This document shows, piece by piece, positions 1 to 64,000 of a stretch of 64,000 bases of DNA. Numbering within the stretch: the first letter of the stretch is position 1; every line of letters starts with the position of its first letter. The position numbers and the translations under genes are program-made. The notes beneath the pieces were generated by a model, which saw nothing but the letters and a program-made list of their open reading frames with translations, ran no database searches and had not been told where the DNA came from. Source of the DNA: Anaerolineae bacterium (GTDB taxonomy: Bacteria; Chloroflexota; Anaerolineae; Aggregatilineales; Phototrophicaceae); NCBI GenBank assembly GCA_030950085.1, contig JAUZRW010000134.1, forward strand, positions 1 to 64,000. The letters run 5' to 3'.

Positions 1-1002
1 GGACAACCTGTTGGGGTAGCAACGGGCAATGTCTTCGGTCCCTATGGAGAAATCACACGGCGCTATGTTATCCCGACAAGTAAAGAGCCGATTCCTAAAC
101 GCGAGACTTCAACATTCCAAGCCTATCATATACAAAATACAGTCAAAGGTGCAGATAGCGCGGAAAATTCTGGTGTGATAGCAATCGGGCGCAATAACAA
201 CAGTGGGCAGCAGGTCTGGAGTGCTGATTGGGGCTATCCGGGTGACTTCGATTATCGTGAATTTCACAAAAAGGCTGGCACAAGTGGTTTACAATATTGG
301 CGCGTCACAGGCGCAAAAGTTGATTTAGCCCACAAAGATTTTTATCATCCCGATTGGGCAGGTTACAAAATAGAGCAACATGCCGAGCATTTCGCCCATC
401 TCGTCGGCGATTTATTACGCGACCATCATAATCAGACGGGAGAAGTCGGGCTAATTGCCTCTAATTATGATACAGAGTTATTCGGTCACTGGTGGTTTGA
501 GGGTGTTAAGTGGTTGGGTATGGTCTTACGCCATCTGACCAACAATGAAGAAATCGACCTTACGACAGCATCTGCTTATGTTGAGAATCACCCTCCCCAA
601 GAAACAATTATCTTGCCAGAAAGTTCATGGGGTGCTGGAGGGACACATTTCACATGGGACAATGGCGAAAATGCTTGGCTCTGGGAACATATCCATGCGG
701 CAGAAAAACGGATGGAATCACTAGCGACAGAATACGAAAAAGCCACAACAGATGAAGCCACCGTACTCAATCAAGCAGCACGCGAAGTATTGCTTTTACA
801 AAGTTCGGATTGGGCTTTTTTGATAACGACGGGTCAAGCACGCGAATATGCCATTCAGCGTTTTCGGCAGCACGTCGAACGCTTTAATACTTTGGCAGAT
901 AGTCTTGAGAAAAAATCACCCAATACAACCCTTGCCGCAGAATTCTATACGCTTGATAACGTCTTTCCAGATATTGATTATCGTGCTTTCCGTAAACGTT
1001 AA
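1..1002 (+). CDS. GH57 1,4-alpha-glucan branching enzyme, C-terminal part (cut by window edge)
   Basis: The reading frame is open from base 1, so the N-terminal part lies outside the window. About 333 residues are visible and end in TAA at 1000-1002. The stretch 'NYDTELFGHWWFEG' matches the conserved GH57 motif that carries the acidic catalytic Asp. It is followed by the mostly helical C-terminal region typical of the DUF1957-type branching enzymes. Family members move alpha-1,4 chains to alpha-1,6 branch points in glycogen. The gene is 29 bp upstream of glgA and runs in the same direction as glgA and glgC, which fits one glycogen synthesis operon. The N-terminal catalytic nucleophile cannot be checked here. 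A related GH57 amylase is possible, but the context favours a branching enzyme. Confidence 0.85.
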   Translation, partial: GQPVGVATGNVFGPYGEITRRYVIPTSKEPIPKRETSTFQAYHIQNTVKGADSAENSGVIAIGRNNNSGQQVWSADWGYPGDFDYREFHKKAGTSGLQYWRVTGAKVDLAHKDFYHPDWAGYKIEQHAEHFAHLVGDLLRDHHNQTGEVGLIASNYDTELFGHWWFEGVKWLGMVLRHLTNNEEIDLTTASAYVENHPPQETIILPESSWGAGGTHFTWDNGENAWLWEHIHAAEKRMESLATEYEKATTDEATVLNQAAREVLLLQSSDWAFLITTGQAREYAIQRFRQHVERFNTLADSLEKKSPNTTLAAEFYTLDNVFPDIDYRAFRKR

Positions 1003-1031
1003 TAAGTGCTTGAAACTGGAGTCTTCCTGAT

Positions 1032-2507
1032 ATGAATGTCTTCATCGTCAGCGCAGAAGTCGTGCCTTTTGCGAAAGTTGGTGGTTTAGCAGATGTTGTA
1101 GGGTCGTTACCGACAGCATTACGAAAAGAGGGAGTCGATGCCCGTGTTATTATGCCCGGTTATGGACTCATCAACCACGAAAAATATGATATCAGTCGCT
1201 TATTCAGCTTCCAATATCAGCACCGCACAGGCACTAGCGATGTGCATGTCTATACCTGCGTTCATCATGGTGTTCCCATCTATTTTGTGCAAGCCTCGCC
1301 TTACTTTGGCAACGAGTCTACCGTTTATACCGATTGGAATTGGGACGTACCACGTTTTATCTTTTTCAATCAAATAGCACTAGCAGTCGCAAGCCAATTA
1401 CAAGAACGTATCGGCTGGTTTCCGGATGTCTTCCATGTCAATGATTGGCATACGGCATTAATCCCCTTCTTGCTTGATAAAAGCCATCACAAAACGCAAT
1501 GGTCAAAAGTAGCGAGTGTCGTCAGCATTCACAATATTGCTTATCAAGGCAATGGTGTGGGTGGTTTTATGTGGCATATGGGCGTAGAAGAGCGCAATCA
1601 CTCCTTGCTAGAATATCATGGATTGACCGATAACATGCTTGGTATTGCAATCGCCTACTCGGACATGGTAAGCACCGTTAGTCCAACATACGCTAATGAG
1701 ATTCAATATCCCCATGCTGGCTATGAACTCGCCTCTCTTGTCCGTGACCGAAAAGCCGATTTAGTGGGTATCCTCAATGGCATTGATGTTGATAAATGGA
1801 ATCCTGAAACCGATGAAGCTCTCATTTCCAATTTCAATGCTCATAATTTTGCCGATGCCCGAATTGAGAATAAACGTCATCTACAATCGTATGCCCGTTT
1901 GCCTGTTCGGGATGATATACCCTTAATCGGAGTCGTCTCGCGCTTGACATGGCAAAAAGGCTTTGACCTTGCTATCCCTGCCCTGCGCCAACTTTTGAGC
2001 GATACAGAAGTACAAGTCGTCGTACTCGGCACAGGCGACTCGAGTATCGAGAATGACTTGCGCCAACTGAGTCTGCAATACAAATGGAAGGCAACAGCTT
2101 TCTTAGAATTTGATGCAGCACTCGCCCAACATATTTATGCTGGAAGCGATATGTTCCTCATGCCGAGTCATTTTGAACCTTGTGGCATTGGTCAAATGTT
2201 AGCGATGCGTTACGGGGCATTGCCTGTCGTGCGTGAAACAGGTGGATTAGCTGATACGGTGGTCAATTATGACAATGGCGCGGCTGATAATGGCACGGGC
2301 TTTGTATTCCAATGGGAAGAAGTGGATGCTGTTTTAGGCACATTACGTTGGGCAATTGATACCTATTATACACGTCCCAAGGCATGGCGACGGATGCAAC
2401 AACGCGCTATGGAAACTGACGTTAGCTGGAAAACAAGCGCCAATCAATATGTAGATGTGTATCGGAAAGCAATCCAAAAACGAAAGGAATTAGTAGATGC
2501 GCGTTAA
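1032..2507 (+). CDS. glgA: Glycogen synthase (ADP-glucose type, GT5)
   Basis: This 491-residue protein is the usual length for bacterial GlgA. The N-terminus reads '[19 protein letters not shown]', which contains the KVGGL nucleotide-sugar binding motif. The middle has '[14 protein letters not shown]', and the C-terminal Rossmann domain has '[19 protein letters not shown]', the retaining-GT E-x7-E-like active-site region. The enzyme extends alpha-1,4-glucan chains from ADP-glucose in the cytoplasm. The gene overlaps the start of glgC by 11 bp and follows the branching enzyme by 29 bp, so translational coupling in one operon is likely. ATG at 1032 gives the standard 'MNVFIVSAE' start. Confidence 0.96.
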
Positions 2508-3762
2508 AGCAATCGTTCTTGCGGGTGGGCAGGGGACACGTCTTGGGGCATTGACTATCAAGCGTGCCAAACCGGCTGTTCCCTTTGCAGGCAAGTATCG
2601 TATTATCGACTTTACATTGAGTAATTGCGTGAATTCCAATATTTTTGATGTGTTGATTTTGACCCAATATCGCCCCCACAGCCTCAATGACCACATCGGC
2701 AAAGGTCGTCCATGGGATTTAGACCGCACTTTTACAGGCGGTGTCCAGCTGCTACAACCTTACAAAGGGATTCGAGATACCGATTGGTATGCAGGAACAG
2801 CCGATGCCGTTGCCCAAAATTTGAATTTCGTGCGCCATGGGCATCCCGAATATGTACTCATTCTCTCTGGCGACCATATCTATGAGATGGATTATGATAT
2901 GTTGATTCAGTTTCATCGAGAGAACGAAGCAGATGTCACGGTCTGTACGATTCGTGTGCCGCTAGATGAGGCAAGCCGCTTTGGTATCCTTGATGTCGAT
3001 GACGATTATCGGGTTAAGGCATTTGTCGAAAAGCCCAAAAATCCACCGGGTAATCTCGCCAGTATGGGGGTCTATGTTTTTGATTATGAAGTCTTAGAAC
3101 GATCGATGCGTGAAGACCAAGCTGACCCCAATTCACCCAAAGATTTCGGCAAGAGTGTTGTCCCACATTTGCTTGAACAAGGGGCTAGTATTTTTGCCTA
3201 TCCCTATGGTGGCTATTGGATTGATGTCGGGACAGTCGATGCCTATTGGGAAGCACATATGGATTTGCTGGAAACCCCACCATCGCTCAACCTGAATGAC
3301 CGCACATGGGTTATCCATACCCGTAGTGAAGAACGCCCCCCTGTACGACTTGAGCAAGGGGCAAATCTTCGCAATAGTTTGATATCCGATGGCGTTGTAA
3401 TTGGTGAAGGGGCAATCGTTGAACGTTCGGTTTTATCGCCGGGTGTTTATATTGGACCCGGTGCTGTCGTGCGTGAATCTGTTATTTTCAATGACTCATA
3501 TATTGAAGCCGGTGCCGTAGTCGAACGCTGCATCATGGATAAAATTGTCGTGGTGGGTAGCAATGCTCGCGTTGGGTCAATTAGCTCAGTAGGTGACTTC
3601 AACATTGCCAGCATTGGCAAGAATTCGCACATTCCGGCTGGTTTCACTGTCGGGGCAGGGTCTATGCTCGGCACAGACTTGACAGTTGATGATTTTGCAG
3701 CTTTCGCAGAGACAAAAATCGTCCCTAATGGCACTCATCTCGGCTTTGCAATGCGGAAGTAA
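2497..3762 (+). CDS. glgC: Glucose-1-phosphate adenylyltransferase (ADP-glucose pyrophosphorylase)
   Basis: This 421-residue protein makes ADP-glucose, the donor for GlgA, from glucose-1-phosphate and ATP. The N-terminal nucleotidyltransferase signature is '[16 protein letters not shown]'. It is followed by '[19 protein letters not shown]' and the catalytic-domain stretch '[12 protein letters not shown]'. The C-terminal 130 residues are hexapeptide-repeat left-handed beta-helix, with runs such as '[13 protein letters not shown]' and 'GAVVERCIM'. Its start overlaps the end of glgA by 11 bp. A 90-bp repeat and a hairpin terminator follow the stop codon. Confidence 0.97.
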
Positions 3763-3776
3763 GACGCGGTAACAAC

Positions 3777-3866
3777 AAGCCCCTTTCGGGGTTTCATCGC
3801 GCCTCACACAAAATAACATGGTGAGATAGGGTTTATAGGTTCAACAGAGACAGTTTGTGAAACAAG
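3777..3866 (+). repeat. 90-bp structured intergenic repeat, copy A
   Basis: This copy starts with the hairpin AAGCCCCTTTCGGGGTTT. It has a second stem CTCAC (3802-3806) / GTGAG (3821-3825) and ends in the imperfect palindrome TTTGTGAAACAAG. The same 90-bp unit recurs at 7155-7244, 31333-31422 and 44959-45048, with a shorter relative at 45608-45682. This copy lies 14 bp after the glgC stop and abuts a conventional terminator hairpin. Confidence 0.85.
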
Positions 3867-3895
3867 AAAGGCGCAGTTTGATTAGCTGCGCCTTT
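3867..3895. terminator. Bidirectional hairpin terminator between glgC and the CBM48 gene
   Basis: A perfect 10-bp stem, AAAGGCGCAG (3867-3876) with CTGCGCCTTT (3886-3895), encloses a 9-nt loop. It has A/T tracts on both sides, so it could act on both converging genes. Confidence 0.8.
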
Positions 3896-3921
3896 AATTA
3901 TATTTTTAGGGATGTGGGCTT

Positions 3922-4218
3922 CTATGTAACAACGACGGAGTTATCCCCAGTATAGGGGTTCGGCACATATTTATCGGCTTCCCAATCGTTGTGCCATTCT
4001 GAACCATTGACTAAATACCGAAATTGGTATTCCCTATCTTTTTCAAGGTCAAGTACCATCTTAAAGCGACCATCCTTCAATTTATCCATCAGCGTAGCTT
4101 CTTCATCCCAATCGTTGAAATCCCCGACAAGGAAAATCGTTTCAGCCTCAATTGCCGACGGTGTATAGAATGTCACTCTGCATGTAGGCTTCTTCTTGAA
4201 ATACTGCTTTTTGAGCAT
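3922..4218 (-). CDS. Stand-alone CBM48 / AMPK-type glycogen-binding domain protein
   Basis: This is a small protein of about 98 residues. Almost all of it is one carbohydrate-binding fold: 'FLVGDFNDWDEEAT' followed by 'YQFRYLVNGSEWHNDWEADKY' (read in two parts), typical of the isoamylase N-terminal/AMPK beta family. There is no catalytic domain. It sits between glgC and glgP, so binding glycogen or tethering an enzyme to the granule is likely but inferred. The ATG at 4218 is preferred because GGAG lies about 9 nt upstream. An in-frame ATG at 4263 would add 15 residues. It converges on glgC and shares its terminator. Confidence 0.8.
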   Translation of the reverse strand: MLKKQYFKKKPTCRVTFYTPSAIEAETIFLVGDFNDWDEEATLMDKLKDGRFKMVLDLEKDREYQFRYLVNGSEWHNDWEADKYVPNPYTGDNSVVVT

Positions 4219-4472
4219 CTTGAATGTCTCCGTATCGCAGGTTTCGTAATCTTTCGCGTGCATTGTATCATAGCCACACAATGCCGCAATATCGTCTTTA
4301 GTCTGATAGTGCTAAAGAGCGCAGGCATTATATCAAAAACATCTTGTACGAGAAGATAGAGTTTCACTATCTTTATTTGTGCATGATACATAGTCATCAA
4401 AGCCCAATTTATCAAAAATTATATGAGAACGCTCTCAATTTGTACCCGATATTGATTACTAGCAATTTCGCG

Positions 4473-4523
4473 TTATCCTTAGCGAGTAGTTTTATCCTGC
4501 TAGATATTGCAAACTAAGGATAA
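4473..4523. promoter_or_regulatory. 10-bp perfect inverted repeat upstream of glgP
   Basis: The 343-bp gap between the CBM48 gene and glgP holds TTATCCTTAG (4473-4482) and its exact reverse complement CTAAGGATAA (4514-4523), 31 bp apart. A third TTATCCT lies between them at 4492-4498. The spacing suits a DNA operator better than an RNA hairpin. No known regulator motif was recognised. The rest of the gap shows no gene. Confidence 0.45.
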
Positions 4524-4561
4524 GATTTTGATTTGAAGCATTATCAGGAGCTAATCTTTTT

Positions 4562-7129
4562 ATGGTAAAGCCTGTCGTAACAGTCAATGTGATACCACAG
4601 CTACCGAAAGCATTATCGCGCCTTCAAGAATTGGCACATAATATGCGTTTCGCTTGGGATCATGAGACAGTCGCCCTTTTTCGTCGTCTTGACCCCGACC
4701 TCTGGGAAGATGTTTATCATAATCCGGTGCGGATGCTCGGTGTCATCAGCCAAGAACGCTTAGAAATGGCTGCACAAGAACCCGCTTTCATGGTCAATAT
4801 GGAGCGTGTGCTTGCCGCCTATGATGACTATATGGCTGCCAACAACACATGGTTCGACCAGACCTATGCCCACATAGAAAAACGTCCAACCATCGCCTAT
4901 TTTTCAATGGAATTTGGCATTACAGAATGTTTCCAGAATTATTCTGGCGGTCTCGGCATCCTCAGTGGCGACCATCTAAAAAGTGCCAGTGATTTGAACA
5001 TCCCCTTAGTTGGCGTGGGTCTGATTTATCAAGAGGGCTATTTCCAACAATATTTGAATGCTGATGGTTGGCAACAAGAATCGTATCCGATTAACGATTT
5101 TCATAATTTGCCGTTGCAATTGGAATTAGACCAAGACGATAATCCCCTGAAAATCAATGTGCCATTACCGGGACGGGCATTGTGGGCGCAAATATGGCGT
5201 GTTCAAGTCGGGCGGGTGCGTCTCTATCTGCTCGATACCAATATTCCCGACAATCCAAATGAAGAAGACCGCAGTTTAACAGACCGCTTATATGGTGGAG
5301 ACCGTCGCACACGGATTCGGCAAGAGATTTTGATGGGTATCGGGGGTATTCGTGCGCTAGATATCTTGGGATTGCGCCCAGATATTTGCCATATGAATGA
5401 GGGGCATAGTGCTTTTCTATCGTTAGAACGGGCGCGACAGCTCATGCACGAAAAAGGACTTTCTTTCCATGAAGCAAAGGAAATAGTGGCGGCAAGTACG
5501 GTGTTTACCATTCATACACCAGTCTCAGCAGGGCTTGAACGCTTCGGCTTTGACTTAATTGACGAACATTTTACAGACTATATGCGCGAATTAGGGCTTT
5601 CACGCGATGAGTTCATTGACCTTGGGCGCGAGGACATGGGAACATATGAATTGTTCTCAATGTCTGTGATGGCACTCAAATTCTCATATGGTGCCAATGG
5701 TGTCGCACAACTTCATGGACGTGTCAGCCGTGATATGTGGCAATGGATGTTCCCCAACGTGCCGACAAAAGAAGTCCCCATTACAGCTATCACCAATGGT
5801 ATCCATATCCAAACATGGACAAGCCGCGAGATGGGAACGTTGTTTGACCGCTATCTCGACCCTAGTTGGCGTACTGCCCCCGCAAATGCCGAAATCTGGA
5901 ATGCCATTGATAATATCCCCGATGCCGAACTCTGGCGCACCCATGAACGACGGCGTGAGCGTCTCGTCGCATTCTGCCGCACACGCCTCAAGCAACAATT
6001 GATACGGCGTGGTGCATCGCAGAGTGAAATTGAATTGGCTGACGAGGTACTGAATCCCGATGCCCTGACGATTGGATTCGCCCGTCGTTTTGCAACCTAC
6101 AAACGGGCGACTCTCATCTTCCGCGATTTGGATAGGCTAGACCGTATTGTCAACAACCCAGAGCGCCCGATACAGTTCATCTTTGCAGGGAAGGCACATC
6201 CACACGATAACGGCGGTAAAGAACTCATTCGCCGTATTGTCGAAGTTGCCCGAATGCCAGAGTTTCGTCATGCGATTGTCTTTCTCGAAAATTATGATAT
6301 GAATGTCGCTCGTTATATGCTGCAAGGCTCAGATATTTGGCTCAATAACCCACGCCGTCCGAAAGAAGCGAGTGGCACAAGCGGCATGAAGGGTGTTTAT
6401 AATGGTTGCTTAAACCTCAGCATTCTCGATGGTTGGTGGGCAGAAGGCTATTCTTCAGAAGTCGGTTGGGCAATTGGCGCAGGAGAAGAATATGCCGAAG
6501 CTGATTGGGAAGACCAAGACCGTATTGAAGGCAATGCGATTTACTATATCCTGGAAAATGATACCATGCCACGCTTCTATAATCGTGGGCGCGATGGCTT
6601 GCCGCGTGATTGGATTGCGATGATGAAAAATGGTGTCCGCGAGATGGGCGCTTTCTTCACAACCAATCGTATGGTGCAGCAATACACTGATATGTTCTAT
6701 ATGCAAAATTACTTCCGCATCCAAGATATGCTAACAGATGACATGAGCAATGGACGCAATTATGCCAATTGGCGGCGCAACCTTGAATCCGTATGGCATC
6801 GTGTCCAAGTCTTGAACGTAAATATCGACAACAAAGCGGTCAAAGTCGGTACTCAGACCGAAATTACAGCACAGGTTCAACTTGGCGAATTGAATCCCGA
6901 TAATGTTAAAGTACAATTATATTTTGGCTCACTCGATACTCGCGGTGAAATTATCGACGGTGATTCTCAAGATATGGCTGTAACTGAGGAAAATGGCGAC
7001 GGAGTCTATACATTCACGACAAGCTATCGTTATGACCGTGCTGGCGATGTCGGTCTATCGGTGCGTGTTTTGCCCTATCATGCCTACATGCACACCAGTT
7101 TTCAACCACATTTGATTACATGGGCTTAA
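4562..7129 (+). CDS. glgP: Alpha-glucan phosphorylase (GT35, short-type)
   Basis: This 855-residue protein degrades glycogen to glucose-1-phosphate with a PLP cofactor. 'IAYFSMEFGITE' and 'NYSGGLGILSGDHLKSASD' are hallmarks of the compact alpha-glucan phosphorylase subfamily. The PLP-lysine region is 'EASGTSGMKGVYNGCLN'. The C-terminal 100 residues form a beta-rich extension after the catalytic domain, with 'NVDNKAVKVGTQTEITAQV'-like sequence. The gene runs with glgA and glgC but has its own upstream region containing an inverted repeat. A terminator-like structure split by repeat copy B follows it. Confidence 0.95.
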   Translation: MVKPVVTVNVIPQLPKALSRLQELAHNMRFAWDHETVALFRRLDPDLWEDVYHNPVRMLGVISQERLEMAAQEPAFMVNMERVLAAYDDYMAANNTWFDQTYAHIEKRPTIAYFSMEFGITECFQNYSGGLGILSGDHLKSASDLNIPLVGVGLIYQEGYFQQYLNADGWQQESYPINDFHNLPLQLELDQDDNPLKINVPLPGRALWAQIWRVQVGRVRLYLLDTNIPDNPNEEDRSLTDRLYGGDRRTRIRQEILMGIGGIRALDILGLRPDICHMNEGHSAFLSLERARQLMHEKGLSFHEAKEIVAASTVFTIHTPVSAGLERFGFDLIDEHFTDYMRELGLSRDEFIDLGREDMGTYELFSMSVMALKFSYGANGVAQLHGRVSRDMWQWMFPNVPTKEVPITAITNGIHIQTWTSREMGTLFDRYLDPSWRTAPANAEIWNAIDNIPDAELWRTHERRRERLVAFCRTRLKQQLIRRGASQSEIELADEVLNPDALTIGFARRFATYKRATLIFRDLDRLDRIVNNPERPIQFIFAGKAHPHDNGGKELIRRIVEVARMPEFRHAIVFLENYDMNVARYMLQGSDIWLNNPRRPKEASGTSGMKGVYNGCLNLSILDGWWAEGYSSEVGWAIGAGEEYAEADWEDQDRIEGNAIYYILENDTMPRFYNRGRDGLPRDWIAMMKNGVREMGAFFTTNRMVQQYTDMFYMQNYFRIQDMLTDDMSNGRNYANWRRNLESVWHRVQVLNVNIDNKAVKVGTQTEITAQVQLGELNPDNVKVQLYFGSLDTRGEIIDGDSQDMAVTEENGDGVYTFTTSYRYDRAGDVGLSVRVLPYHAYMHTSFQPHLITWA

Positions 7130-7142
7130 CCTAAAATTCATC

Positions 7143-7256
7143 AGGGCGAGAAATAAGCCCCTTTCGGGGTTTCACCGCGCCTCACACAAAATGGCAAGGT
7201 GAGCGAGTCTCTACAGGTTCAACATAGTCACTTTGTTAAACAAGACTCGCCCTTTT
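7143..7256 (+). terminator. glgP terminator whose loop contains a 90-bp repeat
   Basis: AGGGCGAG (7143-7150) pairs with CTCGCCCT (7246-7253), followed by TTTTT. An intact relative of this terminator lies after ftsH, with stem GGGCGAGA / TCTCGCCC and a 6-nt loop. Here the two arms are about 95 bp apart because repeat copy B fills the loop. Confidence 0.6.
7155..7244 (+). repeat. 90-bp structured intergenic repeat, copy B
   Basis: Same length and order of elements as copy A: the AAGCCCCTTTCGGGGTTT hairpin, the CTCAC/GTGAG stem, and a 3' end in TTTGTTAAACAAG. It lies between the two arms of the glgP terminator. Confidence 0.85.
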
Positions 7257-8158
7257 TATTCATCCAGCAAAAATGTACCTTTTGTGAAATACAATGTTAA
7301 TCCCTTCAATTTGGGAATATTTGCCGTCGGTATCGGTAGCAAATTGGCGAGTTGATAACGCCATTGTGATTTTTGTGTCAATGTGAGACCAACCCTACGC
7401 CCTAATGCCATAAGTGTTTTATATGTAAAGCAGTTGATGTGTTCAAGTGGTTGAACAGCAATTGCTTTACGTCCCGGTTGCCAATCTGGATTGTGTATTT
7501 CTCGTGTAATTGCATCGCCATTTGGAACGGAAATACAAGCGATACCCCCCGGCTTGAGGTGGCTTGCGATTTGTTGGAAAACCTCAAATGGATTCGGGAC
7601 ATGCTCAAGCACTTGGTTCGCAAAGATAATATCGAATGTATAACCAGTTTCTAATTTTGTGATGGTCGGTATATTATTTTCTTGGGCGTGTTTCAGGCGC
7701 GAAGATGAGATTTCCAGTCCGCAAACATCAAAGCCATGCGCCTTTGCCATCAACACCCATTCTCCCCAACCCATGCCAAAATCCAATATGCTTATCTCGT
7801 GTGGTTTGCGCTCAGGAAAGTGGCTCGCTAGTCGCCATACTTGTCGTGCAAACTGTTGTCGCCGATGGAGTGAACTATGTGTAAAACTGGTACGGCTTTC
7901 CTCTGGCAAAATCCATTCCTCGTAGAGCTTCGCCATATAATCATCTGAGAGAATGTTAGGTTGCCAGATAAAACCACATTTTTCGCACTGTACAACTTCA
8001 TACTGCCCGTCTCTTAGTTCTTCAATAGGAAGACGCCCTGCATAATATTGTTCCAAAAAGTGGGTTAAAATCGTGTCAGAATATGTCTTTTCGTATAGAA
8101 GATGATATTGATTCGCGCCGCAAACTTCACAAACATCGCGCCGTGCAAAGACATCCAC
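7256..8158 (-). CDS. Class I SAM-dependent methyltransferase with N-terminal zinc-ribbon-like motif
   Basis: This protein of about 300 residues starts with two Cys pairs, 'CEVCG' and 'CEKCG', a putative zinc-binding module seen in sugar C-methyltransferase relatives. The Rossmann domain has motif I 'ILDFGMGWGEWVLMAKAHGF' and the later 'IIFANQVLEHVPNPFEVF' and 'LKPGGIACISVP'. The substrate is unknown. A longer frame opens at 8290, but its first 44 residues look unrelated to the family. I chose the GTG at 8158, which has AGGA about 8 nt upstream. Start confidence is moderate. Confidence 0.75.
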   Translation of the reverse strand: MDVFARRDVCEVCGANQYHLLYEKTYSDTILTHFLEQYYAGRLPIEELRDGQYEVVQCEKCGFIWQPNILSDDYMAKLYEEWILPEESRTSFTHSSLHRRQQFARQVWRLASHFPERKPHEISILDFGMGWGEWVLMAKAHGFDVCGLEISSSRLKHAQENNIPTITKLETGYTFDIIFANQVLEHVPNPFEVFQQIASHLKPGGIACISVPNGDAITREIHNPDWQPGRKAIAVQPLEHINCFTYKTLMALGRRVGLTLTQKSQWRYQLANLLPIPTANIPKLKGLTLYFTKGTFLLDE

Positions 8159-8443
8159 AAATAGATTCCTGTTCAGTATGCTATTAGGCGTTACGCACTT
8201 CAAGCTAGAAATCGTAGCGGCGACAGCGTGCTGCGCCCGAAAATAACAGCCAACTGCGTAAGCCCTAGCCATAATAAGGGTTACGTACATCTTATGCTAT
8301 GGTAGCAGCCACGTAAAGTCTGTATAGCGCATCATTATAGTACCAAGATTGTATCTGCCGCGTATAGAAAGACGATTATCTTCTTTATTCTTCAACGCAG
8401 TCATGATACAGTGACATAATCCTGATAAATTTCTGATTGGATA

Positions 8444-10516
8444 ATGATGAATCGACTACAACACGAAACAAGCCCCTATTTACTCCAACATGCCGATAAT
8501 CCAGTGGATTGGTATCCATGGGGCGAAGAGGCATTTGAAAAAGCAAAAAGCGAAGATAAGCCGATTTTGTTGAGTGTCGGTTACAGTGCTTGTCATTGGT
8601 GTCATGTGATGGCACACGAAAGTTTTGAGCATCAGCCCACCGCCGAAATCATGAACGAACTCTTCATCAATATCAAAGTAGACCGCGAAGAACGCCCCGA
8701 TGTCGATGATATTTATATGCAGGCAGTTCAGGCAATGTCGAATGGACAGGGTGGTTGGCCTATGACGGTCTTTATGCTGCCGGATGGTCGCCCTTTTTAT
8801 GGCGGAACGTATTATCCGCGTGAGCCACGAATGGGGATGCCAGCATTCCGACAAATTTTGGAGGCAGTCCATGATGCCTATGTCAAACGCCGTGCTGAAC
8901 TTGAAGAACAAGCAGGTAATTTGTCTAAAGCACTTGATAGAAGTCACCTACGGATTGATACTGACGATAGTGCTTTGAAATCCGAATTACTAGATTCTGC
9001 ACGGAAAGGTCTTAAACAAGGTTTCGATGCCAATTATGGCGGATTCGGAAGTGCGCCAAAGTTCCCGAATCCCATGAATTTAGAATATTTGCTGCGCGAT
9101 TATGCCCGTACAGGGGATGCAGATACCTTGCATGTTGTGACGTATACACTCGAAAAAATGGCACGCGGCGGAATCTATGACCAAATCGGCGGCGGATTCC
9201 ATCGTTATAGTGTCGATGCTATTTGGCTTGTTCCCCATTTCGAGAAAATGCTCTATGACAATGCCCAACTATCGCGGCTTTACCTTCATGCGTATCAGGT
9301 GACAGGCAACGACTTTTTCAAGACAATTGCTGTCGATATTTACGATTACATTTTGCGCGAGATGACAGCACCCGAAGGCGGTTTCTATAGTACGACGGAT
9401 GCCGATAGTGAGGGCGAAGAAGGCAAGTTTTTTGTCTGGACATTAGATGAAATCAAAGAATCATTGGCTAATATTAGCGACGATGTGCCGGATGCTTATG
9501 AAGTCGCTGTCGAATATTGGGGCATGACTCGCGGTGGCAACTTTGAAGGTAGCAATATTTTGAATGTTCCCAATGATACTGATGTCGTTGCCGAACGTCT
9601 CAATATCACAGTCGAAGAATTACACGAAAAATTAGCAAAAATCAAAGACCGTCTCTATGCCACCCGTACATCACGAGTCGCTCCTGCCTTAGATGACAAA
9701 ATCCTCACCGCATGGAATGGCATGATGTTGGCGAGTCTGGCAGAAGCAGCACGAGTTCTCAAGCGTGATGATTATCTCGCAGCAGCAGAACGCGCAGGTG
9801 ATTTTTTGCTGGAAAATCTAGTCACCGATAAAGGGCGTTTGTATCGTACTTACAAAGCAGGCAAGGCAAAAATCAATGCCTATCTCGAAGATTATGCTAA
9901 TCTGATAGATGCCCTACTGGAACTCTATCAATCTACATTTGTCGAAAAATGGTTCAATGCAGCACGACAATTAGCCGATGTTGTTTTGGAACACTTCGCC
10001 GCAGAAGATGGCGGTTTTTTCGATACCAGTGATGACCACGAAAAATTGATTGTGCGTCCGCGTGCGCTCAATGACAATGCGACACCTTCTGGCAATAGCA
10101 TGATGGCGAAACAATTAATTCGGCTTGCGGCTTACACAGGCGATACACGCTACGATGAAGCGGCACGGGCTGTCATCCGTCCCATGATTCCGGCAATGCA
10201 GCAATATCCACAAGCATTTGGCGAAGCACTGAACGCTGCCGATATGCTGATACAGGGTTTGGCAGAAGTCGCAATCGTCGGTAATCCTGTCACAGAAGAA
10301 ACAAAAGCACTGCTCAATGTCGTGCGCGAAAAATTTAGTCCGAATATAATTGTGGCACTGTCCCGCGAAGCTGTTACAGGGGAAGCGAATATTCCACTCC
10401 TGAATTATCGTACCATGCGCGGCGAGAAACCGACGGTTTATGTCTGTCGCAATTTCGCTTGCAAAATGCCTGTCACAACGGCTGATGAAATGAAAGATTT
10501 GCTCAAAGAGGCATAA
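8444..10516 (+). CDS. DUF255 thioredoxin-like / six-hairpin glycosidase-fold protein (YyaL/SSP411 family)
   Basis: This 690-residue protein has the standard family length and layout. The N-terminal thioredoxin-like domain carries '[19 protein letters not shown]' with an intact CHWC motif, and '[19 protein letters not shown]'. A long alpha/alpha-barrel with N-acylglucosamine-epimerase or GH-like repeats follows: '[12 protein letters not shown]', '[10 protein letters not shown]', 'LTAWNGMML'. Function is not firmly established for this family. Human SPATA20 and bacterial YyaL are relatives. It stands alone on the + strand, with a repeat remnant directly after its stop. Confidence 0.9.
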
Positions 10517-10560
10517 AAAGCGCAACACAGAGAGACGGAGCATCAGAGGTATAGAGGATT
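10516..10560 (+). repeat. Fragment of a dispersed intergenic repeat
   Basis: Immediately after the YyaL-family stop, the sequence matches the start of the repeat at 61661-61787: GCGYAACACAGAGARACGGAG, then a CAGAG-rich run. It points opposite to the fuller copy at 10641-10764, so the gap holds two pieces in inverted arrangement. Confidence 0.6.
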
Positions 10561-10640
10561 TGCGGCAAAACTTGATAAAACTGTGATACTCTTAGACGAA
10601 TCATGCACTTATCTCAATGTATTTTCACCATATTGACATA

Positions 10641-10764
10641 TGTAGAATCTGGAAAAAACTTAGAAAAACGATGAACCACCAAAACGCCAAAGCGCCAAGA
10701 TTTCTATTCAAAACCTTTCTTTGCGCCTTTCACCCTTTGCATCTTTGCGTTACGCATTTTCTAA
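10641..10764 (-). repeat. Dispersed intergenic repeat (CGCCAAAG-type), copy 1
   Basis: GTAGAATCTGG, an A-rich CTTAGAAAAA block, ATGAAC and GCCAAARCGCC-like runs end in TTGCGTTACGCATTTTCTAA. The reverse complement of 61661-61787 has the same blocks in the same order. It looks like an untranslated, low-complexity interspersed repeat. It occupies most of the 283-bp gap before the exonuclease gene. Confidence 0.65.
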
Positions 10765-10799
10765 GCACTTATCGAACTTTACAATAGAAACGGAATTGA

Positions 10800-11384
10800 A
10801 TGGCAATTCGTAAAGATAAAATCGTGGTCGTTGATTTAGAAATGACCTGCTGGGAAGGCTTTGATGCCCCTTCAGGACAAGAAAATGAAATCATCGAAAT
10901 TGGGATTTGTTTACTTGACCCCAAAGCCGATGTTATTGAAGTCACTGATAAACGCAGTATCATGGTCAAGCCAACTCGTTCGGTTATCAGCCCATTTTGT
11001 ACCAATCTGACCACTATCACGCCCGAAATGGTTGCAGAGCGCGGTATCGACTTCTCGACTGCTTGTCATATTCTGGAAACCGAATACGATACACGCAATC
11101 GGCTTTGGGCAAGTTGGGGTGCATTTGACCGTCAATTCTTCTGGAAGCAAAGTAAGGCACGCAAAGTCCGTTATCCATTTAGCAAAAAACACAGCAACCT
11201 CAAGCGTGTTTTTCAAGACGCATTTGGGCAACGGATGGGATTGATGCGAGCGTTAAGTGCGGTAGATATCGCGCCTCAAGGCACCATGCACCGCGGCGAT
11301 GATGATGCGTATAACACAGCGTTACTGCTCAAACATCTCATTGAAAATTATGGTATCAATATCATGAAACGTTACGGATTTTAG
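10800..11384 (+). CDS. DEDDh-type 3'-5' exonuclease (KapD/ERI-like)
   Basis: This 194-residue protein is one exonuclease domain. ExoI is 'VVVDLEMTCWEG' with Asp12 and Glu14 as metal ligands. ExoIII is 'HRGDDDAYNTALLLKHL' with the His and Asp of the DEDDh class. The acidic ExoII residue falls near 'ASWGAFDRQF'. Relatives act on RNA or DNA 3' ends, and the KapD name comes from a sporulation context that does not apply here. A shortened and broken second copy follows 3 bp after the stop. No strong ribosome-binding site is visible before the ATG. Confidence 0.85.
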   Translation: MAIRKDKIVVVDLEMTCWEGFDAPSGQENEIIEIGICLLDPKADVIEVTDKRSIMVKPTRSVISPFCTNLTTITPEMVAERGIDFSTACHILETEYDTRNRLWASWGAFDRQFFWKQSKARKVRYPFSKKHSNLKRVFQDAFGQRMGLMRALSAVDIAPQGTMHRGDDDAYNTALLLKHLIENYGINIMKRYGF

Positions 11385-11387
11385 CTT

Positions 11388-11577
11388 ATGGCAATTGAAC
11401 AAGATACAGTCGTCATCATAGATGTCGAATCGACGTGTTGGGAAACCAAGCAAGAAGCACGACAACAAACTAGAAGGCACACATCATCGCGGCGATGATG
11501 ATGCGTGGAATATTGCACAGATTCTGGCACACTTGCTTGATGAACATGGACAAGAATTTTTAGAGACTTTTTGGTGA
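11388..11577 (+). pseudogene. Decayed tandem copy of the DEDDh exonuclease
   Basis: From ATG 11388 the frame reads 'MAIEQDTVVIIDVESTCWET', the ExoI motif of a second exonuclease. After about 28 codons it jumps to the C-terminal ExoIII region in another frame: 'EGTHHRGDDDAWNIAQILA', ending '...FLETFW' at TGA 11575-11577. Around 120 middle codons are missing and the join is out of frame. What remains cannot be an active nuclease. It is not identical to the upstream gene, so the duplication is old or the two copies diverged before the deletion. Confidence 0.8.
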
Positions 11578-11583
11578 TGACCC

Positions 11584-11904
11584 ATGCCCTATTTTCGCCT
11601 CAATGAAGAATGGGAAATGCCTGTCAAAACGGTGCATCATTTTCGCTTGCACGCCAGCGAAGGTTTTTTCCGCGATACACTTAATCTGTACGTCGATGAT
11701 GAAATTGTCGCTACCGGCTCGATTACCATGTTTCAACTTAAAGGTCGGGCAAGTTTTTTAGTTGATGGTCGCTTATTTGAGCTACGCTGGATTTGGAGTA
11801 TGTGGACAGGCAATCCCCTCTCAATCGTCATTATGCGCCACGACAAGATGATGGCGATGTATGGTTGTGAAGAAGCTGCAAAAGAAGAAAACTTTAGAGG
11901 CTAA
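11584..11904 (+). CDS. Hypothetical protein, 106 aa
   Basis: Not recognised. It is a compact protein with no signal peptide, beginning 'MPYFRLNEEWEMPVKTVHHF'. The sequence alternates hydrophobic and charged residues, which suggests a small beta-sheet domain: 'DTLNLYVDDEIVATGSI' and 'ASFLVDGRLFELRW'. It starts 7 bp after the exonuclease remnant and is followed 3 bp later by another unknown gene, so the two are probably co-transcribed. Confidence 0.65.
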   Translation: MPYFRLNEEWEMPVKTVHHFRLHASEGFFRDTLNLYVDDEIVATGSITMFQLKGRASFLVDGRLFELRWIWSMWTGNPLSIVIMRHDKMMAMYGCEEAAKEENFRG

Positions 11905-11906
11905 CA

Positions 11907-12395
11907 ATGGATAAGCATCCCTTTGAAGAACGGCAATCGTCGCAAGATTATTTTCGTACCATTATGCACACTGTCATCGGGCAAGCATTCACGGCTGCCG
12001 ATTATCAACTTCTACATGAACCGATGAAATGGCTAGGTGGACGTTTTCGCTATGCCAAATCGCTTGAAAATGAACTGACTGCTTATGTCGAATTTCAGGT
12101 ATTGGTCTACAACGATACCGCATACACAGGCAAACAAGCGTCGCGCTTTACAGTAAATCTATATCGCAGTGATAAAGTGGGTGGCAAGCCGAGTCAACAT
12201 CCGCAATACATCCACCGTAGCCTGAGTCAACTGGTCGTGACTGATTTTGGGGTGACAATTCTGCCTGATGCGGATTATTGGTGGCAATTCAATGATACCG
12301 ATTCGCTTGGCAAAGCACTCGCAGAAGCCGGACATCTCATTATTGGCTATGCCATTCCTTATCTTTCGGGAGACTTAGACCCTGACGATGACTAG
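11907..12395 (+). CDS. Hypothetical protein, 162 aa
   Basis: Not recognised. It is a soluble, slightly acidic protein with no signal peptide, ending in an Asp-rich tail ('SGDLDPDDD'). It starts 3 bp after the preceding unknown gene, which implies an operon. The AACAATG context gives only a weak ribosome-binding site, so translational coupling is plausible. Confidence 0.65.
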   Translation: MDKHPFEERQSSQDYFRTIMHTVIGQAFTAADYQLLHEPMKWLGGRFRYAKSLENELTAYVEFQVLVYNDTAYTGKQASRFTVNLYRSDKVGGKPSQHPQYIHRSLSQLVVTDFGVTILPDADYWWQFNDTDSLGKALAEAGHLIIGYAIPYLSGDLDPDDD

Positions 12396-12488
12396 GCGTT
12401 GGTATAGCGTTAGGTGACAAGCATTGACAGTCCGTTACATCGTGCTTAATAATTGCCTATAATTGCTCATTGGAAACGAACGGTTGTT

Positions 12489-14993
12489 ATGCGAAAAAGT
12501 AATCCACTCTATTTACTGCTGCTATTTCTGGCAGCTTGTAACATGCAAACACAACAACTCCCAACGCCTGATGATGCAGGGGATATCTACGTCACGGCAA
12601 CGCCTGTCTTACCCACACCGGATGCAGAGGGAGTCGTCTGGATTACGGCAACACCGAATACTGTCAATGTTGCTTCGGGCAATACGGCTGTTGCGCCCCC
12701 GACATTACCGCCGACAGCCACTATTCCACCTACGCCTATCCCCAACCCACGAGAATTGCTCAATGAAGCGGATAGGATTCTGAGAAATGGTTATCTGGAA
12801 GAGGCAGTCGGGGCATATAAAGCTGTTTTGGGACAAGCCAATCTGGACGCAACTTTGCGTGGAGAAGCCGCTTTCAAATTGAGCCAAGCCGCTATTCGGG
12901 AAGGCTTATTCAGCGACGCATTAGCCGCATTAACCGTTCTCATTGATACTCTGCCGACTGACCCTCGTGTGCCACAAGCCTATTTTCTACGTGGCGATGC
13001 CTATCTTGGCTTGAGCAATTGGGATAGTGCGATTGTCGATTTTCAGCAGTATCTCGCCTTACGTCCCAACTTAATAGATAGTTACGCATGGGAACGCATT
13101 GCCGATGCACAATTTGCACTCGGTCAAACTGATAATGCACTCGCTGCATATAATCAGGCATTAACCGCGAATCGTTCGCTAGTCCCTCAATTGATTTTAC
13201 GAGAGAAAGTTGCCCAAATTTATAACAGTGTTGGACAAGTGGACGCGGCAGTCGCCCAATATGATGCTATTCTGAATGTCGCCCGTAATGCCCCTTATCG
13301 GGCATCTATAGATTTAGATGCAGCACAAACCTTGTTAGCAGCAAATCGTATTGAAGAGGCTCTCGCACGGGCGCAGCGTGTCTTTGATGCCTATACCGAA
13401 ACACCCTCAGCACATGCCGCCATGCAAATCTTGCTTGAAAATGGCATCGACTTAGACACTTATCAACGCGCTATTGTCAACTACAACTACGGCGATTATG
13501 CCGCGGCGGTGGATGCCTTCAATGAATATACCTCAAGCCACACACTGGATATTATTCCGGCTAATCTCTACTTGCTCTTAGGACGTGCCTATCGTGAACT
13601 CGGCAATCCACAAGCAGCACTGGTTTCTTTCCGTACTTTAGTCGAGCAGAAACCCGGCGACCCCTTATTCGGCGAAGCACTACTCGAACAAGGACGAACT
13701 TACTTCCTCAGTGGGCAATTCAACGAAGCAATTAGCACCTACTTGAGTGTTGCCACAAGTTATAATAATTTGCCAACTGTTGCTTCAGAAGCAATGTGGC
13801 GAGCGGGTTATCTCTATGGCACACAAATCGGTGATTTCACGACATCACGGGAAACATTTACACAACTAGCGAGTCTCTACCCCAATAGCGAATGGGCGTT
13901 AAGCGGTTTACAAATTGCGGCATCCACAGCGATTGCTAACGGTGAAACAGCGATTGCCGAAAATCTCTATGGACGAATTGCCGCTATCGCCACCGGAGAA
14001 GACCAAGCCGCCGCTTATTATTGGGTCGGACGATTAGCCCGTCAGCGTGGGGACATTACAACCTCTCAACAAGCCTTTCAACTCGCACAACAAGCCGCAC
14101 CCGATAGTTTCTTCGCTGTGCGTGCCAATGATATTGTGCAAGAGCGCGAGGCATTTGACCCTCCGGCACAACTTCGCTTTGAATTCGATATTCAAGCTGA
14201 CCGTTTGCAAGCCGAAAATTGGTTGCGCCAAACATTTGCGATTACACAACAAGGTGATTTATATGTCCTATCGCCAGAATTGCAAAATGACCCTCGTATG
14301 ATTCGTGGTCAAGAATTATGGGCAGTTGCCGCTTATGATGAAGCAATAGAAGAATTTGATAATTTGCTGGATGAGAGCCGTACAAATAGAACAGTGCTGC
14401 GAACCTATCAACTGGCACATTACTTTCAGGAAATTGGCGCATATTTGCCGTCGATTGTTGCCGCCGCCGACATTATCATCGCTGCCAATGTACCCACATT
14501 AGATGCTCCAGCTTACATCGCACGAATGCGCTATCCAGCTTATTTTCATGAACTGGTACAAGAACAAGCGACAAATTATGGCTATGACCCCCTACTGCAA
14601 CTCGCCCTTATCCGTCAAGAGAGTCTCTTCAATGCCAATGCTATCAGTAGCGCCAATGCCAAAGGTTTAGCACAAGTCATTCCGAGTACGGCGGTCTACA
14701 TTGCTGAACGCCTTAGCTGGGCAAACTTTGAAGATAGAGATTTATTCCGTCCCTATGTGGCAATTGCTTTTGGCGCATATTATCTCGATGAACAGTTACG
14801 CATCTTCAATGGCAATAAAGCAGCCGCCTTAGCCGCTTACAATGCAGGTCCGGGGTATACACAAGATTGGGTACGTTTATCGGGTGGGGATGTCGATGCC
14901 CTCGTCGCAACGATTACATTTGACGAAACACGGCGTTATGTTCAGCGCATTTATAGCCATTACACTATTTATCGAGCATTATACGCAGGGTAA
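12489..14993 (+). CDS. Lipoprotein TPR / Slt-type lytic transglycosylase
   Basis: This protein of about 834 residues has a lipoprotein signal peptide with lipobox 'LFLAAC'. I chose ATG 12489 because the upstream frame has no signal character. A T/P-rich linker follows, then many TPR-like helices up to about residue 680. The C-terminal SLT domain has 'LIRQESLFNANAISSANAKG' with the catalytic Glu, 'LAQVIPSTAVYIAE' and 'AAYNAGPGYTQDW'. It should cleave peptidoglycan glycan strands outside the cytoplasmic membrane. A hairpin terminator lies just after the stop, and the next gene converges on it. Confidence 0.92.
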   Translation: MRKSNPLYLLLLFLAACNMQTQQLPTPDDAGDIYVTATPVLPTPDAEGVVWITATPNTVNVASGNTAVAPPTLPPTATIPPTPIPNPRELLNEADRILRNGYLEEAVGAYKAVLGQANLDATLRGEAAFKLSQAAIREGLFSDALAALTVLIDTLPTDPRVPQAYFLRGDAYLGLSNWDSAIVDFQQYLALRPNLIDSYAWERIADAQFALGQTDNALAAYNQALTANRSLVPQLILREKVAQIYNSVGQVDAAVAQYDAILNVARNAPYRASIDLDAAQTLLAANRIEEALARAQRVFDAYTETPSAHAAMQILLENGIDLDTYQRAIVNYNYGDYAAAVDAFNEYTSSHTLDIIPANLYLLLGRAYRELGNPQAALVSFRTLVEQKPGDPLFGEALLEQGRTYFLSGQFNEAISTYLSVATSYNNLPTVASEAMWRAGYLYGTQIGDFTTSRETFTQLASLYPNSEWALSGLQIAASTAIANGETAIAENLYGRIAAIATGEDQAAAYYWVGRLARQRGDITTSQQAFQLAQQAAPDSFFAVRANDIVQEREAFDPPAQLRFEFDIQADRLQAENWLRQTFAITQQGDLYVLSPELQNDPRMIRGQELWAVAAYDEAIEEFDNLLDESRTNRTVLRTYQLAHYFQEIGAYLPSIVAAADIIIAANVPTLDAPAYIARMRYPAYFHELVQEQATNYGYDPLLQLALIRQESLFNANAISSANAKGLAQVIPSTAVYIAERLSWANFEDRDLFRPYVAIAFGAYYLDEQLRIFNGNKAAALAAYNAGPGYTQDWVRLSGGDVDALVATITFDETRRYVQRIYSHYTIYRALYAG

Positions 14994-15003
14994 AACCTCA
15001 AAA

Positions 15004-15025
15004 GGCGCAGTCACTTGTCTGCGCC
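15004..15025 (+). terminator. Hairpin after the lytic transglycosylase gene
   Basis: GGCGCAG (15004-15010) pairs with CTGCGCC (15019-15025) across an 8-nt loop. There is an A-run before the stem but only a weak T-tract after it. It lies between converging genes and may serve the minus-strand regulator too. Confidence 0.6.
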
Positions 15026-15049
15026 CTCTAAGATTTGTGCAAAAAAGTT

Positions 15050-15430
15050 CTAAGCCTCTGTAGCCTGTGCGAGAATCGTCCGCACTTTGGTGACAAGGTC
15101 GTGATGAAGAATCGGCTTCGGCAAATAATCGTTTGCACCCGCTTCCATACCACGCATCACACTATCTGCATCGCCACGCGCCGATAAAATCAGCACCGGA
15201 ATACTGCTTGTGTCTGCCCGCCTGCGAATAATGCCACACAATTCAATGCCATCTGTACCCGGCATCATCACATCCAAAATAATCAAATCCGGTGTACTCT
15301 GGTCGAGTGTCGCCAGCGCCGCATCCGCATCTTTTGCCTTTAACACATTGAAACCGCCGCGCTCTAGCATGATGCCTATTAAGGTCAGCGCACCAATTTC
15401 ATCATCAACAACTAACACATTTTTTTTCAT
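15050..15430 (-). CDS. Single-domain response regulator (CheY-like receiver)
   Basis: This 126-residue protein is only a receiver domain. It has the acidic pair in 'VLVVDDEIGAL', the phospho-acceptor Asp in 'LIILDVMMPGTDG', the switch Thr/Ser near 'VLILSARGD', and the conserved Lys in 'YLPKPI'. There is no output domain and no kinase gene beside it, so its partner is elsewhere. ATG 15430 follows an AGGA-like site. Confidence 0.93.
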   Translation of the reverse strand: MKKNVLVVDDEIGALTLIGIMLERGGFNVLKAKDADAALATLDQSTPDLIILDVMMPGTDGIELCGIIRRRADTSSIPVLILSARGDADSVMRGMEAGANDYLPKPILHHDLVTKVRTILAQATEA

Positions 15431-15645
15431 TAGAAATCCTCAAATTTTGGGTTTTGGATGCCGTATTACTCAATCAAACTGCTAATGGTAAACCCAGCCT
15501 CTATCAATATATATGATAAATGTCAATGAATAGATAAAGCATTAAGATACAATCCCTATCATCAACACAACTAACTCTAGTGTACCATTAGAACAGCGAT
15601 TTACCAAAAAGAATTTCTCAATAATTATAATTCTTGCTTCCACCA

Positions 15646-15664
15646 CCCCCTAATGATTGGGGGG
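15646..15664. promoter_or_regulatory. GC-rich inverted repeat in a 345-bp intergenic region
   Basis: CCCCCTAATGATTGGGGGG is a near-perfect palindrome around one central G. It lies in an AT-rich gap between divergently transcribed genes, about 110 bp before the ABC ATPase gene. It could be an operator. No T-tract follows it, so it is not a typical terminator. Nothing else is evident in 15431-15775. Confidence 0.35.
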
Positions 15665-15775
15665 ATTCTAAACGACGTTTATTGATAGAATAATCCAGTA
15701 TAACCCTACTACAATTCATTATACTCTAACAATAACCCATTGTGACAACGAATCTAAGTTTACGAAAGATAAACG

Positions 15776-16696
15776 ATGAAAAAGCATACTCACCCTATCG
15801 TGGTAGAAAACATCTCGAAATGGTATGGCGACTTCCAAGCCATCAAAGATTTATCATTTCATGTGCAAGCTGGGGAAATTTTCGCCCTGCTGGGTCCAAA
15901 TGGCGCTGGCAAAAGTACCACTATCCGTATGATTCTCGATATCATCAATATTGATGCTGGTTCGATTCAAGTTTTAGGTGGCAAAGTCGATGATAGCATC
16001 AAAAACCGCATTGGCTATTTACCAGAAGAGCGCGGTCTCTATAAGAGCGTTCATGTCCTAGACATGATGATGTATCTCGGACAACTCAAAGGCTTATCAC
16101 GCCATGATGCCAAGCAACGTGCCATGGCATTGCTAGAAAAACTCGAACTCGCCTCTCATGCCAAAAATAAAGTTGAAGAACTAAGTAAAGGGATGCAGCA
16201 AAAAGTTCAATTTGCAGTAACCGTACAACATCAGCCCGATATTATTATCGTTGATGAACCCTTTAGTGGGCTAGACCCCGTGAATCGGATTGTGATTAAA
16301 AACTTACTCCAAGATTTTCGGGAACAAGGCGGCGCTATCATCATGAGTACCCATCAGATGAATCAAATCGAAGAAATGGCTGATCGTATGCTAATGATTA
16401 ATCGTGGCGAGCAAAAATTATACGGGCGTGTCGATGACATCCGCCAAGAATACGCTCTTCATGCCATTATCGTTGAAGGTCAGGGGCAATGGGATTCCTT
16501 ACCCGGTGTAACCAAAGTAGAAGCCCGTAATGGTCGCGGCTCAATGTTGCTTCACCTTGCCGAAGATGCCAGTAGTGACACAGTTTTGGCAGCCATCGCC
16601 CAATCCGATGCCTACAGTATAGAACGATTTGAACATGCTGTCCCTAGTCTCGATGAAATTTTCATCCGTGTAGCAGGAGAAAACCCCGATGCGTAA
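15776..16696 (+). CDS. ABC transporter ATP-binding protein (NatA-like)
   Basis: This 306-residue ATPase has Walker A 'GPNGAGKSTT', signature 'LSKGMQQKVQ', Walker B 'IIIVDEPFSGLDP' and the H-loop in 'IIMSTHQMNQ'. A C-terminal extension of about 80 residues after the ATPase core is typical of NatA-type subunits. It overlaps the permease gene by 8 bp and forms a three-gene operon with two NatB-like permeases. The transported substrate (Na+ or drug) cannot be told from sequence. Confidence 0.93.
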   Translation: MKKHTHPIVVENISKWYGDFQAIKDLSFHVQAGEIFALLGPNGAGKSTTIRMILDIINIDAGSIQVLGGKVDDSIKNRIGYLPEERGLYKSVHVLDMMMYLGQLKGLSRHDAKQRAMALLEKLELASHAKNKVEELSKGMQQKVQFAVTVQHQPDIIIVDEPFSGLDPVNRIVIKNLLQDFREQGGAIIMSTHQMNQIEEMADRMLMINRGEQKLYGRVDDIRQEYALHAIIVEGQGQWDSLPGVTKVEARNGRGSMLLHLAEDASSDTVLAAIAQSDAYSIERFEHAVPSLDEIFIRVAGENPDA

Positions 16697-17930
16697 TATT
16701 CGCTTGGTTGCACGACAAGAATTTTTGAAAAATGTACGGAAAAAGTCATTCTTATTTGCAGTATTTGGAATGCCCCTCATCATTCTTGGAATCATGGTGA
16801 TTGCCATTGCCGCGCAAGTATTGGCATTTGGTGAAGGGCTTGAGGTTAATACACTCGGTTTTGTTGATGATGCCGATATCATTGTTGAATCTGTCGCTGT
16901 GCCATCACAATGGATATCTTATTCTGATAAAGACACAGCACGGGCAGCACTTGATAATGGCGAAATTGATGCTTATTTCGTCATAACAGGCGGCTACAGA
17001 CTCACCGGTACAGTCAGTATTTATGCCTACGGTGTGACACCCGATACATTGCAAGATGATATCAACAATTTCCTAATAAACAATCTGACCGCAGAGATTG
17101 AAACTGATGCGCCACCGGAACGCCTTCATGACCCTGTTACTTTCCGTCTATTTCTCGAAAATACAGGTCGTGAACTGAGTCGCGCCGGAATAATAGGCTT
17201 GTTTGTTATACCCATAATATTTGCTGTCGTGCTTCTGATGGGCTTGCAATTTTCTGCCATGTACTTGATGAGTGGTGTCACAGAAGAAAAAACCAATCAT
17301 ATCATGGAGATTCTAATCACCAGTATTACCCCCTCCCAATTGCTCACAGGGAAGTTACTCGGTTTAGGTTTGTTAGGACTGATGCAGGTTCTTATCTGGT
17401 TACTTATCGGCGCAGTCATCATGGCAGTCGGTGGAAATAATGAATTTCTATCCTCTGTCGATTTTCAACCCGATGTGATTGCTTTGGCACTCCTATACTT
17501 CGTCCTGACTTACTTTATGTATGCCAGCGTACTCGCAGGAGTCGGCGCAGTTGTCGGTAGCGAACAAGAGAGTCGCCAATATGCCAGTTGGTTGATGTTC
17601 CCGATTGCTATGCCGTTCTTTTTCTTCTCACTGCTACTATTCAACCCTGATTCGCCTGTCTTTGTGGCGCTAATGCTGATTCCCTTTACCTCAGCCATGA
17701 CCTTGCTGTTGCGATTGCCCTTTACGAACATCCCGACATGGCAAATTGCTTTGAGTTTGTCCAGTTTAGTCATATCAACGACTTTCATGATGTGGGCATC
17801 TGCTAAAGTGTTCCGATGGGGATTGCTGTTGCAAGGGAATAAAATTAGCTTCCGAACATTGTGGCGCGTCTTACGGGGGTCGCCAGATGCAGGTATCGTT
17901 CCACTACAAAATCAGGAGAAACAGGCATGA
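16689..17930 (+). CDS. ABC-2 type permease (NatB-like), first of two
   Basis: This 413-residue protein has one N-terminal membrane span ('FLFAVFGMPLIILGIMVIAI'), a large extracytoplasmic domain of about 130 residues, and then five or six C-terminal spans. This is the ABC-2/NatB layout. The conserved cytosolic-helix stretch 'EEKTNHIMEILITSITPSQLLTGK' (read in two parts) precedes the membrane block. It overlaps the ATPase gene by 8 bp. Its stop overlaps the next start in ATGA, indicating tight coupling. Confidence 0.9.
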   Translation: MRNIRLVARQEFLKNVRKKSFLFAVFGMPLIILGIMVIAIAAQVLAFGEGLEVNTLGFVDDADIIVESVAVPSQWISYSDKDTARAALDNGEIDAYFVITGGYRLTGTVSIYAYGVTPDTLQDDINNFLINNLTAEIETDAPPERLHDPVTFRLFLENTGRELSRAGIIGLFVIPIIFAVVLLMGLQFSAMYLMSGVTEEKTNHIMEILITSITPSQLLTGKLLGLGLLGLMQVLIWLLIGAVIMAVGGNNEFLSSVDFQPDVIALALLYFVLTYFMYASVLAGVGAVVGSEQESRQYASWLMFPIAMPFFFFSLLLFNPDSPVFVALMLIPFTSAMTLLLRLPFTNIPTWQIALSLSSLVISTTFMMWASAKVFRWGLLLQGNKISFRTLWRVLRGSPDAGIVPLQNQEKQA

Positions 17931-19201
17931 ACAAAGTCTGGCGCGTATTTGCCTATGAATTCAAACGAAATATCAACCGCAAAGGATTTTTATTTGCGAC
18001 ATTGGGCTTACCTCTGATTGCATTTATCATTATGTTTGGCAACCATCTTTATCAGGTTTCGCAATCTGATGAGCCAGACCCTCTAGCAGAATTAGATTTT
18101 GAGGGTATCAATAAAGCAGCCGTAGTCGATCTATCGGGAGTCTTTCCCACGATACCGGAGACGCTGGCAGAGGTGTTAATTCTTTATGCTGATGAAGAAT
18201 CAGCCCGTGATGCACTCAACGCTGATGATGTTGATGTTTTCTATGTGATACAAGCCGATTATCTCGAATCCGGCGAAGTTGTACTCCATCTGCCTAATCT
18301 TGCATTAAGGCTTATCACATCGGGTCCCATTGAGCAACTCTTCTATTCGACTCTTGCCGTAGATTTAGATGCCTTAACGATTCGGCGCTTACGCAATCCC
18401 ATGGTCTTAGAAGAATTCAATCTTGAAGAAGATGCGTCCGAGAGCAATACAGGGACTTCTGAAGGTGTCCAATTCGGTATTGTCTATGCCTTTGCGATAT
18501 TTTTCTTCATTGGCTTAATGATGACCAATACCTATTTGATGCAGAGTGTCATTCAAGAACGCGAAAGCCGCCTGATTGAGATTCTAATTTCAACCATGCA
18601 CCCGACACAATTACTCACTGGGAAAATTCTTGCATTTGGTTTGTTAGGATTAATGCAATTATTGGCGTGGGGCATATCTACGGCATTGATTATCTATACG
18701 GCAAGCCAATTATCAACCTATAGCAGCTTCATATCGGCATTATCACTTGATATAAGCTGGAGCATTATACCAATTATGCTCATCTACTTTGTGCTGATGT
18801 ACATGACATTCGCGGCTATTTTCGGTGGCATTGGTGCGATTTCCGGCTCGGCACAAGAAGGTCAGCAATACATGAGCATTATGGTTATGCCTATCATCTT
18901 TACGACCTATGCCTTCCCCTTGATTCAAGCGAATCCCAACGGGGCATTAGCAGTTGGTCTGAGCATGTTCCCGATTACATCCGGTGTGGCGATGCTCATG
19001 CGAAGCATTATCTCGACTGTCCCTGTATGGCAACTCGCTTTGAGCATGGGCATTATGGTTGTGGCAATGATGGGCGCAATGTGGCTCTCTGGACGCTTAT
19101 TCCGCGTACAAACATTGCTTGCTGGCTCATTTAAGCTGAAAGATATTCCAAAACTGCTATTCCAAGATGTTGTGCCACATCAGGCAAAAGAATCAGCATA
19201 G
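17927..19201 (+). CDS. ABC-2 type permease (NatB-like), second of two
   Basis: This protein of about 424 residues is homologous to the gene before it, including 'ERESRLIEILISTMHPTQLL' and the same order of spans. The pair probably forms a heterodimeric channel with two copies of the ATPase. ATG 17927 is chosen over an upstream frame start because it overlaps the previous stop as ATGA and has AGGAGA upstream. A hairpin follows the stop. Confidence 0.9.
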   Translation: MNKVWRVFAYEFKRNINRKGFLFATLGLPLIAFIIMFGNHLYQVSQSDEPDPLAELDFEGINKAAVVDLSGVFPTIPETLAEVLILYADEESARDALNADDVDVFYVIQADYLESGEVVLHLPNLALRLITSGPIEQLFYSTLAVDLDALTIRRLRNPMVLEEFNLEEDASESNTGTSEGVQFGIVYAFAIFFFIGLMMTNTYLMQSVIQERESRLIEILISTMHPTQLLTGKILAFGLLGLMQLLAWGISTALIIYTASQLSTYSSFISALSLDISWSIIPIMLIYFVLMYMTFAAIFGGIGAISGSAQEGQQYMSIMVMPIIFTTYAFPLIQANPNGALAVGLSMFPITSGVAMLMRSIISTVPVWQLALSMGIMVVAMMGAMWLSGRLFRVQTLLAGSFKLKDIPKLLFQDVVPHQAKESA

Positions 19202-19215
19202 TTGTATCAACTAAT

Positions 19216-19239
19216 GGGGCATGACATCTATCATGTCCC
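19216..19239 (+). terminator. Hairpin between the ABC operon and a converging gene
   Basis: GGGGCATGA (19216-19224) pairs with TCATGTCCC (19231-19239) with one G-T wobble and a 6-nt loop. There is no clear T-tract, so termination is plausible but not certain. Confidence 0.45.
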
Positions 19240-19248
19240 TTCGGGCTA

Positions 19249-20388
19249 TTACCACGTCAATAGCGGCGCATCATCATTACCATCATCAGGCTGATATGTC
19301 CAAATTTCATCAAGCCATTCGATAACTTGGGTCATCACATCTTGGCTTAAGCGCACGGCAGATTCAAAGTTATTGGGCGAAAAAGCATAAATTTTGGTGG
19401 CATACTGCCGCGATATACAGATGAGATAATCTTTTTGCCAGCGTTTCGAACCCCATAAAAACGCCAGCCCCCCTTTTTCACGCCGCATCAATTCTAGCCA
19501 ACGTGAACGGTCTGTGTCACTCAAGTCTGCTAACGAATAGCGCAATGTCAGCATCGATCCAAAGGTAAATGAGATTTGTATTTCTTTTGTTCGAGTATCG
19601 GCATCAATAATAATAGAGGCTGTCCCATCTGTAGCAGATAGTGTGGCTACGCGGCGCTGGGCATCAGAGCCTAATGTGCGAAACTTCACGGCGGATACAA
19701 TCGGCACAGTCGGAAAACGCTTCTGTAATTCTATATCAAGGTCAATTTCGCCGTTAAAAAATTGTTGCAATGTCCACGGCGTATCACTTGATGACAGCAC
19801 AACTGACTTATCTGTTTCGGGTTCAGAGGTAATCTGCTTACGAAGCACTAAACCCTTATCAGCATCTGTTATTTCAATAATTTCGGGCTTATTCCAATCC
19901 TCAAGAATGACAGAATCAGAGGCACTATCACCATTTGAGTCCTCAGACTCATCCCATGCACCCCAATTATCACTGTTTGATGCAACTTCAGCAGCGACTT
20001 GTGCCATTTTTTCATCTTGTTCCGGCGTGATAAGCACCTGAATCTCAGACGTTTTGTGCTTACGCTCTTCTTTCTCTAATCTTTGTGGCGTGTTATCCCA
20101 ACCCGATAAAACAGCCGACCAACCGACCTTCTCAGATTCGTTTTCTGCCACATCGTCAGAAGTTGTGGTATTCACTTGCTCAGGTGTTACTGATGGATGC
20201 GATTCTGCCAAATCCGATGACGAAGATTCTGCATCATCACCACCGAACATGTCCGGTGGTAGGTCTTTGATTTTGCCCTGCTCTTTTAGTTTCAGAAGTG
20301 CTTTTCTCAAAGCCTCCGAACGGTCAAATTCTAGTCCACCATCATTATTTTTATTTGGAGATGTGTTTTCTGGTTTTTCAGATGACAT
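19249..20388 (-). CDS. Hypothetical acidic protein with disordered N-terminus
   Basis: Not recognised. The protein has about 379 residues. The first 215 are rich in Ser, Asp, Glu and Thr and look disordered, with a 'ALRKALLKLKEQGKIKDLPP' segment near the start that resembles short helical motifs. From about residue 215 on it looks folded, with alternating strands ('ASIIIDADTRTKEIQISFTF') and a terminal helix ('VMTQVIEWLDEIW'). No signal peptide or membrane span is seen. The ATG at 20388 has GAGGA 6 nt upstream. The 254 bp before it hold no gene. Confidence 0.7.
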   Translation of the reverse strand: MSSEKPENTSPNKNNDGGLEFDRSEALRKALLKLKEQGKIKDLPPDMFGGDDAESSSSDLAESHPSVTPEQVNTTTSDDVAENESEKVGWSAVLSGWDNTPQRLEKEERKHKTSEIQVLITPEQDEKMAQVAAEVASNSDNWGAWDESEDSNGDSASDSVILEDWNKPEIIEITDADKGLVLRKQITSEPETDKSVVLSSSDTPWTLQQFFNGEIDLDIELQKRFPTVPIVSAVKFRTLGSDAQRRVATLSATDGTASIIIDADTRTKEIQISFTFGSMLTLRYSLADLSDTDRSRWLELMRREKGGLAFLWGSKRWQKDYLICISRQYATKIYAFSPNNFESAVRLSQDVMTQVIEWLDEIWTYQPDDGNDDAPLLTW

Positions 20389-20642
20389 TAACAATCCTCA
20401 TCGCCCCACGCATTAAATACATTATAACATCGTCTTGGTTTCTCACAAAGCAATAAATAAGCCGATAAACTGCGAGTGATTCCTTTTCCCCCTGATTTTC
20501 TCATGATTGCAAGCGATTTACTGCATTTATCCATTATTGGCGTTAAACTAGCCCTGATTCTGTCTAATTTTTCACTCACATTACAATAGCCGCTACACTA
20601 AGGGGAACAAAAAACCATTACTGTAGAGAAAGGATTTTCATC

Positions 20643-21644
20643 ATGGGACGCTTGCTTACACTCTTTACCGGACAATGGGCAGATTTGCCACTGGTTGAAT
20701 TGGCAGCAAAGGCTAAAAGTTTCGGCTACGATGGCTTGGAATTAGCTTGTTGGGGCGACCATTTTGAAGTCGATAAGGCACTTGAAGATGATAGTTATGT
20801 ACAATCACGCTGGGATATTCTGGAAAAGCACGGTCTTCAATGCGTGGCAATCAGCAATCACCTCGTCGGGCAATGTGTGTCAGATGCTTATATTGATGCT
20901 CGTCATAAAGAGATTCTGCCTGACCGTCTGTGGGGTGATGGCGACTCTGATGGTGTGCGTCAACGCTGTGCCGAAGAGATGGCAAATACAGCCCGTGCTG
21001 CCAAAAAATTTGGTGTCAATGTCGTCAATGGCTTCACAGGCAGTCCGATATGGCATATGCTCTATCGCTTCCCACCGACATCCGATGCCATGATTGATGC
21101 CGGTTATGTCCAATTTGCTGACCAGTGGAATCCAATTCTCGATGTTTATGATGAAGTGGGTGTGAAATTCGCGCTGGAATGTCACCCAGCAGAAATCGCC
21201 TATGACATCTTCACAGCACAGAAAACATTGGAAGCATTGAATCATCGTGAAGCCTTCGGGTTCAATTTTGACCCGTCACATTTTATCCATCAATTATTTG
21301 ACCCGTCAAAATTCATAGACCACTTCCCTGATAAGATTTATCATGTTCATGTCAAAGATAGCAAAGTAAATCTGGATAATGTACGGAGTATTCTCGGCTC
21401 ACATTTGAACTTTGGTGATAGCCGTCGCGGTTGGGATTTTGTCTCCTGCGGGCATGGCGACCTCAATATGGATAGCATGATTCGCGCTCTCAATCGTGCC
21501 GCATATACAGGACCCTTATCCGTTGAATGGGAAGATAGCGGTATGGATAGAGAATTTGGCGCAACGGAATCGGCGGCTTTCGTCAAGAAAAACGATTTTG
21601 CGGCATCAGATATTGCCTTTGATGCCGCATTTGGGGACGATTAA
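20643..21644 (+). CDS. Sugar phosphate isomerase/epimerase (xylose-isomerase-like TIM barrel)
   Basis: This 333-residue protein has the AP-endonuclease-2/IolE-like barrel. Metal-site residues fall in '[13 protein letters not shown]', '[13 protein letters not shown]' and '[10 protein letters not shown]', with the late Glu in '[15 protein letters not shown]'. Such enzymes isomerise or epimerise sugars or inositol derivatives. The gene is followed 30 bp later by a Gfo/Idh/MocA dehydrogenase, a common pairing for catabolism of an unusual sugar or cyclitol. It has a strong GAAAGGA-type ribosome-binding site. Confidence 0.9.
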
Positions 21645-21674
21645 TAGTCATTTTATGAAAAGGATTATTTTGCG

Positions 21675-22883
21675 ATGACAGAAGAAAATAAGAGTAGTGC
21701 GTTTACCAGTATGGCAGGGGCAAAGGCGACAGGTGATGCTCCAATAATTGGTATCGGGATGTTGGGTTATGCCTTCATGGGCAAGGCACACTCTAATGCC
21801 TTTAAGAAAATCCCATATATGATGTATCCTCCAGCCGCAATTCCGCGCATGGTAGCGATTGCAGGTCGTAATGAAGAGGCTGTATGCGAAGCCGCAAAAC
21901 GCTATGGTTACGAGACCTACTATACCGATTGGCGTGATATGCTCAAAAATGATGCGATTGATGTCTTCGATAATGGTGGACCCAACAATACCCATGCCGC
22001 GCCGTGTATTGCAGCCGCAGCCGCCGGAAAGCATGTGTTCTGTGAGAAACCATTAGGTCGTAGCGCAGAAGAGGCGAAATCTATGCTGGATGCCGTACAA
22101 AAAGCAGGTGTCAAGCATATGGTCGCGTTTAATTATCGCTTTGTTCCGGCAATTATGCAGGCTAAAAAAATCATAGAAAGCGGCAAACTCGGACAGATAT
22201 ATCATTGGCGAGCGGTCTATTTGCAAGAATGGGGCATGGATAAGACGATGCCTACAAGTTGGCGCTTCCAAAAAGATGTCGCAGGCAGTGGTGCTTTGGG
22301 TGATTTGGGCGCACACATCATTGACCTCGCCCGTTTCCTCGTTGGTGAACCGAAGTCAGTCATGGGGTATCAGCAAACTTGGATTAAAGAACGCCCCGAT
22401 GGGTCGGGTGGCATGGTTAAATCTGATGTCGATGATGGCTTTGTCGCCGCTATAGAATTTGAGAATGGCGCACTCGGCACACTGGAAGCCACACGCTTTG
22501 CCAAAGGTCGCAAAAATTTCAATAACTTTGAAATCAATGGCGAGAACGGTTCGATTCAATTCAATTTGGAGCGCATGAACGAACTCAATGTCTTTTGGGC
22601 AGGAGATGAACCCAATACCACACAAGGTTTTCATAATGTGCTAGTGACAGAAGCGCATCATCCGTATTGGGAAAACTGGTGGCCTCATGGTCATATTATC
22701 GGTTGGGAACATAGCTTCGTGCATGAATTTGACCACTTTTTCCGCGCAATCGTCAACGATACAAATGTTGCCCCATATGGTGCAGATTTTGTGGACGGTT
22801 ATCGCAATGCTGTCATCTGCGATGCGATTGTCGAATCTGCTAACAGTGGGCGCAGAGTAGATATAAAATACGAAGAAATATAA
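21675..22883 (+). CDS. Gfo/Idh/MocA family NAD(P)-dependent oxidoreductase
   Basis: This 402-residue protein has an N-terminal Rossmann fold ('IGMLGYAFMGKAHSNAF') and the 'EKPLGRSAEEAKSM' motif, whose Lys is the usual catalytic residue. The C-terminal alpha/beta domain has 'LGDLGAHIIDLARFLVGEP' with the conserved Asp and His. It likely oxidises a sugar or cyclitol and works with the isomerase upstream. No transporter genes lie nearby, so the substrate stays open. Confidence 0.92.
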   Translation: MTEENKSSAFTSMAGAKATGDAPIIGIGMLGYAFMGKAHSNAFKKIPYMMYPPAAIPRMVAIAGRNEEAVCEAAKRYGYETYYTDWRDMLKNDAIDVFDNGGPNNTHAAPCIAAAAAGKHVFCEKPLGRSAEEAKSMLDAVQKAGVKHMVAFNYRFVPAIMQAKKIIESGKLGQIYHWRAVYLQEWGMDKTMPTSWRFQKDVAGSGALGDLGAHIIDLARFLVGEPKSVMGYQQTWIKERPDGSGGMVKSDVDDGFVAAIEFENGALGTLEATRFAKGRKNFNNFEINGENGSIQFNLERMNELNVFWAGDEPNTTQGFHNVLVTEAHHPYWENWWPHGHIIGWEHSFVHEFDHFFRAIVNDTNVAPYGADFVDGYRNAVICDAIVESANSGRRVDIKYEEI

Positions 22884-22934
22884 TTCTGAGAGTCGCAAGT
22901 TATCATTTAATTACTTGAAAATCCCCCTCTTGAC

Positions 22935-25900
22935 CTAACTTTCAGCCGTAGTTTCAGGAGCGGGGGTGCTTTCGACAGGTGGCTGAGGTGTAGCCTCAGT
23001 AGCGACGGGTTCAGTAGTCGGTTGAGGTGTTGCTTCGGTGGCGACGGGTTCAGTGCTTGGTTGAGGTGTCGCTTCGGCAGTTGTTTCAACGGGTACATCG
23101 CTCGGTGTTGCTGTGACCGTTGTTTGTTCTGGATTGGACTGCGCCGGATTAGCCTCGGTGGCTATTTCGGGTGGTAAGTCTGTGGGTAAATTGGGCGCAT
23201 CCGGTAATATCGCCTCAAAAACACCTTGTACTGTGAGCATGAAATTGTCAAAGACCTCTTGTGGTGAGCGACTTGCCAAGTCAATCGTTACGGCAACATT
23301 GACACCGGAAAAGTCGAGTATATTGTTGTCACCATCGGCGGAGACGGTCATGTTGACGGTATCCGTTAAGGGAGTCTCGCCGTCGAAGAAGAAACGGAAA
23401 ATGTTGTTGCCGCCACCGCCATTGAAATTGTAGGCAGTCGTCGTACTAGCGGCATTAATGTCTAAATCAAAGCTATCATCACCGTCGCCTGTCGTCACGT
23501 TGCTGATGTTTGTTAAGGTATCGGTGAGCAATCCATCGGTCACGGTGAGACTATCAGCCGCCGCGAGGGTCACCAGCAAATCATTCGCTGTGTCGTAGAG
23601 AACACTGTTCACACCCAGTCCACCATCAAGGTCAAAGCCACCAATGATGTCGTCGCGCATCACAAAACTGTCATCGCCATTACCCGTGATAAAGGTCTCG
23701 AAGTTCAATAATGTATCTGTCGCATTGACTGTCACGGCATTGCCAGCAAATACCAAGTTCAAATCAAGGTCGGTCTCGATAATAGCTGTATCGCGGTCTG
23801 TTCCGAAGTCATTTTCACCGGCATCGTAGCGATTGTTGACACCATTCGCGTCATACCCCAGCACAAAAATATCATTCGCCGCGCCCGTTTCGATATTTTC
23901 AATGCCTTGCAAAAACACCGTATTCGTGCCGTCACTCGCCGTATAGCGGGTATCCGAGAGTGCCTCAATCGTCAGCGCCGCACTTTCCATCGCAAAGGCA
24001 ACCGTATCGCTACCCGATGCCCCCGTATCATTAATCTCAATACCCAATATCGCTGCCAAGCGGTACGTATCACTGCCTTCACCACCGTCCACTACCGCGC
24101 CCACAGCATAGTTTTGGGCTGACAAGTCCCAAATATCCGCTCCGACTGTTCCCAATGTCGTCAAAGGTGTCGCAAGCGGAGCAACAGCTAATGCCCGAAC
24201 CCAAAGCCCCGTGCTAATTTCCTGAAAAGTGCTATTCAAGCTGGCTGTGACATCGGTAGTCGTGCTACAAACTGCATTATCACACAACAAAACTGTTTCA
24301 ATGCCAATCAAGGTGAAATAGCCCGTTGTGCCGGATTCAAAACGCACCAAATCGGCTGTGGTTTCACTCCCACCATTAATGCTAATCGAATTTACGGCAT
24401 TGCTCAGGGTCGAAAAATCGCCGCCGATGCTGAAGATGTCATCGCCGGCACCCGTTATATAGCCTTCAATATTGGTCATCGTCTCAGGTGTTGGGTCTAA
24501 ATTCGCATTGATGCTCGCGCCGCCGTTAATAACCAGAACAATACTGCTACTGAAAGCGGAGTAATCCACCGTATCATAACCTGTACCGCCATCCATCACA
24601 TCATTGATACCACTGCCTACCGTTTCGAGGAATAAATCGTTGCCGGCACCGCCATTGAGAATATCATCTCCGCCATCCCCACGCAGCGTATCATTGCCCG
24701 TATCGCCATTCAGCGTATCATTGCCCGCATCGCCAATTAGCGTATCGTTACCCGTCCCGCCGTACAGAAAATCATCATTTGCACCCCCGTTGAGGAAATC
24801 ATCTCCTGCATTGCCATAGAGCGTATCCGCACCCACTCCTCCAAAGAGCGAGTCGTTGCCCGTCCCACCACTGAGGAAATCGTCGCCCCATTCGCCATAG
24901 AGAAAGTCATTGCCGCCTTCGCCATAAATCGTATCATCATCCGTGACAAAGGGCGTGCCATTATCGCCGCCATACACAGTATCATTGCCATTGCCGGCAT
25001 AAATCGTATCGTTGCCCTCATCGCCATAAATCGTGTCAACGCCCGTTCCATAATGAACTTCTGTATACGGCGTACACGTCGGCACAACATAGAAGAGGAA
25101 GGGCAAAAAATAATTTTGCGTGCAACGTTCATAAATAATCGCATTATCGCCAACAATATAGTCATCACCGGCACCGCCATAAACCGTATCATTGCCGCCA
25201 CTGGCGTAAATCCGGTCATTGCCATCGCCACCATCAATGATATCGTTGCCCGTTCCGTTATAATCGGTATATGGAAAACAGGTGTAGACATAGGCATAAT
25301 TGTAAGAATTGAATGACCAACAATCATAGATATAGACATCATCGCCGGCAATCACATCGTTGCCGTCATAGCCATTGATAGTATCGTTTCCCCCACCACC
25401 ATACAGCTCTAAATCGTCCAAATCCGTGCCATCTATGACACTATTCGCGCTACCTGTAAATGAGACAAAACTCTGGCAACGGTCATGAAAATAGAAACCG
25501 GGAAAATACGGCGAAGACCCACCATAGGTAAAGTAACATCCGCCAAATGCCGAAATAATCGTATCGTCGAGGTCTGGCGGCGGGTCATCATCAGCAATCA
25601 AGCCCTCCTCTTCATCTCCTGCAACGAATCCGTCACGCTCAACGGGCGGCGTGCGCTCACACTCACTGCGACTCTCTAGCGAGATATCCGAACACGGTTG
25701 CGTCTCTTGTCCGAACAAAACGGGGTCACTACCCGCTCCCACAATGAAGAAATAATCAAAATAGAAAAATGTTAGCAGATTGAGTGCCTCATAATCCACA
25801 TTTTCAGTCGCAGCCGTGACTTCTTCCGGCAGGGCATGAACCGTGAAAAAGTAGAATTTCTCGCCATTTTCGTTAAACCACACATGCGACTTATCGGGAT

Positions 25901-26543
25901 GCGTGCGTTCGTCCAAGGGTGGCAAGAAATCGGTTGAACCGCGTGAAACAAAAATATCGGGACGCTTGCGAAAACGGTCGACTGGTAAGACTTCCGCGCC
26001 CACACGCAAGCCGACAGGGGCATCGGGAAAATCGTCGTCCACTTCATCAGAACCAGCCACCATGAAAACCCGTCCCGGCAAAAGCGGATTCACCGTATCC
26101 AGATAGGTCAAATCGCCATCTATTGCCTCGCCTTCCACCAATATCACCCGTAAAAGCCCCTCTTGCGCCTCGCCTTCGCTGGCTGTTACCTCAAAAGTGA
26201 AGAGTTCGTCGCTTGTCGGTGTGAATTCGATATAGCGCACATAATCGCTATCTGGTTGGTTGGGGTTTGAGCGTCCGGTGGCAACATGGTCGCCCTCGCT
26301 ATTGTACAAGGTCACTTCGGGGCGTATTAAGCGGTCTAAGCCATAAACCACTATCCGCACTGTCTCGTCTTCGGCAAAGGTCGCAAATTGATACTGCTGT
26401 GTCTCGCCACTTGCCAGCAGCACATCATCGGTCTCGAAGTAATACAAATACAACGGCTGGGCATCCACCACATCCGCCTGTGTTTGTAACACGGTTAACA
26501 GCAACAAGACCACCACTATCAGCAGCCATTTTGCCGATTTCAT
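22935..26543 (-). CDS. Large secreted RTX (GGxGxD) calcium-binding repeat protein
   Basis: This protein of about 1202 residues starts with a clear signal peptide ('MKSAKWLLIVVVLLLLT'), which decides ATG 26543 over an in-frame ATG 21 bp upstream. Residues up to about 300 form a pre-domain resembling peptidase C-terminal beta-sandwiches. About fifteen nonapeptide repeats follow, such as 'GGTGNDTLIGDAGNDTLNGD', which bind Ca2+ in a beta-roll. Two to four degenerate beta-helical segments come next. The last 80 residues are a Pro/Thr/Glu repeat tail ('EPVATEATPQP'). No catalytic domain was found. It is probably an adhesin or surface-layer protein. Confidence 0.88.
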   Translation of the reverse strand: MKSAKWLLIVVVLLLLTVLQTQADVVDAQPLYLYYFETDDVLLASGETQQYQFATFAEDETVRIVVYGLDRLIRPEVTLYNSEGDHVATGRSNPNQPDSDYVRYIEFTPTSDELFTFEVTASEGEAQEGLLRVILVEGEAIDGDLTYLDTVNPLLPGRVFMVAGSDEVDDDFPDAPVGLRVGAEVLPVDRFRKRPDIFVSRGSTDFLPPLDERTHPDKSHVWFNENGEKFYFFTVHALPEEVTAATENVDYEALNLLTFFYFDYFFIVGAGSDPVLFGQETQPCSDISLESRSECERTPPVERDGFVAGDEEEGLIADDDPPPDLDDTIISAFGGCYFTYGGSSPYFPGFYFHDRCQSFVSFTGSANSVIDGTDLDDLELYGGGGNDTINGYDGNDVIAGDDVYIYDCWSFNSYNYAYVYTCFPYTDYNGTGNDIIDGGDGNDRIYASGGNDTVYGGAGDDYIVGDNAIIYERCTQNYFLPFLFYVVPTCTPYTEVHYGTGVDTIYGDEGNDTIYAGNGNDTVYGGDNGTPFVTDDDTIYGEGGNDFLYGEWGDDFLSGGTGNDSLFGGVGADTLYGNAGDDFLNGGANDDFLYGGTGNDTLIGDAGNDTLNGDTGNDTLRGDGGDDILNGGAGNDLFLETVGSGINDVMDGGTGYDTVDYSAFSSSIVLVINGGASINANLDPTPETMTNIEGYITGAGDDIFSIGGDFSTLSNAVNSISINGGSETTADLVRFESGTTGYFTLIGIETVLLCDNAVCSTTTDVTASLNSTFQEISTGLWVRALAVAPLATPLTTLGTVGADIWDLSAQNYAVGAVVDGGEGSDTYRLAAILGIEINDTGASGSDTVAFAMESAALTIEALSDTRYTASDGTNTVFLQGIENIETGAANDIFVLGYDANGVNNRYDAGENDFGTDRDTAIIETDLDLNLVFAGNAVTVNATDTLLNFETFITGNGDDSFVMRDDIIGGFDLDGGLGVNSVLYDTANDLLVTLAAADSLTVTDGLLTDTLTNISNVTTGDGDDSFDLDINAASTTTAYNFNGGGGNNIFRFFFDGETPLTDTVNMTVSADGDNNILDFSGVNVAVTIDLASRSPQEVFDNFMLTVQGVFEAILPDAPNLPTDLPPEIATEANPAQSNPEQTTVTATPSDVPVETTAEATPQPSTEPVATEATPQPTTEPVATEATPQPPVESTPAPETTAES

Positions 26544-26779
26544 CACACTTCCGCGACCTAACATCCTTTTTCGTTCCAGAAACTTTTGTTAAGGATATGT
26601 CCCTAGTATAGCATAAATTTACTGCTTGGCACGTTGGATTCACATTCGTATATGAAGGCAGAATGAGACTGATTCCCTAAATGCTAAACTAATAGCACTA
26701 TTCTAACGTTTCATGAGGTATAATTGTGCCGATAATGTCCGATTTTAAGATGGCAACAGTCGCAAGGTAAATTATACCG

Positions 26780-28927
26780 ATGCACCCAAATCAACAAAAC
26801 GATAAACAACCAGACAATGATAAGCAAAACGAGTCTCGCGGTTTACCTCCTAACTGGAGACGCTGGATTTGGCCCGCTTTACTCCTCTTTTTCTTATTAT
26901 TGTTGATTCTCGTCCCCGGCGCATTAACGGGGGGGAATCGCAGTAATGCAGAAGTCATTACGTATGATTCTGTGTGGGCAAACCGCGATAGCATCATCAG
27001 CATCACCTTTGAAATTGGGACAGGCGACTTAGCAAATGCCAATTCCGCTTTTGGTGAATTCAGCCAGAATATTGAAGTTCGACTTGCTGATGAAGAGCGT
27101 GGAGTCATCATACTCAATAAATTCGCTGTGAACTTCCCACCCGGACAAGCCGAAGCCCTCTCAGAAGTATTGCGTGACCGTATCAGTGCAGGCGATAATG
27201 TGACCATCAAGCGGTCAGAGATTAACACCTTTGCACTTTTGCGCTTGCTGATTAACTTTATGCCTATCATCCTCATTATTGCTTTCTTCGTCTGGATGTC
27301 GCGTCGTGCTAGTGGGCAAATGAACGGTGTTTTTGGCTTCGGTCAATCACGCGCCCGTGAATATGATGCCCAGACTTCACGAGTCACATTTGATGACGTT
27401 GCCGGACAAGATGCCGCAAAACGAGAGCTAATGGAGGTCGTAGACTTCCTCAAAGAGCCGGATAAATATATTTCGCTCGGCGCAAGGATTCCACGAGGGG
27501 TACTCCTAGTGGGTCCACCAGGGACAGGTAAAACATTGATGGCGCGTGCTGTTGCAGGAGAGGCAAATGTCGCCTATTACAGTATCGCAGCTTCAGAATT
27601 TGTCGAGATGTTCGTCGGTGTTGGCGCATCGCGTGTCCGTGACCTCTTCAAAAAAGCGAAAGAAAATTCGCCGAGTATCGTCTTCGTTGATGAGATTGAC
27701 GCGGTAGGTCGCCAACGCGGTGCTGGTCTCGGTGGTGGCAATGATGAGCGCGAACAAACACTCAATCAGATGCTTTCGGAGTTGGATGGTTTCGACCAGA
27801 GTTCCACTGTGATTGTGATAGCAGCCACCAATCGCCCCGATGTGCTTGACCCAGCATTATTGCGTCCGGGACGCTTTGACCGTCAAGTCGCTGTCGTTTT
27901 GCCAGACCGCAAAGGTCGTTTGAGTATTTTGAAGATTCATACTCGCGGTAAGCCCTTAGCCAAAGACATTGACCTTGAAACAATGGCAGGGGCAACTGTT
28001 GGTTTCTCTGGTGCAGATTTGGCGAATTTAGCCAATGAAGCCGCTTTACATGCTGCCCGCATGAATCGTAAGAAAATCACTCAAGCTGATTTTTCTAATG
28101 CCTTCGAGCGTATCATATTAGGCATCGAACGTCCGCCGCTATCTGACCCACATGAACGCGAAGTTACGGCTTATCATGAAGCAGGACATGCGGTAACAGC
28201 CTTGATGACCGATGGCGCTGACCAAGTTCTCAAAGTGACCATTACGCCACGCGGATATGCTGCTGGAATTACAGCATTTATTCGTGATGACAATCGCGCA
28301 TTGCGCCCGAAAGAATACTATGAGTCTGAAATTCGTGTCGGACTTGGTGGACGAGTTGCCGAACAAGTTGTCTTCAATCAAGTGACGGCTGGCGCTATGG
28401 GCGATATCAAACAAATCACCCAAATTGCCCGTCGCATGGTGACACAATTTGGGATGAGTGCGCTTGGCATGGTGGATTACAGCAATGGCAACGAAAACCC
28501 ATTCTTAGGCTATTCCATAGGACAAGGTCGCCAGCATAGCGAAGAAACAGCCTCTAAGATAGATGCCGAAGTCCGCCGCCTCATTGATGAAGGATACGAG
28601 TACACACACCAATTACTGCTAAAACACCGTGACAAATTGGACGCGATTGCCCAAGCATTGTTGGAACGCGAAGTGTTAGAGCGCGATGAAGTTCTCGAAT
28701 TGGTTGGGATACCTGTTGATAAGCCGATTGATGCGACTGATGACGATGTTGATGAGATTCCCAAAGTTGAGCCAAAACCTGACCCATTTGCACTGTTCGC
28801 TGGAGACGATGACAGTGATGAGTCAGAAGAAAGTGCTAATGGCATCACAGATTCTGAATCGACAGAAGGTGATAATTTCACCCCAGAACCACCGCCACCT
28901 GATGACCAACCGAGCGAACAGCCTTAA
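26780..28927 (+). CDS. ftsH: ATP-dependent zinc metalloprotease FtsH
   Basis: This 715-residue protein has two N-terminal membrane spans flanking a periplasmic-type domain (spans near residues 31-50 and 160-176). The AAA+ module has Walker A 'GPPGTGKT', Walker B '[11 protein letters not shown]' and the second region of homology 'RPGRFDRQV'. The M41 protease has zinc motif 'HEAGH'. It degrades membrane and short-lived cytosolic proteins. The acidic, Pro-rich C-terminal tail ('[12 protein letters not shown]') is longer than usual. A strong terminator follows. Confidence 0.97.
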
Positions 28928-28937
28928 TCAAATTGCT

Positions 28938-28966
28938 AAGGGCGAGATTCTCATCTCGCCCTTTTG
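28938..28966 (+). terminator. Rho-independent terminator after ftsH
   Basis: An 11-bp perfect stem, AAGGGCGAGAT (28938-28948) with ATCTCGCCCTT (28953-28963), a 4-nt loop and a TTTTGTTT tail. It is the best terminator in the window and the intact counterpart of the split one after glgP. Confidence 0.92.
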
Positions 28967-28992
28967 TTTCAACATTAATGACCTGTTGACCA

Positions 28993-31059
28993 CTATTCCT
29001 CGTCAACTTTCATCTGTGCAACAATTTCTTCTTGGATATGTGATGGCATATTTTCATAATGGGAGAATTCCATGGTATAGACACCCCGTCCACCTGACAT
29101 TGAGCGTAAAACATTACCATAACGCAGCATTTCTGATAAGGGAACTTGGGCATTAATCACACTTTTCTGTCCAACTGTATCCATCCCTTGTACCCGTCCG
29201 CGCCGCGTCGTCATATCACCCATAATATCACCCATCATCGAGTCTGGCACCGTGATTTTCACATTGACAATCGGTTCAAGCAGAACAGGTTTGGCATCTC
29301 TAAAGGCAATTTTGAAACTTTCGCGTCCGGCTATCTGGAAAGCTATGTCTTTGGAATCTACCGGATGCTCTTTACCATCAAATACAACCACCTTGACTTG
29401 CACCACCGGATAACCGGCAATCACGCCTTCTTCCAATACTTGCCGAATACCTTTTTCAATGGAGGGTAAGAACGATGAACTAATTGAGCCACCGAAAATC
29501 TTGGTCTCATAAACAAATTTTTCTTCGGTGGGCATCACGCGCAAATTAACACGCCCATATTGTCCTGCGCCACCAGATTGCTTTCTATGGGTATATTCGC
29601 CCTCGGCTTCTATGGTGACGGTTTCTTTGTATGGCACTTTGGGTACTTCTGTGTCGATACCCACACCCAACACTTCGGCTTTATTCAATATCGTCTGGAC
29701 ATGAATTTCACCCATGCCTTCCAAGACAGTTTGGCGCGTATCGCTATCTTGTCGCCAACGGACAGTCGGGTCGTTATTGGAAAGTACGGTCAAAATTTGC
29801 CCCATTTTTGCGCTATCCGCTTGTGTGCGTGGCGTGACGGCAACCATATACAAGGGCGCAGGGAAATCAGGCTTTACAATTTTGAAATCGGCATCTTTAT
29901 CAGCAAATGTGTCGCCTGTTTTCGTGTTATTGAGTTTCGCGGCTGCCCCAATATCACCCGCATGGAGTTTTGGCACTTCTAATTGTTCTTTACCACGCAC
30001 CACAACTAGCGTCCCGAAGCGTTCTTCTTCACCTGTCTCAGCATTAATGTTGCGACTATTTGCAGAGATAACCCCCGAAAAAATACGGAAGTAATTCAAT
30101 GTGCCAAAGCGGTCAGTGGTTGTCTTAAAGACATACGCCGCAAGTGCCTTATCATCGCTCTGAGGCGCTGTAATATATTCTGTTTCTGCTGCGCCTTCAC
30201 GTTCGATACGAACACGTCGCACTGATGGAGCAGATGTATAAGCAATCAAAGCCTCCATAAGCGGATACGTACCAATATTGGCTGTACCCGATGTCACAAA
30301 TACAGGCACTGTCCGCAACAAGTGAGACCGCGAGGCTTTCCGCATTCCATCACGAATATCATCATTGTTGAGTGTTTCCTCATCAAAATATTTCTGCATC
30401 AAATCATCATCAGCTTCGGCAGCCGCTTCAATGATTTCCATGCGCCCCTCTTCGACAACATCTACCATATCATCCGGCAAATCAGAGCGTTCTTCACCGA
30501 CATCGAAATAGGCTTTTTCTGTGACGAGATTAGCAACACCTTTGAAATCTGCCTGCTGCCCGATTGGAATCATCACGGGGATAAATTTGTATTTGGGGAA
30601 GGCTTCGCGCAATTGCTCTAATACATTTTCGTAATTTGCATTTTCGCGGTCTACCTTATTAATAACAGCAATCATTGGCTGTTGATATTCACGAGCATAA
30701 TCCCAAACCAGTTCTGTACCCACTTCGACACCACTCACGGCATCAACCACAACAACTACCGCATCAGCAACGCGCATGGCATTTTTGACCTCACCTTGAA
30801 AATCAGTGAAGCCGGGTGTGTCCAGAAGGTTGATTTTGTGGTCATTAAATTCAATCGGCACCAGAGATGTATTGATGGACATGCCGCGTGAGCGTTCTTC
30901 TTCATCCCAGTCAGAGACGGTATTTTTGTCTTCGACCTTGCCCATACGTGTTATTGCTCCTGTGTTATAGAGCAATGCCTCAACCAGTGAGGTTTTCCCA
31001 CATCCCTGATGCCCCACTACAGCGACATTTCTAATCTTGTCCGTTGTATATTCCTTCAT
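28993..31059 (-). CDS. Elongation factor G-like GTPase (EF-G2-type paralogue)
   Basis: This 688-residue protein has full EF-G domain order. The G1 loop reads 'VGHQGCGKTSLVEALL' rather than the 'GHIDAGKTT' of canonical EF-G. G3 is 'LLDTPGFTDF' and G4 'VINKVDREN'. This G1 form marks the EF-G-like clade found beside a housekeeping fusA in many bacteria. Domain IV is present ('YTHRKQSGGAGQYGRVNLRV'). It may act in ribosome recycling or a stress-related translation step. A canonical EF-G should be elsewhere. The 465-bp upstream region holds an inverted repeat and a 90-bp repeat. Confidence 0.88.
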   Translation of the reverse strand: MKEYTTDKIRNVAVVGHQGCGKTSLVEALLYNTGAITRMGKVEDKNTVSDWDEEERSRGMSINTSLVPIEFNDHKINLLDTPGFTDFQGEVKNAMRVADAVVVVVDAVSGVEVGTELVWDYAREYQQPMIAVINKVDRENANYENVLEQLREAFPKYKFIPVMIPIGQQADFKGVANLVTEKAYFDVGEERSDLPDDMVDVVEEGRMEIIEAAAEADDDLMQKYFDEETLNNDDIRDGMRKASRSHLLRTVPVFVTSGTANIGTYPLMEALIAYTSAPSVRRVRIEREGAAETEYITAPQSDDKALAAYVFKTTTDRFGTLNYFRIFSGVISANSRNINAETGEEERFGTLVVVRGKEQLEVPKLHAGDIGAAAKLNNTKTGDTFADKDADFKIVKPDFPAPLYMVAVTPRTQADSAKMGQILTVLSNNDPTVRWRQDSDTRQTVLEGMGEIHVQTILNKAEVLGVGIDTEVPKVPYKETVTIEAEGEYTHRKQSGGAGQYGRVNLRVMPTEEKFVYETKIFGGSISSSFLPSIEKGIRQVLEEGVIAGYPVVQVKVVVFDGKEHPVDSKDIAFQIAGRESFKIAFRDAKPVLLEPIVNVKITVPDSMMGDIMGDMTTRRGRVQGMDTVGQKSVINAQVPLSEMLRYGNVLRSMSGGRGVYTMEFSHYENMPSHIQEEIVAQMKVDEE

Positions 31060-31145
31060 GAAAAAGTCTCCAGAGGTTAAATTATTTTCGGTTTGCTATC
31101 CGCACTGATGATAAACTGAAACATATCATTGAATGACATCCTAGG

Positions 31146-31168
31146 GGTGTACTCATGGCAAGTACACC
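31146..31168. promoter_or_regulatory. Perfect 8-bp inverted repeat upstream of the EF-G-like gene
   Basis: GGTGTACT (31146-31153) and AGTACACC (31161-31168) flank a 7-nt spacer, about 90 bp upstream of the EF-G-like start. No T-tract follows on either strand. It could be an operator or a 5'-leader hairpin. Confidence 0.4.
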
Positions 31169-31332
31169 TTGCTGCGGATAGAGGATGTTAAAGTGCTATC
31201 ATTCCTATCAAGGATTTTAAGTCGTGCATAGGTGTTTGTCAAAAAATAGTGGCACTATCAACACTGTAGTTTTCCTTGTGACATGTCCCATTCAACAACC
31301 TGTCGGAGATTCCTTCTCAGTTCAAGTCCATC

Positions 31333-31422
31333 CTTGTTTAACAAACTATCCTTGTTGAACCTATAGCCTCTATCGCAGATTGCAATTTTGTGTGAGGCGC
31401 GGCGAAACCCCGAAAGGGGCTT
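31333..31422 (-). repeat. 90-bp structured intergenic repeat, copy C
   Basis: Reverse complement of copies A and B, from AAGCCCCTTTCGGGG (at 31422) to TTTGTTAAACAAG (at 31333). It lies in the gap between two divergent genes, about 100 bp before the SHMT-GcvT gene. In this copy CTTGTT(T/G)AAC occurs twice, 18 bp apart. Confidence 0.85.
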
Positions 31423-31524
31423 ATGCCAGTTTCTTACCATTTTCTATCCCCACTCGTATCTTGAAACACGGCATGTTAGAATCGCGCTCATCTTCTATAT
31501 TACAATTGCACAATAGGGGTTCGC

Positions 31525-34500
31525 ATGGTCGAAAAAGTTGAACAAGATTTCTTATTTAGAGGGTCGCTAGATGAACTTGACCCCGATATAGCCGAATTGG
31601 TGCGCCACGAAACGGCACGCCAAGCCCGCACTATCATTATGATTCCGTCCGAAAGCACGATTCCAGAAGCCGTCCGTGAAGGCGTAAGTAGCTCTTTCAG
31701 CAATATCTATGCCGAAGGGTATCCGCTTGATAGCTGGCGAAAACTCGGTGAGCGTGACTTACTTGATTACGGGACACGCCTCTCAGAATATCGCCGCAAT
31801 GCCGATAATCGCTATTATAAAGGCACAGAATACGCCAACATTCTCGAATCTATTGCACGCCGCCGTTGTGCTGAAATATTCGCCAATGAGCGCGTGAGTG
31901 CCGATAACCTCTTTGTCAATGTGCAGCCGCTATCCGGCGCACCTGCCAACAATGCAGTTTATACCGCCTTTGCCAATCCCGGCGATACAGTTCTCAGCAT
32001 GAATCTCATTGCAGGTGGGCATCTGAGTCATGGCTCACCTGTGAATCGCTCTGGCAAGTGGTTCAATATTGTCAGTTATTCTGTGGATGATGAAACTGAA
32101 CAACTCAATTATGATGATATTCGCGCCCTTGCACTTGAACACAAGCCGAAAATCATTATTGGTGGCTATAGTAGTTATCCTATTGAGCCAGATTGGGAGG
32201 CTTATAAAGCGATTGCTGATGAAGTCGGTGCGCTCTTATTAGCCGATGTCGCCCATTTTGCGGGCTTAATCGCAGCCGGAGTCTATCCAAATCCAGTTGG
32301 TATTGCAGATATCGTCACATTCACGACCCACAAAACGCTCAATGGACCCCGTGGCGCAGTCATCATCACCCACCGTAAAGACTTATCGACAAAACTCGAT
32401 AGAGCCGTCTTCCCCGGTGAACAGGGTGGTCCCCATATGAACAGTATAGTCGGCTTGGCTGTCGCGCTCAAATTCGCACAAACTGAGCAATTCAAGCAAT
32501 TACAAAAACAAACTGTGGCTAATGCCCGTCATCTCGCTAAACGCCTCACAGAGCGCGGTTTGCGGATTCCACATGGCGGCACAGACTCGCATATGTTAGT
32601 TGTTGACTTAAAAACAATCGTCGGTGAAGATGGCACGCCCTTATCCGGTGATATGGCAGCCCGTATCTTAGATTTAGTCGGAATCGTCTGCAACCGTCAG
32701 ACCATACCCGGCGATACGTCGGCACTGCGCCCATCAGGTATTCGTCTTGGCACACCATGGCTCACACAACGCGGCGCAGGTCTGCAAGAAACTGAAAAAC
32801 TAGCCGATATCATTGCCGATGTCCTCTTAGCCTGTAAGCCTTTCAGTTTTACTGGACGTAATGCAGCACGTGCTAAAATCGACTTTGACACCTTCCATAA
32901 GGCACGCCTCGCCACCCGTGATTTGATTGATTCGCTTGGCATTGATACCGATGCTAAAGCTGATACTTACCCACATTTTTTCTATAGTGATGACGAATAC
33001 AGTTCCGGTTGGCATACATTCTCTATTCAAGGCAAAAAAGCCGATTTATTCCTTGATACGACAGCGACGAGTGCTGTTCATAGTCTCACCAATGGAGATA
33101 TCCACCCCACGAATATCCTTGAAGTCGATGGCACATTGATGGCGAGTGCTTGGCTCGGAAAAGTCAGTGACAGTGAATATATCCTCCACGTAAAAGACAA
33201 TGTAGCGCGTGTTGCGGCATGGTTACGGGCGCTATCCGATGGCTATGTCGTCTTTGACAATCAGGACTTGTACGGGAAAGTTCCCGGTTACGTAGTGGTC
33301 GATTATGTTGGAAAATCAACAAAACCCCTGACTACACCTAATGAAGCTGATGGTTATGCAGATAAAGTCTATTTCATTGGCATGAATGGCGAAAATCTGC
33401 AATCGTCTGGCGACAGCCTCCCTGCCTTTGAGTGGAACACGCCCGAAGCAACAGGTCTCAAGAGTGTATTGTGGGATATTCACAAAGACTTAGGCGCAAA
33501 AATGGGCGAATTTGCGGGTTATGATATGCCCCTGTGGTACGACTCTGTGTCGAGTGAACATTTAGCCGTTCGCAATAATTCTGGTATTTTCGATGTCACG
33601 CATATGGGTGTCTGGGATGTGCGCGGCGAACGAGCAGAAGCATTTCTTCATGCCATTGCCGCCAATGATGTCGAACGCCTAAAAGTTGGCGATTCGCACT
33701 ATACATTCTTCCTTGACGAAAACGGCATCCCATTTGATGACCTGATGATTTATCGCTTGGCGAAAGACCATTTCTTCGTCGTCGTCAATGCGTCCAATAA
33801 CGATAAAGATTGGGCTTGGGTCAATGCCGTAAAAGACGGGAAAGTCCGTATTGATGCCAATATGCCCTCGCGTCGCATCAATGCTGACGGAGTAGAAATT
33901 CGTGATTTACGAACTGAGTCATCAGGGGCTGACCGTCGCGTTGATATAGCCTTACAAGGACCCAAGAGCAAAGATATTTTGCTGGCAATGCAAGCCAGTG
34001 ACGACGACAAGAAACAAGTCAAAAATCTCAAATGGGCAGGAATCATCCGTGTCACGTTAGAGGGCTTCGATTTGATAATCTCACGCACGGGCTATACAGG
34101 TGAGCGCATTGCCTATGAAGTCTTCCCACATCCTGATGATGCACCAGCAGTCTTTAATCGCCTGATGGAACTTGGCTCAGTTCCCTGTGGATTAGCCGCA
34201 CGCGATAGCCTTCGTATTGAAGCAGGCTTACCGCTATATGGTCATGAACTTGAAGGTCCATTAAACATGAATCCAGCCGATGCGGGTATGGGTGCTTATG
34301 TTAAACTGTACAAACCCTTCTTTGCTGGCAAAAGTGCCTTCATCCAGCGCGAAATCAAACGCGATGCTGAAATTAGTCGCTTCCGTATGGATAACAAAGG
34401 CGCACGTCCGGCTCATCAAGGCGACCCGATTGTCGATAATCGTGGACGTGTAGTGGGCATTGTGACGAGTTGCTCCATTGACCGCGAAGGTTATCAGTTA

Positions 34501-34665
34501 GGACAAGTCTATTTGAAGAAAAGTTACCGTAAAATGGGGGTACAACTAGCTGTTTTCCCCAGTTCAGCACGCGCAAAGGCTAAAAGTCTCGCAAATATGA
34601 AACTCGGTGATAGAGCGCCTATGCCCGAACCAGTAACGATTCTTCGACGCTTCCCAAAACGCTAA
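31525..34665 (+). CDS. Serine hydroxymethyltransferase-aminomethyltransferase (GlyA-GcvT) fusion
   Basis: This single 1046-residue frame joins two C1 enzymes. Residues 1 to about 475 are SHMT: 'YAEGYP' and 'RYYKG' (with about 28 extra residues between them), 'LADVAHFAGLIAAG' with the PLP-stacking His, and 'TFTTHKTLNGPRG' with PLP Lys270. Residues about 485-625 are a further segment ('FSIQGKKADLFLDTTATSAV') that looks like a shortened GcvT-fold half without its folate site. Residues about 643-1046 are a complete GcvT T-protein: 'GIPFDDLMIYRL' with the catalytic Asp, and 'SRTGYTGERIAYEVF'. SHMT makes serine from glycine and 5,10-methylene-THF, and the T-protein produces that methylene-THF. The fusion therefore could channel it. 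The gcvH-gcvPA-gcvPB operon lies 7 kb downstream and has no separate gcvT. Confidence 0.92.
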   Translation: MVEKVEQDFLFRGSLDELDPDIAELVRHETARQARTIIMIPSESTIPEAVREGVSSSFSNIYAEGYPLDSWRKLGERDLLDYGTRLSEYRRNADNRYYKGTEYANILESIARRRCAEIFANERVSADNLFVNVQPLSGAPANNAVYTAFANPGDTVLSMNLIAGGHLSHGSPVNRSGKWFNIVSYSVDDETEQLNYDDIRALALEHKPKIIIGGYSSYPIEPDWEAYKAIADEVGALLLADVAHFAGLIAAGVYPNPVGIADIVTFTTHKTLNGPRGAVIITHRKDLSTKLDRAVFPGEQGGPHMNSIVGLAVALKFAQTEQFKQLQKQTVANARHLAKRLTERGLRIPHGGTDSHMLVVDLKTIVGEDGTPLSGDMAARILDLVGIVCNRQTIPGDTSALRPSGIRLGTPWLTQRGAGLQETEKLADIIADVLLACKPFSFTGRNAARAKIDFDTFHKARLATRDLIDSLGIDTDAKADTYPHFFYSDDEYSSGWHTFSIQGKKADLFLDTTATSAVHSLTNGDIHPTNILEVDGTLMASAWLGKVSDSEYILHVKDNVARVAAWLRALSDGYVVFDNQDLYGKVPGYVVVDYVGKSTKPLTTPNEADGYADKVYFIGMNGENLQSSGDSLPAFEWNTPEATGLKSVLWDIHKDLGAKMGEFAGYDMPLWYDSVSSEHLAVRNNSGIFDVTHMGVWDVRGERAEAFLHAIAANDVERLKVGDSHYTFFLDENGIPFDDLMIYRLAKDHFFVVVNASNNDKDWAWVNAVKDGKVRIDANMPSRRINADGVEIRDLRTESSGADRRVDIALQGPKSKDILLAMQASDDDKKQVKNLKWAGIIRVTLEGFDLIISRTGYTGERIAYEVFPHPDDAPAVFNRLMELGSVPCGLAARDSLRIEAGLPLYGHELEGPLNMNPADAGMGAYVKLYKPFFAGKSAFIQREIKRDAEISRFRMDNKGARPAHQGDPIVDNRGRVVGIVTSCSIDREGYQLGQVYLKKSYRKMGVQLAVFPSSARAKAKSLANMKLGDRAPMPEPVTILRRFPKR

Positions 34666-34681
34666 TACACCAAAATAGCAA

Positions 34682-34707
34682 AGAGGCACTTATCTTCCAG
34701 TGCCTCT
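34682..34707 (+). terminator. First hairpin after the SHMT-GcvT gene
   Basis: AGAGGCACT (34682-34690) pairs perfectly with AGTGCCTCT (34699-34707) across an 8-nt loop, 17 bp after the stop. Only a weak T-tract follows. Confidence 0.6.
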
Positions 34708-34769
34708 GTCATTCTACAGTCAGTAAACTTCCGTTTTGTGTTTTTGCGCCGCATATGCTGTCATCACAA

Positions 34770-34811
34770 ATCACCCTCTATGAACCTATGAATTGTAGAG
34801 AGTGATTTTTC
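34770..34811 (+). terminator. Second hairpin with T-tract after the SHMT-GcvT gene
   Basis: ATCACCCTCTA (34770-34780) pairs with TAGAGAGTGAT (34796-34806) with one C-A mismatch, followed by TTTTT. It is a good terminator on the + strand and precedes a converging gene. Confidence 0.65.
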
Positions 34812-34838
34812 ATGTCCAATAATGACGCAGCAGCTTAT

Positions 34839-36293
34839 CTATGGCGTAGCAATTTCCTCAACAACGATTGCCTCAAGTTGATAGAAGTTTGTGGCACAAT
34901 TATTGACCCAATTAGGGTCATTAGTAATTGTTTCTAACAATAAATAATCCGCGATATCATATTCTAAGTCAGGAATACGAATAGTCGCCCCTTCATCTGC
35001 CGATGAGAGTATTTCATGGCGAGCATCCCAACCACGAGCATACGTTTCAAATTCGGGGTAACGTATCAGATTACTGCCAATAGTCTGCAACGGCAAAAAA
35101 GCCATCATACCGATAATTGACCATAGCGTCGGCTTGAACATAGGGCTACGTTGCAGTCGCACTACCCAATTGCGGCGTATTGCAGCACTCGCAGTCAAAT
35201 AAGCCCAAACAACAATCATCAACATCTGTACCAAACGCGCTGATACGAGAGTCCGTGATGCCACAAAGCCCAAGGCATAGATATTGGGGACAACCACAGA
35301 CATGATCAGCAATATACCACTTCCTAATGTAAATAGTGCTATATAAGTGGGTTTCGGTAACGCATACGGTTTATCTGTCGCGTACACACCATAATAAGCG
35401 ATGAGACCCACAAATACTGTCAAAAACAGAAACAGCATATGAGCTAAACCAAATGTTTCGGCGATAAGAAACAATCCAGTGAAAACAAGTGAAGTATAAG
35501 CCAAACGGGGTAGCGATACACGCTGATAATCGAATACCTCGTTAACCCGTTCTTGTCGAATAGCGATGCCGGGCGCAGTTACAGCAAATATAAGCCCTAT
35601 TAATCCCGCAACTAATCCAACACCGACAATCATAATATAGCCCCGTCGCCATGTACGCGGAACGACAGGTATCAATAGTAATCCTAGTCCATGTAATGTA
35701 ACAATAAATGTTATCGAAACTTCTGTAAAACCACACAAAGCCAATACAATAGCCGCATGAACGGCAGCCATGATGATATCCTCTTGAGGTGTTCGTGGGT
35801 GACGAAAATACCTCAGCAGTGCGCCGACATACATCACCAAGAGTATCACAGGCAAAACATAGGGAATTGTCGCGCCATACCAATAAATATTCTGAAGACT
35901 GGGAACACTATTTACCAAAACAAAGGTCATAATTAACGCTAAAAAAGCAGATCCTTTTTGTGGGTGGGGCAAGCGAACCCTTTCAGCAAGAGGGCTAAAG
36001 AACACAAATAGAGCCACAAACCAGCCCACGATTAGGAGTGTCGGTAATATTGGATGAATACTCGGTTGGAGTGGTGCTAAAGCATATTTCATAAAAAATG
36101 TGCTGTACGCACCAGACCATTCATGATATTGTCTAACAATCCCATCAACGACTCCATATTCTAGCCCTTGATATGCCGTACAATAATCATCCGCAATTAT
36201 CCGCGAAAAACTTCCCAGAACAGCATATGTACCAAGCGCCGTAAGAATCAACACTCCAATAATCAGGGTTACATAACGTACAATACGCGGCAT
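34839..36293 (-). CDS. Polytopic membrane protein, DUF6056-like
   Basis: This 484-residue protein has about eleven hydrophobic spans. Near the N-terminus is 'RIIADDYCTAYQGLEYGVV', and after it 'QYHEWSGAYS'. This acidic DD pair in the first extracytoplasmic loop resembles the GT-C type membrane glycosyltransferase layout, and DUF6056 proteins share it. The substrate is unknown. It ends with a soluble C-terminal tail of about 80 residues. It may make an operon with nothing; the GT39-like gene upstream on the same strand is 282 bp away. Confidence 0.75.
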   Translation of the reverse strand: MPRIVRYVTLIIGVLILTALGTYAVLGSFSRIIADDYCTAYQGLEYGVVDGIVRQYHEWSGAYSTFFMKYALAPLQPSIHPILPTLLIVGWFVALFVFFSPLAERVRLPHPQKGSAFLALIMTFVLVNSVPSLQNIYWYGATIPYVLPVILLVMYVGALLRYFRHPRTPQEDIIMAAVHAAIVLALCGFTEVSITFIVTLHGLGLLLIPVVPRTWRRGYIMIVGVGLVAGLIGLIFAVTAPGIAIRQERVNEVFDYQRVSLPRLAYTSLVFTGLFLIAETFGLAHMLFLFLTVFVGLIAYYGVYATDKPYALPKPTYIALFTLGSGILLIMSVVVPNIYALGFVASRTLVSARLVQMLMIVVWAYLTASAAIRRNWVVRLQRSPMFKPTLWSIIGMMAFLPLQTIGSNLIRYPEFETYARGWDARHEILSSADEGATIRIPDLEYDIADYLLLETITNDPNWVNNCATNFYQLEAIVVEEIATP

Positions 36294-36376
36294 TTATCAT
36301 CTCCTAGTATTTTGCAACATCATTTTGAGTATATTACGCAGTATGTGAAATAACTGTCCAATCTAAAAGTGCCTAT

Positions 36377-36412
36377 TTTGTTTTTTGAAGCGCCAAAACG
36401 CCAAGTCGCCAA
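36377..36412. repeat. Short remnant of the CGCCAAAG-type dispersed repeat
   Basis: GAAGCGCCAAAACGCCAAGTCGCCAAA resembles the GCCAAAGCGCCAAG block of the repeat at 10641-10764. It lies in the 282-bp gap 36294-36575, which otherwise shows no gene. Confidence 0.4.
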
Positions 36413-36575
36413 AATAATTGATGAATGAACGAGATGACACCTACCATAAGCTGAAATGCTGACCTGCTGAAAGCTATTCTTTCGCTTACAACAAGTCAAA
36501 ATACACATTGAATCGCTTATTCTATTTCACATAGAACGTATATTATTTATGCTAACTCATCCCACATACAATTCA

Positions 36576-38087
36576 TCAATTCATCACAAGCAATCGACAC
36601 TCATCTGTTATCATCTCTGATGGAAATTGCCCAAGCAGTTCATCAAGTACAGCCCTATCATCATCGTTTATAGCACAATAGAGATACTTTATTGAACGTG
36701 TGTCTGTTTCAGCTTGAAGAATGGCATCTTGTGGAGCAATACCATATACCAACGTCCGATAAGTATAATAATCAATGCTGGGATGGACATCTGCAAGGTT
36801 CGTTAAGATGATATCAGTTTCTTGACTGTAGTTTGGTAAAATTGCAGAAATCTCTTGAAAATCAGGCACCTTGGCAACTTGGTGTAATATCACAAACCAA
36901 ATGATACCAAGGACGCTTGACCAAACCAGTATCGCAACGACAAGTGGACGAGCAAAGCGCCCTAGCCCACGCCGAGATGCCAGCCATAATTGATGAACAG
37001 CAAGCACTGTGCCGATGATGAATATCGGCATATAGAAGATTTTGTAGTAGTCATGCACATAAAACGCATTGCGAAAGACCAGCATATAGCCCGTTGGTGC
37101 GCCCAGTAACGCGATAATCACGGCTCTGGTGAGACTTTTTTTGCGGCGAATAGCAATCGTCAAACCCCATGTTCCAAAAACAACAACAGCTAACGTCATG
37201 GCTGAGACCATGTGAACAAAAAGTTGGACTATAAATTGCCTGATTGTAAAGGAAGCGCTACCGCGTCCAAGTGTGCGATTGCTGGTACGAAATACAAAAG
37301 CATTGAGCAGATCTGTAATGGCTCCCGGACGCTGAATGTCATAAAATAGTGGGATTGCGACTGTTGACAATAAGGTAATGATGCCCACACCAATAATAGC
37401 AATGCGATGTTTCTTCTTCCCATAAATCAGTGCCACTAAGCCTAATGTCGCAAAGAAAAATGCCGATGCCCATGCTATCCACATGGCACTAACGGCTAAG
37501 ACTGCAAGAATAATACTTCGGCGTATCGTAAATCGGCGTATCCAGTTGATAAAAACCGTGATAAAAAGATAAATAAACGGCAGAGCCAAAGGTTCATGAT
37601 TCGGCATTCGTCCGAAGTAAGCAATCATCGGCGTGAAGCCATAAAATATCAAAGCAAGCAAGGCTAAGTGAGGGTTCAGCAAGCGCCGACACAAGACATA
37701 AAAGGCACTCAGGCTTATCATCGTCGCAAAGATAGAGACCAAGCGCACGGATATCTCTTTAGGCCATGCATCAGGATAAGGCATTCCGCTTTCATAGTAG
37801 CCAAAAATTTCTGACGATAGCCAAGCTGTCCACACAATCAACGGTGGATGATTGACATAATAACGGAGCGTTGCAGGGTTAGCAGGTCCCGGCGTAGTCG
37901 TTATGAGATAGCCCAATTCATCTGCGCCATAGAGTGCATAATTGCGAATTGCCGTACTAATCCAACGCCCATTTTCATCATGATGTCCGTACCAACCCAC
38001 ATTGATTCGCACAGCTAGTAATGCGAATATGCCCAATAAAATGACTACAATCCTATGATATAGGATATCTTGTCTTGCTTGCATCAT
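36576..38087 (-). CDS. GT39-type membrane glycosyltransferase (ArnT/PMT-like)
   Basis: This 503-residue polytopic protein has the GT-C acidic motif 'WYGHHDENGRWISTAIRNYA' in its first external loop, followed by 'LRYYVNHPPLIVWTAWLSSE', typical of dolichyl/undecaprenyl-phosphate-mannose utilising enzymes. About eleven membrane spans follow, and a soluble tail of about 100 residues. It probably transfers a sugar from a lipid carrier to a protein or glycolipid on the outer face of the membrane. The downstream end is close to no other gene; the TrkA-like gene upstream lies 11 bp away, which suggests co-transcription. Confidence 0.82.
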   Translation of the reverse strand: MMQARQDILYHRIVVILLGIFALLAVRINVGWYGHHDENGRWISTAIRNYALYGADELGYLITTTPGPANPATLRYYVNHPPLIVWTAWLSSEIFGYYESGMPYPDAWPKEISVRLVSIFATMISLSAFYVLCRRLLNPHLALLALIFYGFTPMIAYFGRMPNHEPLALPFIYLFITVFINWIRRFTIRRSIILAVLAVSAMWIAWASAFFFATLGLVALIYGKKKHRIAIIGVGIITLLSTVAIPLFYDIQRPGAITDLLNAFVFRTSNRTLGRGSASFTIRQFIVQLFVHMVSAMTLAVVVFGTWGLTIAIRRKKSLTRAVIIALLGAPTGYMLVFRNAFYVHDYYKIFYMPIFIIGTVLAVHQLWLASRRGLGRFARPLVVAILVWSSVLGIIWFVILHQVAKVPDFQEISAILPNYSQETDIILTNLADVHPSIDYYTYRTLVYGIAPQDAILQAETDTRSIKYLYCAINDDDRAVLDELLGQFPSEMITDECRLLVMN

Positions 38088-38098
38088 GAACCTTTAAC

Positions 38099-39190
38099 TT
38101 ATTCTGGGCGATTCCGAGAGACAATCTCCGTAATTTTGGAATGTGGTGCGAATAAAACCAACGTATCCCCAGATTGCACCAATGTTTCGCCAGCCGGATG
38201 AACATTAGGTTCATTGTCGCCCACTCCATGCAGCACAATATCAACATGCTCATCATCTTGCAATGTATCTATTGTCTTACCTTCCATAAATGAACCCGAC
38301 ATGATTATCAATTTAATCATGCTATAGTCGATGCCACCAACTTGCAATGTCTGTGTGATTTCGATATTGAGTGCCGACCCCGCAAATGCCGGTGCTGCTA
38401 AATCAGAGGCACTCATCACTTCAACATCCAAGAAACGTTTTAACTGTTCAGCAAAACGCGCATCCCATAGGCGAGTCACAATTCGGGCATTTGGCGCTAA
38501 ATCTCTTGTCCGCATCGTAATTTCAAGATTCACATGGTCATTTGACGTACAAATAATCACCGCCCGCGCATGTTGGACACCAGCGTTACTAGCAATAGTC
38601 GTTAAACGCGCATCCCCTATCACTAAGGGAATGTCCAGTTGCGCCAATTCTGTGTCAGCATCCGCATTGACATCTTCTTCATCAATCGCCACAACTTCAA
38701 AACCCATTTGAACCAATGTTCGTGCTACCCGTAAGCCCACATGCCCAACACCAATTAATACAATATGCTGCCGATACGTTTGCGCCACAGCCAACTCCCA
38801 TGCACTTCTACGTTCAGTCCGATTAAAGAATAGTCGTATAAAATCAACTGCACCCTGTCCCACAATATAAATCCCTATCGCCGGTTGCAAATACCAAAAT
38901 ACGACCAAATAATATTCTGCGGGTACATCAGTGGGACTTTCTAATACCATTAATGCCAACATAAAATAAGGTAAATCGACATAAGGTGGCACATTCTGTC
39001 CGGCTAAGGCAAGCAATTTACCATAGAGCCAACCCCCAACAAAAATTGCGAAAAATATAGCTAAGAGAGGGCGACGAAACTCACGCAATAAGGCACGGGT
39101 ATCTTGCCAAATCGCACGACTGAAGCGTGTCAAGCGTTGCTTAGGTCGCCGAACATGTGGCACTATCAATTTAAGTTGTGGCTGAGGCAT
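38099..39190 (-). CDS. RCK/TrkA-domain membrane protein, first of a tandem pair
   Basis: This protein of about 363 residues has two membrane spans ('LLAIFFAIFVGGWLYGKLLAL' is near residue 45, the second near 115). The RCK nucleotide-binding domain follows ('VLIGVGHVGLRVARTLVQM' at about residue 143). A TrkA-C-like domain lies at the end. The architecture is that of a two-span K+ channel with RCK, but the region between the spans has no TVGYG-type selectivity filter. I chose ATG 39190 because the 8 residues before it look random. It lies 11 bp before the GT39-like gene. Confidence 0.82.
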   Translation of the reverse strand: MPQPQLKLIVPHVRRPKQRLTRFSRAIWQDTRALLREFRRPLLAIFFAIFVGGWLYGKLLALAGQNVPPYVDLPYFMLALMVLESPTDVPAEYYLVVFWYLQPAIGIYIVGQGAVDFIRLFFNRTERRSAWELAVAQTYRQHIVLIGVGHVGLRVARTLVQMGFEVVAIDEEDVNADADTELAQLDIPLVIGDARLTTIASNAGVQHARAVIICTSNDHVNLEITMRTRDLAPNARIVTRLWDARFAEQLKRFLDVEVMSASDLAAPAFAGSALNIEITQTLQVGGIDYSMIKLIIMSGSFMEGKTIDTLQDDEHVDIVLHGVGDNEPNVHPAGETLVQSGDTLVLFAPHSKITEIVSRNRPE

Positions 39191-39299
39191 AACACACCAT
39201 TTCACCCGACTCAATCGTGAGAATCGGAGTCATCGCGTTTGAAAAATAGCCATGTAACGTTTTTTCATTAGGTTCAATACTGTGCATGTGATTCATCCT

Positions 39300-40427
39300 C
39301 TATCGTAAAAGGCGGTTTCGGGCGGCGATTTGTAATACCTTCTCATGTTGGGCAAAAATCACCAGTATATCGCCGACATTAATCAATGCTGACCGTGACG
39401 GCTTGACATCAGCCGAGTGTCCTTTTTCGACATGCAGCACAATATCAATATCCTGTTCTTCCTGCATATCGCCAACCGTCTTGCCATCCATAAAAAAGCC
39501 CTGATTCACAGTGAGACGCATCGTGCTATATTCGACTCCGCTAATATGCAGCGTTTGTGTGAGTTCTACACCTAACGCCAAGCCAGCAAAAACAGGCGCA
39601 CTAATATTGGATGAACTGATAACGGATTGTACGCGCATAAATTCTTTAATTTGAGTGTTGAATTGGTCATCCCAAATACGTGCCACAATCCGAATATGAT
39701 TATTCATGCTACGCGCACGCATAATGGCATCTAAATTGGTGTGGTCATTTCCGGTACAAGCGACAAATGCTTCGGCATGTTGCAAACCTGCTTTTTCTAA
39801 GGTTAATTTTTGGCTGCCATCGCCCCGAATCAAGGGGATACGGCGTTCTTTCAAAAACGCCTCTAAATCGGGCGATGGTGATTGTTCAATCGCCACCACA
39901 TCCACACCCATCAAATCATGTAGTACACGTACCACGCGCCGCCCGACATGACCGACACCCAGTATAATAATATGATTCCGATATGTTGATGCCACTGCTT
40001 CCCTCCACGCATCGCGCCGTTCGTCTCGATTAAAGAATAAGCGCACAAAATCTGCCGCACCATTGCCGACGATAAATACAAAAATAATCGGCAGCAAATA
40101 CCACCATATAATGAGATACCATACATCAGGCGTTGTTTCATACTCCACCGGCGCTTCCAATATCATCAGTTGAACAATTGTATAGGGACGGTCAATCATT
40201 GCAATCGGTGGCGTAAGACCTGCTGCATCATGCAATTCACCATAGATGAAGCCCCCTAAAATCGTGGTCACGACAAAAACCAGTATAGGTCGCCTAAATT
40301 CGCGCCACAAAGCCGACGAATCACGCCAGATAGCGCGCAGATTACGCCGCCAACTCGGTTCACGTTTCGGAATATAGATAATAGGCAGTATTTCGACAGG
40401 CAAAGCAACAACCCCTTGCATAGACAT
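39300..40427 (-). CDS. RCK/TrkA-domain membrane protein, second of a tandem pair
   Basis: This 375-residue paralogue of the neighbouring gene shares 'RLFFNR(D/T)ERR', the Rossmann motif 'LGVGHVGRRVVRVL' and the TrkA-C end. The two spans flank 'YTIVQLMILEAPVEYETTP', again without a GYG filter. The pair, 109 bp apart, probably forms a heteromeric membrane regulator or a divergent channel. Starts at 40427 or 40421 are both possible (ATG-TCT-ATG) and no ribosome-binding site decides between them. Confidence 0.82.
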   Translation of the reverse strand: MSMQGVVALPVEILPIIYIPKREPSWRRNLRAIWRDSSALWREFRRPILVFVVTTILGGFIYGELHDAAGLTPPIAMIDRPYTIVQLMILEAPVEYETTPDVWYLIIWWYLLPIIFVFIVGNGAADFVRLFFNRDERRDAWREAVASTYRNHIIILGVGHVGRRVVRVLHDLMGVDVVAIEQSPSPDLEAFLKERRIPLIRGDGSQKLTLEKAGLQHAEAFVACTGNDHTNLDAIMRARSMNNHIRIVARIWDDQFNTQIKEFMRVQSVISSSNISAPVFAGLALGVELTQTLHISGVEYSTMRLTVNQGFFMDGKTVGDMQEEQDIDIVLHVEKGHSADVKPSRSALINVGDILVIFAQHEKVLQIAARNRLLR

Positions 40428-40638
40428 AGATGCTACGATTTTGAGTACAATAATTGTAGGGGCGTTCTCGCGTGTGCGCCCGAAATAAGATTCAACTGTG
40501 GAAATCCTAACGCGGATATGAAATCTATTGTAACCCTGTTGCTTGTGTAAAACAAAAAAAGCGAATTAGGGCAATCGCACTAAGCTGAAAAAGCTATCAT
40601 TTCGTCTTAATTAGGGCGTTCAATCGTGGCTCTATCTA

Positions 40639-41018
40639 TCAGAAGCCGCGCTTTGTTAGGAGTGCTGCCGCTTCCGACTTCCGTAGCATAAGGCGCTGAC
40701 CACGTTCGATTGATTGTGTCAATTCAGCATATTCATCTGCTGTGATGTCACCCGACGTATTCCTATCCATTAAAATCTGCATCCGCACTTGTAAGTCCCC
40801 TGCCATCTGCTCACGGTCAATTGCCACAGCGCATCATCTGACAGATAGTGCAAGGCTTGAAGTTCAGCCTCTTCGTCATCATCCAGCAAAGGGGCAGCAT
40901 CCGTCCATAAGCGAAGTTGTTTTAGCAAAGCAGCTTCTACGGGTTGCGATGTTGCTTGCGCGATTTTCTGGGCGCGTTAGAAAACTTCTTCGGGAATATG
41001 GAGTGTAAAATAGGTCAT
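40639..41018 (-). pseudogene. Broken small protein gene (stop plus frameshift)
   Basis: An intact AGGAGA ribosome-binding site and ATG (41018-41016) start 'MTYFTLHIPEEVF', then TAA at codon 14. Reading on gives 'RAQKIAQATSQPVEAALLKQ' and 'EEAELQALHYLSDDALW', then a one-base loss in a G-run. The next frame continues 'AIDREQMAGDLQVRMQILMD' to '...AAALLTKRGF' at 40639. The pieces together match a small protein family of about 125 residues that is common in Chloroflexota and cyanobacteria, unknown in function. CAA to TAA would explain the stop. Confidence 0.75.
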
Positions 41019-41085
41019 CGGTCTGTCTCCTATCATTAGTATTTCCATTTTAACACAGCAAAATCAAATTTCAGATTACAGACTC

Positions 41086-41307
41086 ATCAATACTCCAACC
41101 AACAGCCCTAAAGAACTCCGTGAGAAAGCGGAATTTTTCATTGCCAAAGGCGCACGTTTGGTTTGGTTGGTTCATCCGCATAGCCGCATTGTTGAAGTTT
41201 ATTTTGCAGATGGCTCATTCGATATATTCAACGATGAGCATGTATTATCAGGTGGCGATGTCTTGCTCGGTTTTGAGATGCTTGTGCGTGAGATTTTTGA
41301 AAACTAA
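41086..41307 (+). pseudogene. Uma2-family (DUF820) fragment
   Basis: An open stretch of about 73 codons without a plausible start reads '...NSPKELREKAEFFIAKGARL', then 'VWLVHPHSRIVEVYF', 'LSGGDVLLGFEM', ending 'VREIFEN' at TAA 41305-41307. This is the C-terminal half of a Uma2 restriction-like nuclease; the 5' half, with the metal-binding site start, is absent. An ATG at 41120 lies in another frame and is not relevant. It shares the decayed 40.6-41.3 kb patch with the pseudogene next to it. Confidence 0.7.
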
Positions 41308-41324
41308 TTCGGCAAAGAAGCAAC

Positions 41325-41358
41325 AAAAAACCCTCAATTGCTATGTTCCAAAAGAGGG
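41325..41358 (-). terminator. Terminator of the gcv operon
   Basis: On the minus strand CCCTC (41358-41354) pairs with GAGGG (41335-41331) across an 18-nt loop, followed by TTTTTT. It lies 34 bp after the gcvPB stop. Confidence 0.6.
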
Positions 41359-41391
41359 CTATCATATCAAGTGACAGTTCCAAATACGCGA

Positions 41392-42903
41392 TTAATCACC
41401 TGCTGCGGGTAAGGCAGGGCTACAGCACAAAATCAAGTCCTTCGCGGCTTTCTTCTCATCCAAACGACGAGTCGGGGCGACGTGTGGCGCATTCTTCAGC
41501 AGTTCAGGATTACTACGAGCCTCTGCTGCGATTTTCTTCATCACATCAATGAAGTTATCGAGTTCTTCCTTACCCTCAGTTTCTGTCGGTTCAATCAAGA
41601 GAGCTTCCGGCACAATCAAGGGGAAGTAATTCGTCGGCGGATGAATACCGTAATCCATCAAGCGTTTGCTAATATCAAGGGCATGAATATCATCTACATC
41701 ATCGAAATGCCCTTCTAGCACGAACTCATGTCCACAATAACGCGGATATGGCACTTTATAAGTATCCATCAACTGAGCGCGGATATAATTAGCATTCAAA
41801 ACAGCATGGCGCGTCACATCACGCAGACCACTACCGCCATAAGCACGAATATAAGCATAAGCGCGAATGTGCATCCCGAAATTACCATGAAATGCCTTTA
41901 AGCGTCCGATGCTTTTTTCTGGCATCACAAGACCATATAACGGCGGCTCTTCATCTGTTTCTTCTTCGATGATGTCTACAATGGGTCCCGGCAAATACGG
42001 CTTGAGTTTATCATTCACACCCACGGGTCCACTACCGGGTCCACCGCCGCCATGAGGGGTACTAAAGGTCTTATGCAAATTATAGTGCATCACATCAAAA
42101 CCGACTTCACCCGGCTTAACAATACCCATCAGCGCATTCATATTCGCGCCATCCATATACATCAAGCCACCGACTTTATGCACAATGTCGATGACTTCAA
42201 GAATCGGCTCTTCAAACAAACCAAGCGTACTCGGTACAGTAATCATCATGCCAGCAATCGTATCGCCTTGTTCATCACATACTTTTTGCAACGCCTCAAC
42301 ATCAACATTGCCTTTGGCATCGCTTGGCAATTCTAGCGCCTTAAAACCTGCCATCGACACAGTAGCCGGATTTGTCCCATGTGAACTGTTAGGAACGAGA
42401 ATTGTAGTGCGTTGGGTATCACCGCGCTCAAGATGATATTTACGAATCATCAAAATCCCAGCAAATTCACCCTGCGCCCCAGCCGCCGGAGCAAGGCTCG
42501 TAGCTTCAAAGCCACTAATTTCTGCCAGCCACTCTTGCAATTGATACATCAAGGCGAGACTGCCCTGTGCGCTCTCATCATCGACACTAGGATGCAAACT
42601 AGCGTAGCCTGCTAAACGTGCCATATCTTCGTTCACTTTGGGATTGTATTTCATGGTGCAAGAGCCAAGCGGATAAAAGCCCTTATCAATAGCATGATTC
42701 AGTTGGCTTAGTTTCAGGAAGTGGCGCACAACCTGTAATTCGCTCACTTCCGGCAGATTCAACTCATCGCGCACGAGACCGTCTGGTAATTCGCTTTCTG
42801 GCACATCACAGTTTGGCAAATTCACACCAATGCGACCTGCGACACTGATATCATAAATGAGGGGTTCGAGTGCCTGTTCTTGCGGCTTTTCTATACTCAC
42901 CAT
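41392..42903 (-). CDS. gcvPB: Glycine dehydrogenase (decarboxylating) subunit 2, P-protein
   Basis: This 503-residue protein is the C-terminal half of the split glycine-cleavage P-protein. The PLP lysine lies in 'HYNLHKTFSTPHGGGGPGSG', and 'GSCTMKYNPKVNE' and 'HGTNPATVSMAGF' are conserved. With GcvPA it decarboxylates glycine and loads the aminomethyl group on GcvH. Its start shares one base with the gcvPA stop (TAATG), so translation is coupled. The operon order is gcvH-gcvPA-gcvPB. Confidence 0.97.
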   Translation of the reverse strand: MVSIEKPQEQALEPLIYDISVAGRIGVNLPNCDVPESELPDGLVRDELNLPEVSELQVVRHFLKLSQLNHAIDKGFYPLGSCTMKYNPKVNEDMARLAGYASLHPSVDDESAQGSLALMYQLQEWLAEISGFEATSLAPAAGAQGEFAGILMIRKYHLERGDTQRTTILVPNSSHGTNPATVSMAGFKALELPSDAKGNVDVEALQKVCDEQGDTIAGMMITVPSTLGLFEEPILEVIDIVHKVGGLMYMDGANMNALMGIVKPGEVGFDVMHYNLHKTFSTPHGGGGPGSGPVGVNDKLKPYLPGPIVDIIEEETDEEPPLYGLVMPEKSIGRLKAFHGNFGMHIRAYAYIRAYGGSGLRDVTRHAVLNANYIRAQLMDTYKVPYPRYCGHEFVLEGHFDDVDDIHALDISKRLMDYGIHPPTNYFPLIVPEALLIEPTETEGKEELDNFIDVMKKIAAEARSNPELLKNAPHVAPTRRLDEKKAAKDLILCCSPALPAAGD

Positions 42904-44237
42904 TATTCGATTCCTCCCAGAATTTCAACCAGTGCGTCAATTTCATCTTTGCTGTTCATTTCAGTCACGCACAACAGCATATGGTCAGTCATCGTCGGGT
43001 AATCTGGCCCTAAATCGTAACCGCCAATAATGCCATTTTCAATCAACGCCGCATTGATATCACTAACAGGTGTGAGGCTTTTGACCACAAATTCATTGAA
43101 GAAGGCTTTATCGCGTAGCACCTTATACCCTTGTAACTTGTCGATTTGGTCAGCAGCATAATGCGCCTTGTGATAATTCAGTTCGCCAACTTTCCGCAGT
43201 CCATTTTTGCCCATTGCAGACAAATAGACACAGGCTGCCAGTGCCATCAAACCTTGATTAGTACAAATATTACTACTGGCTTTTTCGCGGCGGATGTCTT
43301 GTTCACGCGGACGCAACGTCATCACATAAGCACGTTTGCCATCGCTATCAACAGTTTCACCGACAATCCGTCCGGCAATCTTGCGAACATGTTTCTGCTT
43401 TGTTGCAAAGAAGCCAAGATAGGGACCACCATAACTTAGTGGCACACCAACTGGCTGTGCTTCACCAATCACCATATCTGCGCCCATTGCGCCGGGAGAT
43501 TTCAGCAATCCGAGTGCCAATGGATTCGCCACCACACAGAATAATGCACCAGCCGCATGAACTTTTTCAGCTAGAGCCGTTAAATCTTCAATTTGACCAA
43601 AAAAGTTGGGATAAGATACAGTCAGCATTGCTGTGTTATCGTCTAGCATAGCGGCTAATTCATCGAGAGAGCGAGCTTTATCATCACCCACAAGTTGAAC
43701 ATCGCGCCCCTGATGATAGGTACGAGCAACAGCCCGATATTGTGGGTTAATCGCATGGCTAAAAATGAATTTTTTACGTTTGCCACGCTGAACATCATAG
43801 GCAACAGTCACGGCTTCTGCAAGGCTCGTCGCGCCGTCATAATGACTCGCATTCGCCGCATCCATGCCCGTTAACGCACACATCATACTCTGATATTCAA
43901 AGATAGATTGCAACGTACCCTGTGAGACTTCCGGTTGATAAGGCGTATATGCCGTGAAAAATTCACCTCGTAAAAGTGTATGATTCACGACTGCGGGGAT
44001 AAAGTGGTGATATGCCCCTGCACCACGGAATAGGGCAAAATCACCGGCATGTTCGTTTGCTTCAGACATTGCCGCCATTTCGCGCACAATATCCATTTCG
44101 CTCATCGGTTCAGGCAAATCTAGCGCCGGAAAGCGATGCGCTGCCGGAACTGCTTCAAATAAATCTTCGATTGTCGTCACACCAATCGCCGCCAACATTT
44201 GCTGACGCTCAACTTCGGTATGGGGAATATATGCCAT
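42903..44237 (-). CDS. gcvPA: Glycine dehydrogenase (decarboxylating) subunit 1, P-protein
   Basis: This protein of about 444 residues is the N-terminal, non-PLP half of the split P-protein. The start 'MAYIPHTEVERQQMLAAIG' is the usual family N-terminus, so ATG 44237 is used rather than the longer frame from 44327. Conserved stretches include 'GAGAYHHFIPAVV', 'YTPYQPEVSQGTLQ' and 'SNICTNQGLMAL'. It starts 52 bp after the gcvH stop. Confidence 0.96.
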   Translation of the reverse strand: MAYIPHTEVERQQMLAAIGVTTIEDLFEAVPAAHRFPALDLPEPMSEMDIVREMAAMSEANEHAGDFALFRGAGAYHHFIPAVVNHTLLRGEFFTAYTPYQPEVSQGTLQSIFEYQSMMCALTGMDAANASHYDGATSLAEAVTVAYDVQRGKRKKFIFSHAINPQYRAVARTYHQGRDVQLVGDDKARSLDELAAMLDDNTAMLTVSYPNFFGQIEDLTALAEKVHAAGALFCVVANPLALGLLKSPGAMGADMVIGEAQPVGVPLSYGGPYLGFFATKQKHVRKIAGRIVGETVDSDGKRAYVMTLRPREQDIRREKASSNICTNQGLMALAACVYLSAMGKNGLRKVGELNYHKAHYAADQIDKLQGYKVLRDKAFFNEFVVKSLTPVSDINAALIENGIIGGYDLGPDYPTMTDHMLLCVTEMNSKDEIDALVEILGGIE

Positions 44238-44289
44238 AATATCTAGCTTTCTAACTACATTAACACATACGCAAATAGATACACTGAAT

Positions 44290-44682
44290 TTAGCGATTAT
44301 CGCAATATTCCTTGTAGGCGGTAGCATCCATCAGGTTCGCCAAATTAGAACTATCGGTGATTTTGATTTTTATCATCCAACCTGCTCCATAAGGGTCGCC
44401 ATTCACTGTTTCCGGGTCGCCTTCTAAATCTGAATTAACTGCCGTGATTTCGCCGGCTACGGGCAAATACACTTCCGAGGCGGCTTTTACTGATTCAACC
44501 TCCCCAAATGCTTCTCCTTGCGCTAATGTTTCGCCGACTTCTTTGAACTCGACATACACAAGGTCATTCAAAGCCTCTTGTGCATAATCAGAAATGCCGA
44601 TGGTGGCGGTATCGCCATCAACACGAATCCATTCGTCACTTTCAGCATATTTCAAATCTTCGGGATATTTCAAGTCTGCCAT
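44290..44682 (-). CDS. gcvH: Glycine cleavage system H protein
   Basis: This 130-residue lipoyl carrier has the lipoylation Lys in 'GEVESVKAASEVYLPV'. 'YAQEALNDLVYVE' and 'GAGWMIKIKI' are standard H-protein stretches. It shuttles the aminomethyl group between the P-, T- and L-proteins. ATG 44682 follows AAGGAG at good spacing; an upstream in-frame start would read into the leader terminator. It is the first gene after the glycine riboswitch. Confidence 0.97.
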   Translation of the reverse strand: MADLKYPEDLKYAESDEWIRVDGDTATIGISDYAQEALNDLVYVEFKEVGETLAQGEAFGEVESVKAASEVYLPVAGEITAVNSDLEGDPETVNGDPYGAGWMIKIKITDSSNLANLMDATAYKEYCDNR

Positions 44683-44724
44683 GAGCGTTTTCTCCTTAAT
44701 ATAAAGAAAGTTAAAAATACAATC

Positions 44725-44755
44725 AAAAAAGCGCACAGGAAATATCGCTGTGCGC
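44725..44755 (-). terminator. Riboswitch expression-platform terminator
   Basis: On the minus strand GCGCACAG (44755-44748) pairs with CTGTGCGC (44738-44731), followed by TTTTTT. It lies between the glycine aptamer and gcvH, so glycine binding probably prevents this terminator from forming. Confidence 0.85.
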
Positions 44756-44769
44756 TCTGTTAGCCATAA

Positions 44770-44888
44770 CCTTCAGAGGTACTTGCCCGACAAATCCCTA
44801 GAACCTGAGAGTTTCACAGCCAGCCCAGCTACAAACGGACTGCTTGCCCCTTCGGTGGTCTATACAAGATAGACACTCTCTCTATCGG
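44770..44888 (-). ncRNA. Glycine riboswitch (single aptamer)
   Basis: The minus strand carries the conserved glycine-aptamer segments in order: GAGAGAG, CACCGAAGGGGCAAGC, GAAACTCTCAGG and the closing strand ending ACCTCT. Only one aptamer is visible; many known examples are tandem. It lies about 85 nt before gcvH, with a terminator in between, so it likely turns the gcvH-gcvPA-gcvPB operon on when glycine is high. Confidence 0.93.
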
Positions 44889-44909
44889 GTATTTTTCTAA
44901 TATGGCATA

Positions 44910-44938
44910 ATTGTAACGAGATTATTGGGCTATTGCAA
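44910..44938 (-). promoter_or_regulatory. Sigma-70-type promoter of the gcv riboswitch operon
   Basis: On the minus strand TTGCAA (44938-44933), a 17-bp spacer and TACAAT (44915-44910) match -35 and -10 boxes. Transcription would start near 44903, just before the aptamer. Confidence 0.65.
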
Positions 44939-44958
44939 CGCCAGAATCATTGATATTT

Positions 44959-45048
44959 CTTGTTTAACAAACTATCTGTGATAATGCTCTAAAGCCGGTC
45001 TCACCTTGCAACTTTGTGTGAGACACGGTGAAACCCGGAAAGGGACTA
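44959..45048 (-). repeat. 90-bp structured intergenic repeat, copy D
   Basis: Reverse-complement copy with a slightly changed first hairpin (AAGTCCCTTTCCGGGTTT), an intact TCTCAC/GTGAGA stem and the end TTTGTTAAACAAG. It lies upstream of the gcv promoter, between divergent gcvH and PCuAC genes. Confidence 0.8.
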
Positions 45049-45127
45049 TTTTGATGTGCATCACTATAGCCAAGCACAAGACCCTCTGTTACACTTTTCC
45101 CAAGTGTTGGTTTTAGGAGTTGGTGGG

Positions 45128-45595
45128 ATGCGAATTGTACACTATATGACGGTTATAGTCATTCTACTCATCATAGCAGCCTACAGTGCTATGCGAACCC
45201 AAGCCCCCCAAGACAATCGTCGTATAAGTGTTGATGAAGCATGGGTACGTCCGGCACTCACATCAGGGAATAGTGCTGCCTACTTGACAATCACGAATGA
45301 TACTGATAATCCCGTCACGCTCACAAGCATCGCAGTTGATTTTGCGGCGATGGCACAAGTTCATCAGACCATTGTGGAAAATGATATGGCACAAATGCAG
45401 CAGCTTGAAAATGGTCTTCGCATCGGCACAGGCGAAACTATCCGACTGCAACCGGACGGCTATCACATCATGCTCATGGATGTTCAGCAAGTTCTCAATG
45501 AAGGCGAAACAGTTTCTCTCATCCTGACATTTGATAATGGCGAAACCCTTTCAATTGAGGCACAAATCAGCAACAATATCGTCAACTTAGAATAG
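45128..45595 (+). CDS. PCu(A)C-type periplasmic copper chaperone
   Basis: This 155-residue protein has an N-terminal membrane anchor or signal ('MTVIVILLIIAAYSAM'). Its copper site follows the PCuAC pattern: 'AAMAQVHQTIVENDMAQM' supplies Met and His ligands, and 'DGYHIMLMDV' the HxM pair. Such proteins hand Cu(I) to the CuA site of cytochrome oxidase, together with SCO1. ATG 45128 has AGGAG upstream and removes 24 unlikely residues. The SCO1 gene follows 95 bp later, with repeat copy E between them. Confidence 0.88.
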   Translation: MRIVHYMTVIVILLIIAAYSAMRTQAPQDNRRISVDEAWVRPALTSGNSAAYLTITNDTDNPVTLTSIAVDFAAMAQVHQTIVENDMAQMQQLENGLRIGTGETIRLQPDGYHIMLMDVQQVLNEGETVSLILTFDNGETLSIEAQISNNIVNLE

Positions 45596-45607
45596 CCTCT
45601 ATGTCGA

Positions 45608-45682
45608 TTTCATCACATTTCGCACAAAGTGACAGAGTGAGATAGCGGCTACAAGTTTATTGCAGATAGGTTGTTAAACAAG
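45608..45682 (+). repeat. Degenerate 5'-shortened copy E of the 90-bp repeat
   Basis: This copy lacks the first GCCCC/GGGG hairpin but keeps TTTCATCNC, CACAAAGTGACAGAGTGAGA and the end TTGTTAAACAAG. It ends 8 nt before the SCO1 start codon, so it forms the 5' leader of that gene. Confidence 0.65.
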
Positions 45683-45690
45683 GGAATGTT

Positions 45691-46350
45691 ATGCGTCGCC
45701 AATCATGGCTTGTTTATCTTTTTGGATTATTGATAGTTGGTATTTCACTGGTTGCTGTCTATATTGTCTATTTGTTGATGACGACACCTCAAACGGAGAG
45801 CATCACAATTACGCCTGATACTGCTTTCAATGGTATCACTGCAATCGAACCACCGCTTCTGATGTCTGATTTTACATTGACAAACCAGCATAATGAGCCG
45901 ATTCGCTTACGTGATTTATCTGGCAAGCCGATATTAATCACGTTCGGTTTCACGTCTTGTCCAGATATATGCCCCTTCACGTTGGGCGAAATGCGGAGTA
46001 TCCACGAAGCACTCGCTGATAATGCAGATGATATCAATTTTGTCTTCATCAGCGTGGATGGCGAACGCGATACCCCCGATACTTTGCGCGATTATTTTGA
46101 CTTGTTGCGCGTTGATACATTTTTAATCGGCATGACAGGCACACCCGATAGTGTCCGTCAATTAGGGGAAGAATATGGTGTCAATTTTATCTATGATGAA
46201 GCCGATGATAGTGGGAATTACGGTGTAACCCATACGGCTGGTATGTTTTTGCTAGATGAAAACCAGAATTGGATTCGGCGCTATACTTATGGTATGCAAG
46301 CAAGCCTGATTATTGAGGATATTCAGCAATTTTTCGCTGGCGATGTATAG
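45691..46350 (+). CDS. SCO1/SenC-family copper chaperone / thiol-disulfide protein
   Basis: This 219-residue protein has one N-terminal span ('LVYLFGLLIVGISLVAVYIV') and a thioredoxin-fold SCO domain. The copper site is 'FTSCPDICPFTLGEM' (CxxxC) with the distant His in 'GVTHTAGMFLLD'. It assembles the CuA centre of cytochrome c oxidase with the PCuAC protein just upstream. No oxidase genes are in the window. ATG 45691 follows AAGGGAA. Confidence 0.93.
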   Translation: MRRQSWLVYLFGLLIVGISLVAVYIVYLLMTTPQTESITITPDTAFNGITAIEPPLLMSDFTLTNQHNEPIRLRDLSGKPILITFGFTSCPDICPFTLGEMRSIHEALADNADDINFVFISVDGERDTPDTLRDYFDLLRVDTFLIGMTGTPDSVRQLGEEYGVNFIYDEADDSGNYGVTHTAGMFLLDENQNWIRRYTYGMQASLIIEDIQQFFAGDV

Positions 46351-46369
46351 CAAGCGCATGGCTTCCAGA

Positions 46370-48922
46370 TTATCGACGTGGGACACGCGGTAAAATCGTT
46401 GTCACCACTTCATAATTGATTGTCCCAAGCCATTTCGCAACCAACTCGGCTGTAATCGCTTCGTCTCCTTGTTGACCGAGCAAGACAACCTCATCACCGG
46501 GCGAAATATTTGGGATATTAGAAACATTTACAGCGCATTTTTCCATACTCACACGCCCCACTAATGGCGCACGCTGTCCATGAATCAGCACGTATTCCCA
46601 TGTTTGTGGCGCACGTCTCAAGCCATCCGCATATCCAACAGGCAGAATTGCTATTCGTTCATCTCTTCCAGTACGGTATGTACTACCATAACCAATCGAA
46701 TGCCCTAGCGGAAATGTCTTCACCTGTAGTACGGTTGTTTTCCACGACAAGCAGGGGGCAATCCCTTCTGGCAATGGAACGGATTCCGAAGGATGCAAGC
46801 CATACATCATCAAACCGGGACGTACCATATTAAAATAAGACTCTTTGTAAGCAATCGTTGCCGGTGAATTTGCGGCATGAATATACTTAAAATGAATACC
46901 TGATGCCTTGAGTGGACGCACCACATGGTTAAAGATATCTAATTGTTCCTCAACATACTCTGAGTCGGAATCGGCTGTTGCAAGGTGCGTGTAAATTCCC
47001 TCCAGAGTCAGATTATTGAGCGTATTAAGGATACGAAAATATTTTATGGCATCATCAGGGAAAATGCCCAAGCGTCCCATGCCTGTATCAACCTTGAGAT
47101 GGTATTTTAGTTTTCCAGCGAGTGTGCGAGATGCCCTATCATACATGCGGGCTTGTTCTAGGTCATAAATCGTCAATGTGAGATTTAGACGCAATGCCTG
47201 ATGAACTGCCTCAGCAGGGGCATAAGTGAGTACCAGAATGGGTGCATCAATACCCGCATCGCGTAATTCCACCGCTTCCGCCATTGATGCGACACCCAAA
47301 TACTCTGCACCATTATTGAGTGCTGTCTGTGCTACAGTGATAGCACCATGCCCATAAGCATCCGCTTTTACCACAGCCAGCATCGTTACATCAGCGCCGA
47401 TATCAGCCTTAATTGTACGGATATTGTTTGCCAGAATATTTCTATCAACGTCTAGCCAACTTGGGCGTAGAGTCGGCACAATCAATTGTGGGACTTGGGC
47501 TGCCTCTTGTCGGACAAGTTTAGTCGAATCAGCCTCGTTAGCTAACAAAGCACGAACAACTCGCTCCATTTGAATGGCGCGCCCCCCCTTGACCAAGACA
47601 ATATCAGATTCATTGAGTCCAAAACTCTCTAAATGCGACACAACATCTTGTGTACTATAGGTTGTTCGTACAGCCGATGCCTCTTTACCTGAATCGACTG
47701 CAGCACGTCCAATCAAGGCAGCTTGAACACCTTGCGTCACAATCACATCGGCGACTTCTGCGGCACGTTGCCCAATAGTGCGATGGGCAAAGCGGTTGTT
47801 ATGACCCAAATCATCCATATCACCCACTACAAAAATCGTGCGATTATCATCGTCTTTGACATCTTGCAACCAGTCAAGAGCCGCTAATGTCGAAGAATAC
47901 GAGGCGGCATAGGTATCATCAATCAGCATCATATTATCGCGCCCCTCTAAGAAGCGCATCCGTCCGGCTAACGACTCCAATTCTGTCAACGAGCGCAAAG
48001 CAACATCAATCTCAATGCCACAATTTGCTGACACAGCCACAGCCGCAAGAAAACTATAAAGATGTTGCTTACCAAGAATCGGTGTCCACTTCGCAACGTA
48101 CCGTTCACCTTCAAAGCGTAGGTCAAAGCCCATGCGGTCAACTGACGCTTTTACATTGAATGCCAATATGTCCGCACCAAAACGGTCAATACCTATTGTC
48201 TTAACGGTTACATCGCCACGCGCACGACTAGCGAGTTCACGGGTTTCGTCGTCGTCATAATTGATAATTGCCAGCGCACCCGGCGAAAGATATTCAATCA
48301 ACAACGCCTGTTCATCCACATACTGTTTACAGCTATCGAATGCTGCCGGATGTAGGCAGTCAATATTGGTCAAAATGCCGATATGGGGTTGGATTGCCCC
48401 GACAAGTTGCTGCATCTCGCCGGGATGGGTCGGATTTAGCTTGAGAACTGCATAGTCATGATTAGGCGTGAGCTTCGCTAAGGACAATGGAATCGCTAAA
48501 CGTCCAGAAATATCGACATTACCACGATGTACTTCGTAGCGTGTACTGAGAACATGGGTTATAGCATCTACTGTGACCGACTTAGCCGATGAGCCAGCGA
48601 CAGCAATGGTCTTGACATTGAGTTTGCTGAGGGTATGTAAGGCCCACTCCATCAAGGCATCAATGGTATCGTTGACCATCAATACAGAGACACCATCTGT
48701 ATCACAATCCGGTGGGTCAACACACAAAATACCCGACGCGCCGTTGCGAATGGCTTCTGCTATATATTGGTGAGTATCGCCGCGGTCTGTACGCAATGCT
48801 ACAAAAAGCATTGTCTCGCCGACTTGATGTGGGTCAAGGCAAAAATCAGTGAACAAATTCGCGGCAGATTCGCCAAAAAGTTGACCATTAGCTGCTTTTA
48901 GAATGTCATTGAGGTTTATCAT
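46370..48922 (-). CDS. MurF-alanine racemase fusion
   Basis: This 850-residue protein joins a MurF-like ligase (about residues 1-465) to alanine racemase (about 475-850). The racemase half is intact: PLP lysine in 'MLAVVKADAYGHG', and 'GYGSTYRTGRDER' with the catalytic Tyr region. Its product D-Ala feeds the D-Ala-D-Ala that MurF adds to the muramyl tripeptide. The ligase half departs from the family: the ATP loop reads 'AGSSAKSVT' instead of 'G(T/S)NGKT', and 'DDTYAASYSS' replaces 'DDSYNANP'. MurF-Alr fusions are known in Bacteroidota. It converges on the SCO1 gene. Confidence 0.88.
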   Translation of the reverse strand: MINLNDILKAANGQLFGESAANLFTDFCLDPHQVGETMLFVALRTDRGDTHQYIAEAIRNGASGILCVDPPDCDTDGVSVLMVNDTIDALMEWALHTLSKLNVKTIAVAGSSAKSVTVDAITHVLSTRYEVHRGNVDISGRLAIPLSLAKLTPNHDYAVLKLNPTHPGEMQQLVGAIQPHIGILTNIDCLHPAAFDSCKQYVDEQALLIEYLSPGALAIINYDDDETRELASRARGDVTVKTIGIDRFGADILAFNVKASVDRMGFDLRFEGERYVAKWTPILGKQHLYSFLAAVAVSANCGIEIDVALRSLTELESLAGRMRFLEGRDNMMLIDDTYAASYSSTLAALDWLQDVKDDDNRTIFVVGDMDDLGHNNRFAHRTIGQRAAEVADVIVTQGVQAALIGRAAVDSGKEASAVRTTYSTQDVVSHLESFGLNESDIVLVKGGRAIQMERVVRALLANEADSTKLVRQEAAQVPQLIVPTLRPSWLDVDRNILANNIRTIKADIGADVTMLAVVKADAYGHGAITVAQTALNNGAEYLGVASMAEAVELRDAGIDAPILVLTYAPAEAVHQALRLNLTLTIYDLEQARMYDRASRTLAGKLKYHLKVDTGMGRLGIFPDDAIKYFRILNTLNNLTLEGIYTHLATADSDSEYVEEQLDIFNHVVRPLKASGIHFKYIHAANSPATIAYKESYFNMVRPGLMMYGLHPSESVPLPEGIAPCLSWKTTVLQVKTFPLGHSIGYGSTYRTGRDERIAILPVGYADGLRRAPQTWEYVLIHGQRAPLVGRVSMEKCAVNVSNIPNISPGDEVVLLGQQGDEAITAELVAKWLGTINYEVVTTILPRVPRR

Positions 48923-49055
48923 GTGGCAAAGTATAGCATTGCATTTTCAACATGCCAAATAGATTGACCAGCAGAATCAGTGGACTGTGTTATAATCCTG
49001 ATTTGGTGGATTTCTTGAATAAGATTACTTGGATAGAAAGGCAATAATCAAGGGT

Positions 49056-50162
49056 ATGTCCTTTGAATTTGAGATAATCGCAACTGATGGGAACGCCCGT
49101 GCTGGGATTTTACATACGCCGCATGGTGATATCCCGACTCCTGTCTTTGCTCCTGTTGGCACACTCGCATCTGTGAAGACTGTTCCTCCGCGTGACCTCA
49201 AAGATGAAGTCAATGCCTCGCTTATCCTAGCCAATACTTATCATTTGCATTTGAGACCCGGCGAAGGCATTGTCCAAAAAATGGGCGGCTTGCATGAGTT
49301 TATGCAATGGGATGGTCCAATTTTGACTGATTCCGGCGGTTTTCAGGTGTTTAGTCTCACGGATATCAACGAAATTGATGATGACGGCGTTACTTTTCGT
49401 AGCCACCTCGATGGCAGTATTCAGCGTCTAACACCCGAAAGTTCGATGAAGATTCAAGAGGCACTCGGCGCAGACGTGATAATGGCATTTGATGAATGTC
49501 CAACACCGACAGACCGTCATGCCGTTGAAGCATCGCTTGATAGAACCCATCGCTGGCTTGAACGCTGCCGTATTGCTCATCCGTCTGATAACACACAAGC
49601 TCTCTTTGGGATTGTGCAAGGGGGCATTTTTGAAGATTTACGAACAAAGTCGGCTAAATTTGTCACGGGGTTGGATTTGGCGGGTTATGCAATTGGCGGG
49701 TTGGCTGTAGGAGAAACTAAGCAAGAACAATACAAAGCCCTTGACTTCACGTTACCCCTCATGCCGCATAATAAACCTCGTTATCTTATGGGTGTCGGCG
49801 ACCCCGATGACCTGTGCGAAGGGATACAGCGCGGTGTTGATATTTTTGATTGTGTGATACCCACGCGCATTGCACGGCATGGTGCAGCATTAACAGCCGA
49901 TGGTCGTATCAATATGCGACGAGCAATTTTCAAAGACGACCCACGACCCATTATGGAAGGCACTGGTATTTATACTGAGAATTTCTCTCGCGCTTACATC
50001 CGCCACCTAGTAGTGACAAAAGAACTTCTAGGACATTATTTACTGAGTTTGCATAACATCAATTTTTTGATTCAACACGTTAATAATATGCGCCAAGCGA
50101 TTATTGAGGGATGTCTAAGCGATTATACAGGCACATTCTTGGCGCGATATAGCGCAAACTAG
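49056..50162 (+). CDS. tgt: tRNA-guanine transglycosylase, zinc-site variant
   Basis: This protein of about 368 residues exchanges guanine-34 for preQ1 in GUN-anticodon tRNAs. The active-site Asp in 'DSGGFQVFSL', the substrate loop 'GGLAVGE' and the nucleophile Asp in 'GVDIFDCVIPTR' are present. The zinc motif CxCxxC is absent: the aligned stretch is 'EGTGIYTENFSRAYIRHL', with all three Cys replaced (G, G, T), while the fourth ligand His in 'SLHNIN' remains. 'PTRIARHG' replaces the usual 'PTRNARNG'. The ATG at 49056 gives the family N-terminus; a TTG at 49029 is less likely. Confidence 0.88.
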   Translation: MSFEFEIIATDGNARAGILHTPHGDIPTPVFAPVGTLASVKTVPPRDLKDEVNASLILANTYHLHLRPGEGIVQKMGGLHEFMQWDGPILTDSGGFQVFSLTDINEIDDDGVTFRSHLDGSIQRLTPESSMKIQEALGADVIMAFDECPTPTDRHAVEASLDRTHRWLERCRIAHPSDNTQALFGIVQGGIFEDLRTKSAKFVTGLDLAGYAIGGLAVGETKQEQYKALDFTLPLMPHNKPRYLMGVGDPDDLCEGIQRGVDIFDCVIPTRIARHGAALTADGRINMRRAIFKDDPRPIMEGTGIYTENFSRAYIRHLVVTKELLGHYLLSLHNINFLIQHVNNMRQAIIEGCLSDYTGTFLARYSAN

Positions 50163-50181
50163 GGTTCATTGTCGAATCATA

Positions 50182-50997
50182 ATGAAACGCATGAAACGTA
50201 CATTGGCGATTTTGGCAATTATGACTACGGTAGGTTGTACGATACCGATACAACCTGCAACGCCACCCGATGAAGAGCTAGCAAGCGTACAAATAAACAA
50301 CACCCAGTCTACAACCCTATTGCTAGATACACTCAAAAATACTTATCAGGATATCCAGCCAGAAATTGTATTTAACGGTATAGAAAATAATCATGAAACT
50401 AATCTTGCCCTTTTGCAAAATGGCGATACAACCTTTGTGGTCACAAACCATCTGTCGTATTCCGATAGTGTGACATTCTGGGCAGCTCCCCTCGCACAAG
50501 ATGGATTAGCTATCATAACCCATGCAGACAACCCCGTCAGTAATCTAAGAATTGAGCAATTGCGTCGCATTTATCGTGGTTATATCACAAACTGGCAAGA
50601 TGTCGGTGGCGCAGATTTGGATATTACGTTGTTGAGTCGAGAATCAGGGTCAGGCACACGCGCTGAATTTGAGCGCCTAGTCATGGGGCAACAGCGCACA
50701 TCGCCCAATGCACAAGTAGTAGCTTCACCTGCGGCAACCTTACAACGTCTCATTGAAACCCCGGGAGCCATTGCCTATCTACCCCTCAGTCAAACAACAA
50801 CAGGAATCCGAATCTTGGCAATAGATGATGTCAGACCATCTTTCACCACTATTGGCAATAATAGCTACTCACTGCGATATACGATTTATATTATTGGGTT
50901 ATCAGAACCAGAGGGAATATACCGCAACTTCATTGGTTGGATGCAAGGCGCAGAAGGGCAAAATGTAATTCGCTCACACTATGCCCCACTGCCCTAA
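50182..50997 (+). CDS. PstS-like phosphate-binding lipoprotein
   Basis: This 271-residue protein has a short signal with lipobox-like 'TTVGC' and a periplasmic-binding-protein-like domain. The stretch 'IYRGYITNWQDVGGADLDIT' and 'SRESGSGTRAEFERLV' is the anion-binding signature of PstS-type proteins. No pst permease genes are adjacent, so it may be a stand-alone sensor or scavenger. It starts 19 bp after tgt and lacks a clear ribosome-binding site. Confidence 0.85.
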   Translation: MKRMKRTLAILAIMTTVGCTIPIQPATPPDEELASVQINNTQSTTLLLDTLKNTYQDIQPEIVFNGIENNHETNLALLQNGDTTFVVTNHLSYSDSVTFWAAPLAQDGLAIITHADNPVSNLRIEQLRRIYRGYITNWQDVGGADLDITLLSRESGSGTRAEFERLVMGQQRTSPNAQVVASPAATLQRLIETPGAIAYLPLSQTTTGIRILAIDDVRPSFTTIGNNSYSLRYTIYIIGLSEPEGIYRNFIGWMQGAEGQNVIRSHYAPLP

Positions 50998-50998
50998 A

Positions 50999-51427
50999 TT
51001 ACATCGGATGTGTCACTATACTGAGAGATGATGAAAACAAGATAGCAAACAAGAGCGTAAAAATCAGTAACCACAGCAGCACGAGGCTTAAGTCACGATA
51101 GGAACGCAATTGTGACCGTTTTCGCTGGCTGGCAAATTCCTTCATTTGTAAGCGATAGAGCGCCAAGGCTGCATGACGATTTTCAGGATTGATTCGCAAA
51201 ACGTTGTCAAGGCAAATTATCGCTTGGTCAAGTGAGTCAATCGCCACACTCATCCACAACCACGCATCTTCAAAATCGCTGTTGTCGTGGATGAGACTCC
51301 GCAGGATAGGCAAAGCCTCACTGCGTTTATCATCTTTTACCAATTCAATTGCATCCAACAAACGGTCTATCTGATGTGTATTATCTTGCTCATCATTAGA
51401 ATCTGTTGATTGCAAATTTGTTATCAC
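50999..51427 (-). CDS. TPR-like protein with C-terminal membrane anchor
   Basis: This 142-residue protein starts with two TPR-like helical pairs ('AIICLDNVLRINPENRHAAL') and ends in one strong span ('LVLLWLLIFTLLFAILF'), so it is probably tail-anchored with its TPR part in the cytoplasm. Function is unknown. It overlaps the PIG-L gene by 4 bp (ATGA), so the two are co-translated. Confidence 0.75.
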   Translation of the reverse strand: MITNLQSTDSNDEQDNTHQIDRLLDAIELVKDDKRSEALPILRSLIHDNSDFEDAWLWMSVAIDSLDQAIICLDNVLRINPENRHAALALYRLQMKEFASQRKRSQLRSYRDLSLVLLWLLIFTLLFAILFSSSLSIVTHPM

Positions 51428-52320
51428 GACACAGGCTCTTTTTGTGGCTCATCTAATGTCACATTTTCAAATAAATCATGCTCACTGATACCTTCTGAAA
51501 CAGGTTCAGGGAAAACACGAGTCAGCCCTTGTTTGCCCATCACGACACGTCGCAACCACATCGGCCATCGTGCGAAAAAGCCGCGCATACTGCCGCCACC
51601 CTGACTGATGTGGCAAGCAGAGGCTTCATCCCAATCTTCCAAATAGGCTCCAATATTAACCGATACATGGGCTGGTTCGATATTATCCACAATTTTTTGG
51701 AAATCTATGTCTTTGTTGCGCCCCATATGCCGTACATCTTCTCCGCGCATTTTTAGCCACCATAAGCGGAAAGATAAAATCCACTTCGGCATGGTGGAAT
51801 AGTAGAGTTTTTGTGGGGTATAGGGTTGTAAACCATCCGTCAGGTACGCCGAATCGCTTGCTGCATGAAAAGCCTGTATGGTGGCTTGTTGGATAGCGAT
51901 ATGGTCAGGGTGCCCGTAGCCACCATATTTATTGAATGTGATAATGACTTGTGGCTGCACTTCTCGAATCGTTTCCACGACACGCCGTTTAACATCTTCG
52001 GGATTGTGCTTCCAATTATAGACAAGGCAATCAGGGTCATCATTCTCAGGCGCACCTTGCATCCCACTATCTTTGTATCCCATACGAATCAACTTGAAGC
52101 CTAGTGTTTTTTCGGCACAAGCAAGTTCAGCGAGACGCAATTCACGAATGGTCTCGTACTGGTCTTTCATGTCATCGGGGATTGTGCCAACATCGCCATC
52201 GGTTGCACACAAATAATAGACTTCTGCCCCTTCATGGATATATTTCGCAATCAAAGCGCCATTGCCAAAACTTTCATCATCAGGGTGGGCATAGCAGATT
52301 AGCAAACGACGTTTAGCCAT
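51424..52320 (-). CDS. PIG-L / LmbE-type N-deacetylase
   Basis: This 298-residue protein has the zinc-binding 'CYAHPDDESFGNGA' (AHPDDE) near the N-terminus and 'GGYGHPDHIAIQQ' with the third His. The family removes acetyl groups from GlcNAc conjugates such as mycothiol or bacillithiol precursors and lipid-linked sugars. The substrate cannot be told here. The last 80 residues are variable. It is transcribed with the TPR protein downstream. Confidence 0.9.
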   Translation of the reverse strand: MAKRRLLICYAHPDDESFGNGALIAKYIHEGAEVYYLCATDGDVGTIPDDMKDQYETIRELRLAELACAEKTLGFKLIRMGYKDSGMQGAPENDDPDCLVYNWKHNPEDVKRRVVETIREVQPQVIITFNKYGGYGHPDHIAIQQATIQAFHAASDSAYLTDGLQPYTPQKLYYSTMPKWILSFRLWWLKMRGEDVRHMGRNKDIDFQKIVDNIEPAHVSVNIGAYLEDWDEASACHISQGGGSMRGFFARWPMWLRRVVMGKQGLTRVFPEPVSEGISEHDLFENVTLDEPQKEPVS

Positions 52321-52549
52321 ATTTTACTCCAGAAATTTTCTCAACTATCGTATTCTACAGAGCATACTACAAGTTGGGGGGTATCATCAAAGTCCAATTT
52401 CTCAATCCTGACGATTGCCCTATTATAAGAGCAGATTATCAATATGCCCCTGTGAAATTGATGCGCTTCATTTTATACTTTGCTGTACACAAACTAAGGC
52501 GGTTTGTGTTTTTGTTTGCAAAATAAATCGTGAGAATAACGAGGTCTCT

Positions 52550-53980
52550 ATGCGCCGACTCATCAGTATCATCGTCCCTGTGCTGCTCATCATCATTGCT
52601 ATGGCATCAGCACCACAAGGCGTTTCTGGGCAATTCATCACCAATACGCCTGCCGACGGTGATAGCGCACCACTCGCAACCAATACCCCGTTTGATGACA
52701 ATCTTTTCGCAACATCCGCATCAAATAGTGGCTTCGGCTTTGCGACGAATACCCCTGCGGGTCCATCCAGTACGCCGACCAATACAGCAACCTTGACGCT
52801 AACACCCACGGCGACTTTTACACCAACGAATACAGCGACCAATACCCCAACACCCACGGCGACATTCACACCGACCAACACCTCTACGCCAACACCGACA
52901 CCAAATGGACCCTTTATCTATCCAGAAGGGGTCAATCCATTAACAGGGCTACCTTATCCCAATCCGGAAGCGCAAGCACGCCGTAACCTCATTGTGAAAA
53001 TCTCAAATTATCCGCCCATTGTGCGTCCTCAACATGGGGTAAATTCTGCCGACATTGTTTTTGAATATGAGGCAGAAGGTGGAGTCACACGATTTGCCGC
53101 GATTTTCCGTAGTCAAGCACCAGAGCGAGTCGGTTCTATCCGCAGCGCACGCTTACTCGATATTGAACTGGCAACCATGTATCGGGCGTTATTGGCATAT
53201 TCTGGAACAAGCGCCCCTATTCAGGAATTGTTATTAGGCGAAGATTTCTTCGAGTTCCAGTTAATTTCGCCGATGATTGGTCATGGAGAAAATCAAAATA
53301 ACGATTGTAGTGATACACCATTCTGTCGCAACTTCGCTTTAATGGATGAAGGTCGGGCGCGAGAACATACACTGTTCGGCAATACCAATACCATGTGGGC
53401 GACAGCCAGCCGTCAGGGGACAAATACAGGCTTTGCTGCATTTGGCTTTGCATTTTCAATATTTCCCGATGCTAACGGGCTTCCCATCAACGATATTTAT
53501 ACCGAATGGTATGGTCAAGCAGATGCACGCTGGCAATATGACCCGGAAGCGGCACAATATATTCGCTTTACGGATAATCAACCTCATATGGATGCTGCCG
53601 ATGGTCAGCAATTATGGGCGGATAATCTAGTCATCATTGAAGTGCCGCATGTTGAACGTCCTGACCTGTTCCCACCCGGAGCGAATTATGCTTCATTGGG
53701 TGTCGAACTATGGGAACAAGGACGGGCTTATGTACTGCGTGATGGACAGTGGTATCAGGGCTTTTGGCGGCGACGTAACCGTAATCCGGGCAGTGCCTTA
53801 CAACTCATCTACGGTGACAATACACCGATTATGCTAAAACCGGGACGGACATGGGTAACAATTGTGCGAGGCTTGGGCAATGTCTCACTCAATGAAACAC
53901 AAGTCGATGTCGGCGCAACTGCGACACTCATGGCACTTACACCCTCGCCAACGCCATTAGATGTCAATCCCGATGATTAG
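52550..53980 (+). CDS. DUF3048-domain secreted protein (YerB-like)
   Basis: This protein of about 476 residues starts with a signal peptide ('MRRLISIIVPVLLIIIAMAS'), which with GAGG upstream decides ATG 52550. A linker of about 90 residues rich in Thr, Pro and Asn follows ('TPTNTATNTPTPTATFTP'), a feature common in Anaerolineae proteins. The DUF3048 domain covers the rest: 'NPLTGLPYPNPEAQARRNLI', 'RFAAIFRSQAPERVGSIRSA', ending 'TWVTIVRG'. Function is unknown for the family, and a lipoprotein in Firmicutes relatives suggests a cell-surface role. Confidence 0.88.
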   Translation: MRRLISIIVPVLLIIIAMASAPQGVSGQFITNTPADGDSAPLATNTPFDDNLFATSASNSGFGFATNTPAGPSSTPTNTATLTLTPTATFTPTNTATNTPTPTATFTPTNTSTPTPTPNGPFIYPEGVNPLTGLPYPNPEAQARRNLIVKISNYPPIVRPQHGVNSADIVFEYEAEGGVTRFAAIFRSQAPERVGSIRSARLLDIELATMYRALLAYSGTSAPIQELLLGEDFFEFQLISPMIGHGENQNNDCSDTPFCRNFALMDEGRAREHTLFGNTNTMWATASRQGTNTGFAAFGFAFSIFPDANGLPINDIYTEWYGQADARWQYDPEAAQYIRFTDNQPHMDAADGQQLWADNLVIIEVPHVERPDLFPPGANYASLGVELWEQGRAYVLRDGQWYQGFWRRRNRNPGSALQLIYGDNTPIMLKPGRTWVTIVRGLGNVSLNETQVDVGATATLMALTPSPTPLDVNPDD

Positions 53981-54043
53981 ACGCATAATGGGTACACATA
54001 GAGCATGATTGTTATACTCATTATATTCTTTGCGTAACATCAG

Positions 54044-54499
54044 TTATTCATAAACGCGCTGTGTGACTTGTTCATTGGCTGTTTGGACACGCTCTTCTAC
54101 AAGCTGCATTGCCGCTTTGTAATTTCCTCGCCATGAATTAATCAAGAGCGAATCGTAACCCAATATCAATCGCAACCAGCGCGGAATCGTTGTGGGGAAT
54201 ATCTGACTGTTGAAGCGACCCACCCGTACATACTGTATGTCTTGCCAGCGCCAAAATGTCTTGAATCCATAGCGATTAAGTTCAATACCACTATCATAGA
54301 CCACCAAATCTGGCGCATAAAATTGTATCCGAACAAGAATATATGTCCAGAAAATGAGTGATAAAATTGTCACCCGTTCATCAACCACTGTAAAAATAGC
54401 CACATAGCCGATAATACCAATCATCACGGTGGCAAGGCGCATATATAGGGGGGTGATGCAAGCTAGACCATGAGTTTTAGTTTCGTTCACAGAAAACAT
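54044..54499 (-). CDS. Membrane protein with PH-like domain
   Basis: This protein of about 151 residues has two hydrophobic spans ('LATVMIGIIGYVAIFTVV' and 'ILSLIFWTYILVRI') and then a beta-rich part 'VYDSGIELNRYGFKTFWRWQ' like the bacterial PH-like domains. Function is unknown. The frame is open to a TTG at 54520; ATG 54499 is used, with low certainty. Confidence 0.6.
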   Translation of the reverse strand: MFSVNETKTHGLACITPLYMRLATVMIGIIGYVAIFTVVDERVTILSLIFWTYILVRIQFYAPDLVVYDSGIELNRYGFKTFWRWQDIQYVRVGRFNSQIFPTTIPRWLRLILGYDSLLINSWRGNYKAAMQLVEERVQTANEQVTQRVYE

Positions 54500-54733
54500 C
54501 CTTCTAAACGCTTGCGACAAAGAGTGCCTCTTCAGAATATAACATATAGTTGTAGGGATTGTATGCGATTGAGATTCGTAATTCAGCCATAACTTTATGT
54601 CGGATTTTTGATGTTGTCATAGGCACGAAAGACCGAGACTTGTGTTTTTGGCTAAAAATGGCATGATATTATCTCTTTGGTATTGATTAGAATATGGATT
54701 GGCACAGTTTAGAAAACCACTCAGGAGTCAAAC

Positions 54734-55000
54734 ATGAATACATCGGTTGAAGCGACCAAAAAGCTACAAGATGCCGCTAAAATGGTTAGGGAAGCACAGA
54801 AAATCATTGATAACCTCATCGCACCACACGATTATCAAGATATAGCATCATTGGTCTCTCAAGCGGCGGCAGCAATGCTTGAATCAGCGACGCTCTTTAT
54901 GGAAAAACATGATGAAGATGCCCTTGCTAAAATTGAAGATGCTGATAACTTGGTCGAGGCAATGTATGATATTATTGATGGCGATTTAGATGAGGAGTAA
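54734..55000 (+). CDS. Small helical protein, 88 aa, upstream of the selenoprotein gene
   Basis: Not recognised. It is an Ala/Glu/Asp-rich, probably all-helical protein ('AAKMVREAQKIIDNLI', 'AMLESATLFMEKHDEDALAK') with no Cys and no signal peptide. It has a clear AGGAG site. It ends 6 bp before the thioredoxin-fold lipoprotein gene, so the two form an operon. A role alongside the redox protein is only inferred from this position. Confidence 0.7.
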   Translation: MNTSVEATKKLQDAAKMVREAQKIIDNLIAPHDYQDIASLVSQAAAAMLESATLFMEKHDEDALAKIEDADNLVEAMYDIIDGDLDEE

Positions 55001-55006
55001 TTTGAG

Positions 55007-55369
55007 ATGTTGAAACGATTGTCGCTCTTAATACTGGCACTGCTGAGTCTAGCTGCTTGTAGCTCATCACAGACACAGTTGCCATTAGCTGAGGGCAAGC
55101 CGACACTGATATTCTTCTACACTGAAAATTGAGCGCCTTGACAAGCCGCACAACCTATCGTGGATGGGTTTCAAGAAGAATTCAGTTCTAATATTGCCTT
55201 TGAGTATTTGAACGCTACTGATGGTGGCGCGGGTGAAGCTGCATTTGTGCAATTAGGAGTACGTGGACATCCCACTATCATCATTTTCGATGCGACTGGT
55301 GAGGAAATTTATCGTACTTTTGGACTTGTAGAAGAAGATGCTATAGAAGGCATATTGCAAGATTTTTAG
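55007..55369 (+). CDS. Candidate UxxU selenoprotein: thioredoxin-fold lipoprotein
   Basis: Read with two TGA codons kept open, this is a 120-residue lipoprotein. The signal peptide 'MLKRLSLLILALLSLAAC' has lipobox LAAC with Cys18. The thioredoxin fold follows: 'PTLIFFYTEN', then TGA (55130-55132), Ala, Pro, TGA (55139-55141), then 'QAAQPIVDGFQEEF'. The TGAs fall at residues 42 and 45, exactly where thioredoxins have CxxC. The cis-Pro loop 'VRGHPTIIIFDATGEE' is intact (Pro89). There is no other stop before TAG at 55367-55369. TGA is a normal stop elsewhere in the window (for example 17928-17930). A hairpin of SECIS type lies 18 nt after the second TGA. I infer selenocysteine at both sites. Loss of function by two nonsense changes is the main alternative. 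No selenium genes are in the window. Confidence 0.75.
55152..55170 (+). promoter_or_regulatory. Bacterial SECIS-like hairpin inside the coding sequence
   Basis: AACCTATC (55152-55159) and GATGGGTT (55163-55170) form a gapless 8-bp stem with one T-G wobble and the loop GTG (55160-55162). The loop begins 18 nt after the second TGA and 27 nt after the first. As I recall, bacterial SECIS elements need a small apical loop with a G in its first two positions about 16-37 nt after the UGA. Both TGAs fit that window. Confidence 0.65.
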
Positions 55370-55377
55370 TTGATATA

Positions 55378-55404
55378 GGGCGTGAAACTGAACGCCCCAT
55401 TTTG
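55378..55404 (+). terminator. Terminator between the selenoprotein gene and the HMA gene
   Basis: GGGCGT (55378-55383) pairs with ACGCCC (55392-55397) across an 8-nt loop, followed by a short T-run. It lies 8 bp after the selenoprotein stop. Confidence 0.7.
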
Positions 55405-55408
55405 TTTG

Positions 55409-55618
55409 TTATGCTTGTTCTGGTGCGTAGTCGATTTCTGTGAGGGTAGCGACAATTTTTTCCCATGAAGCAGGGCTATCATACTCGACTGTCACCATTT
55501 TGCTATCGACCACAGCGTCAACAGTTTTCACACCGTCAACATCGCCCAACTCGCCTTTGATGGCATTGGCACAACCATTGCAACCGATATTCGGTACTTT
55601 GAATGTTTTCTTTTCCAT
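55409..55618 (-). CDS. Heavy-metal-associated (HMA) copper chaperone, CopZ-like
   Basis: This 69-residue protein is one HMA domain. The metal site is 'NIGCNGCANAIKGEL' (GCNGC, the CxxC form), followed by 'VDGVKTVDAVVDSKMVTVEY'. It likely carries Cu(I) to a P-type ATPase or a CsoR-family repressor; neither is in the window. It has a strong GGGAGG ribosome-binding site, and two CsoR-like operators lie on its promoter. Confidence 0.9.
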   Translation of the reverse strand: MEKKTFKVPNIGCNGCANAIKGELGDVDGVKTVDAVVDSKMVTVEYDSPASWEKIVATLTEIDYAPEQA

Positions 55619-55651
55619 CGGAAATATCCTCCCGAAAATTTGTTTACTATA

Positions 55652-55667
55652 ATACCCACTAGGGTAT
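55652..55667. promoter_or_regulatory. CsoR-like operator 1
   Basis: ATACCC (55652-55657) and GGGTAT (55662-55667) form a perfect inverted repeat with a 4-bp spacer, matching CsoR-type copper operators. It covers the expected start of the HMA gene transcript. Confidence 0.7.
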
Positions 55668-55671
55668 CCAA

Positions 55672-55700
55672 ATTATATACCCCCATAGGTATTTTGTCTA
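55672..55700 (-). promoter_or_regulatory. HMA gene promoter with CsoR-like operator 2 in its spacer
   Basis: On the minus strand TAGACA (55700-55695), a 17-bp spacer and TATAAT (55677-55672) form a strong -35/-10 promoter. Within the spacer ATACC (55677-55681) and GGTAT (55688-55692) form a second CsoR-like inverted repeat. A repressor bound there would block RNA polymerase until copper releases it. Confidence 0.7.
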
Positions 55701-55708
55701 GTGTCATT

Positions 55709-56938
55709 TTACTGCAATGTGATTTGCAAAGCCACCTGTTGTTTGCGCCAGTTTCGGGCTAACGCAAAAAATACCGTCATCCCAATCATCGCCATCACGC
55801 CTGAGCCATACCAGATAGCCACTGGCGCGATATTATCATTGAGCAATCCGCCAATGACGGGACCAAATCCAGCCCCAATTGGCCACCCTAATGAGAGGAT
55901 ACCCAGATAACGCGCCCTCATATTATCTGGCGCAATATCGGCAACAAGCGTAGAGGCGGTTGGCATGACGAGTAATTCGCCGAATGTGACAATTGCCATA
56001 CTCAACAGAAAATGTGAGAGTGTAACGCCAAAAATGACACTCAGTAAACCCAACGTATACATTGCAGCCCCGACTGTAAGCACCGTATATGGTTTATAAC
56101 GCGCAGAAAATTTCGTGACAGCATATTGAAAAAAGACCACCATTGCCGCATTGACACTCAACGTCAGGCTGTATTCCCTTGCTCCCATCGCAAAATTATC
56201 AGAAAGATAGACGGGCAACAAAGTAAACATATTGGCAAATGCCATTGCCAACACGAAAAATCCCATAATGAAAATTAAAAAGGTATGGTCTCGCAGAATA
56301 AAACCATAGCCACTTGACTGAGCATCGGTGACAAGGTTACTTTCAGGCTTGGTTTCTTGAATCAAGAGACCAACAAGGATAGCTAATACAAAATAAACTA
56401 CAGAAATGCCATAGAAAATGAATGAGAAAGATATAATTGCCAGTAAACCGCCCAAAACAGGACCAATAGCAATCCCCGCATTACTGACGGTGCGGATAAG
56501 GGCATAGGCTGTAGAACGCTTTTCTTTGGGGATGCTGTCGGCGACCATCGTTTGAACACCGATATTGAAAATAGGCAACACGACACCATGCCCTGCGGAT
56601 AATATCGCCCAAAAAAGAAGCGATGACGTACCTTGCGCCATACCCATAAATACGATAATTGATGCCAACAAACTAAAGACCATCGCCCCTTTACGCCCAA
56701 ATTTATCCATTATCGGGCTAACAATCGCTGTTGATAAGAAACTGAAGACAGCACGCAACGTCAATAAGAGGGCGACAATCGTGAGGGGAACATCCAGTAT
56801 TTGAGACATATAGACTGTCAAAAAAGGCCATATCATGCTCGAACTGATGCGGTTGATAAATACGCCCCAAAATAACAACCAAAATTGTTTTGGATAACTT
56901 GAATCGCCGATTTTGCGCTTGCTTAACAATCCACGCAC
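55709..56938 (-). CDS. MFS transporter
   Basis: This protein of about 409 residues has twelve hydrophobic spans. The loop between spans 2 and 3 reads 'PIMDKFGRKGAMV', matching the MFS 'GxLaDrfGRRk' motif. It resembles drug/H+ antiporters of the DHA1 type; the substrate is unknown. GTG 56938 follows GGAG at good spacing. A TTG at 56953 is in frame. The HMA gene lies downstream on the same strand but has its own promoter. Confidence 0.85.
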   Translation of the reverse strand: MRGLLSKRKIGDSSYPKQFWLLFWGVFINRISSSMIWPFLTVYMSQILDVPLTIVALLLTLRAVFSFLSTAIVSPIMDKFGRKGAMVFSLLASIIVFMGMAQGTSSLLFWAILSAGHGVVLPIFNIGVQTMVADSIPKEKRSTAYALIRTVSNAGIAIGPVLGGLLAIISFSFIFYGISVVYFVLAILVGLLIQETKPESNLVTDAQSSGYGFILRDHTFLIFIMGFFVLAMAFANMFTLLPVYLSDNFAMGAREYSLTLSVNAAMVVFFQYAVTKFSARYKPYTVLTVGAAMYTLGLLSVIFGVTLSHFLLSMAIVTFGELLVMPTASTLVADIAPDNMRARYLGILSLGWPIGAGFGPVIGGLLNDNIAPVAIWYGSGVMAMIGMTVFFALARNWRKQQVALQITLQ

Positions 56939-57066
56939 TAAGATTTGCTCCAATAGCTATGTGTACGGCATCATTCTAGCACGGTGTCACATAGACCAGA
57001 GCAGTCCATTTCGTTACAGGTCATGTACTGCTAGAAAGTATCGGCATTACACTGGTTGATAGAGAC

Positions 57067-58200
57067 TTAGGCGAGTAATCGCTCTAATTCATCACGAACT
57101 GCTTCATCTTCTTCACGATAATATAATTCATTTAGCTGCTTAACGGCACTTTGCCCCATAATTTGCCATAATCCCCAAGCGGCATGTCCACGTACAAGCG
57201 GTTCAGAATCATAGAGTAATTGAATTAGATACGGGATAAATTGCGAGTCATGACTGTTCCCGGCAGCAATACAAGCATTACGAACGAGTTGTTTGCGACG
57301 AATGCGGTAAATTGGCGAACCGTCATAATGTGCTTTGAAACGCACATCATCTAATGTCAGTAAATCGACAAGCGGTGGGGCGGCACGGTCACTATCTATC
57401 GGGAAAAAACGTTTTTCTTGTGCCGTCGGGCTAAAGCGTTGGAAAGGACAGACCTCCTGACAAATATCACAGCCAAAGACCCAATTGCCAAATTTTGAGC
57501 GTAGATACTGGTCAATCCAGCCTTTGTTCTCGATAGTGTGATAGCTGATGCAGAGTCGAGCATCTAGTATATGAGGTTTTGGAAAAGCATCTGTTGGGCA
57601 GGCTTTCAGGCAGCGCGTACACGTCCCACACATGGTTTGGCGCTGCGGCTCATCATAAGTGTCTAATTCAAGTGATGTGATAATTTCGCCTAAGAAAAAA
57701 TAACTCCCACGACGAGGGTGAATCAGCATCGTATTTTTGCCGATGAAGCCCATTGCAGCTTGTTGTGCGTGTGAGCGTTCTAAAATTGCACCCGTATCGA
57801 CATAAACTTTGTGGTCGATTTTGCCCTTTGCCTCTGTTGCAATCCATTGTGCAAATTGTTCTAAACGTGGCTCAAGGATATCATGATAATCGAGTCCCCA
57901 TGCGTAATTAGCGATACGCCCACGAGTAGGGTCATGGAGTATTTCAGGCGCAATCTCTCGTGTGCGGTAATCCATGCCTACCATAATTATCGACTGTGCA
58001 TTCGAGACGATGTTGTTCAAATCTTCGCGGCGGATGATACGGTCAGGGCGTTCTAAATATCCCATTTTGCCGTGCATACCCTGTTCTATCCAACGATGAT
58101 AGGCATTCAACATAGGCGAAGGCTCTGCACGAGTCAACCCAACGAGATTAAAACCGAGCTCAATTGCCTTTTGCTTGATATTTTCTGTTGAAATAGTCAT
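57067..58200 (-). CDS. queG: Epoxyqueuosine reductase
   Basis: This 377-residue protein makes the last step of queuosine synthesis, reducing epoxyqueuosine in tRNA. It has the cobalamin-binding N-terminal domain, two 4Fe-4S clusters ('CGTCTRCLKACPTDAF' and 'CDICQEVCPFQRF') and a C-terminal HEAT-like repeat ('YDSEPLVRGHAAWGLWQI'). Tgt, 7 kb upstream, acts earlier in the same pathway. ATG 58200 is the only sensible start. Confidence 0.95.
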   Translation of the reverse strand: MTISTENIKQKAIELGFNLVGLTRAEPSPMLNAYHRWIEQGMHGKMGYLERPDRIIRREDLNNIVSNAQSIIMVGMDYRTREIAPEILHDPTRGRIANYAWGLDYHDILEPRLEQFAQWIATEAKGKIDHKVYVDTGAILERSHAQQAAMGFIGKNTMLIHPRRGSYFFLGEIITSLELDTYDEPQRQTMCGTCTRCLKACPTDAFPKPHILDARLCISYHTIENKGWIDQYLRSKFGNWVFGCDICQEVCPFQRFSPTAQEKRFFPIDSDRAAPPLVDLLTLDDVRFKAHYDGSPIYRIRRKQLVRNACIAAGNSHDSQFIPYLIQLLYDSEPLVRGHAAWGLWQIMGQSAVKQLNELYYREEDEAVRDELERLLA

Positions 58201-58295
58201 CTTTTAAGATTCAAATCCGAGAATTTGTGTGGGCAAAAATACTGTTTCCACGTTATGATAGCAATAGTATAAATTCAGTTACAGGAGGTTTTTTG

Positions 58296-59423
58296 ATGAA
58301 AAAGTACCTTATCTTGTTCGTTATGTTGCTTTTCTCAGCGACAATCATCACCAGTGCCCAAGGCGACTTACCAAGCGTGGCAGATTTAAGCGACGGCTGG
58401 AACACAATTGAAACAGGCGGTTTTTGCTCTGCCGGAACGCCTTACCAATTCTATGCCAGTCCAAATGAAAATAGTGATAACTTACTAATTTTCTTCAATG
58501 GTGGTGGCGCGTGTTGGTTTGGTCAAGCCTGTGATTTGGAAAGCGAACCCAATATTCACGTTCCGTTTGCTGATATGGGACATAATGTTGTTGCTGAGAC
58601 ACAAACGGGCATATTTAATCTTGATAACGAAGACAATCCCTTTGCCGATTACGATATGGTATTTGTCCCCTATTGTACAGGAGATGTTCATGTTGGCGCT
58701 GGTGAACGAGAATACACTTATACCAATGCAGACAACGAAGAGGTTACAGTGACGGTCTATCACAACGGCTATGAGAATAGCACGACTGTCCTAAATTGGG
58801 TTTATGAAAATTTCGATTCGCCCGAAAATATCGTCGTTGCGGGCAGCAGCGCAGGTGCGATTGGTTCATCATTCTATTCCGGTCTGATTGCGGAAAATTA
58901 CGCCGATGTGCCAGTGACATTAATTGCCGATGGAGCCGGTGGCTATGGTAGCCCCAACCTCGCACGAGTTTTTATCGCGTGGGATACCGCCTCTATTTTG
59001 CCAGATTGGGACGAATATGCTGGTCAAAGCAATGAGACGCTCACTTTTGAAGATTTTTACATTGCGAGCGCCAAGCACAATGATAATTTGACCCTCGCAC
59101 AATACAATACTGCCGAAGACGAAACACAAATTGGCTTCACCATGGTTTTAGGCGACGCACCAGATAGTTTTACCTTGCCACAACGCCTTTTCAATAACTA
59201 TCTTCAAATTGAAAGTGCTGTCGATGATTTCTATGCCTATACAGCCGGTGGTAGTTTCCATACAATCCTACGCTTTCCAGTTTTCTATAGCTATGAAGTT
59301 GAAGGCGTTCGGTTTGTTGATTGGGTAGCGAGTCTTATCCAAGGCGATGCTATAGATGACATTAGCTGTGTTAATGAAGTGATTGGTTGTTCAACAGCAC
59401 CCGATGAGGCAATGGATGGTTAA
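58296..59423 (+). CDS. Pectin acetylesterase-like secreted hydrolase
   Basis: This protein of about 375 residues has a signal peptide ('MKKYLILFVMLLFSATIITSA') that with AGGAGG decides ATG 58296. 'NLLIFFNGGGACWFGQACDL' is the PAE/Notum oxyanion-hole region, and 'VVAGSSAGAIGSSFYSG' carries the nucleophile Ser in GxSAG. The late His falls in 'GGSFHTILRF'. Plant relatives remove acetyl groups from pectin and animal Notum removes palmitoleate from Wnt, so the ester substrate is open. A hairpin terminator follows. Confidence 0.9.
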   Translation: MKKYLILFVMLLFSATIITSAQGDLPSVADLSDGWNTIETGGFCSAGTPYQFYASPNENSDNLLIFFNGGGACWFGQACDLESEPNIHVPFADMGHNVVAETQTGIFNLDNEDNPFADYDMVFVPYCTGDVHVGAGEREYTYTNADNEEVTVTVYHNGYENSTTVLNWVYENFDSPENIVVAGSSAGAIGSSFYSGLIAENYADVPVTLIADGAGGYGSPNLARVFIAWDTASILPDWDEYAGQSNETLTFEDFYIASAKHNDNLTLAQYNTAEDETQIGFTMVLGDAPDSFTLPQRLFNNYLQIESAVDDFYAYTAGGSFHTILRFPVFYSYEVEGVRFVDWVASLIQGDAIDDISCVNEVIGCSTAPDEAMDG

Positions 59424-59451
59424 ATAAGCCACAAAGTTACAATATAACGAC

Positions 59452-59475
59452 AGAGACGGGTTGCGACTCGTCTCT
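59452..59475 (+). terminator. Hairpin terminator after the PAE-like gene
   Basis: AGAGACG (59452-59458) pairs with CGTCTCT (59469-59475) across a 10-nt loop, then TTAATT. It separates the gene from the methyltransferase. Confidence 0.65.
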
Positions 59476-59501
59476 TTAATTGCACTTAATGAGGGAAACG
59501 A

Positions 59502-60278
59502 ATGACGGACGAATTAAAAGCATTGAATCAAGAACGCTATGCCCGCGCTGCCGAAAATTATGTCGTGAGTACGGTTCATGCAAGCGGTATGGGGATTGAA
59601 ACACTCGTTGATATGGTCAAACCGCAATCGGATTGGCATATGCTAGATGTCGCAACAGGTGGCGGACATACAGCATTACTCTTCGCCCCACATGTCGCGC
59701 AGGTTGTCGCTTCTGATTTTACGCCGCGCATGTTGCAAGCCGCACAAGGTTTCATCACCGAGCAAGGCATCAAAAATATGTCATTTTCCGGTGCCGATGC
59801 CGAAATCTTACCCTTTGCCAGCCAATCATTCGATTTAGTGACCTGTCGTGTCGCCGCCCATCATTTTCCTAATATTTTTGCCTTTATGCGCGAAGCTGTT
59901 AGAGTGCTAAAACCAAATGGCACTTTGTTGATTCATGACCATGTGGTATCCGATGATGAAAAAGTCGCCGATTATGTTAATGCGTATGAAAAATTGCGTG
60001 ACCCTGCCCATGCACGAGCATTGCCAGAATATGAATGGCGTGGCGTTTTTCTTGATGTAGGCTTGACTATACAGCATGTCGAGCAGCGCACCGTGAAACA
60101 TGATGTCTTGCCATGGGCGAAACGTCAAAATTGTAGTGACGAAACGATTGAACGCTTGCAGGTGATGTTATTGCGTGCGCCCGAAAAAGTGCGTCAATGG
60201 ATGCAGCCCGAATTTGCCGGAACAGAACACGCACGCTATACCGACCACCATATTTTTATAGTCGGACAAAGAGGCTAA
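59502..60278 (+). CDS. Class I SAM-dependent methyltransferase (UbiE/COQ5-like)
   Basis: This 258-residue protein has motif I 'MLDVATGGGHTALLFAPH', motif II region 'VVASDFTPRMLQAAQGF', and 'FASQSFDLVTCRVAAHHFPN' with the usual post-motif Asp. The layout is that of small-molecule methyltransferases of the Methyltransf_11 type. The substrate is unknown. It has a GAGGGAA ribosome-binding site. Confidence 0.9.
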   Translation: MTDELKALNQERYARAAENYVVSTVHASGMGIETLVDMVKPQSDWHMLDVATGGGHTALLFAPHVAQVVASDFTPRMLQAAQGFITEQGIKNMSFSGADAEILPFASQSFDLVTCRVAAHHFPNIFAFMREAVRVLKPNGTLLIHDHVVSDDEKVADYVNAYEKLRDPAHARALPEYEWRGVFLDVGLTIQHVEQRTVKHDVLPWAKRQNCSDETIERLQVMLLRAPEKVRQWMQPEFAGTEHARYTDHHIFIVGQRG

Positions 60279-60374
60279 GAATTACCTCATCGGCTACCAT
60301 TTTCGGCACAAGAATTCAAGCCAGATTTACTCGATGTGTTACATGATTTTAGCTTATAGCCCTGTTCATCAAAT

Positions 60375-61613
60375 CTAGTTCACAACTTTTAAGATGAGTT
60401 CTGTAGCGCGGTCTATGCCACCTAATGTAGCCATATTTGCTGCGAATTTTTTGCAATTTTCACCCACCCAATCAGCCTCCATGATGGCTTTCGCGCCCTC
60501 TTGTAACTGCCCTTTCTGAACATCAAATGCTGTTAAATTGAGACCAATTTTTGCTTGTGCGACACGTTGCGCTTGAATGCGTTGGTCTGCGGCATGAGGC
60601 ACAATAATCTGACGCAAGCCATGTACGATGGCATAATGTGTTGTTCCCATACCGCCGTGATGAAGCATCAGTTCGCAGCGCGGTAATACATGGTCAAAAG
60701 GTGCAAAATTCAGTAAGCGCGTGCCATCTGGCAGGACACGCTTGAGTTCATTTTTCTTTTCAACATCAAAATTCGCCCAACCAAGTACCACAATTGGCAG
60801 CAGATTAGCAGAAGCCGCCGCATTTGCCGCCCAACTAAAAAAGCCCAAGTCGCCTGTGAAAACTGTGCCAAGTGTAATCATCGCCAATGGGATATCGTCT
60901 GGAATGTCGGTTAACCATTGTGGGGCTTCAGTTGTGGGTATTTGTTTTTCACCACCAACAAATTGTGTTTGTGGCAACATCATCGATTCTTCGGCTGTGT
61001 ACCATTGCGGCGTGAAATAGGTGATATGCAAATGTGGACTACGAATCGACGGGGCTGTTCCTTTGCTAAAGTTGATGCCCTCTATGCCGAATTTTTCGCA
61101 CAGGCGCAAAATACGCTGCATACTATCGCTACTCAAATCGCGCTGAACAGGAAACAACGCCTGCTCATCAAGATTAGCAGTTGCCGGCCAACCCGCAACA
61201 ATCAATGGCACATCTAGTTTTTCTGCGGCGAGCGCGGCGGCACTGAGGAAAGGGTCAATAATCATAGCATCCGGCTGACCAATACGGTCAGCGAGTTCTA
61301 GCAGACATTCAACACCCTGCCCGACTAATTCTTCACTGAGCCATGTATCGAGGGCGCGAGAATAACGCAACTTTACCGCTTCTTGTGGATGAATTTGAGT
61401 GAAATCCGGTGGCGGTGGTGGCGGCCATAACCAACCTGTTTCTTCAATTGCTTCAAATGCGAGATTGTTCGCTTTGATTGCACCACGCAATGATTCCTGA
61501 CTCACCCAGAGAACATCATGCCCTTGTGCGTGCAGTGCCTTTGCAGTCTTCATAAAACCGCCCCAATCGGTATGGCTATAGAGTTGGGCGGATACAAACC
61601 AGAATTTTGCCAT
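60375..61613 (-). CDS. UGT/MGT-type glycosyltransferase (GT1)
   Basis: This protein of about 412 residues has the GT1 layout: the acceptor-side N-terminal half starts 'MAKFWFVSAQLYSHTDWGGF', and the donor half has 'PLAMITLGTVFTGDL' and 'CELMLHHGGMGTTHYAIVHG' with the conserved His and Gly residues of the nucleotide-sugar motif. It is similar to macrolide and sterol glycosyltransferases. ATG 61613 gives the family N-terminus; ATG 61631 is also open. Confidence 0.87.
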   Translation of the reverse strand: MAKFWFVSAQLYSHTDWGGFMKTAKALHAQGHDVLWVSQESLRGAIKANNLAFEAIEETGWLWPPPPPPDFTQIHPQEAVKLRYSRALDTWLSEELVGQGVECLLELADRIGQPDAMIIDPFLSAAALAAEKLDVPLIVAGWPATANLDEQALFPVQRDLSSDSMQRILRLCEKFGIEGINFSKGTAPSIRSPHLHITYFTPQWYTAEESMMLPQTQFVGGEKQIPTTEAPQWLTDIPDDIPLAMITLGTVFTGDLGFFSWAANAAASANLLPIVVLGWANFDVEKKNELKRVLPDGTRLLNFAPFDHVLPRCELMLHHGGMGTTHYAIVHGLRQIIVPHAADQRIQAQRVAQAKIGLNLTAFDVQKGQLQEGAKAIMEADWVGENCKKFAANMATLGGIDRATELILKVVN

Positions 61614-61660
61614 CTTTTGCACCATATTCATGTTTTATAAATGTAGAGTCCGATAATTGT

Positions 61661-61787
61661 TTAGAAAAAAGCGTAACACAGAGAAACGGAGAATCAGAGA
61701 TGCAGAGCATAATTTTGAATAGGTTTCTTTGTGTTCTTTGCGCCTTTGTAGTTCATCCTTTTTCTAAGTTTTTCCCCAGATTCTACG
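61661..61787 (+). repeat. Dispersed intergenic repeat (CGCCAAAG-type), copy 2
   Basis: TTAGAAAAAAGCGTAACACAG, a CAGAG-rich run, TTTGCGCCTTTG and GTTCATCCTTTTTCTAAG, ending AGATTCTAC. This is the reverse complement, block for block, of 10641-10764. It lies in the 204-bp gap before the broken TPR gene, which otherwise shows no gene. Confidence 0.65.
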
Positions 61788-61817
61788 TGTTTGGATAATT
61801 ATGTTTTTGATTGATTC

Positions 61818-63948
61818 TCACAAAAAGAGCCAGTCGGATGTGATATTCGGCATCCGCAAAATTGAGCGTAGTTTCGTAGCTTCATCCCATACAGACTGCG
61901 CTTTTGTTTTATCCCCTTGTGCGATATATAATCTGCTGTGTACTGTCAAGAGATGCGCCTGTAAGCGGCGTAAGTTGGCACGACGAATAATCGACTCCGC
62001 TTCATTTAGACAATGTTCCGCATTTTCTAATGTGCCTGATTCCAAATGTAACCTTGCCAGTCCAATGAGTGCTTGCACAACGACGATTAGGTTATTCGTT
62101 TCTCTCGCAGTTGTCAGTGCTGCGTCATAATCTGCCTGTGCCTCATCATATTTCGATAAGGCAAGATACGAATCAGCACGATTAGCTCTAATCATTGCGC
62201 TATGAGGAGTCGTTTCTAATTCTGGTAAGGCGATATTATACTGCTCCAATGCTTTTTCATGTTGATTAAGTGCCGCATACGCCAAGCCAGCATTGCCCCA
62301 TTGCAGCGCACTTTCAATGGTTAAGCCCAATTCGCTCAAGTCATGTTGTGCTTGTTGGATTTCTATAGCAGCCGGTTTGGGCTTATTCGTCAGTGCCAGA
62401 AAACGCCCATAATCGCCGCGACGTAGTGCCTCATCTTCTTTGGCATTATCGGCATTATCGCTTTTGGCAATTTCAATCGCTTCTTTAGTAAAAAGACTCA
62501 GCCGATTCGATATCGCCAAATTCAGTAAAAGCATTCGCAACAAGCGCCAAAACAGTGCCACGAGTCGTTACATCATCCATTGTATTGAGTTGGACAAGAG
62601 CCTCTTCATAGGCGCGGCGTGCCATCTTACCATCGCCAAGCTGCATATAAATGATGCCAAGAGCGCAGTATGACCGTGCCACATAATTATGGTGGCGACT
62701 ATCCATATATTGTTGAATCGCCTTCCTGTGATAGTCCAAAGCCGCCTTGTCATCACCTTGTCCAGTAGCCAAAGTTGCAAGGTCAGTGTAAACCTGTGCC
62801 ACTTGGAATGGAAGTGAACTGCCTTTTTCAAGTGCCCTTTCGTAACTTGCAATCGCAGTGTCAAAATCACCCTTTTTATATTGGGATAGGGCTAAATTTC
62901 GCAAAACATCCATATAAAAAACATCGGCATCAAGGTCGGCATAGGCTTATTCAGCCGCTTGTAAATACGCCAATGCTTCATCATTTTTACCGACAGCACT
63001 CAAGGATAATCCAAGTGCTGCTTTTGCCATAGCAATGACACTTGTATCTGTGATACTGTCGATAAGTTCATTCGCCTGTTTTGCGTAGTCAAGGCTCTCG
63101 TGGGATTTACCCATACTGTAAAATGCGTGACTCAATTGGCATAGCAACACAACAATGTCAGATGAATGCGTCGTTTTATCATACAACCGCAGGGCATCGC
63201 GTAGATATTGAATCGCCTTGTCATAATCTGCCAGTTGCAGGGCATGATAGCCGAGTTTCTGGCTGATATCACGTACTTGCGCCTGATGTTTTAGCACAAA
63301 GGCAGCTTCAAGTCCCTGTTGCATAACTGCCATGCCTTCTTGAGGTTGCCCAATGGCTATCAGAGCCTCGCCTAAACGCGCTTGGAAATAGCCTAATAAT
63401 TCTTTATCGCCACTGCGAATCAAACGTGGTATGGCATCTCTCAGGAGATAAATCGCATAACTAGCATTGCCATCTAAGAGGTAAATATCTGCAAGGTGGG
63501 CAGTAGCACGTCCATTTGCACCATCAGTCTGAATAAGTTCGGCAATTCTGCGCGATTCTTCATATAAATCACTGGCAGCATCGAAATGACCCTGTTTCTG
63601 CTCAATTGTCCCAAGTGAAGCTAAGGCATAAGCGAGGGGAGCACGATGTTGACGCAATTCACTTTCATCGCGCAATTCATTCAAGATAGCTTTTGCTGCC
63701 TCATAATCTTCACGGGCAATTAAAATATCGGCATGACTGAGCGTAATATCCACCTTGATAGTTGTGTTGCCTTGTTCTTCTGCAAGATTCATCGCTTCTA
63801 TGAGTAGCGCGAGTGCATCATCATATTGTTCTGCGTACTGTGCGCGACGGGCTTGTTCAACTTTGTCGTTTACTATCACACTTGTTGATGGTGATGTGAT
63901 GTTGTCGCTATGTTGAATCCACTGTGTCATGCGGCGGAAAAAATTCAT
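61818..63948 (-). pseudogene. Large TPR-repeat protein gene broken by a stop and a frameshift
   Basis: From ATG 63948 a TPR protein of about 333 residues ends at TAA 62949-62947. Reading through that stop in the same frame continues TPR sequence ('AYADLDADVFYMDVLRNLAL') down to about 62485. There a T-run (CTTTTTAC) carries a one-base change, after which the next frame continues 'KEAIEIAKSDNADNAKEDEA' to the real end at 61818. Joined, the protein would have about 710 residues and roughly fifteen TPRs. It has no signal peptide and was probably a cytosolic scaffold. The first piece alone could still be made. Assembly error is possible but would need two events. Confidence 0.72.
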
Positions 63949-64000
63949 GCTATTATCCTGATTGCCTAATGGAATATCTCTATAGGATAGGGTGCTATCA

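Follow-up and report, generated by a model that had tools for sequence, protein, structure and literature searches.

The stretch of 64,000 nucleotides analysed here (the window), from an Anaerolineae bacterium, carries a gene that very likely encodes a selenoprotein with a selenocysteine (Sec)-x-x-Sec (UxxU) active site, in which a single hairpin is shared by two UGA codons (probability about 0.92). The frame and its conservation, the Sec machinery, the covarying hairpin, the predicted fold and the bias of the gene neighbourhood are directly supported by our results, and the insertion of Sec at both sites and the use of one hairpin for both are inferred from them. There are no protein or selenium data, and the actual incorporation of selenium is likewise an inference.

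When TGA is translated as U, the gene product reads MLKRLSLLILALLSLAACSSS...PTLIFFYTENUAPUQAAQPIVDGF...GHPTIIIF...LQDF*, and TGA at codons 42 and 45 provides the sole interruptions of the frame (Table 1). The first-pass annotation had described a frame with a start, a lipobox, a cis-proline loop and an intact end, with TGA at both active-site positions, and had proposed it as a candidate UxxU selenoprotein. All of these features held at the positions listed in Table 1 and the proposal is supported, with the incorporation of selenium itself remaining inferred. The lipobox and the GHP cis-proline loop are common to the homologues; A17 and C18 of the lipobox are invariant in an alignment of 14 sequences, and the assignment as a lipoprotein was made by eye. 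With Cys placed at the TGA sites, the protein matches the Pfam families Thioredoxin (PF00085; 2.6e-9, 37.4 bits vs a gathering cut-off of 23.5) and Thioredoxin_2 (1.5e-8). The AlphaFold model has a pLDDT of 91.2 and its best PDB matches in Foldseek are thioredoxins throughout (E about 1e-9), so that membership of the thioredoxin fold, taken as a PF00085 score over the cut-off together with a thioredoxin fold with cis-proline, is met. The protein falls below the curated cut-off of the TrxA equivalog TIGR01068 (45.2 vs 96.8 bits), has no match to PF00578 (Prx-like, AhpC-TSA) at E 1e-3 and does not match the NF041115 profile. A Pfam search with the 88-aa product of the ORF immediately upstream returned no match; this ORF and the UxxU gene are likely to share a transcript.

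Table 1. Positions of the UxxU gene, its elements and its immediate neighbours in the window.
Feature	Position	Strand	Basis or remark
Upstream ORF, 88 aa	54734..55000	+	ends 6 nt ahead of the UxxU start
UxxU thioredoxin-fold lipoprotein gene	55007..55369	+	120 aa plus TAG; translated with TGA=U
Lipoprotein signal peptide, lipobox LAAC (Cys18)	55007..55060	+	sequence
First UGA, Sec42, N-terminal active-site residue	55130..55132	+	predicted from TGA
Second UGA, Sec45, resolving position	55139..55141	+	predicted from TGA
SECIS-like hairpin AACCUAUC-GUG-GAUGGGUU	55152..55170	+	fold, position-specific conservation, codon and covariation tests
Cis-proline P89 of the GHP loop	55271..55273	+	G87-H88-P89 invariant in 14-sequence alignment
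Intrinsic-terminator-like hairpin GGGCGT-N8-ACGCCC, then T-rich DNA	55378..55397	+	fold -11.6 kcal/mol; directly past the TAG of the UxxU gene
CopZ-like heavy-metal-associated (HMA) protein, 69 aa	55409..55618	-	PF00403 4.9e-13; convergent with the UxxU gene

The double TGA is a property of a family. When 396 genomes of the same class were searched with the UxxU protein, nearly all of the top matches had two TGA codons, and we fetched and examined 52 UxxU genes (the window gene included), 33 UxxC genes and 11 CxxC genes. The frames of all 52 UxxU genes are open on either side of the two TGA sites and contain no other stops, and the alignment remains conserved past the second UGA. The first site is TGA in every UxxU and every UxxC gene (52/52 and 33/33), and the second is TGA in 52/52 UxxU genes and TGC or TGT in 33/33 UxxC relatives. 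The homologues thus have Sec or Cys at the TGA positions, as the claim of the first-pass annotation required, and the UxxC and CxxC relatives supply the Cys homologues expected of a bacterial selenoprotein. The possibility that the TGA codons are sequencing errors failed, because the same pair recurs in dozens of independent assemblies at 31-54% protein identity.

In a tree of 122 relatives, 53 of the 54 UxxU proteins fall into one pure clade, with the reservation that the shortness of the domain leaves many forks weak. No sampled member of this main clade has Cys at either site and its relatives are UxxC or CxxC; being UxxU throughout, the clade does not meet the single-Sec criterion of a UxxC thioredoxin selenoprotein. 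The remaining UxxU protein sits among the UxxC proteins, and we take it to be L072 from its sequence EFWAVWUPTU. The thioredoxin L072 (G207:C213) has UxxU in a sequence similar to the UxxC group (EFWAVWUPTUQAMRPIVH) and apparently represents a second, independent gain of double Sec. In our sample of the phylum outside the class, L125 was the one additional UxxU lipoprotein, and L116 was a counterpart with Cys. A contig search with a single UxxU protein as the query returned only one distant CxxC thioredoxin, and says little on the spread of the family outside the phylum.

The hairpin that follows the UGAs is supported by fold, codon and covariation tests, and bears on the SECIS check proposed in the first-pass annotation. 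The DNA CCC ATC GTG RAT GGG, 3' of the UGAs, hardly varies, even at third codon positions, in genes whose products are identical at only a third to a half of the residues. It folds as CCCAU-C-GUG-R-AUGGG, within the core CCYRUC-GUG-GAYRGG, and the loop G is the 28th nucleotide past the first UGA and the 19th past the second. Codon choice in the hairpin departs from that of the same genes elsewhere: the Val codon of the loop is GTG in 52/52 UxxU genes (vs 126 of 340 Val codons elsewhere), and the Gly codon of the stem is GGG in 45/46 (vs 104 of 450 Gly codons). The full 5-bp stem is present in 47/52 UxxU genes, compared with a mean of 3.0 and a maximum of 10 when codons were redrawn 1000 times from the genes' own usage elsewhere, and in 30/33 UxxC genes (null 2.2); none of the 11 CxxC homologues has it. 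Among UxxC relatives, changes in one side of the stem are matched in the other (e.g. CCTGTC...GACAGG). Pair 27-35 is A-T (A-U) in 65 of 85 genes and G-C in 20, with no mixed pairs, and on the tree all seven of its well-supported independent changes are two-sided (p=0.016).

UxxU and UxxC genes place the hairpin identically relative to the first UGA, so the second UGA brings no additional conserved hairpin with it. In the selD of the source genome, a hairpin is predicted after the UGA, its loop near nucleotide 20; the 18 nt between the second UGA of the UxxU gene and its hairpin loop resemble this spacing. The UxxU genes thus have the hairpin expected of a bacterial selenoprotein gene, a short distance 3' of the UGA and with a G in its apical loop. 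This evidence is strong, and we consider it very likely that the covarying hairpin is an RNA element tied to UGA recoding, as is the bacterial SECIS; it is short (5-8 bp), and there are no SelB-binding data for its GUG/CGUGA loop. A separate hairpin for the first UGA, containing the second (GCG-C-CUU...AAG-C-CGC), folds in the window gene; the columns that it needs are variable in the family, and it was dropped. As a further observation, L116 (G409:C292) is a CxxC lipoprotein near the UxxU clade whose DNA retains most of the hairpin (CCC GTC GTG GAC GAG), and is possibly a Sec-to-Cys revertant.

The source genome is equipped for Sec insertion. It encodes a tRNA-Sec with anticodon UCA, SelA, SelB (a 624-aa frame over its cut-off) and SelD, so that all four components of a bacterial Sec system, which the first-pass annotation had named as a check on its proposal, were found. 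Among relatives, SelA was found in 43 of the 46 genomes with a UxxU gene; this co-occurrence is consistent with our reading and is not discriminating, because 27 of 34 control genomes without a UxxU gene carry SelA too. Other selenoprotein genes were also seen: the selD of the source genome has an in-frame TGA of its own (L020; ACAGUASKLGPK), making it a second selenoprotein gene there, and a TlpA/ResA-like frame near a UxxU gene (L029) contains UxxC (MFFHSWUQPC) and is another probable selenoprotein.

The three UxxU genomes without a SelA match are two that are 67% and 78% complete, and G319, a one-contig, near-complete 5.6-Mb relative from the same family. G319 has an intact UxxU gene with its hairpin (L023, G319:C1:371668-371985), clustered with DsbA-like and cytochrome c genes. 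SelA was not found in this genome, SelB and SelD were not over their cut-offs, and tRNA-Sec gave no match among the only 150 of 428 candidates that were scored. Its congener G242 possesses SelA, SelD and tRNA-Sec, and the simplest reading of G319 is a recent loss of the Sec trait.

The gene neighbourhood offers an indication of function. We sampled 40 UxxU genes with 1.5 kb on either side, and the control consisted only of the outer flanks of the same loci. Relative to these flanks, CopA-type (heavy-metal P-type) ATPases (10/40 loci), c-type cytochromes (11/40) and DsbA-like proteins (8/40) are enriched about 3-fold, 5-fold and 23-fold per base, respectively. Pfam confirmed these three families, and identified further neighbours as a CsoR-type repressor, a cupredoxin/cytochrome c protein, and PCYCGC and DUF1573 proteins. 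At one locus (L034, G051:C176), the UxxU thioredoxin domain runs on into a cytochrome c-like domain (YCAACH) at the C-terminus. In the window, the CopZ-like HMA gene points the same way. The link to copper and cytochromes is statistical and differs between loci. The likeliest role of the UxxU protein is to reduce copper or haem proteins outside the cytoplasm while anchored in the membrane, an inference that we would be as ready to see overturned as upheld.

We propose the following mechanism. SelB with Sec-tRNA(UCA) would bind the single hairpin in the coding region and recode both UGAs, as inferred from the anatomy of the gene. The hairpin loop lies 27 nt beyond the first UGA and 18 nt beyond the second, and the same hairpin would presumably be used sequentially for the two. 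The product would be an oxidoreductase of thioredoxin fold, kept outside the cytoplasm by a lipid anchor and with Sec-x-x-Sec as its active site. Its reduced diselenol would attack the oxidised disulfides of neighbouring extracytoplasmic proteins, the likeliest substrates being copper proteins, cytochrome c or cytochrome oxidase at their CxxC or CxxxC sites, and the internal diselenide formed after the attack would be re-reduced by a membrane electron donor. The substrates are inferred, and the redox cycle is proposed because of the fold and the gene neighbourhood, by analogy with the membrane-anchored TlpA of Bradyrhizobium, which reduces ScoI and COX II (PMC6696091). The two proteins are alike in being membrane-anchored, extracytoplasmic, thioredoxin-like reductases in a copper/cytochrome oxidase setting, the function of the UxxU protein resting on this analogy; TlpA differs in its Cys active site and its subfamily, and there is no direct evidence for Sco or COX II as a substrate of the UxxU protein.

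Several other readings were weighed. One UGA might be decoded efficiently while the other mostly terminates or takes another residue, giving a mainly truncated or UxxC-like product. The hairpin does lie at the UxxC position relative to the first UGA, which leaves the second UGA at a second distance, and two serial recoding events should lower the yield. Nevertheless, the invariance of the second TGA, which never reverts to Cys within the main clade, the conservation of the frame beyond it and its selD-like spacing all speak against this reading, and we regard it as very unlikely. That the gene is a nonfunctional relic, i.e. a pseudogene or an assembly error placing stops at the active site, is all but excluded. 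The G319 gene, without detectable Sec machinery, leaves room for at least one relic copy elsewhere, but the recurrence of the same two codons in dozens of independent, diverged genomes, the covarying hairpin and the lack of additional stops oppose it, and decay is ruled out for the UxxU family by conservation. The earlier argument that random decay would not place two stops on the catalytic residues held (the chance is about 1.4e-4 for two random stops), although this figure is superfluous because 52 genes have TGA at both sites. A code in which TGA stands for an ordinary amino acid (e.g. Trp or Gly) can be dismissed with similar confidence: no evidence for it was found, TGA ends 4 of the 36 long ORFs in the window, as the first-pass annotation had argued in treating TGA as an ordinary stop, and the complete Sec machinery and the relatives with Cys at the TGA sites also contradict it. 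A reassigned code is thus ruled out by the TGA stops and the Sec machinery.

A further rival concerns function only and is compatible with the UxxU selenoprotein explanation. The protein might serve in general extracytoplasmic thiol or peroxide defence, or in disulfide-bond formation with the DsbA-like neighbour. A DsbA-like gene lies directly downstream at several loci, and known selenoproteins are mostly antioxidant or thiol-redox proteins (PMC9312934). Against it stand the repeated CopA-type ATPases and c-type cytochromes, the cupredoxin/cytochrome c protein, the CsoR-type repressor and the cytochrome c fusion of L034, and we judge it the weaker option by a modest margin.

The UxxU motif is already known, and what is likely to be new is its occurrence in a PF00085 thioredoxin lipoprotein. 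The precedent in SelL, cited in the first-pass annotation, held via secondary citations: the SelL/Prx-like thiol:disulfide oxidoreductase (PF00578) has UxxU (Shchedrina 2007, cited in PMC2398784; listed in PMC13188914), and UxxU also occurs in a Prx-like 2 family from ocean metagenomes (PMC2398784). SelL and the window protein both have a Sec-x-x-Sec redox motif on a thioredoxin-type fold; however, SelL belongs to PF00578, whereas the window protein is a lipid-anchored classic thioredoxin matching PF00085, and the tabulated Prx-like family mixes UxxC and UxxU, unlike the main clade here. A 2026 inventory of prokaryotic selenoproteins lists UxxU for the Prx-like oxidoreductase (PF00578), a metal-binding/mercuric reductase family and FmdB, and gives Trx (PF00085) and the PF13098 thiol:disulfide interchange protein only as UxxC (PMC13188914). 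The metal-binding NF041115 and FmdB-type proteins (PMC13188914) share the motif but are different families. The UxxC thioredoxin selenoproteins (PF00085, PF13098) share the fold and Pfam families of the UxxU protein, and in the UxxC relatives found here the hairpin recurs at an identical distance from the first UGA, but they contain one Sec, with Cys as the second active-site residue. We found no record of UxxU in a PF00085 thioredoxin lipoprotein in the literature searched, outside which many subscription papers lay, and an earlier description is not excluded. Three points go beyond the first-pass annotation: the two UGAs have a single hairpin between them, the family is widespread in the class, and its neighbours place it in a copper/cytochrome context.

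UxxU genes are likely to be truncated or overlooked by gene callers that treat UGA only as a stop. Double-Sec active sites are rare, and the reason for selenium at both the attacking and the resolving positions is puzzling; the UxxU clade, with its UxxC and CxxC relatives, makes the need for double selenium directly testable, and its genes constitute a natural test of one bacterial SECIS hairpin serving two UGAs at different spacings. In the bolder reading, whose odds we place neither for nor against, the clade as a whole would possess an obligate diselenide thioredoxin, made by one hairpin recoding two UGAs (27 and 18 nt), and in Chloroflexota-like bacteria this protein would work at the outer face of the membrane, where it would rapidly reduce copper proteins or cytochrome c during their maturation. 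The family may represent an unnoticed selenium step in the copper and cytochrome handling of a large bacterial group.
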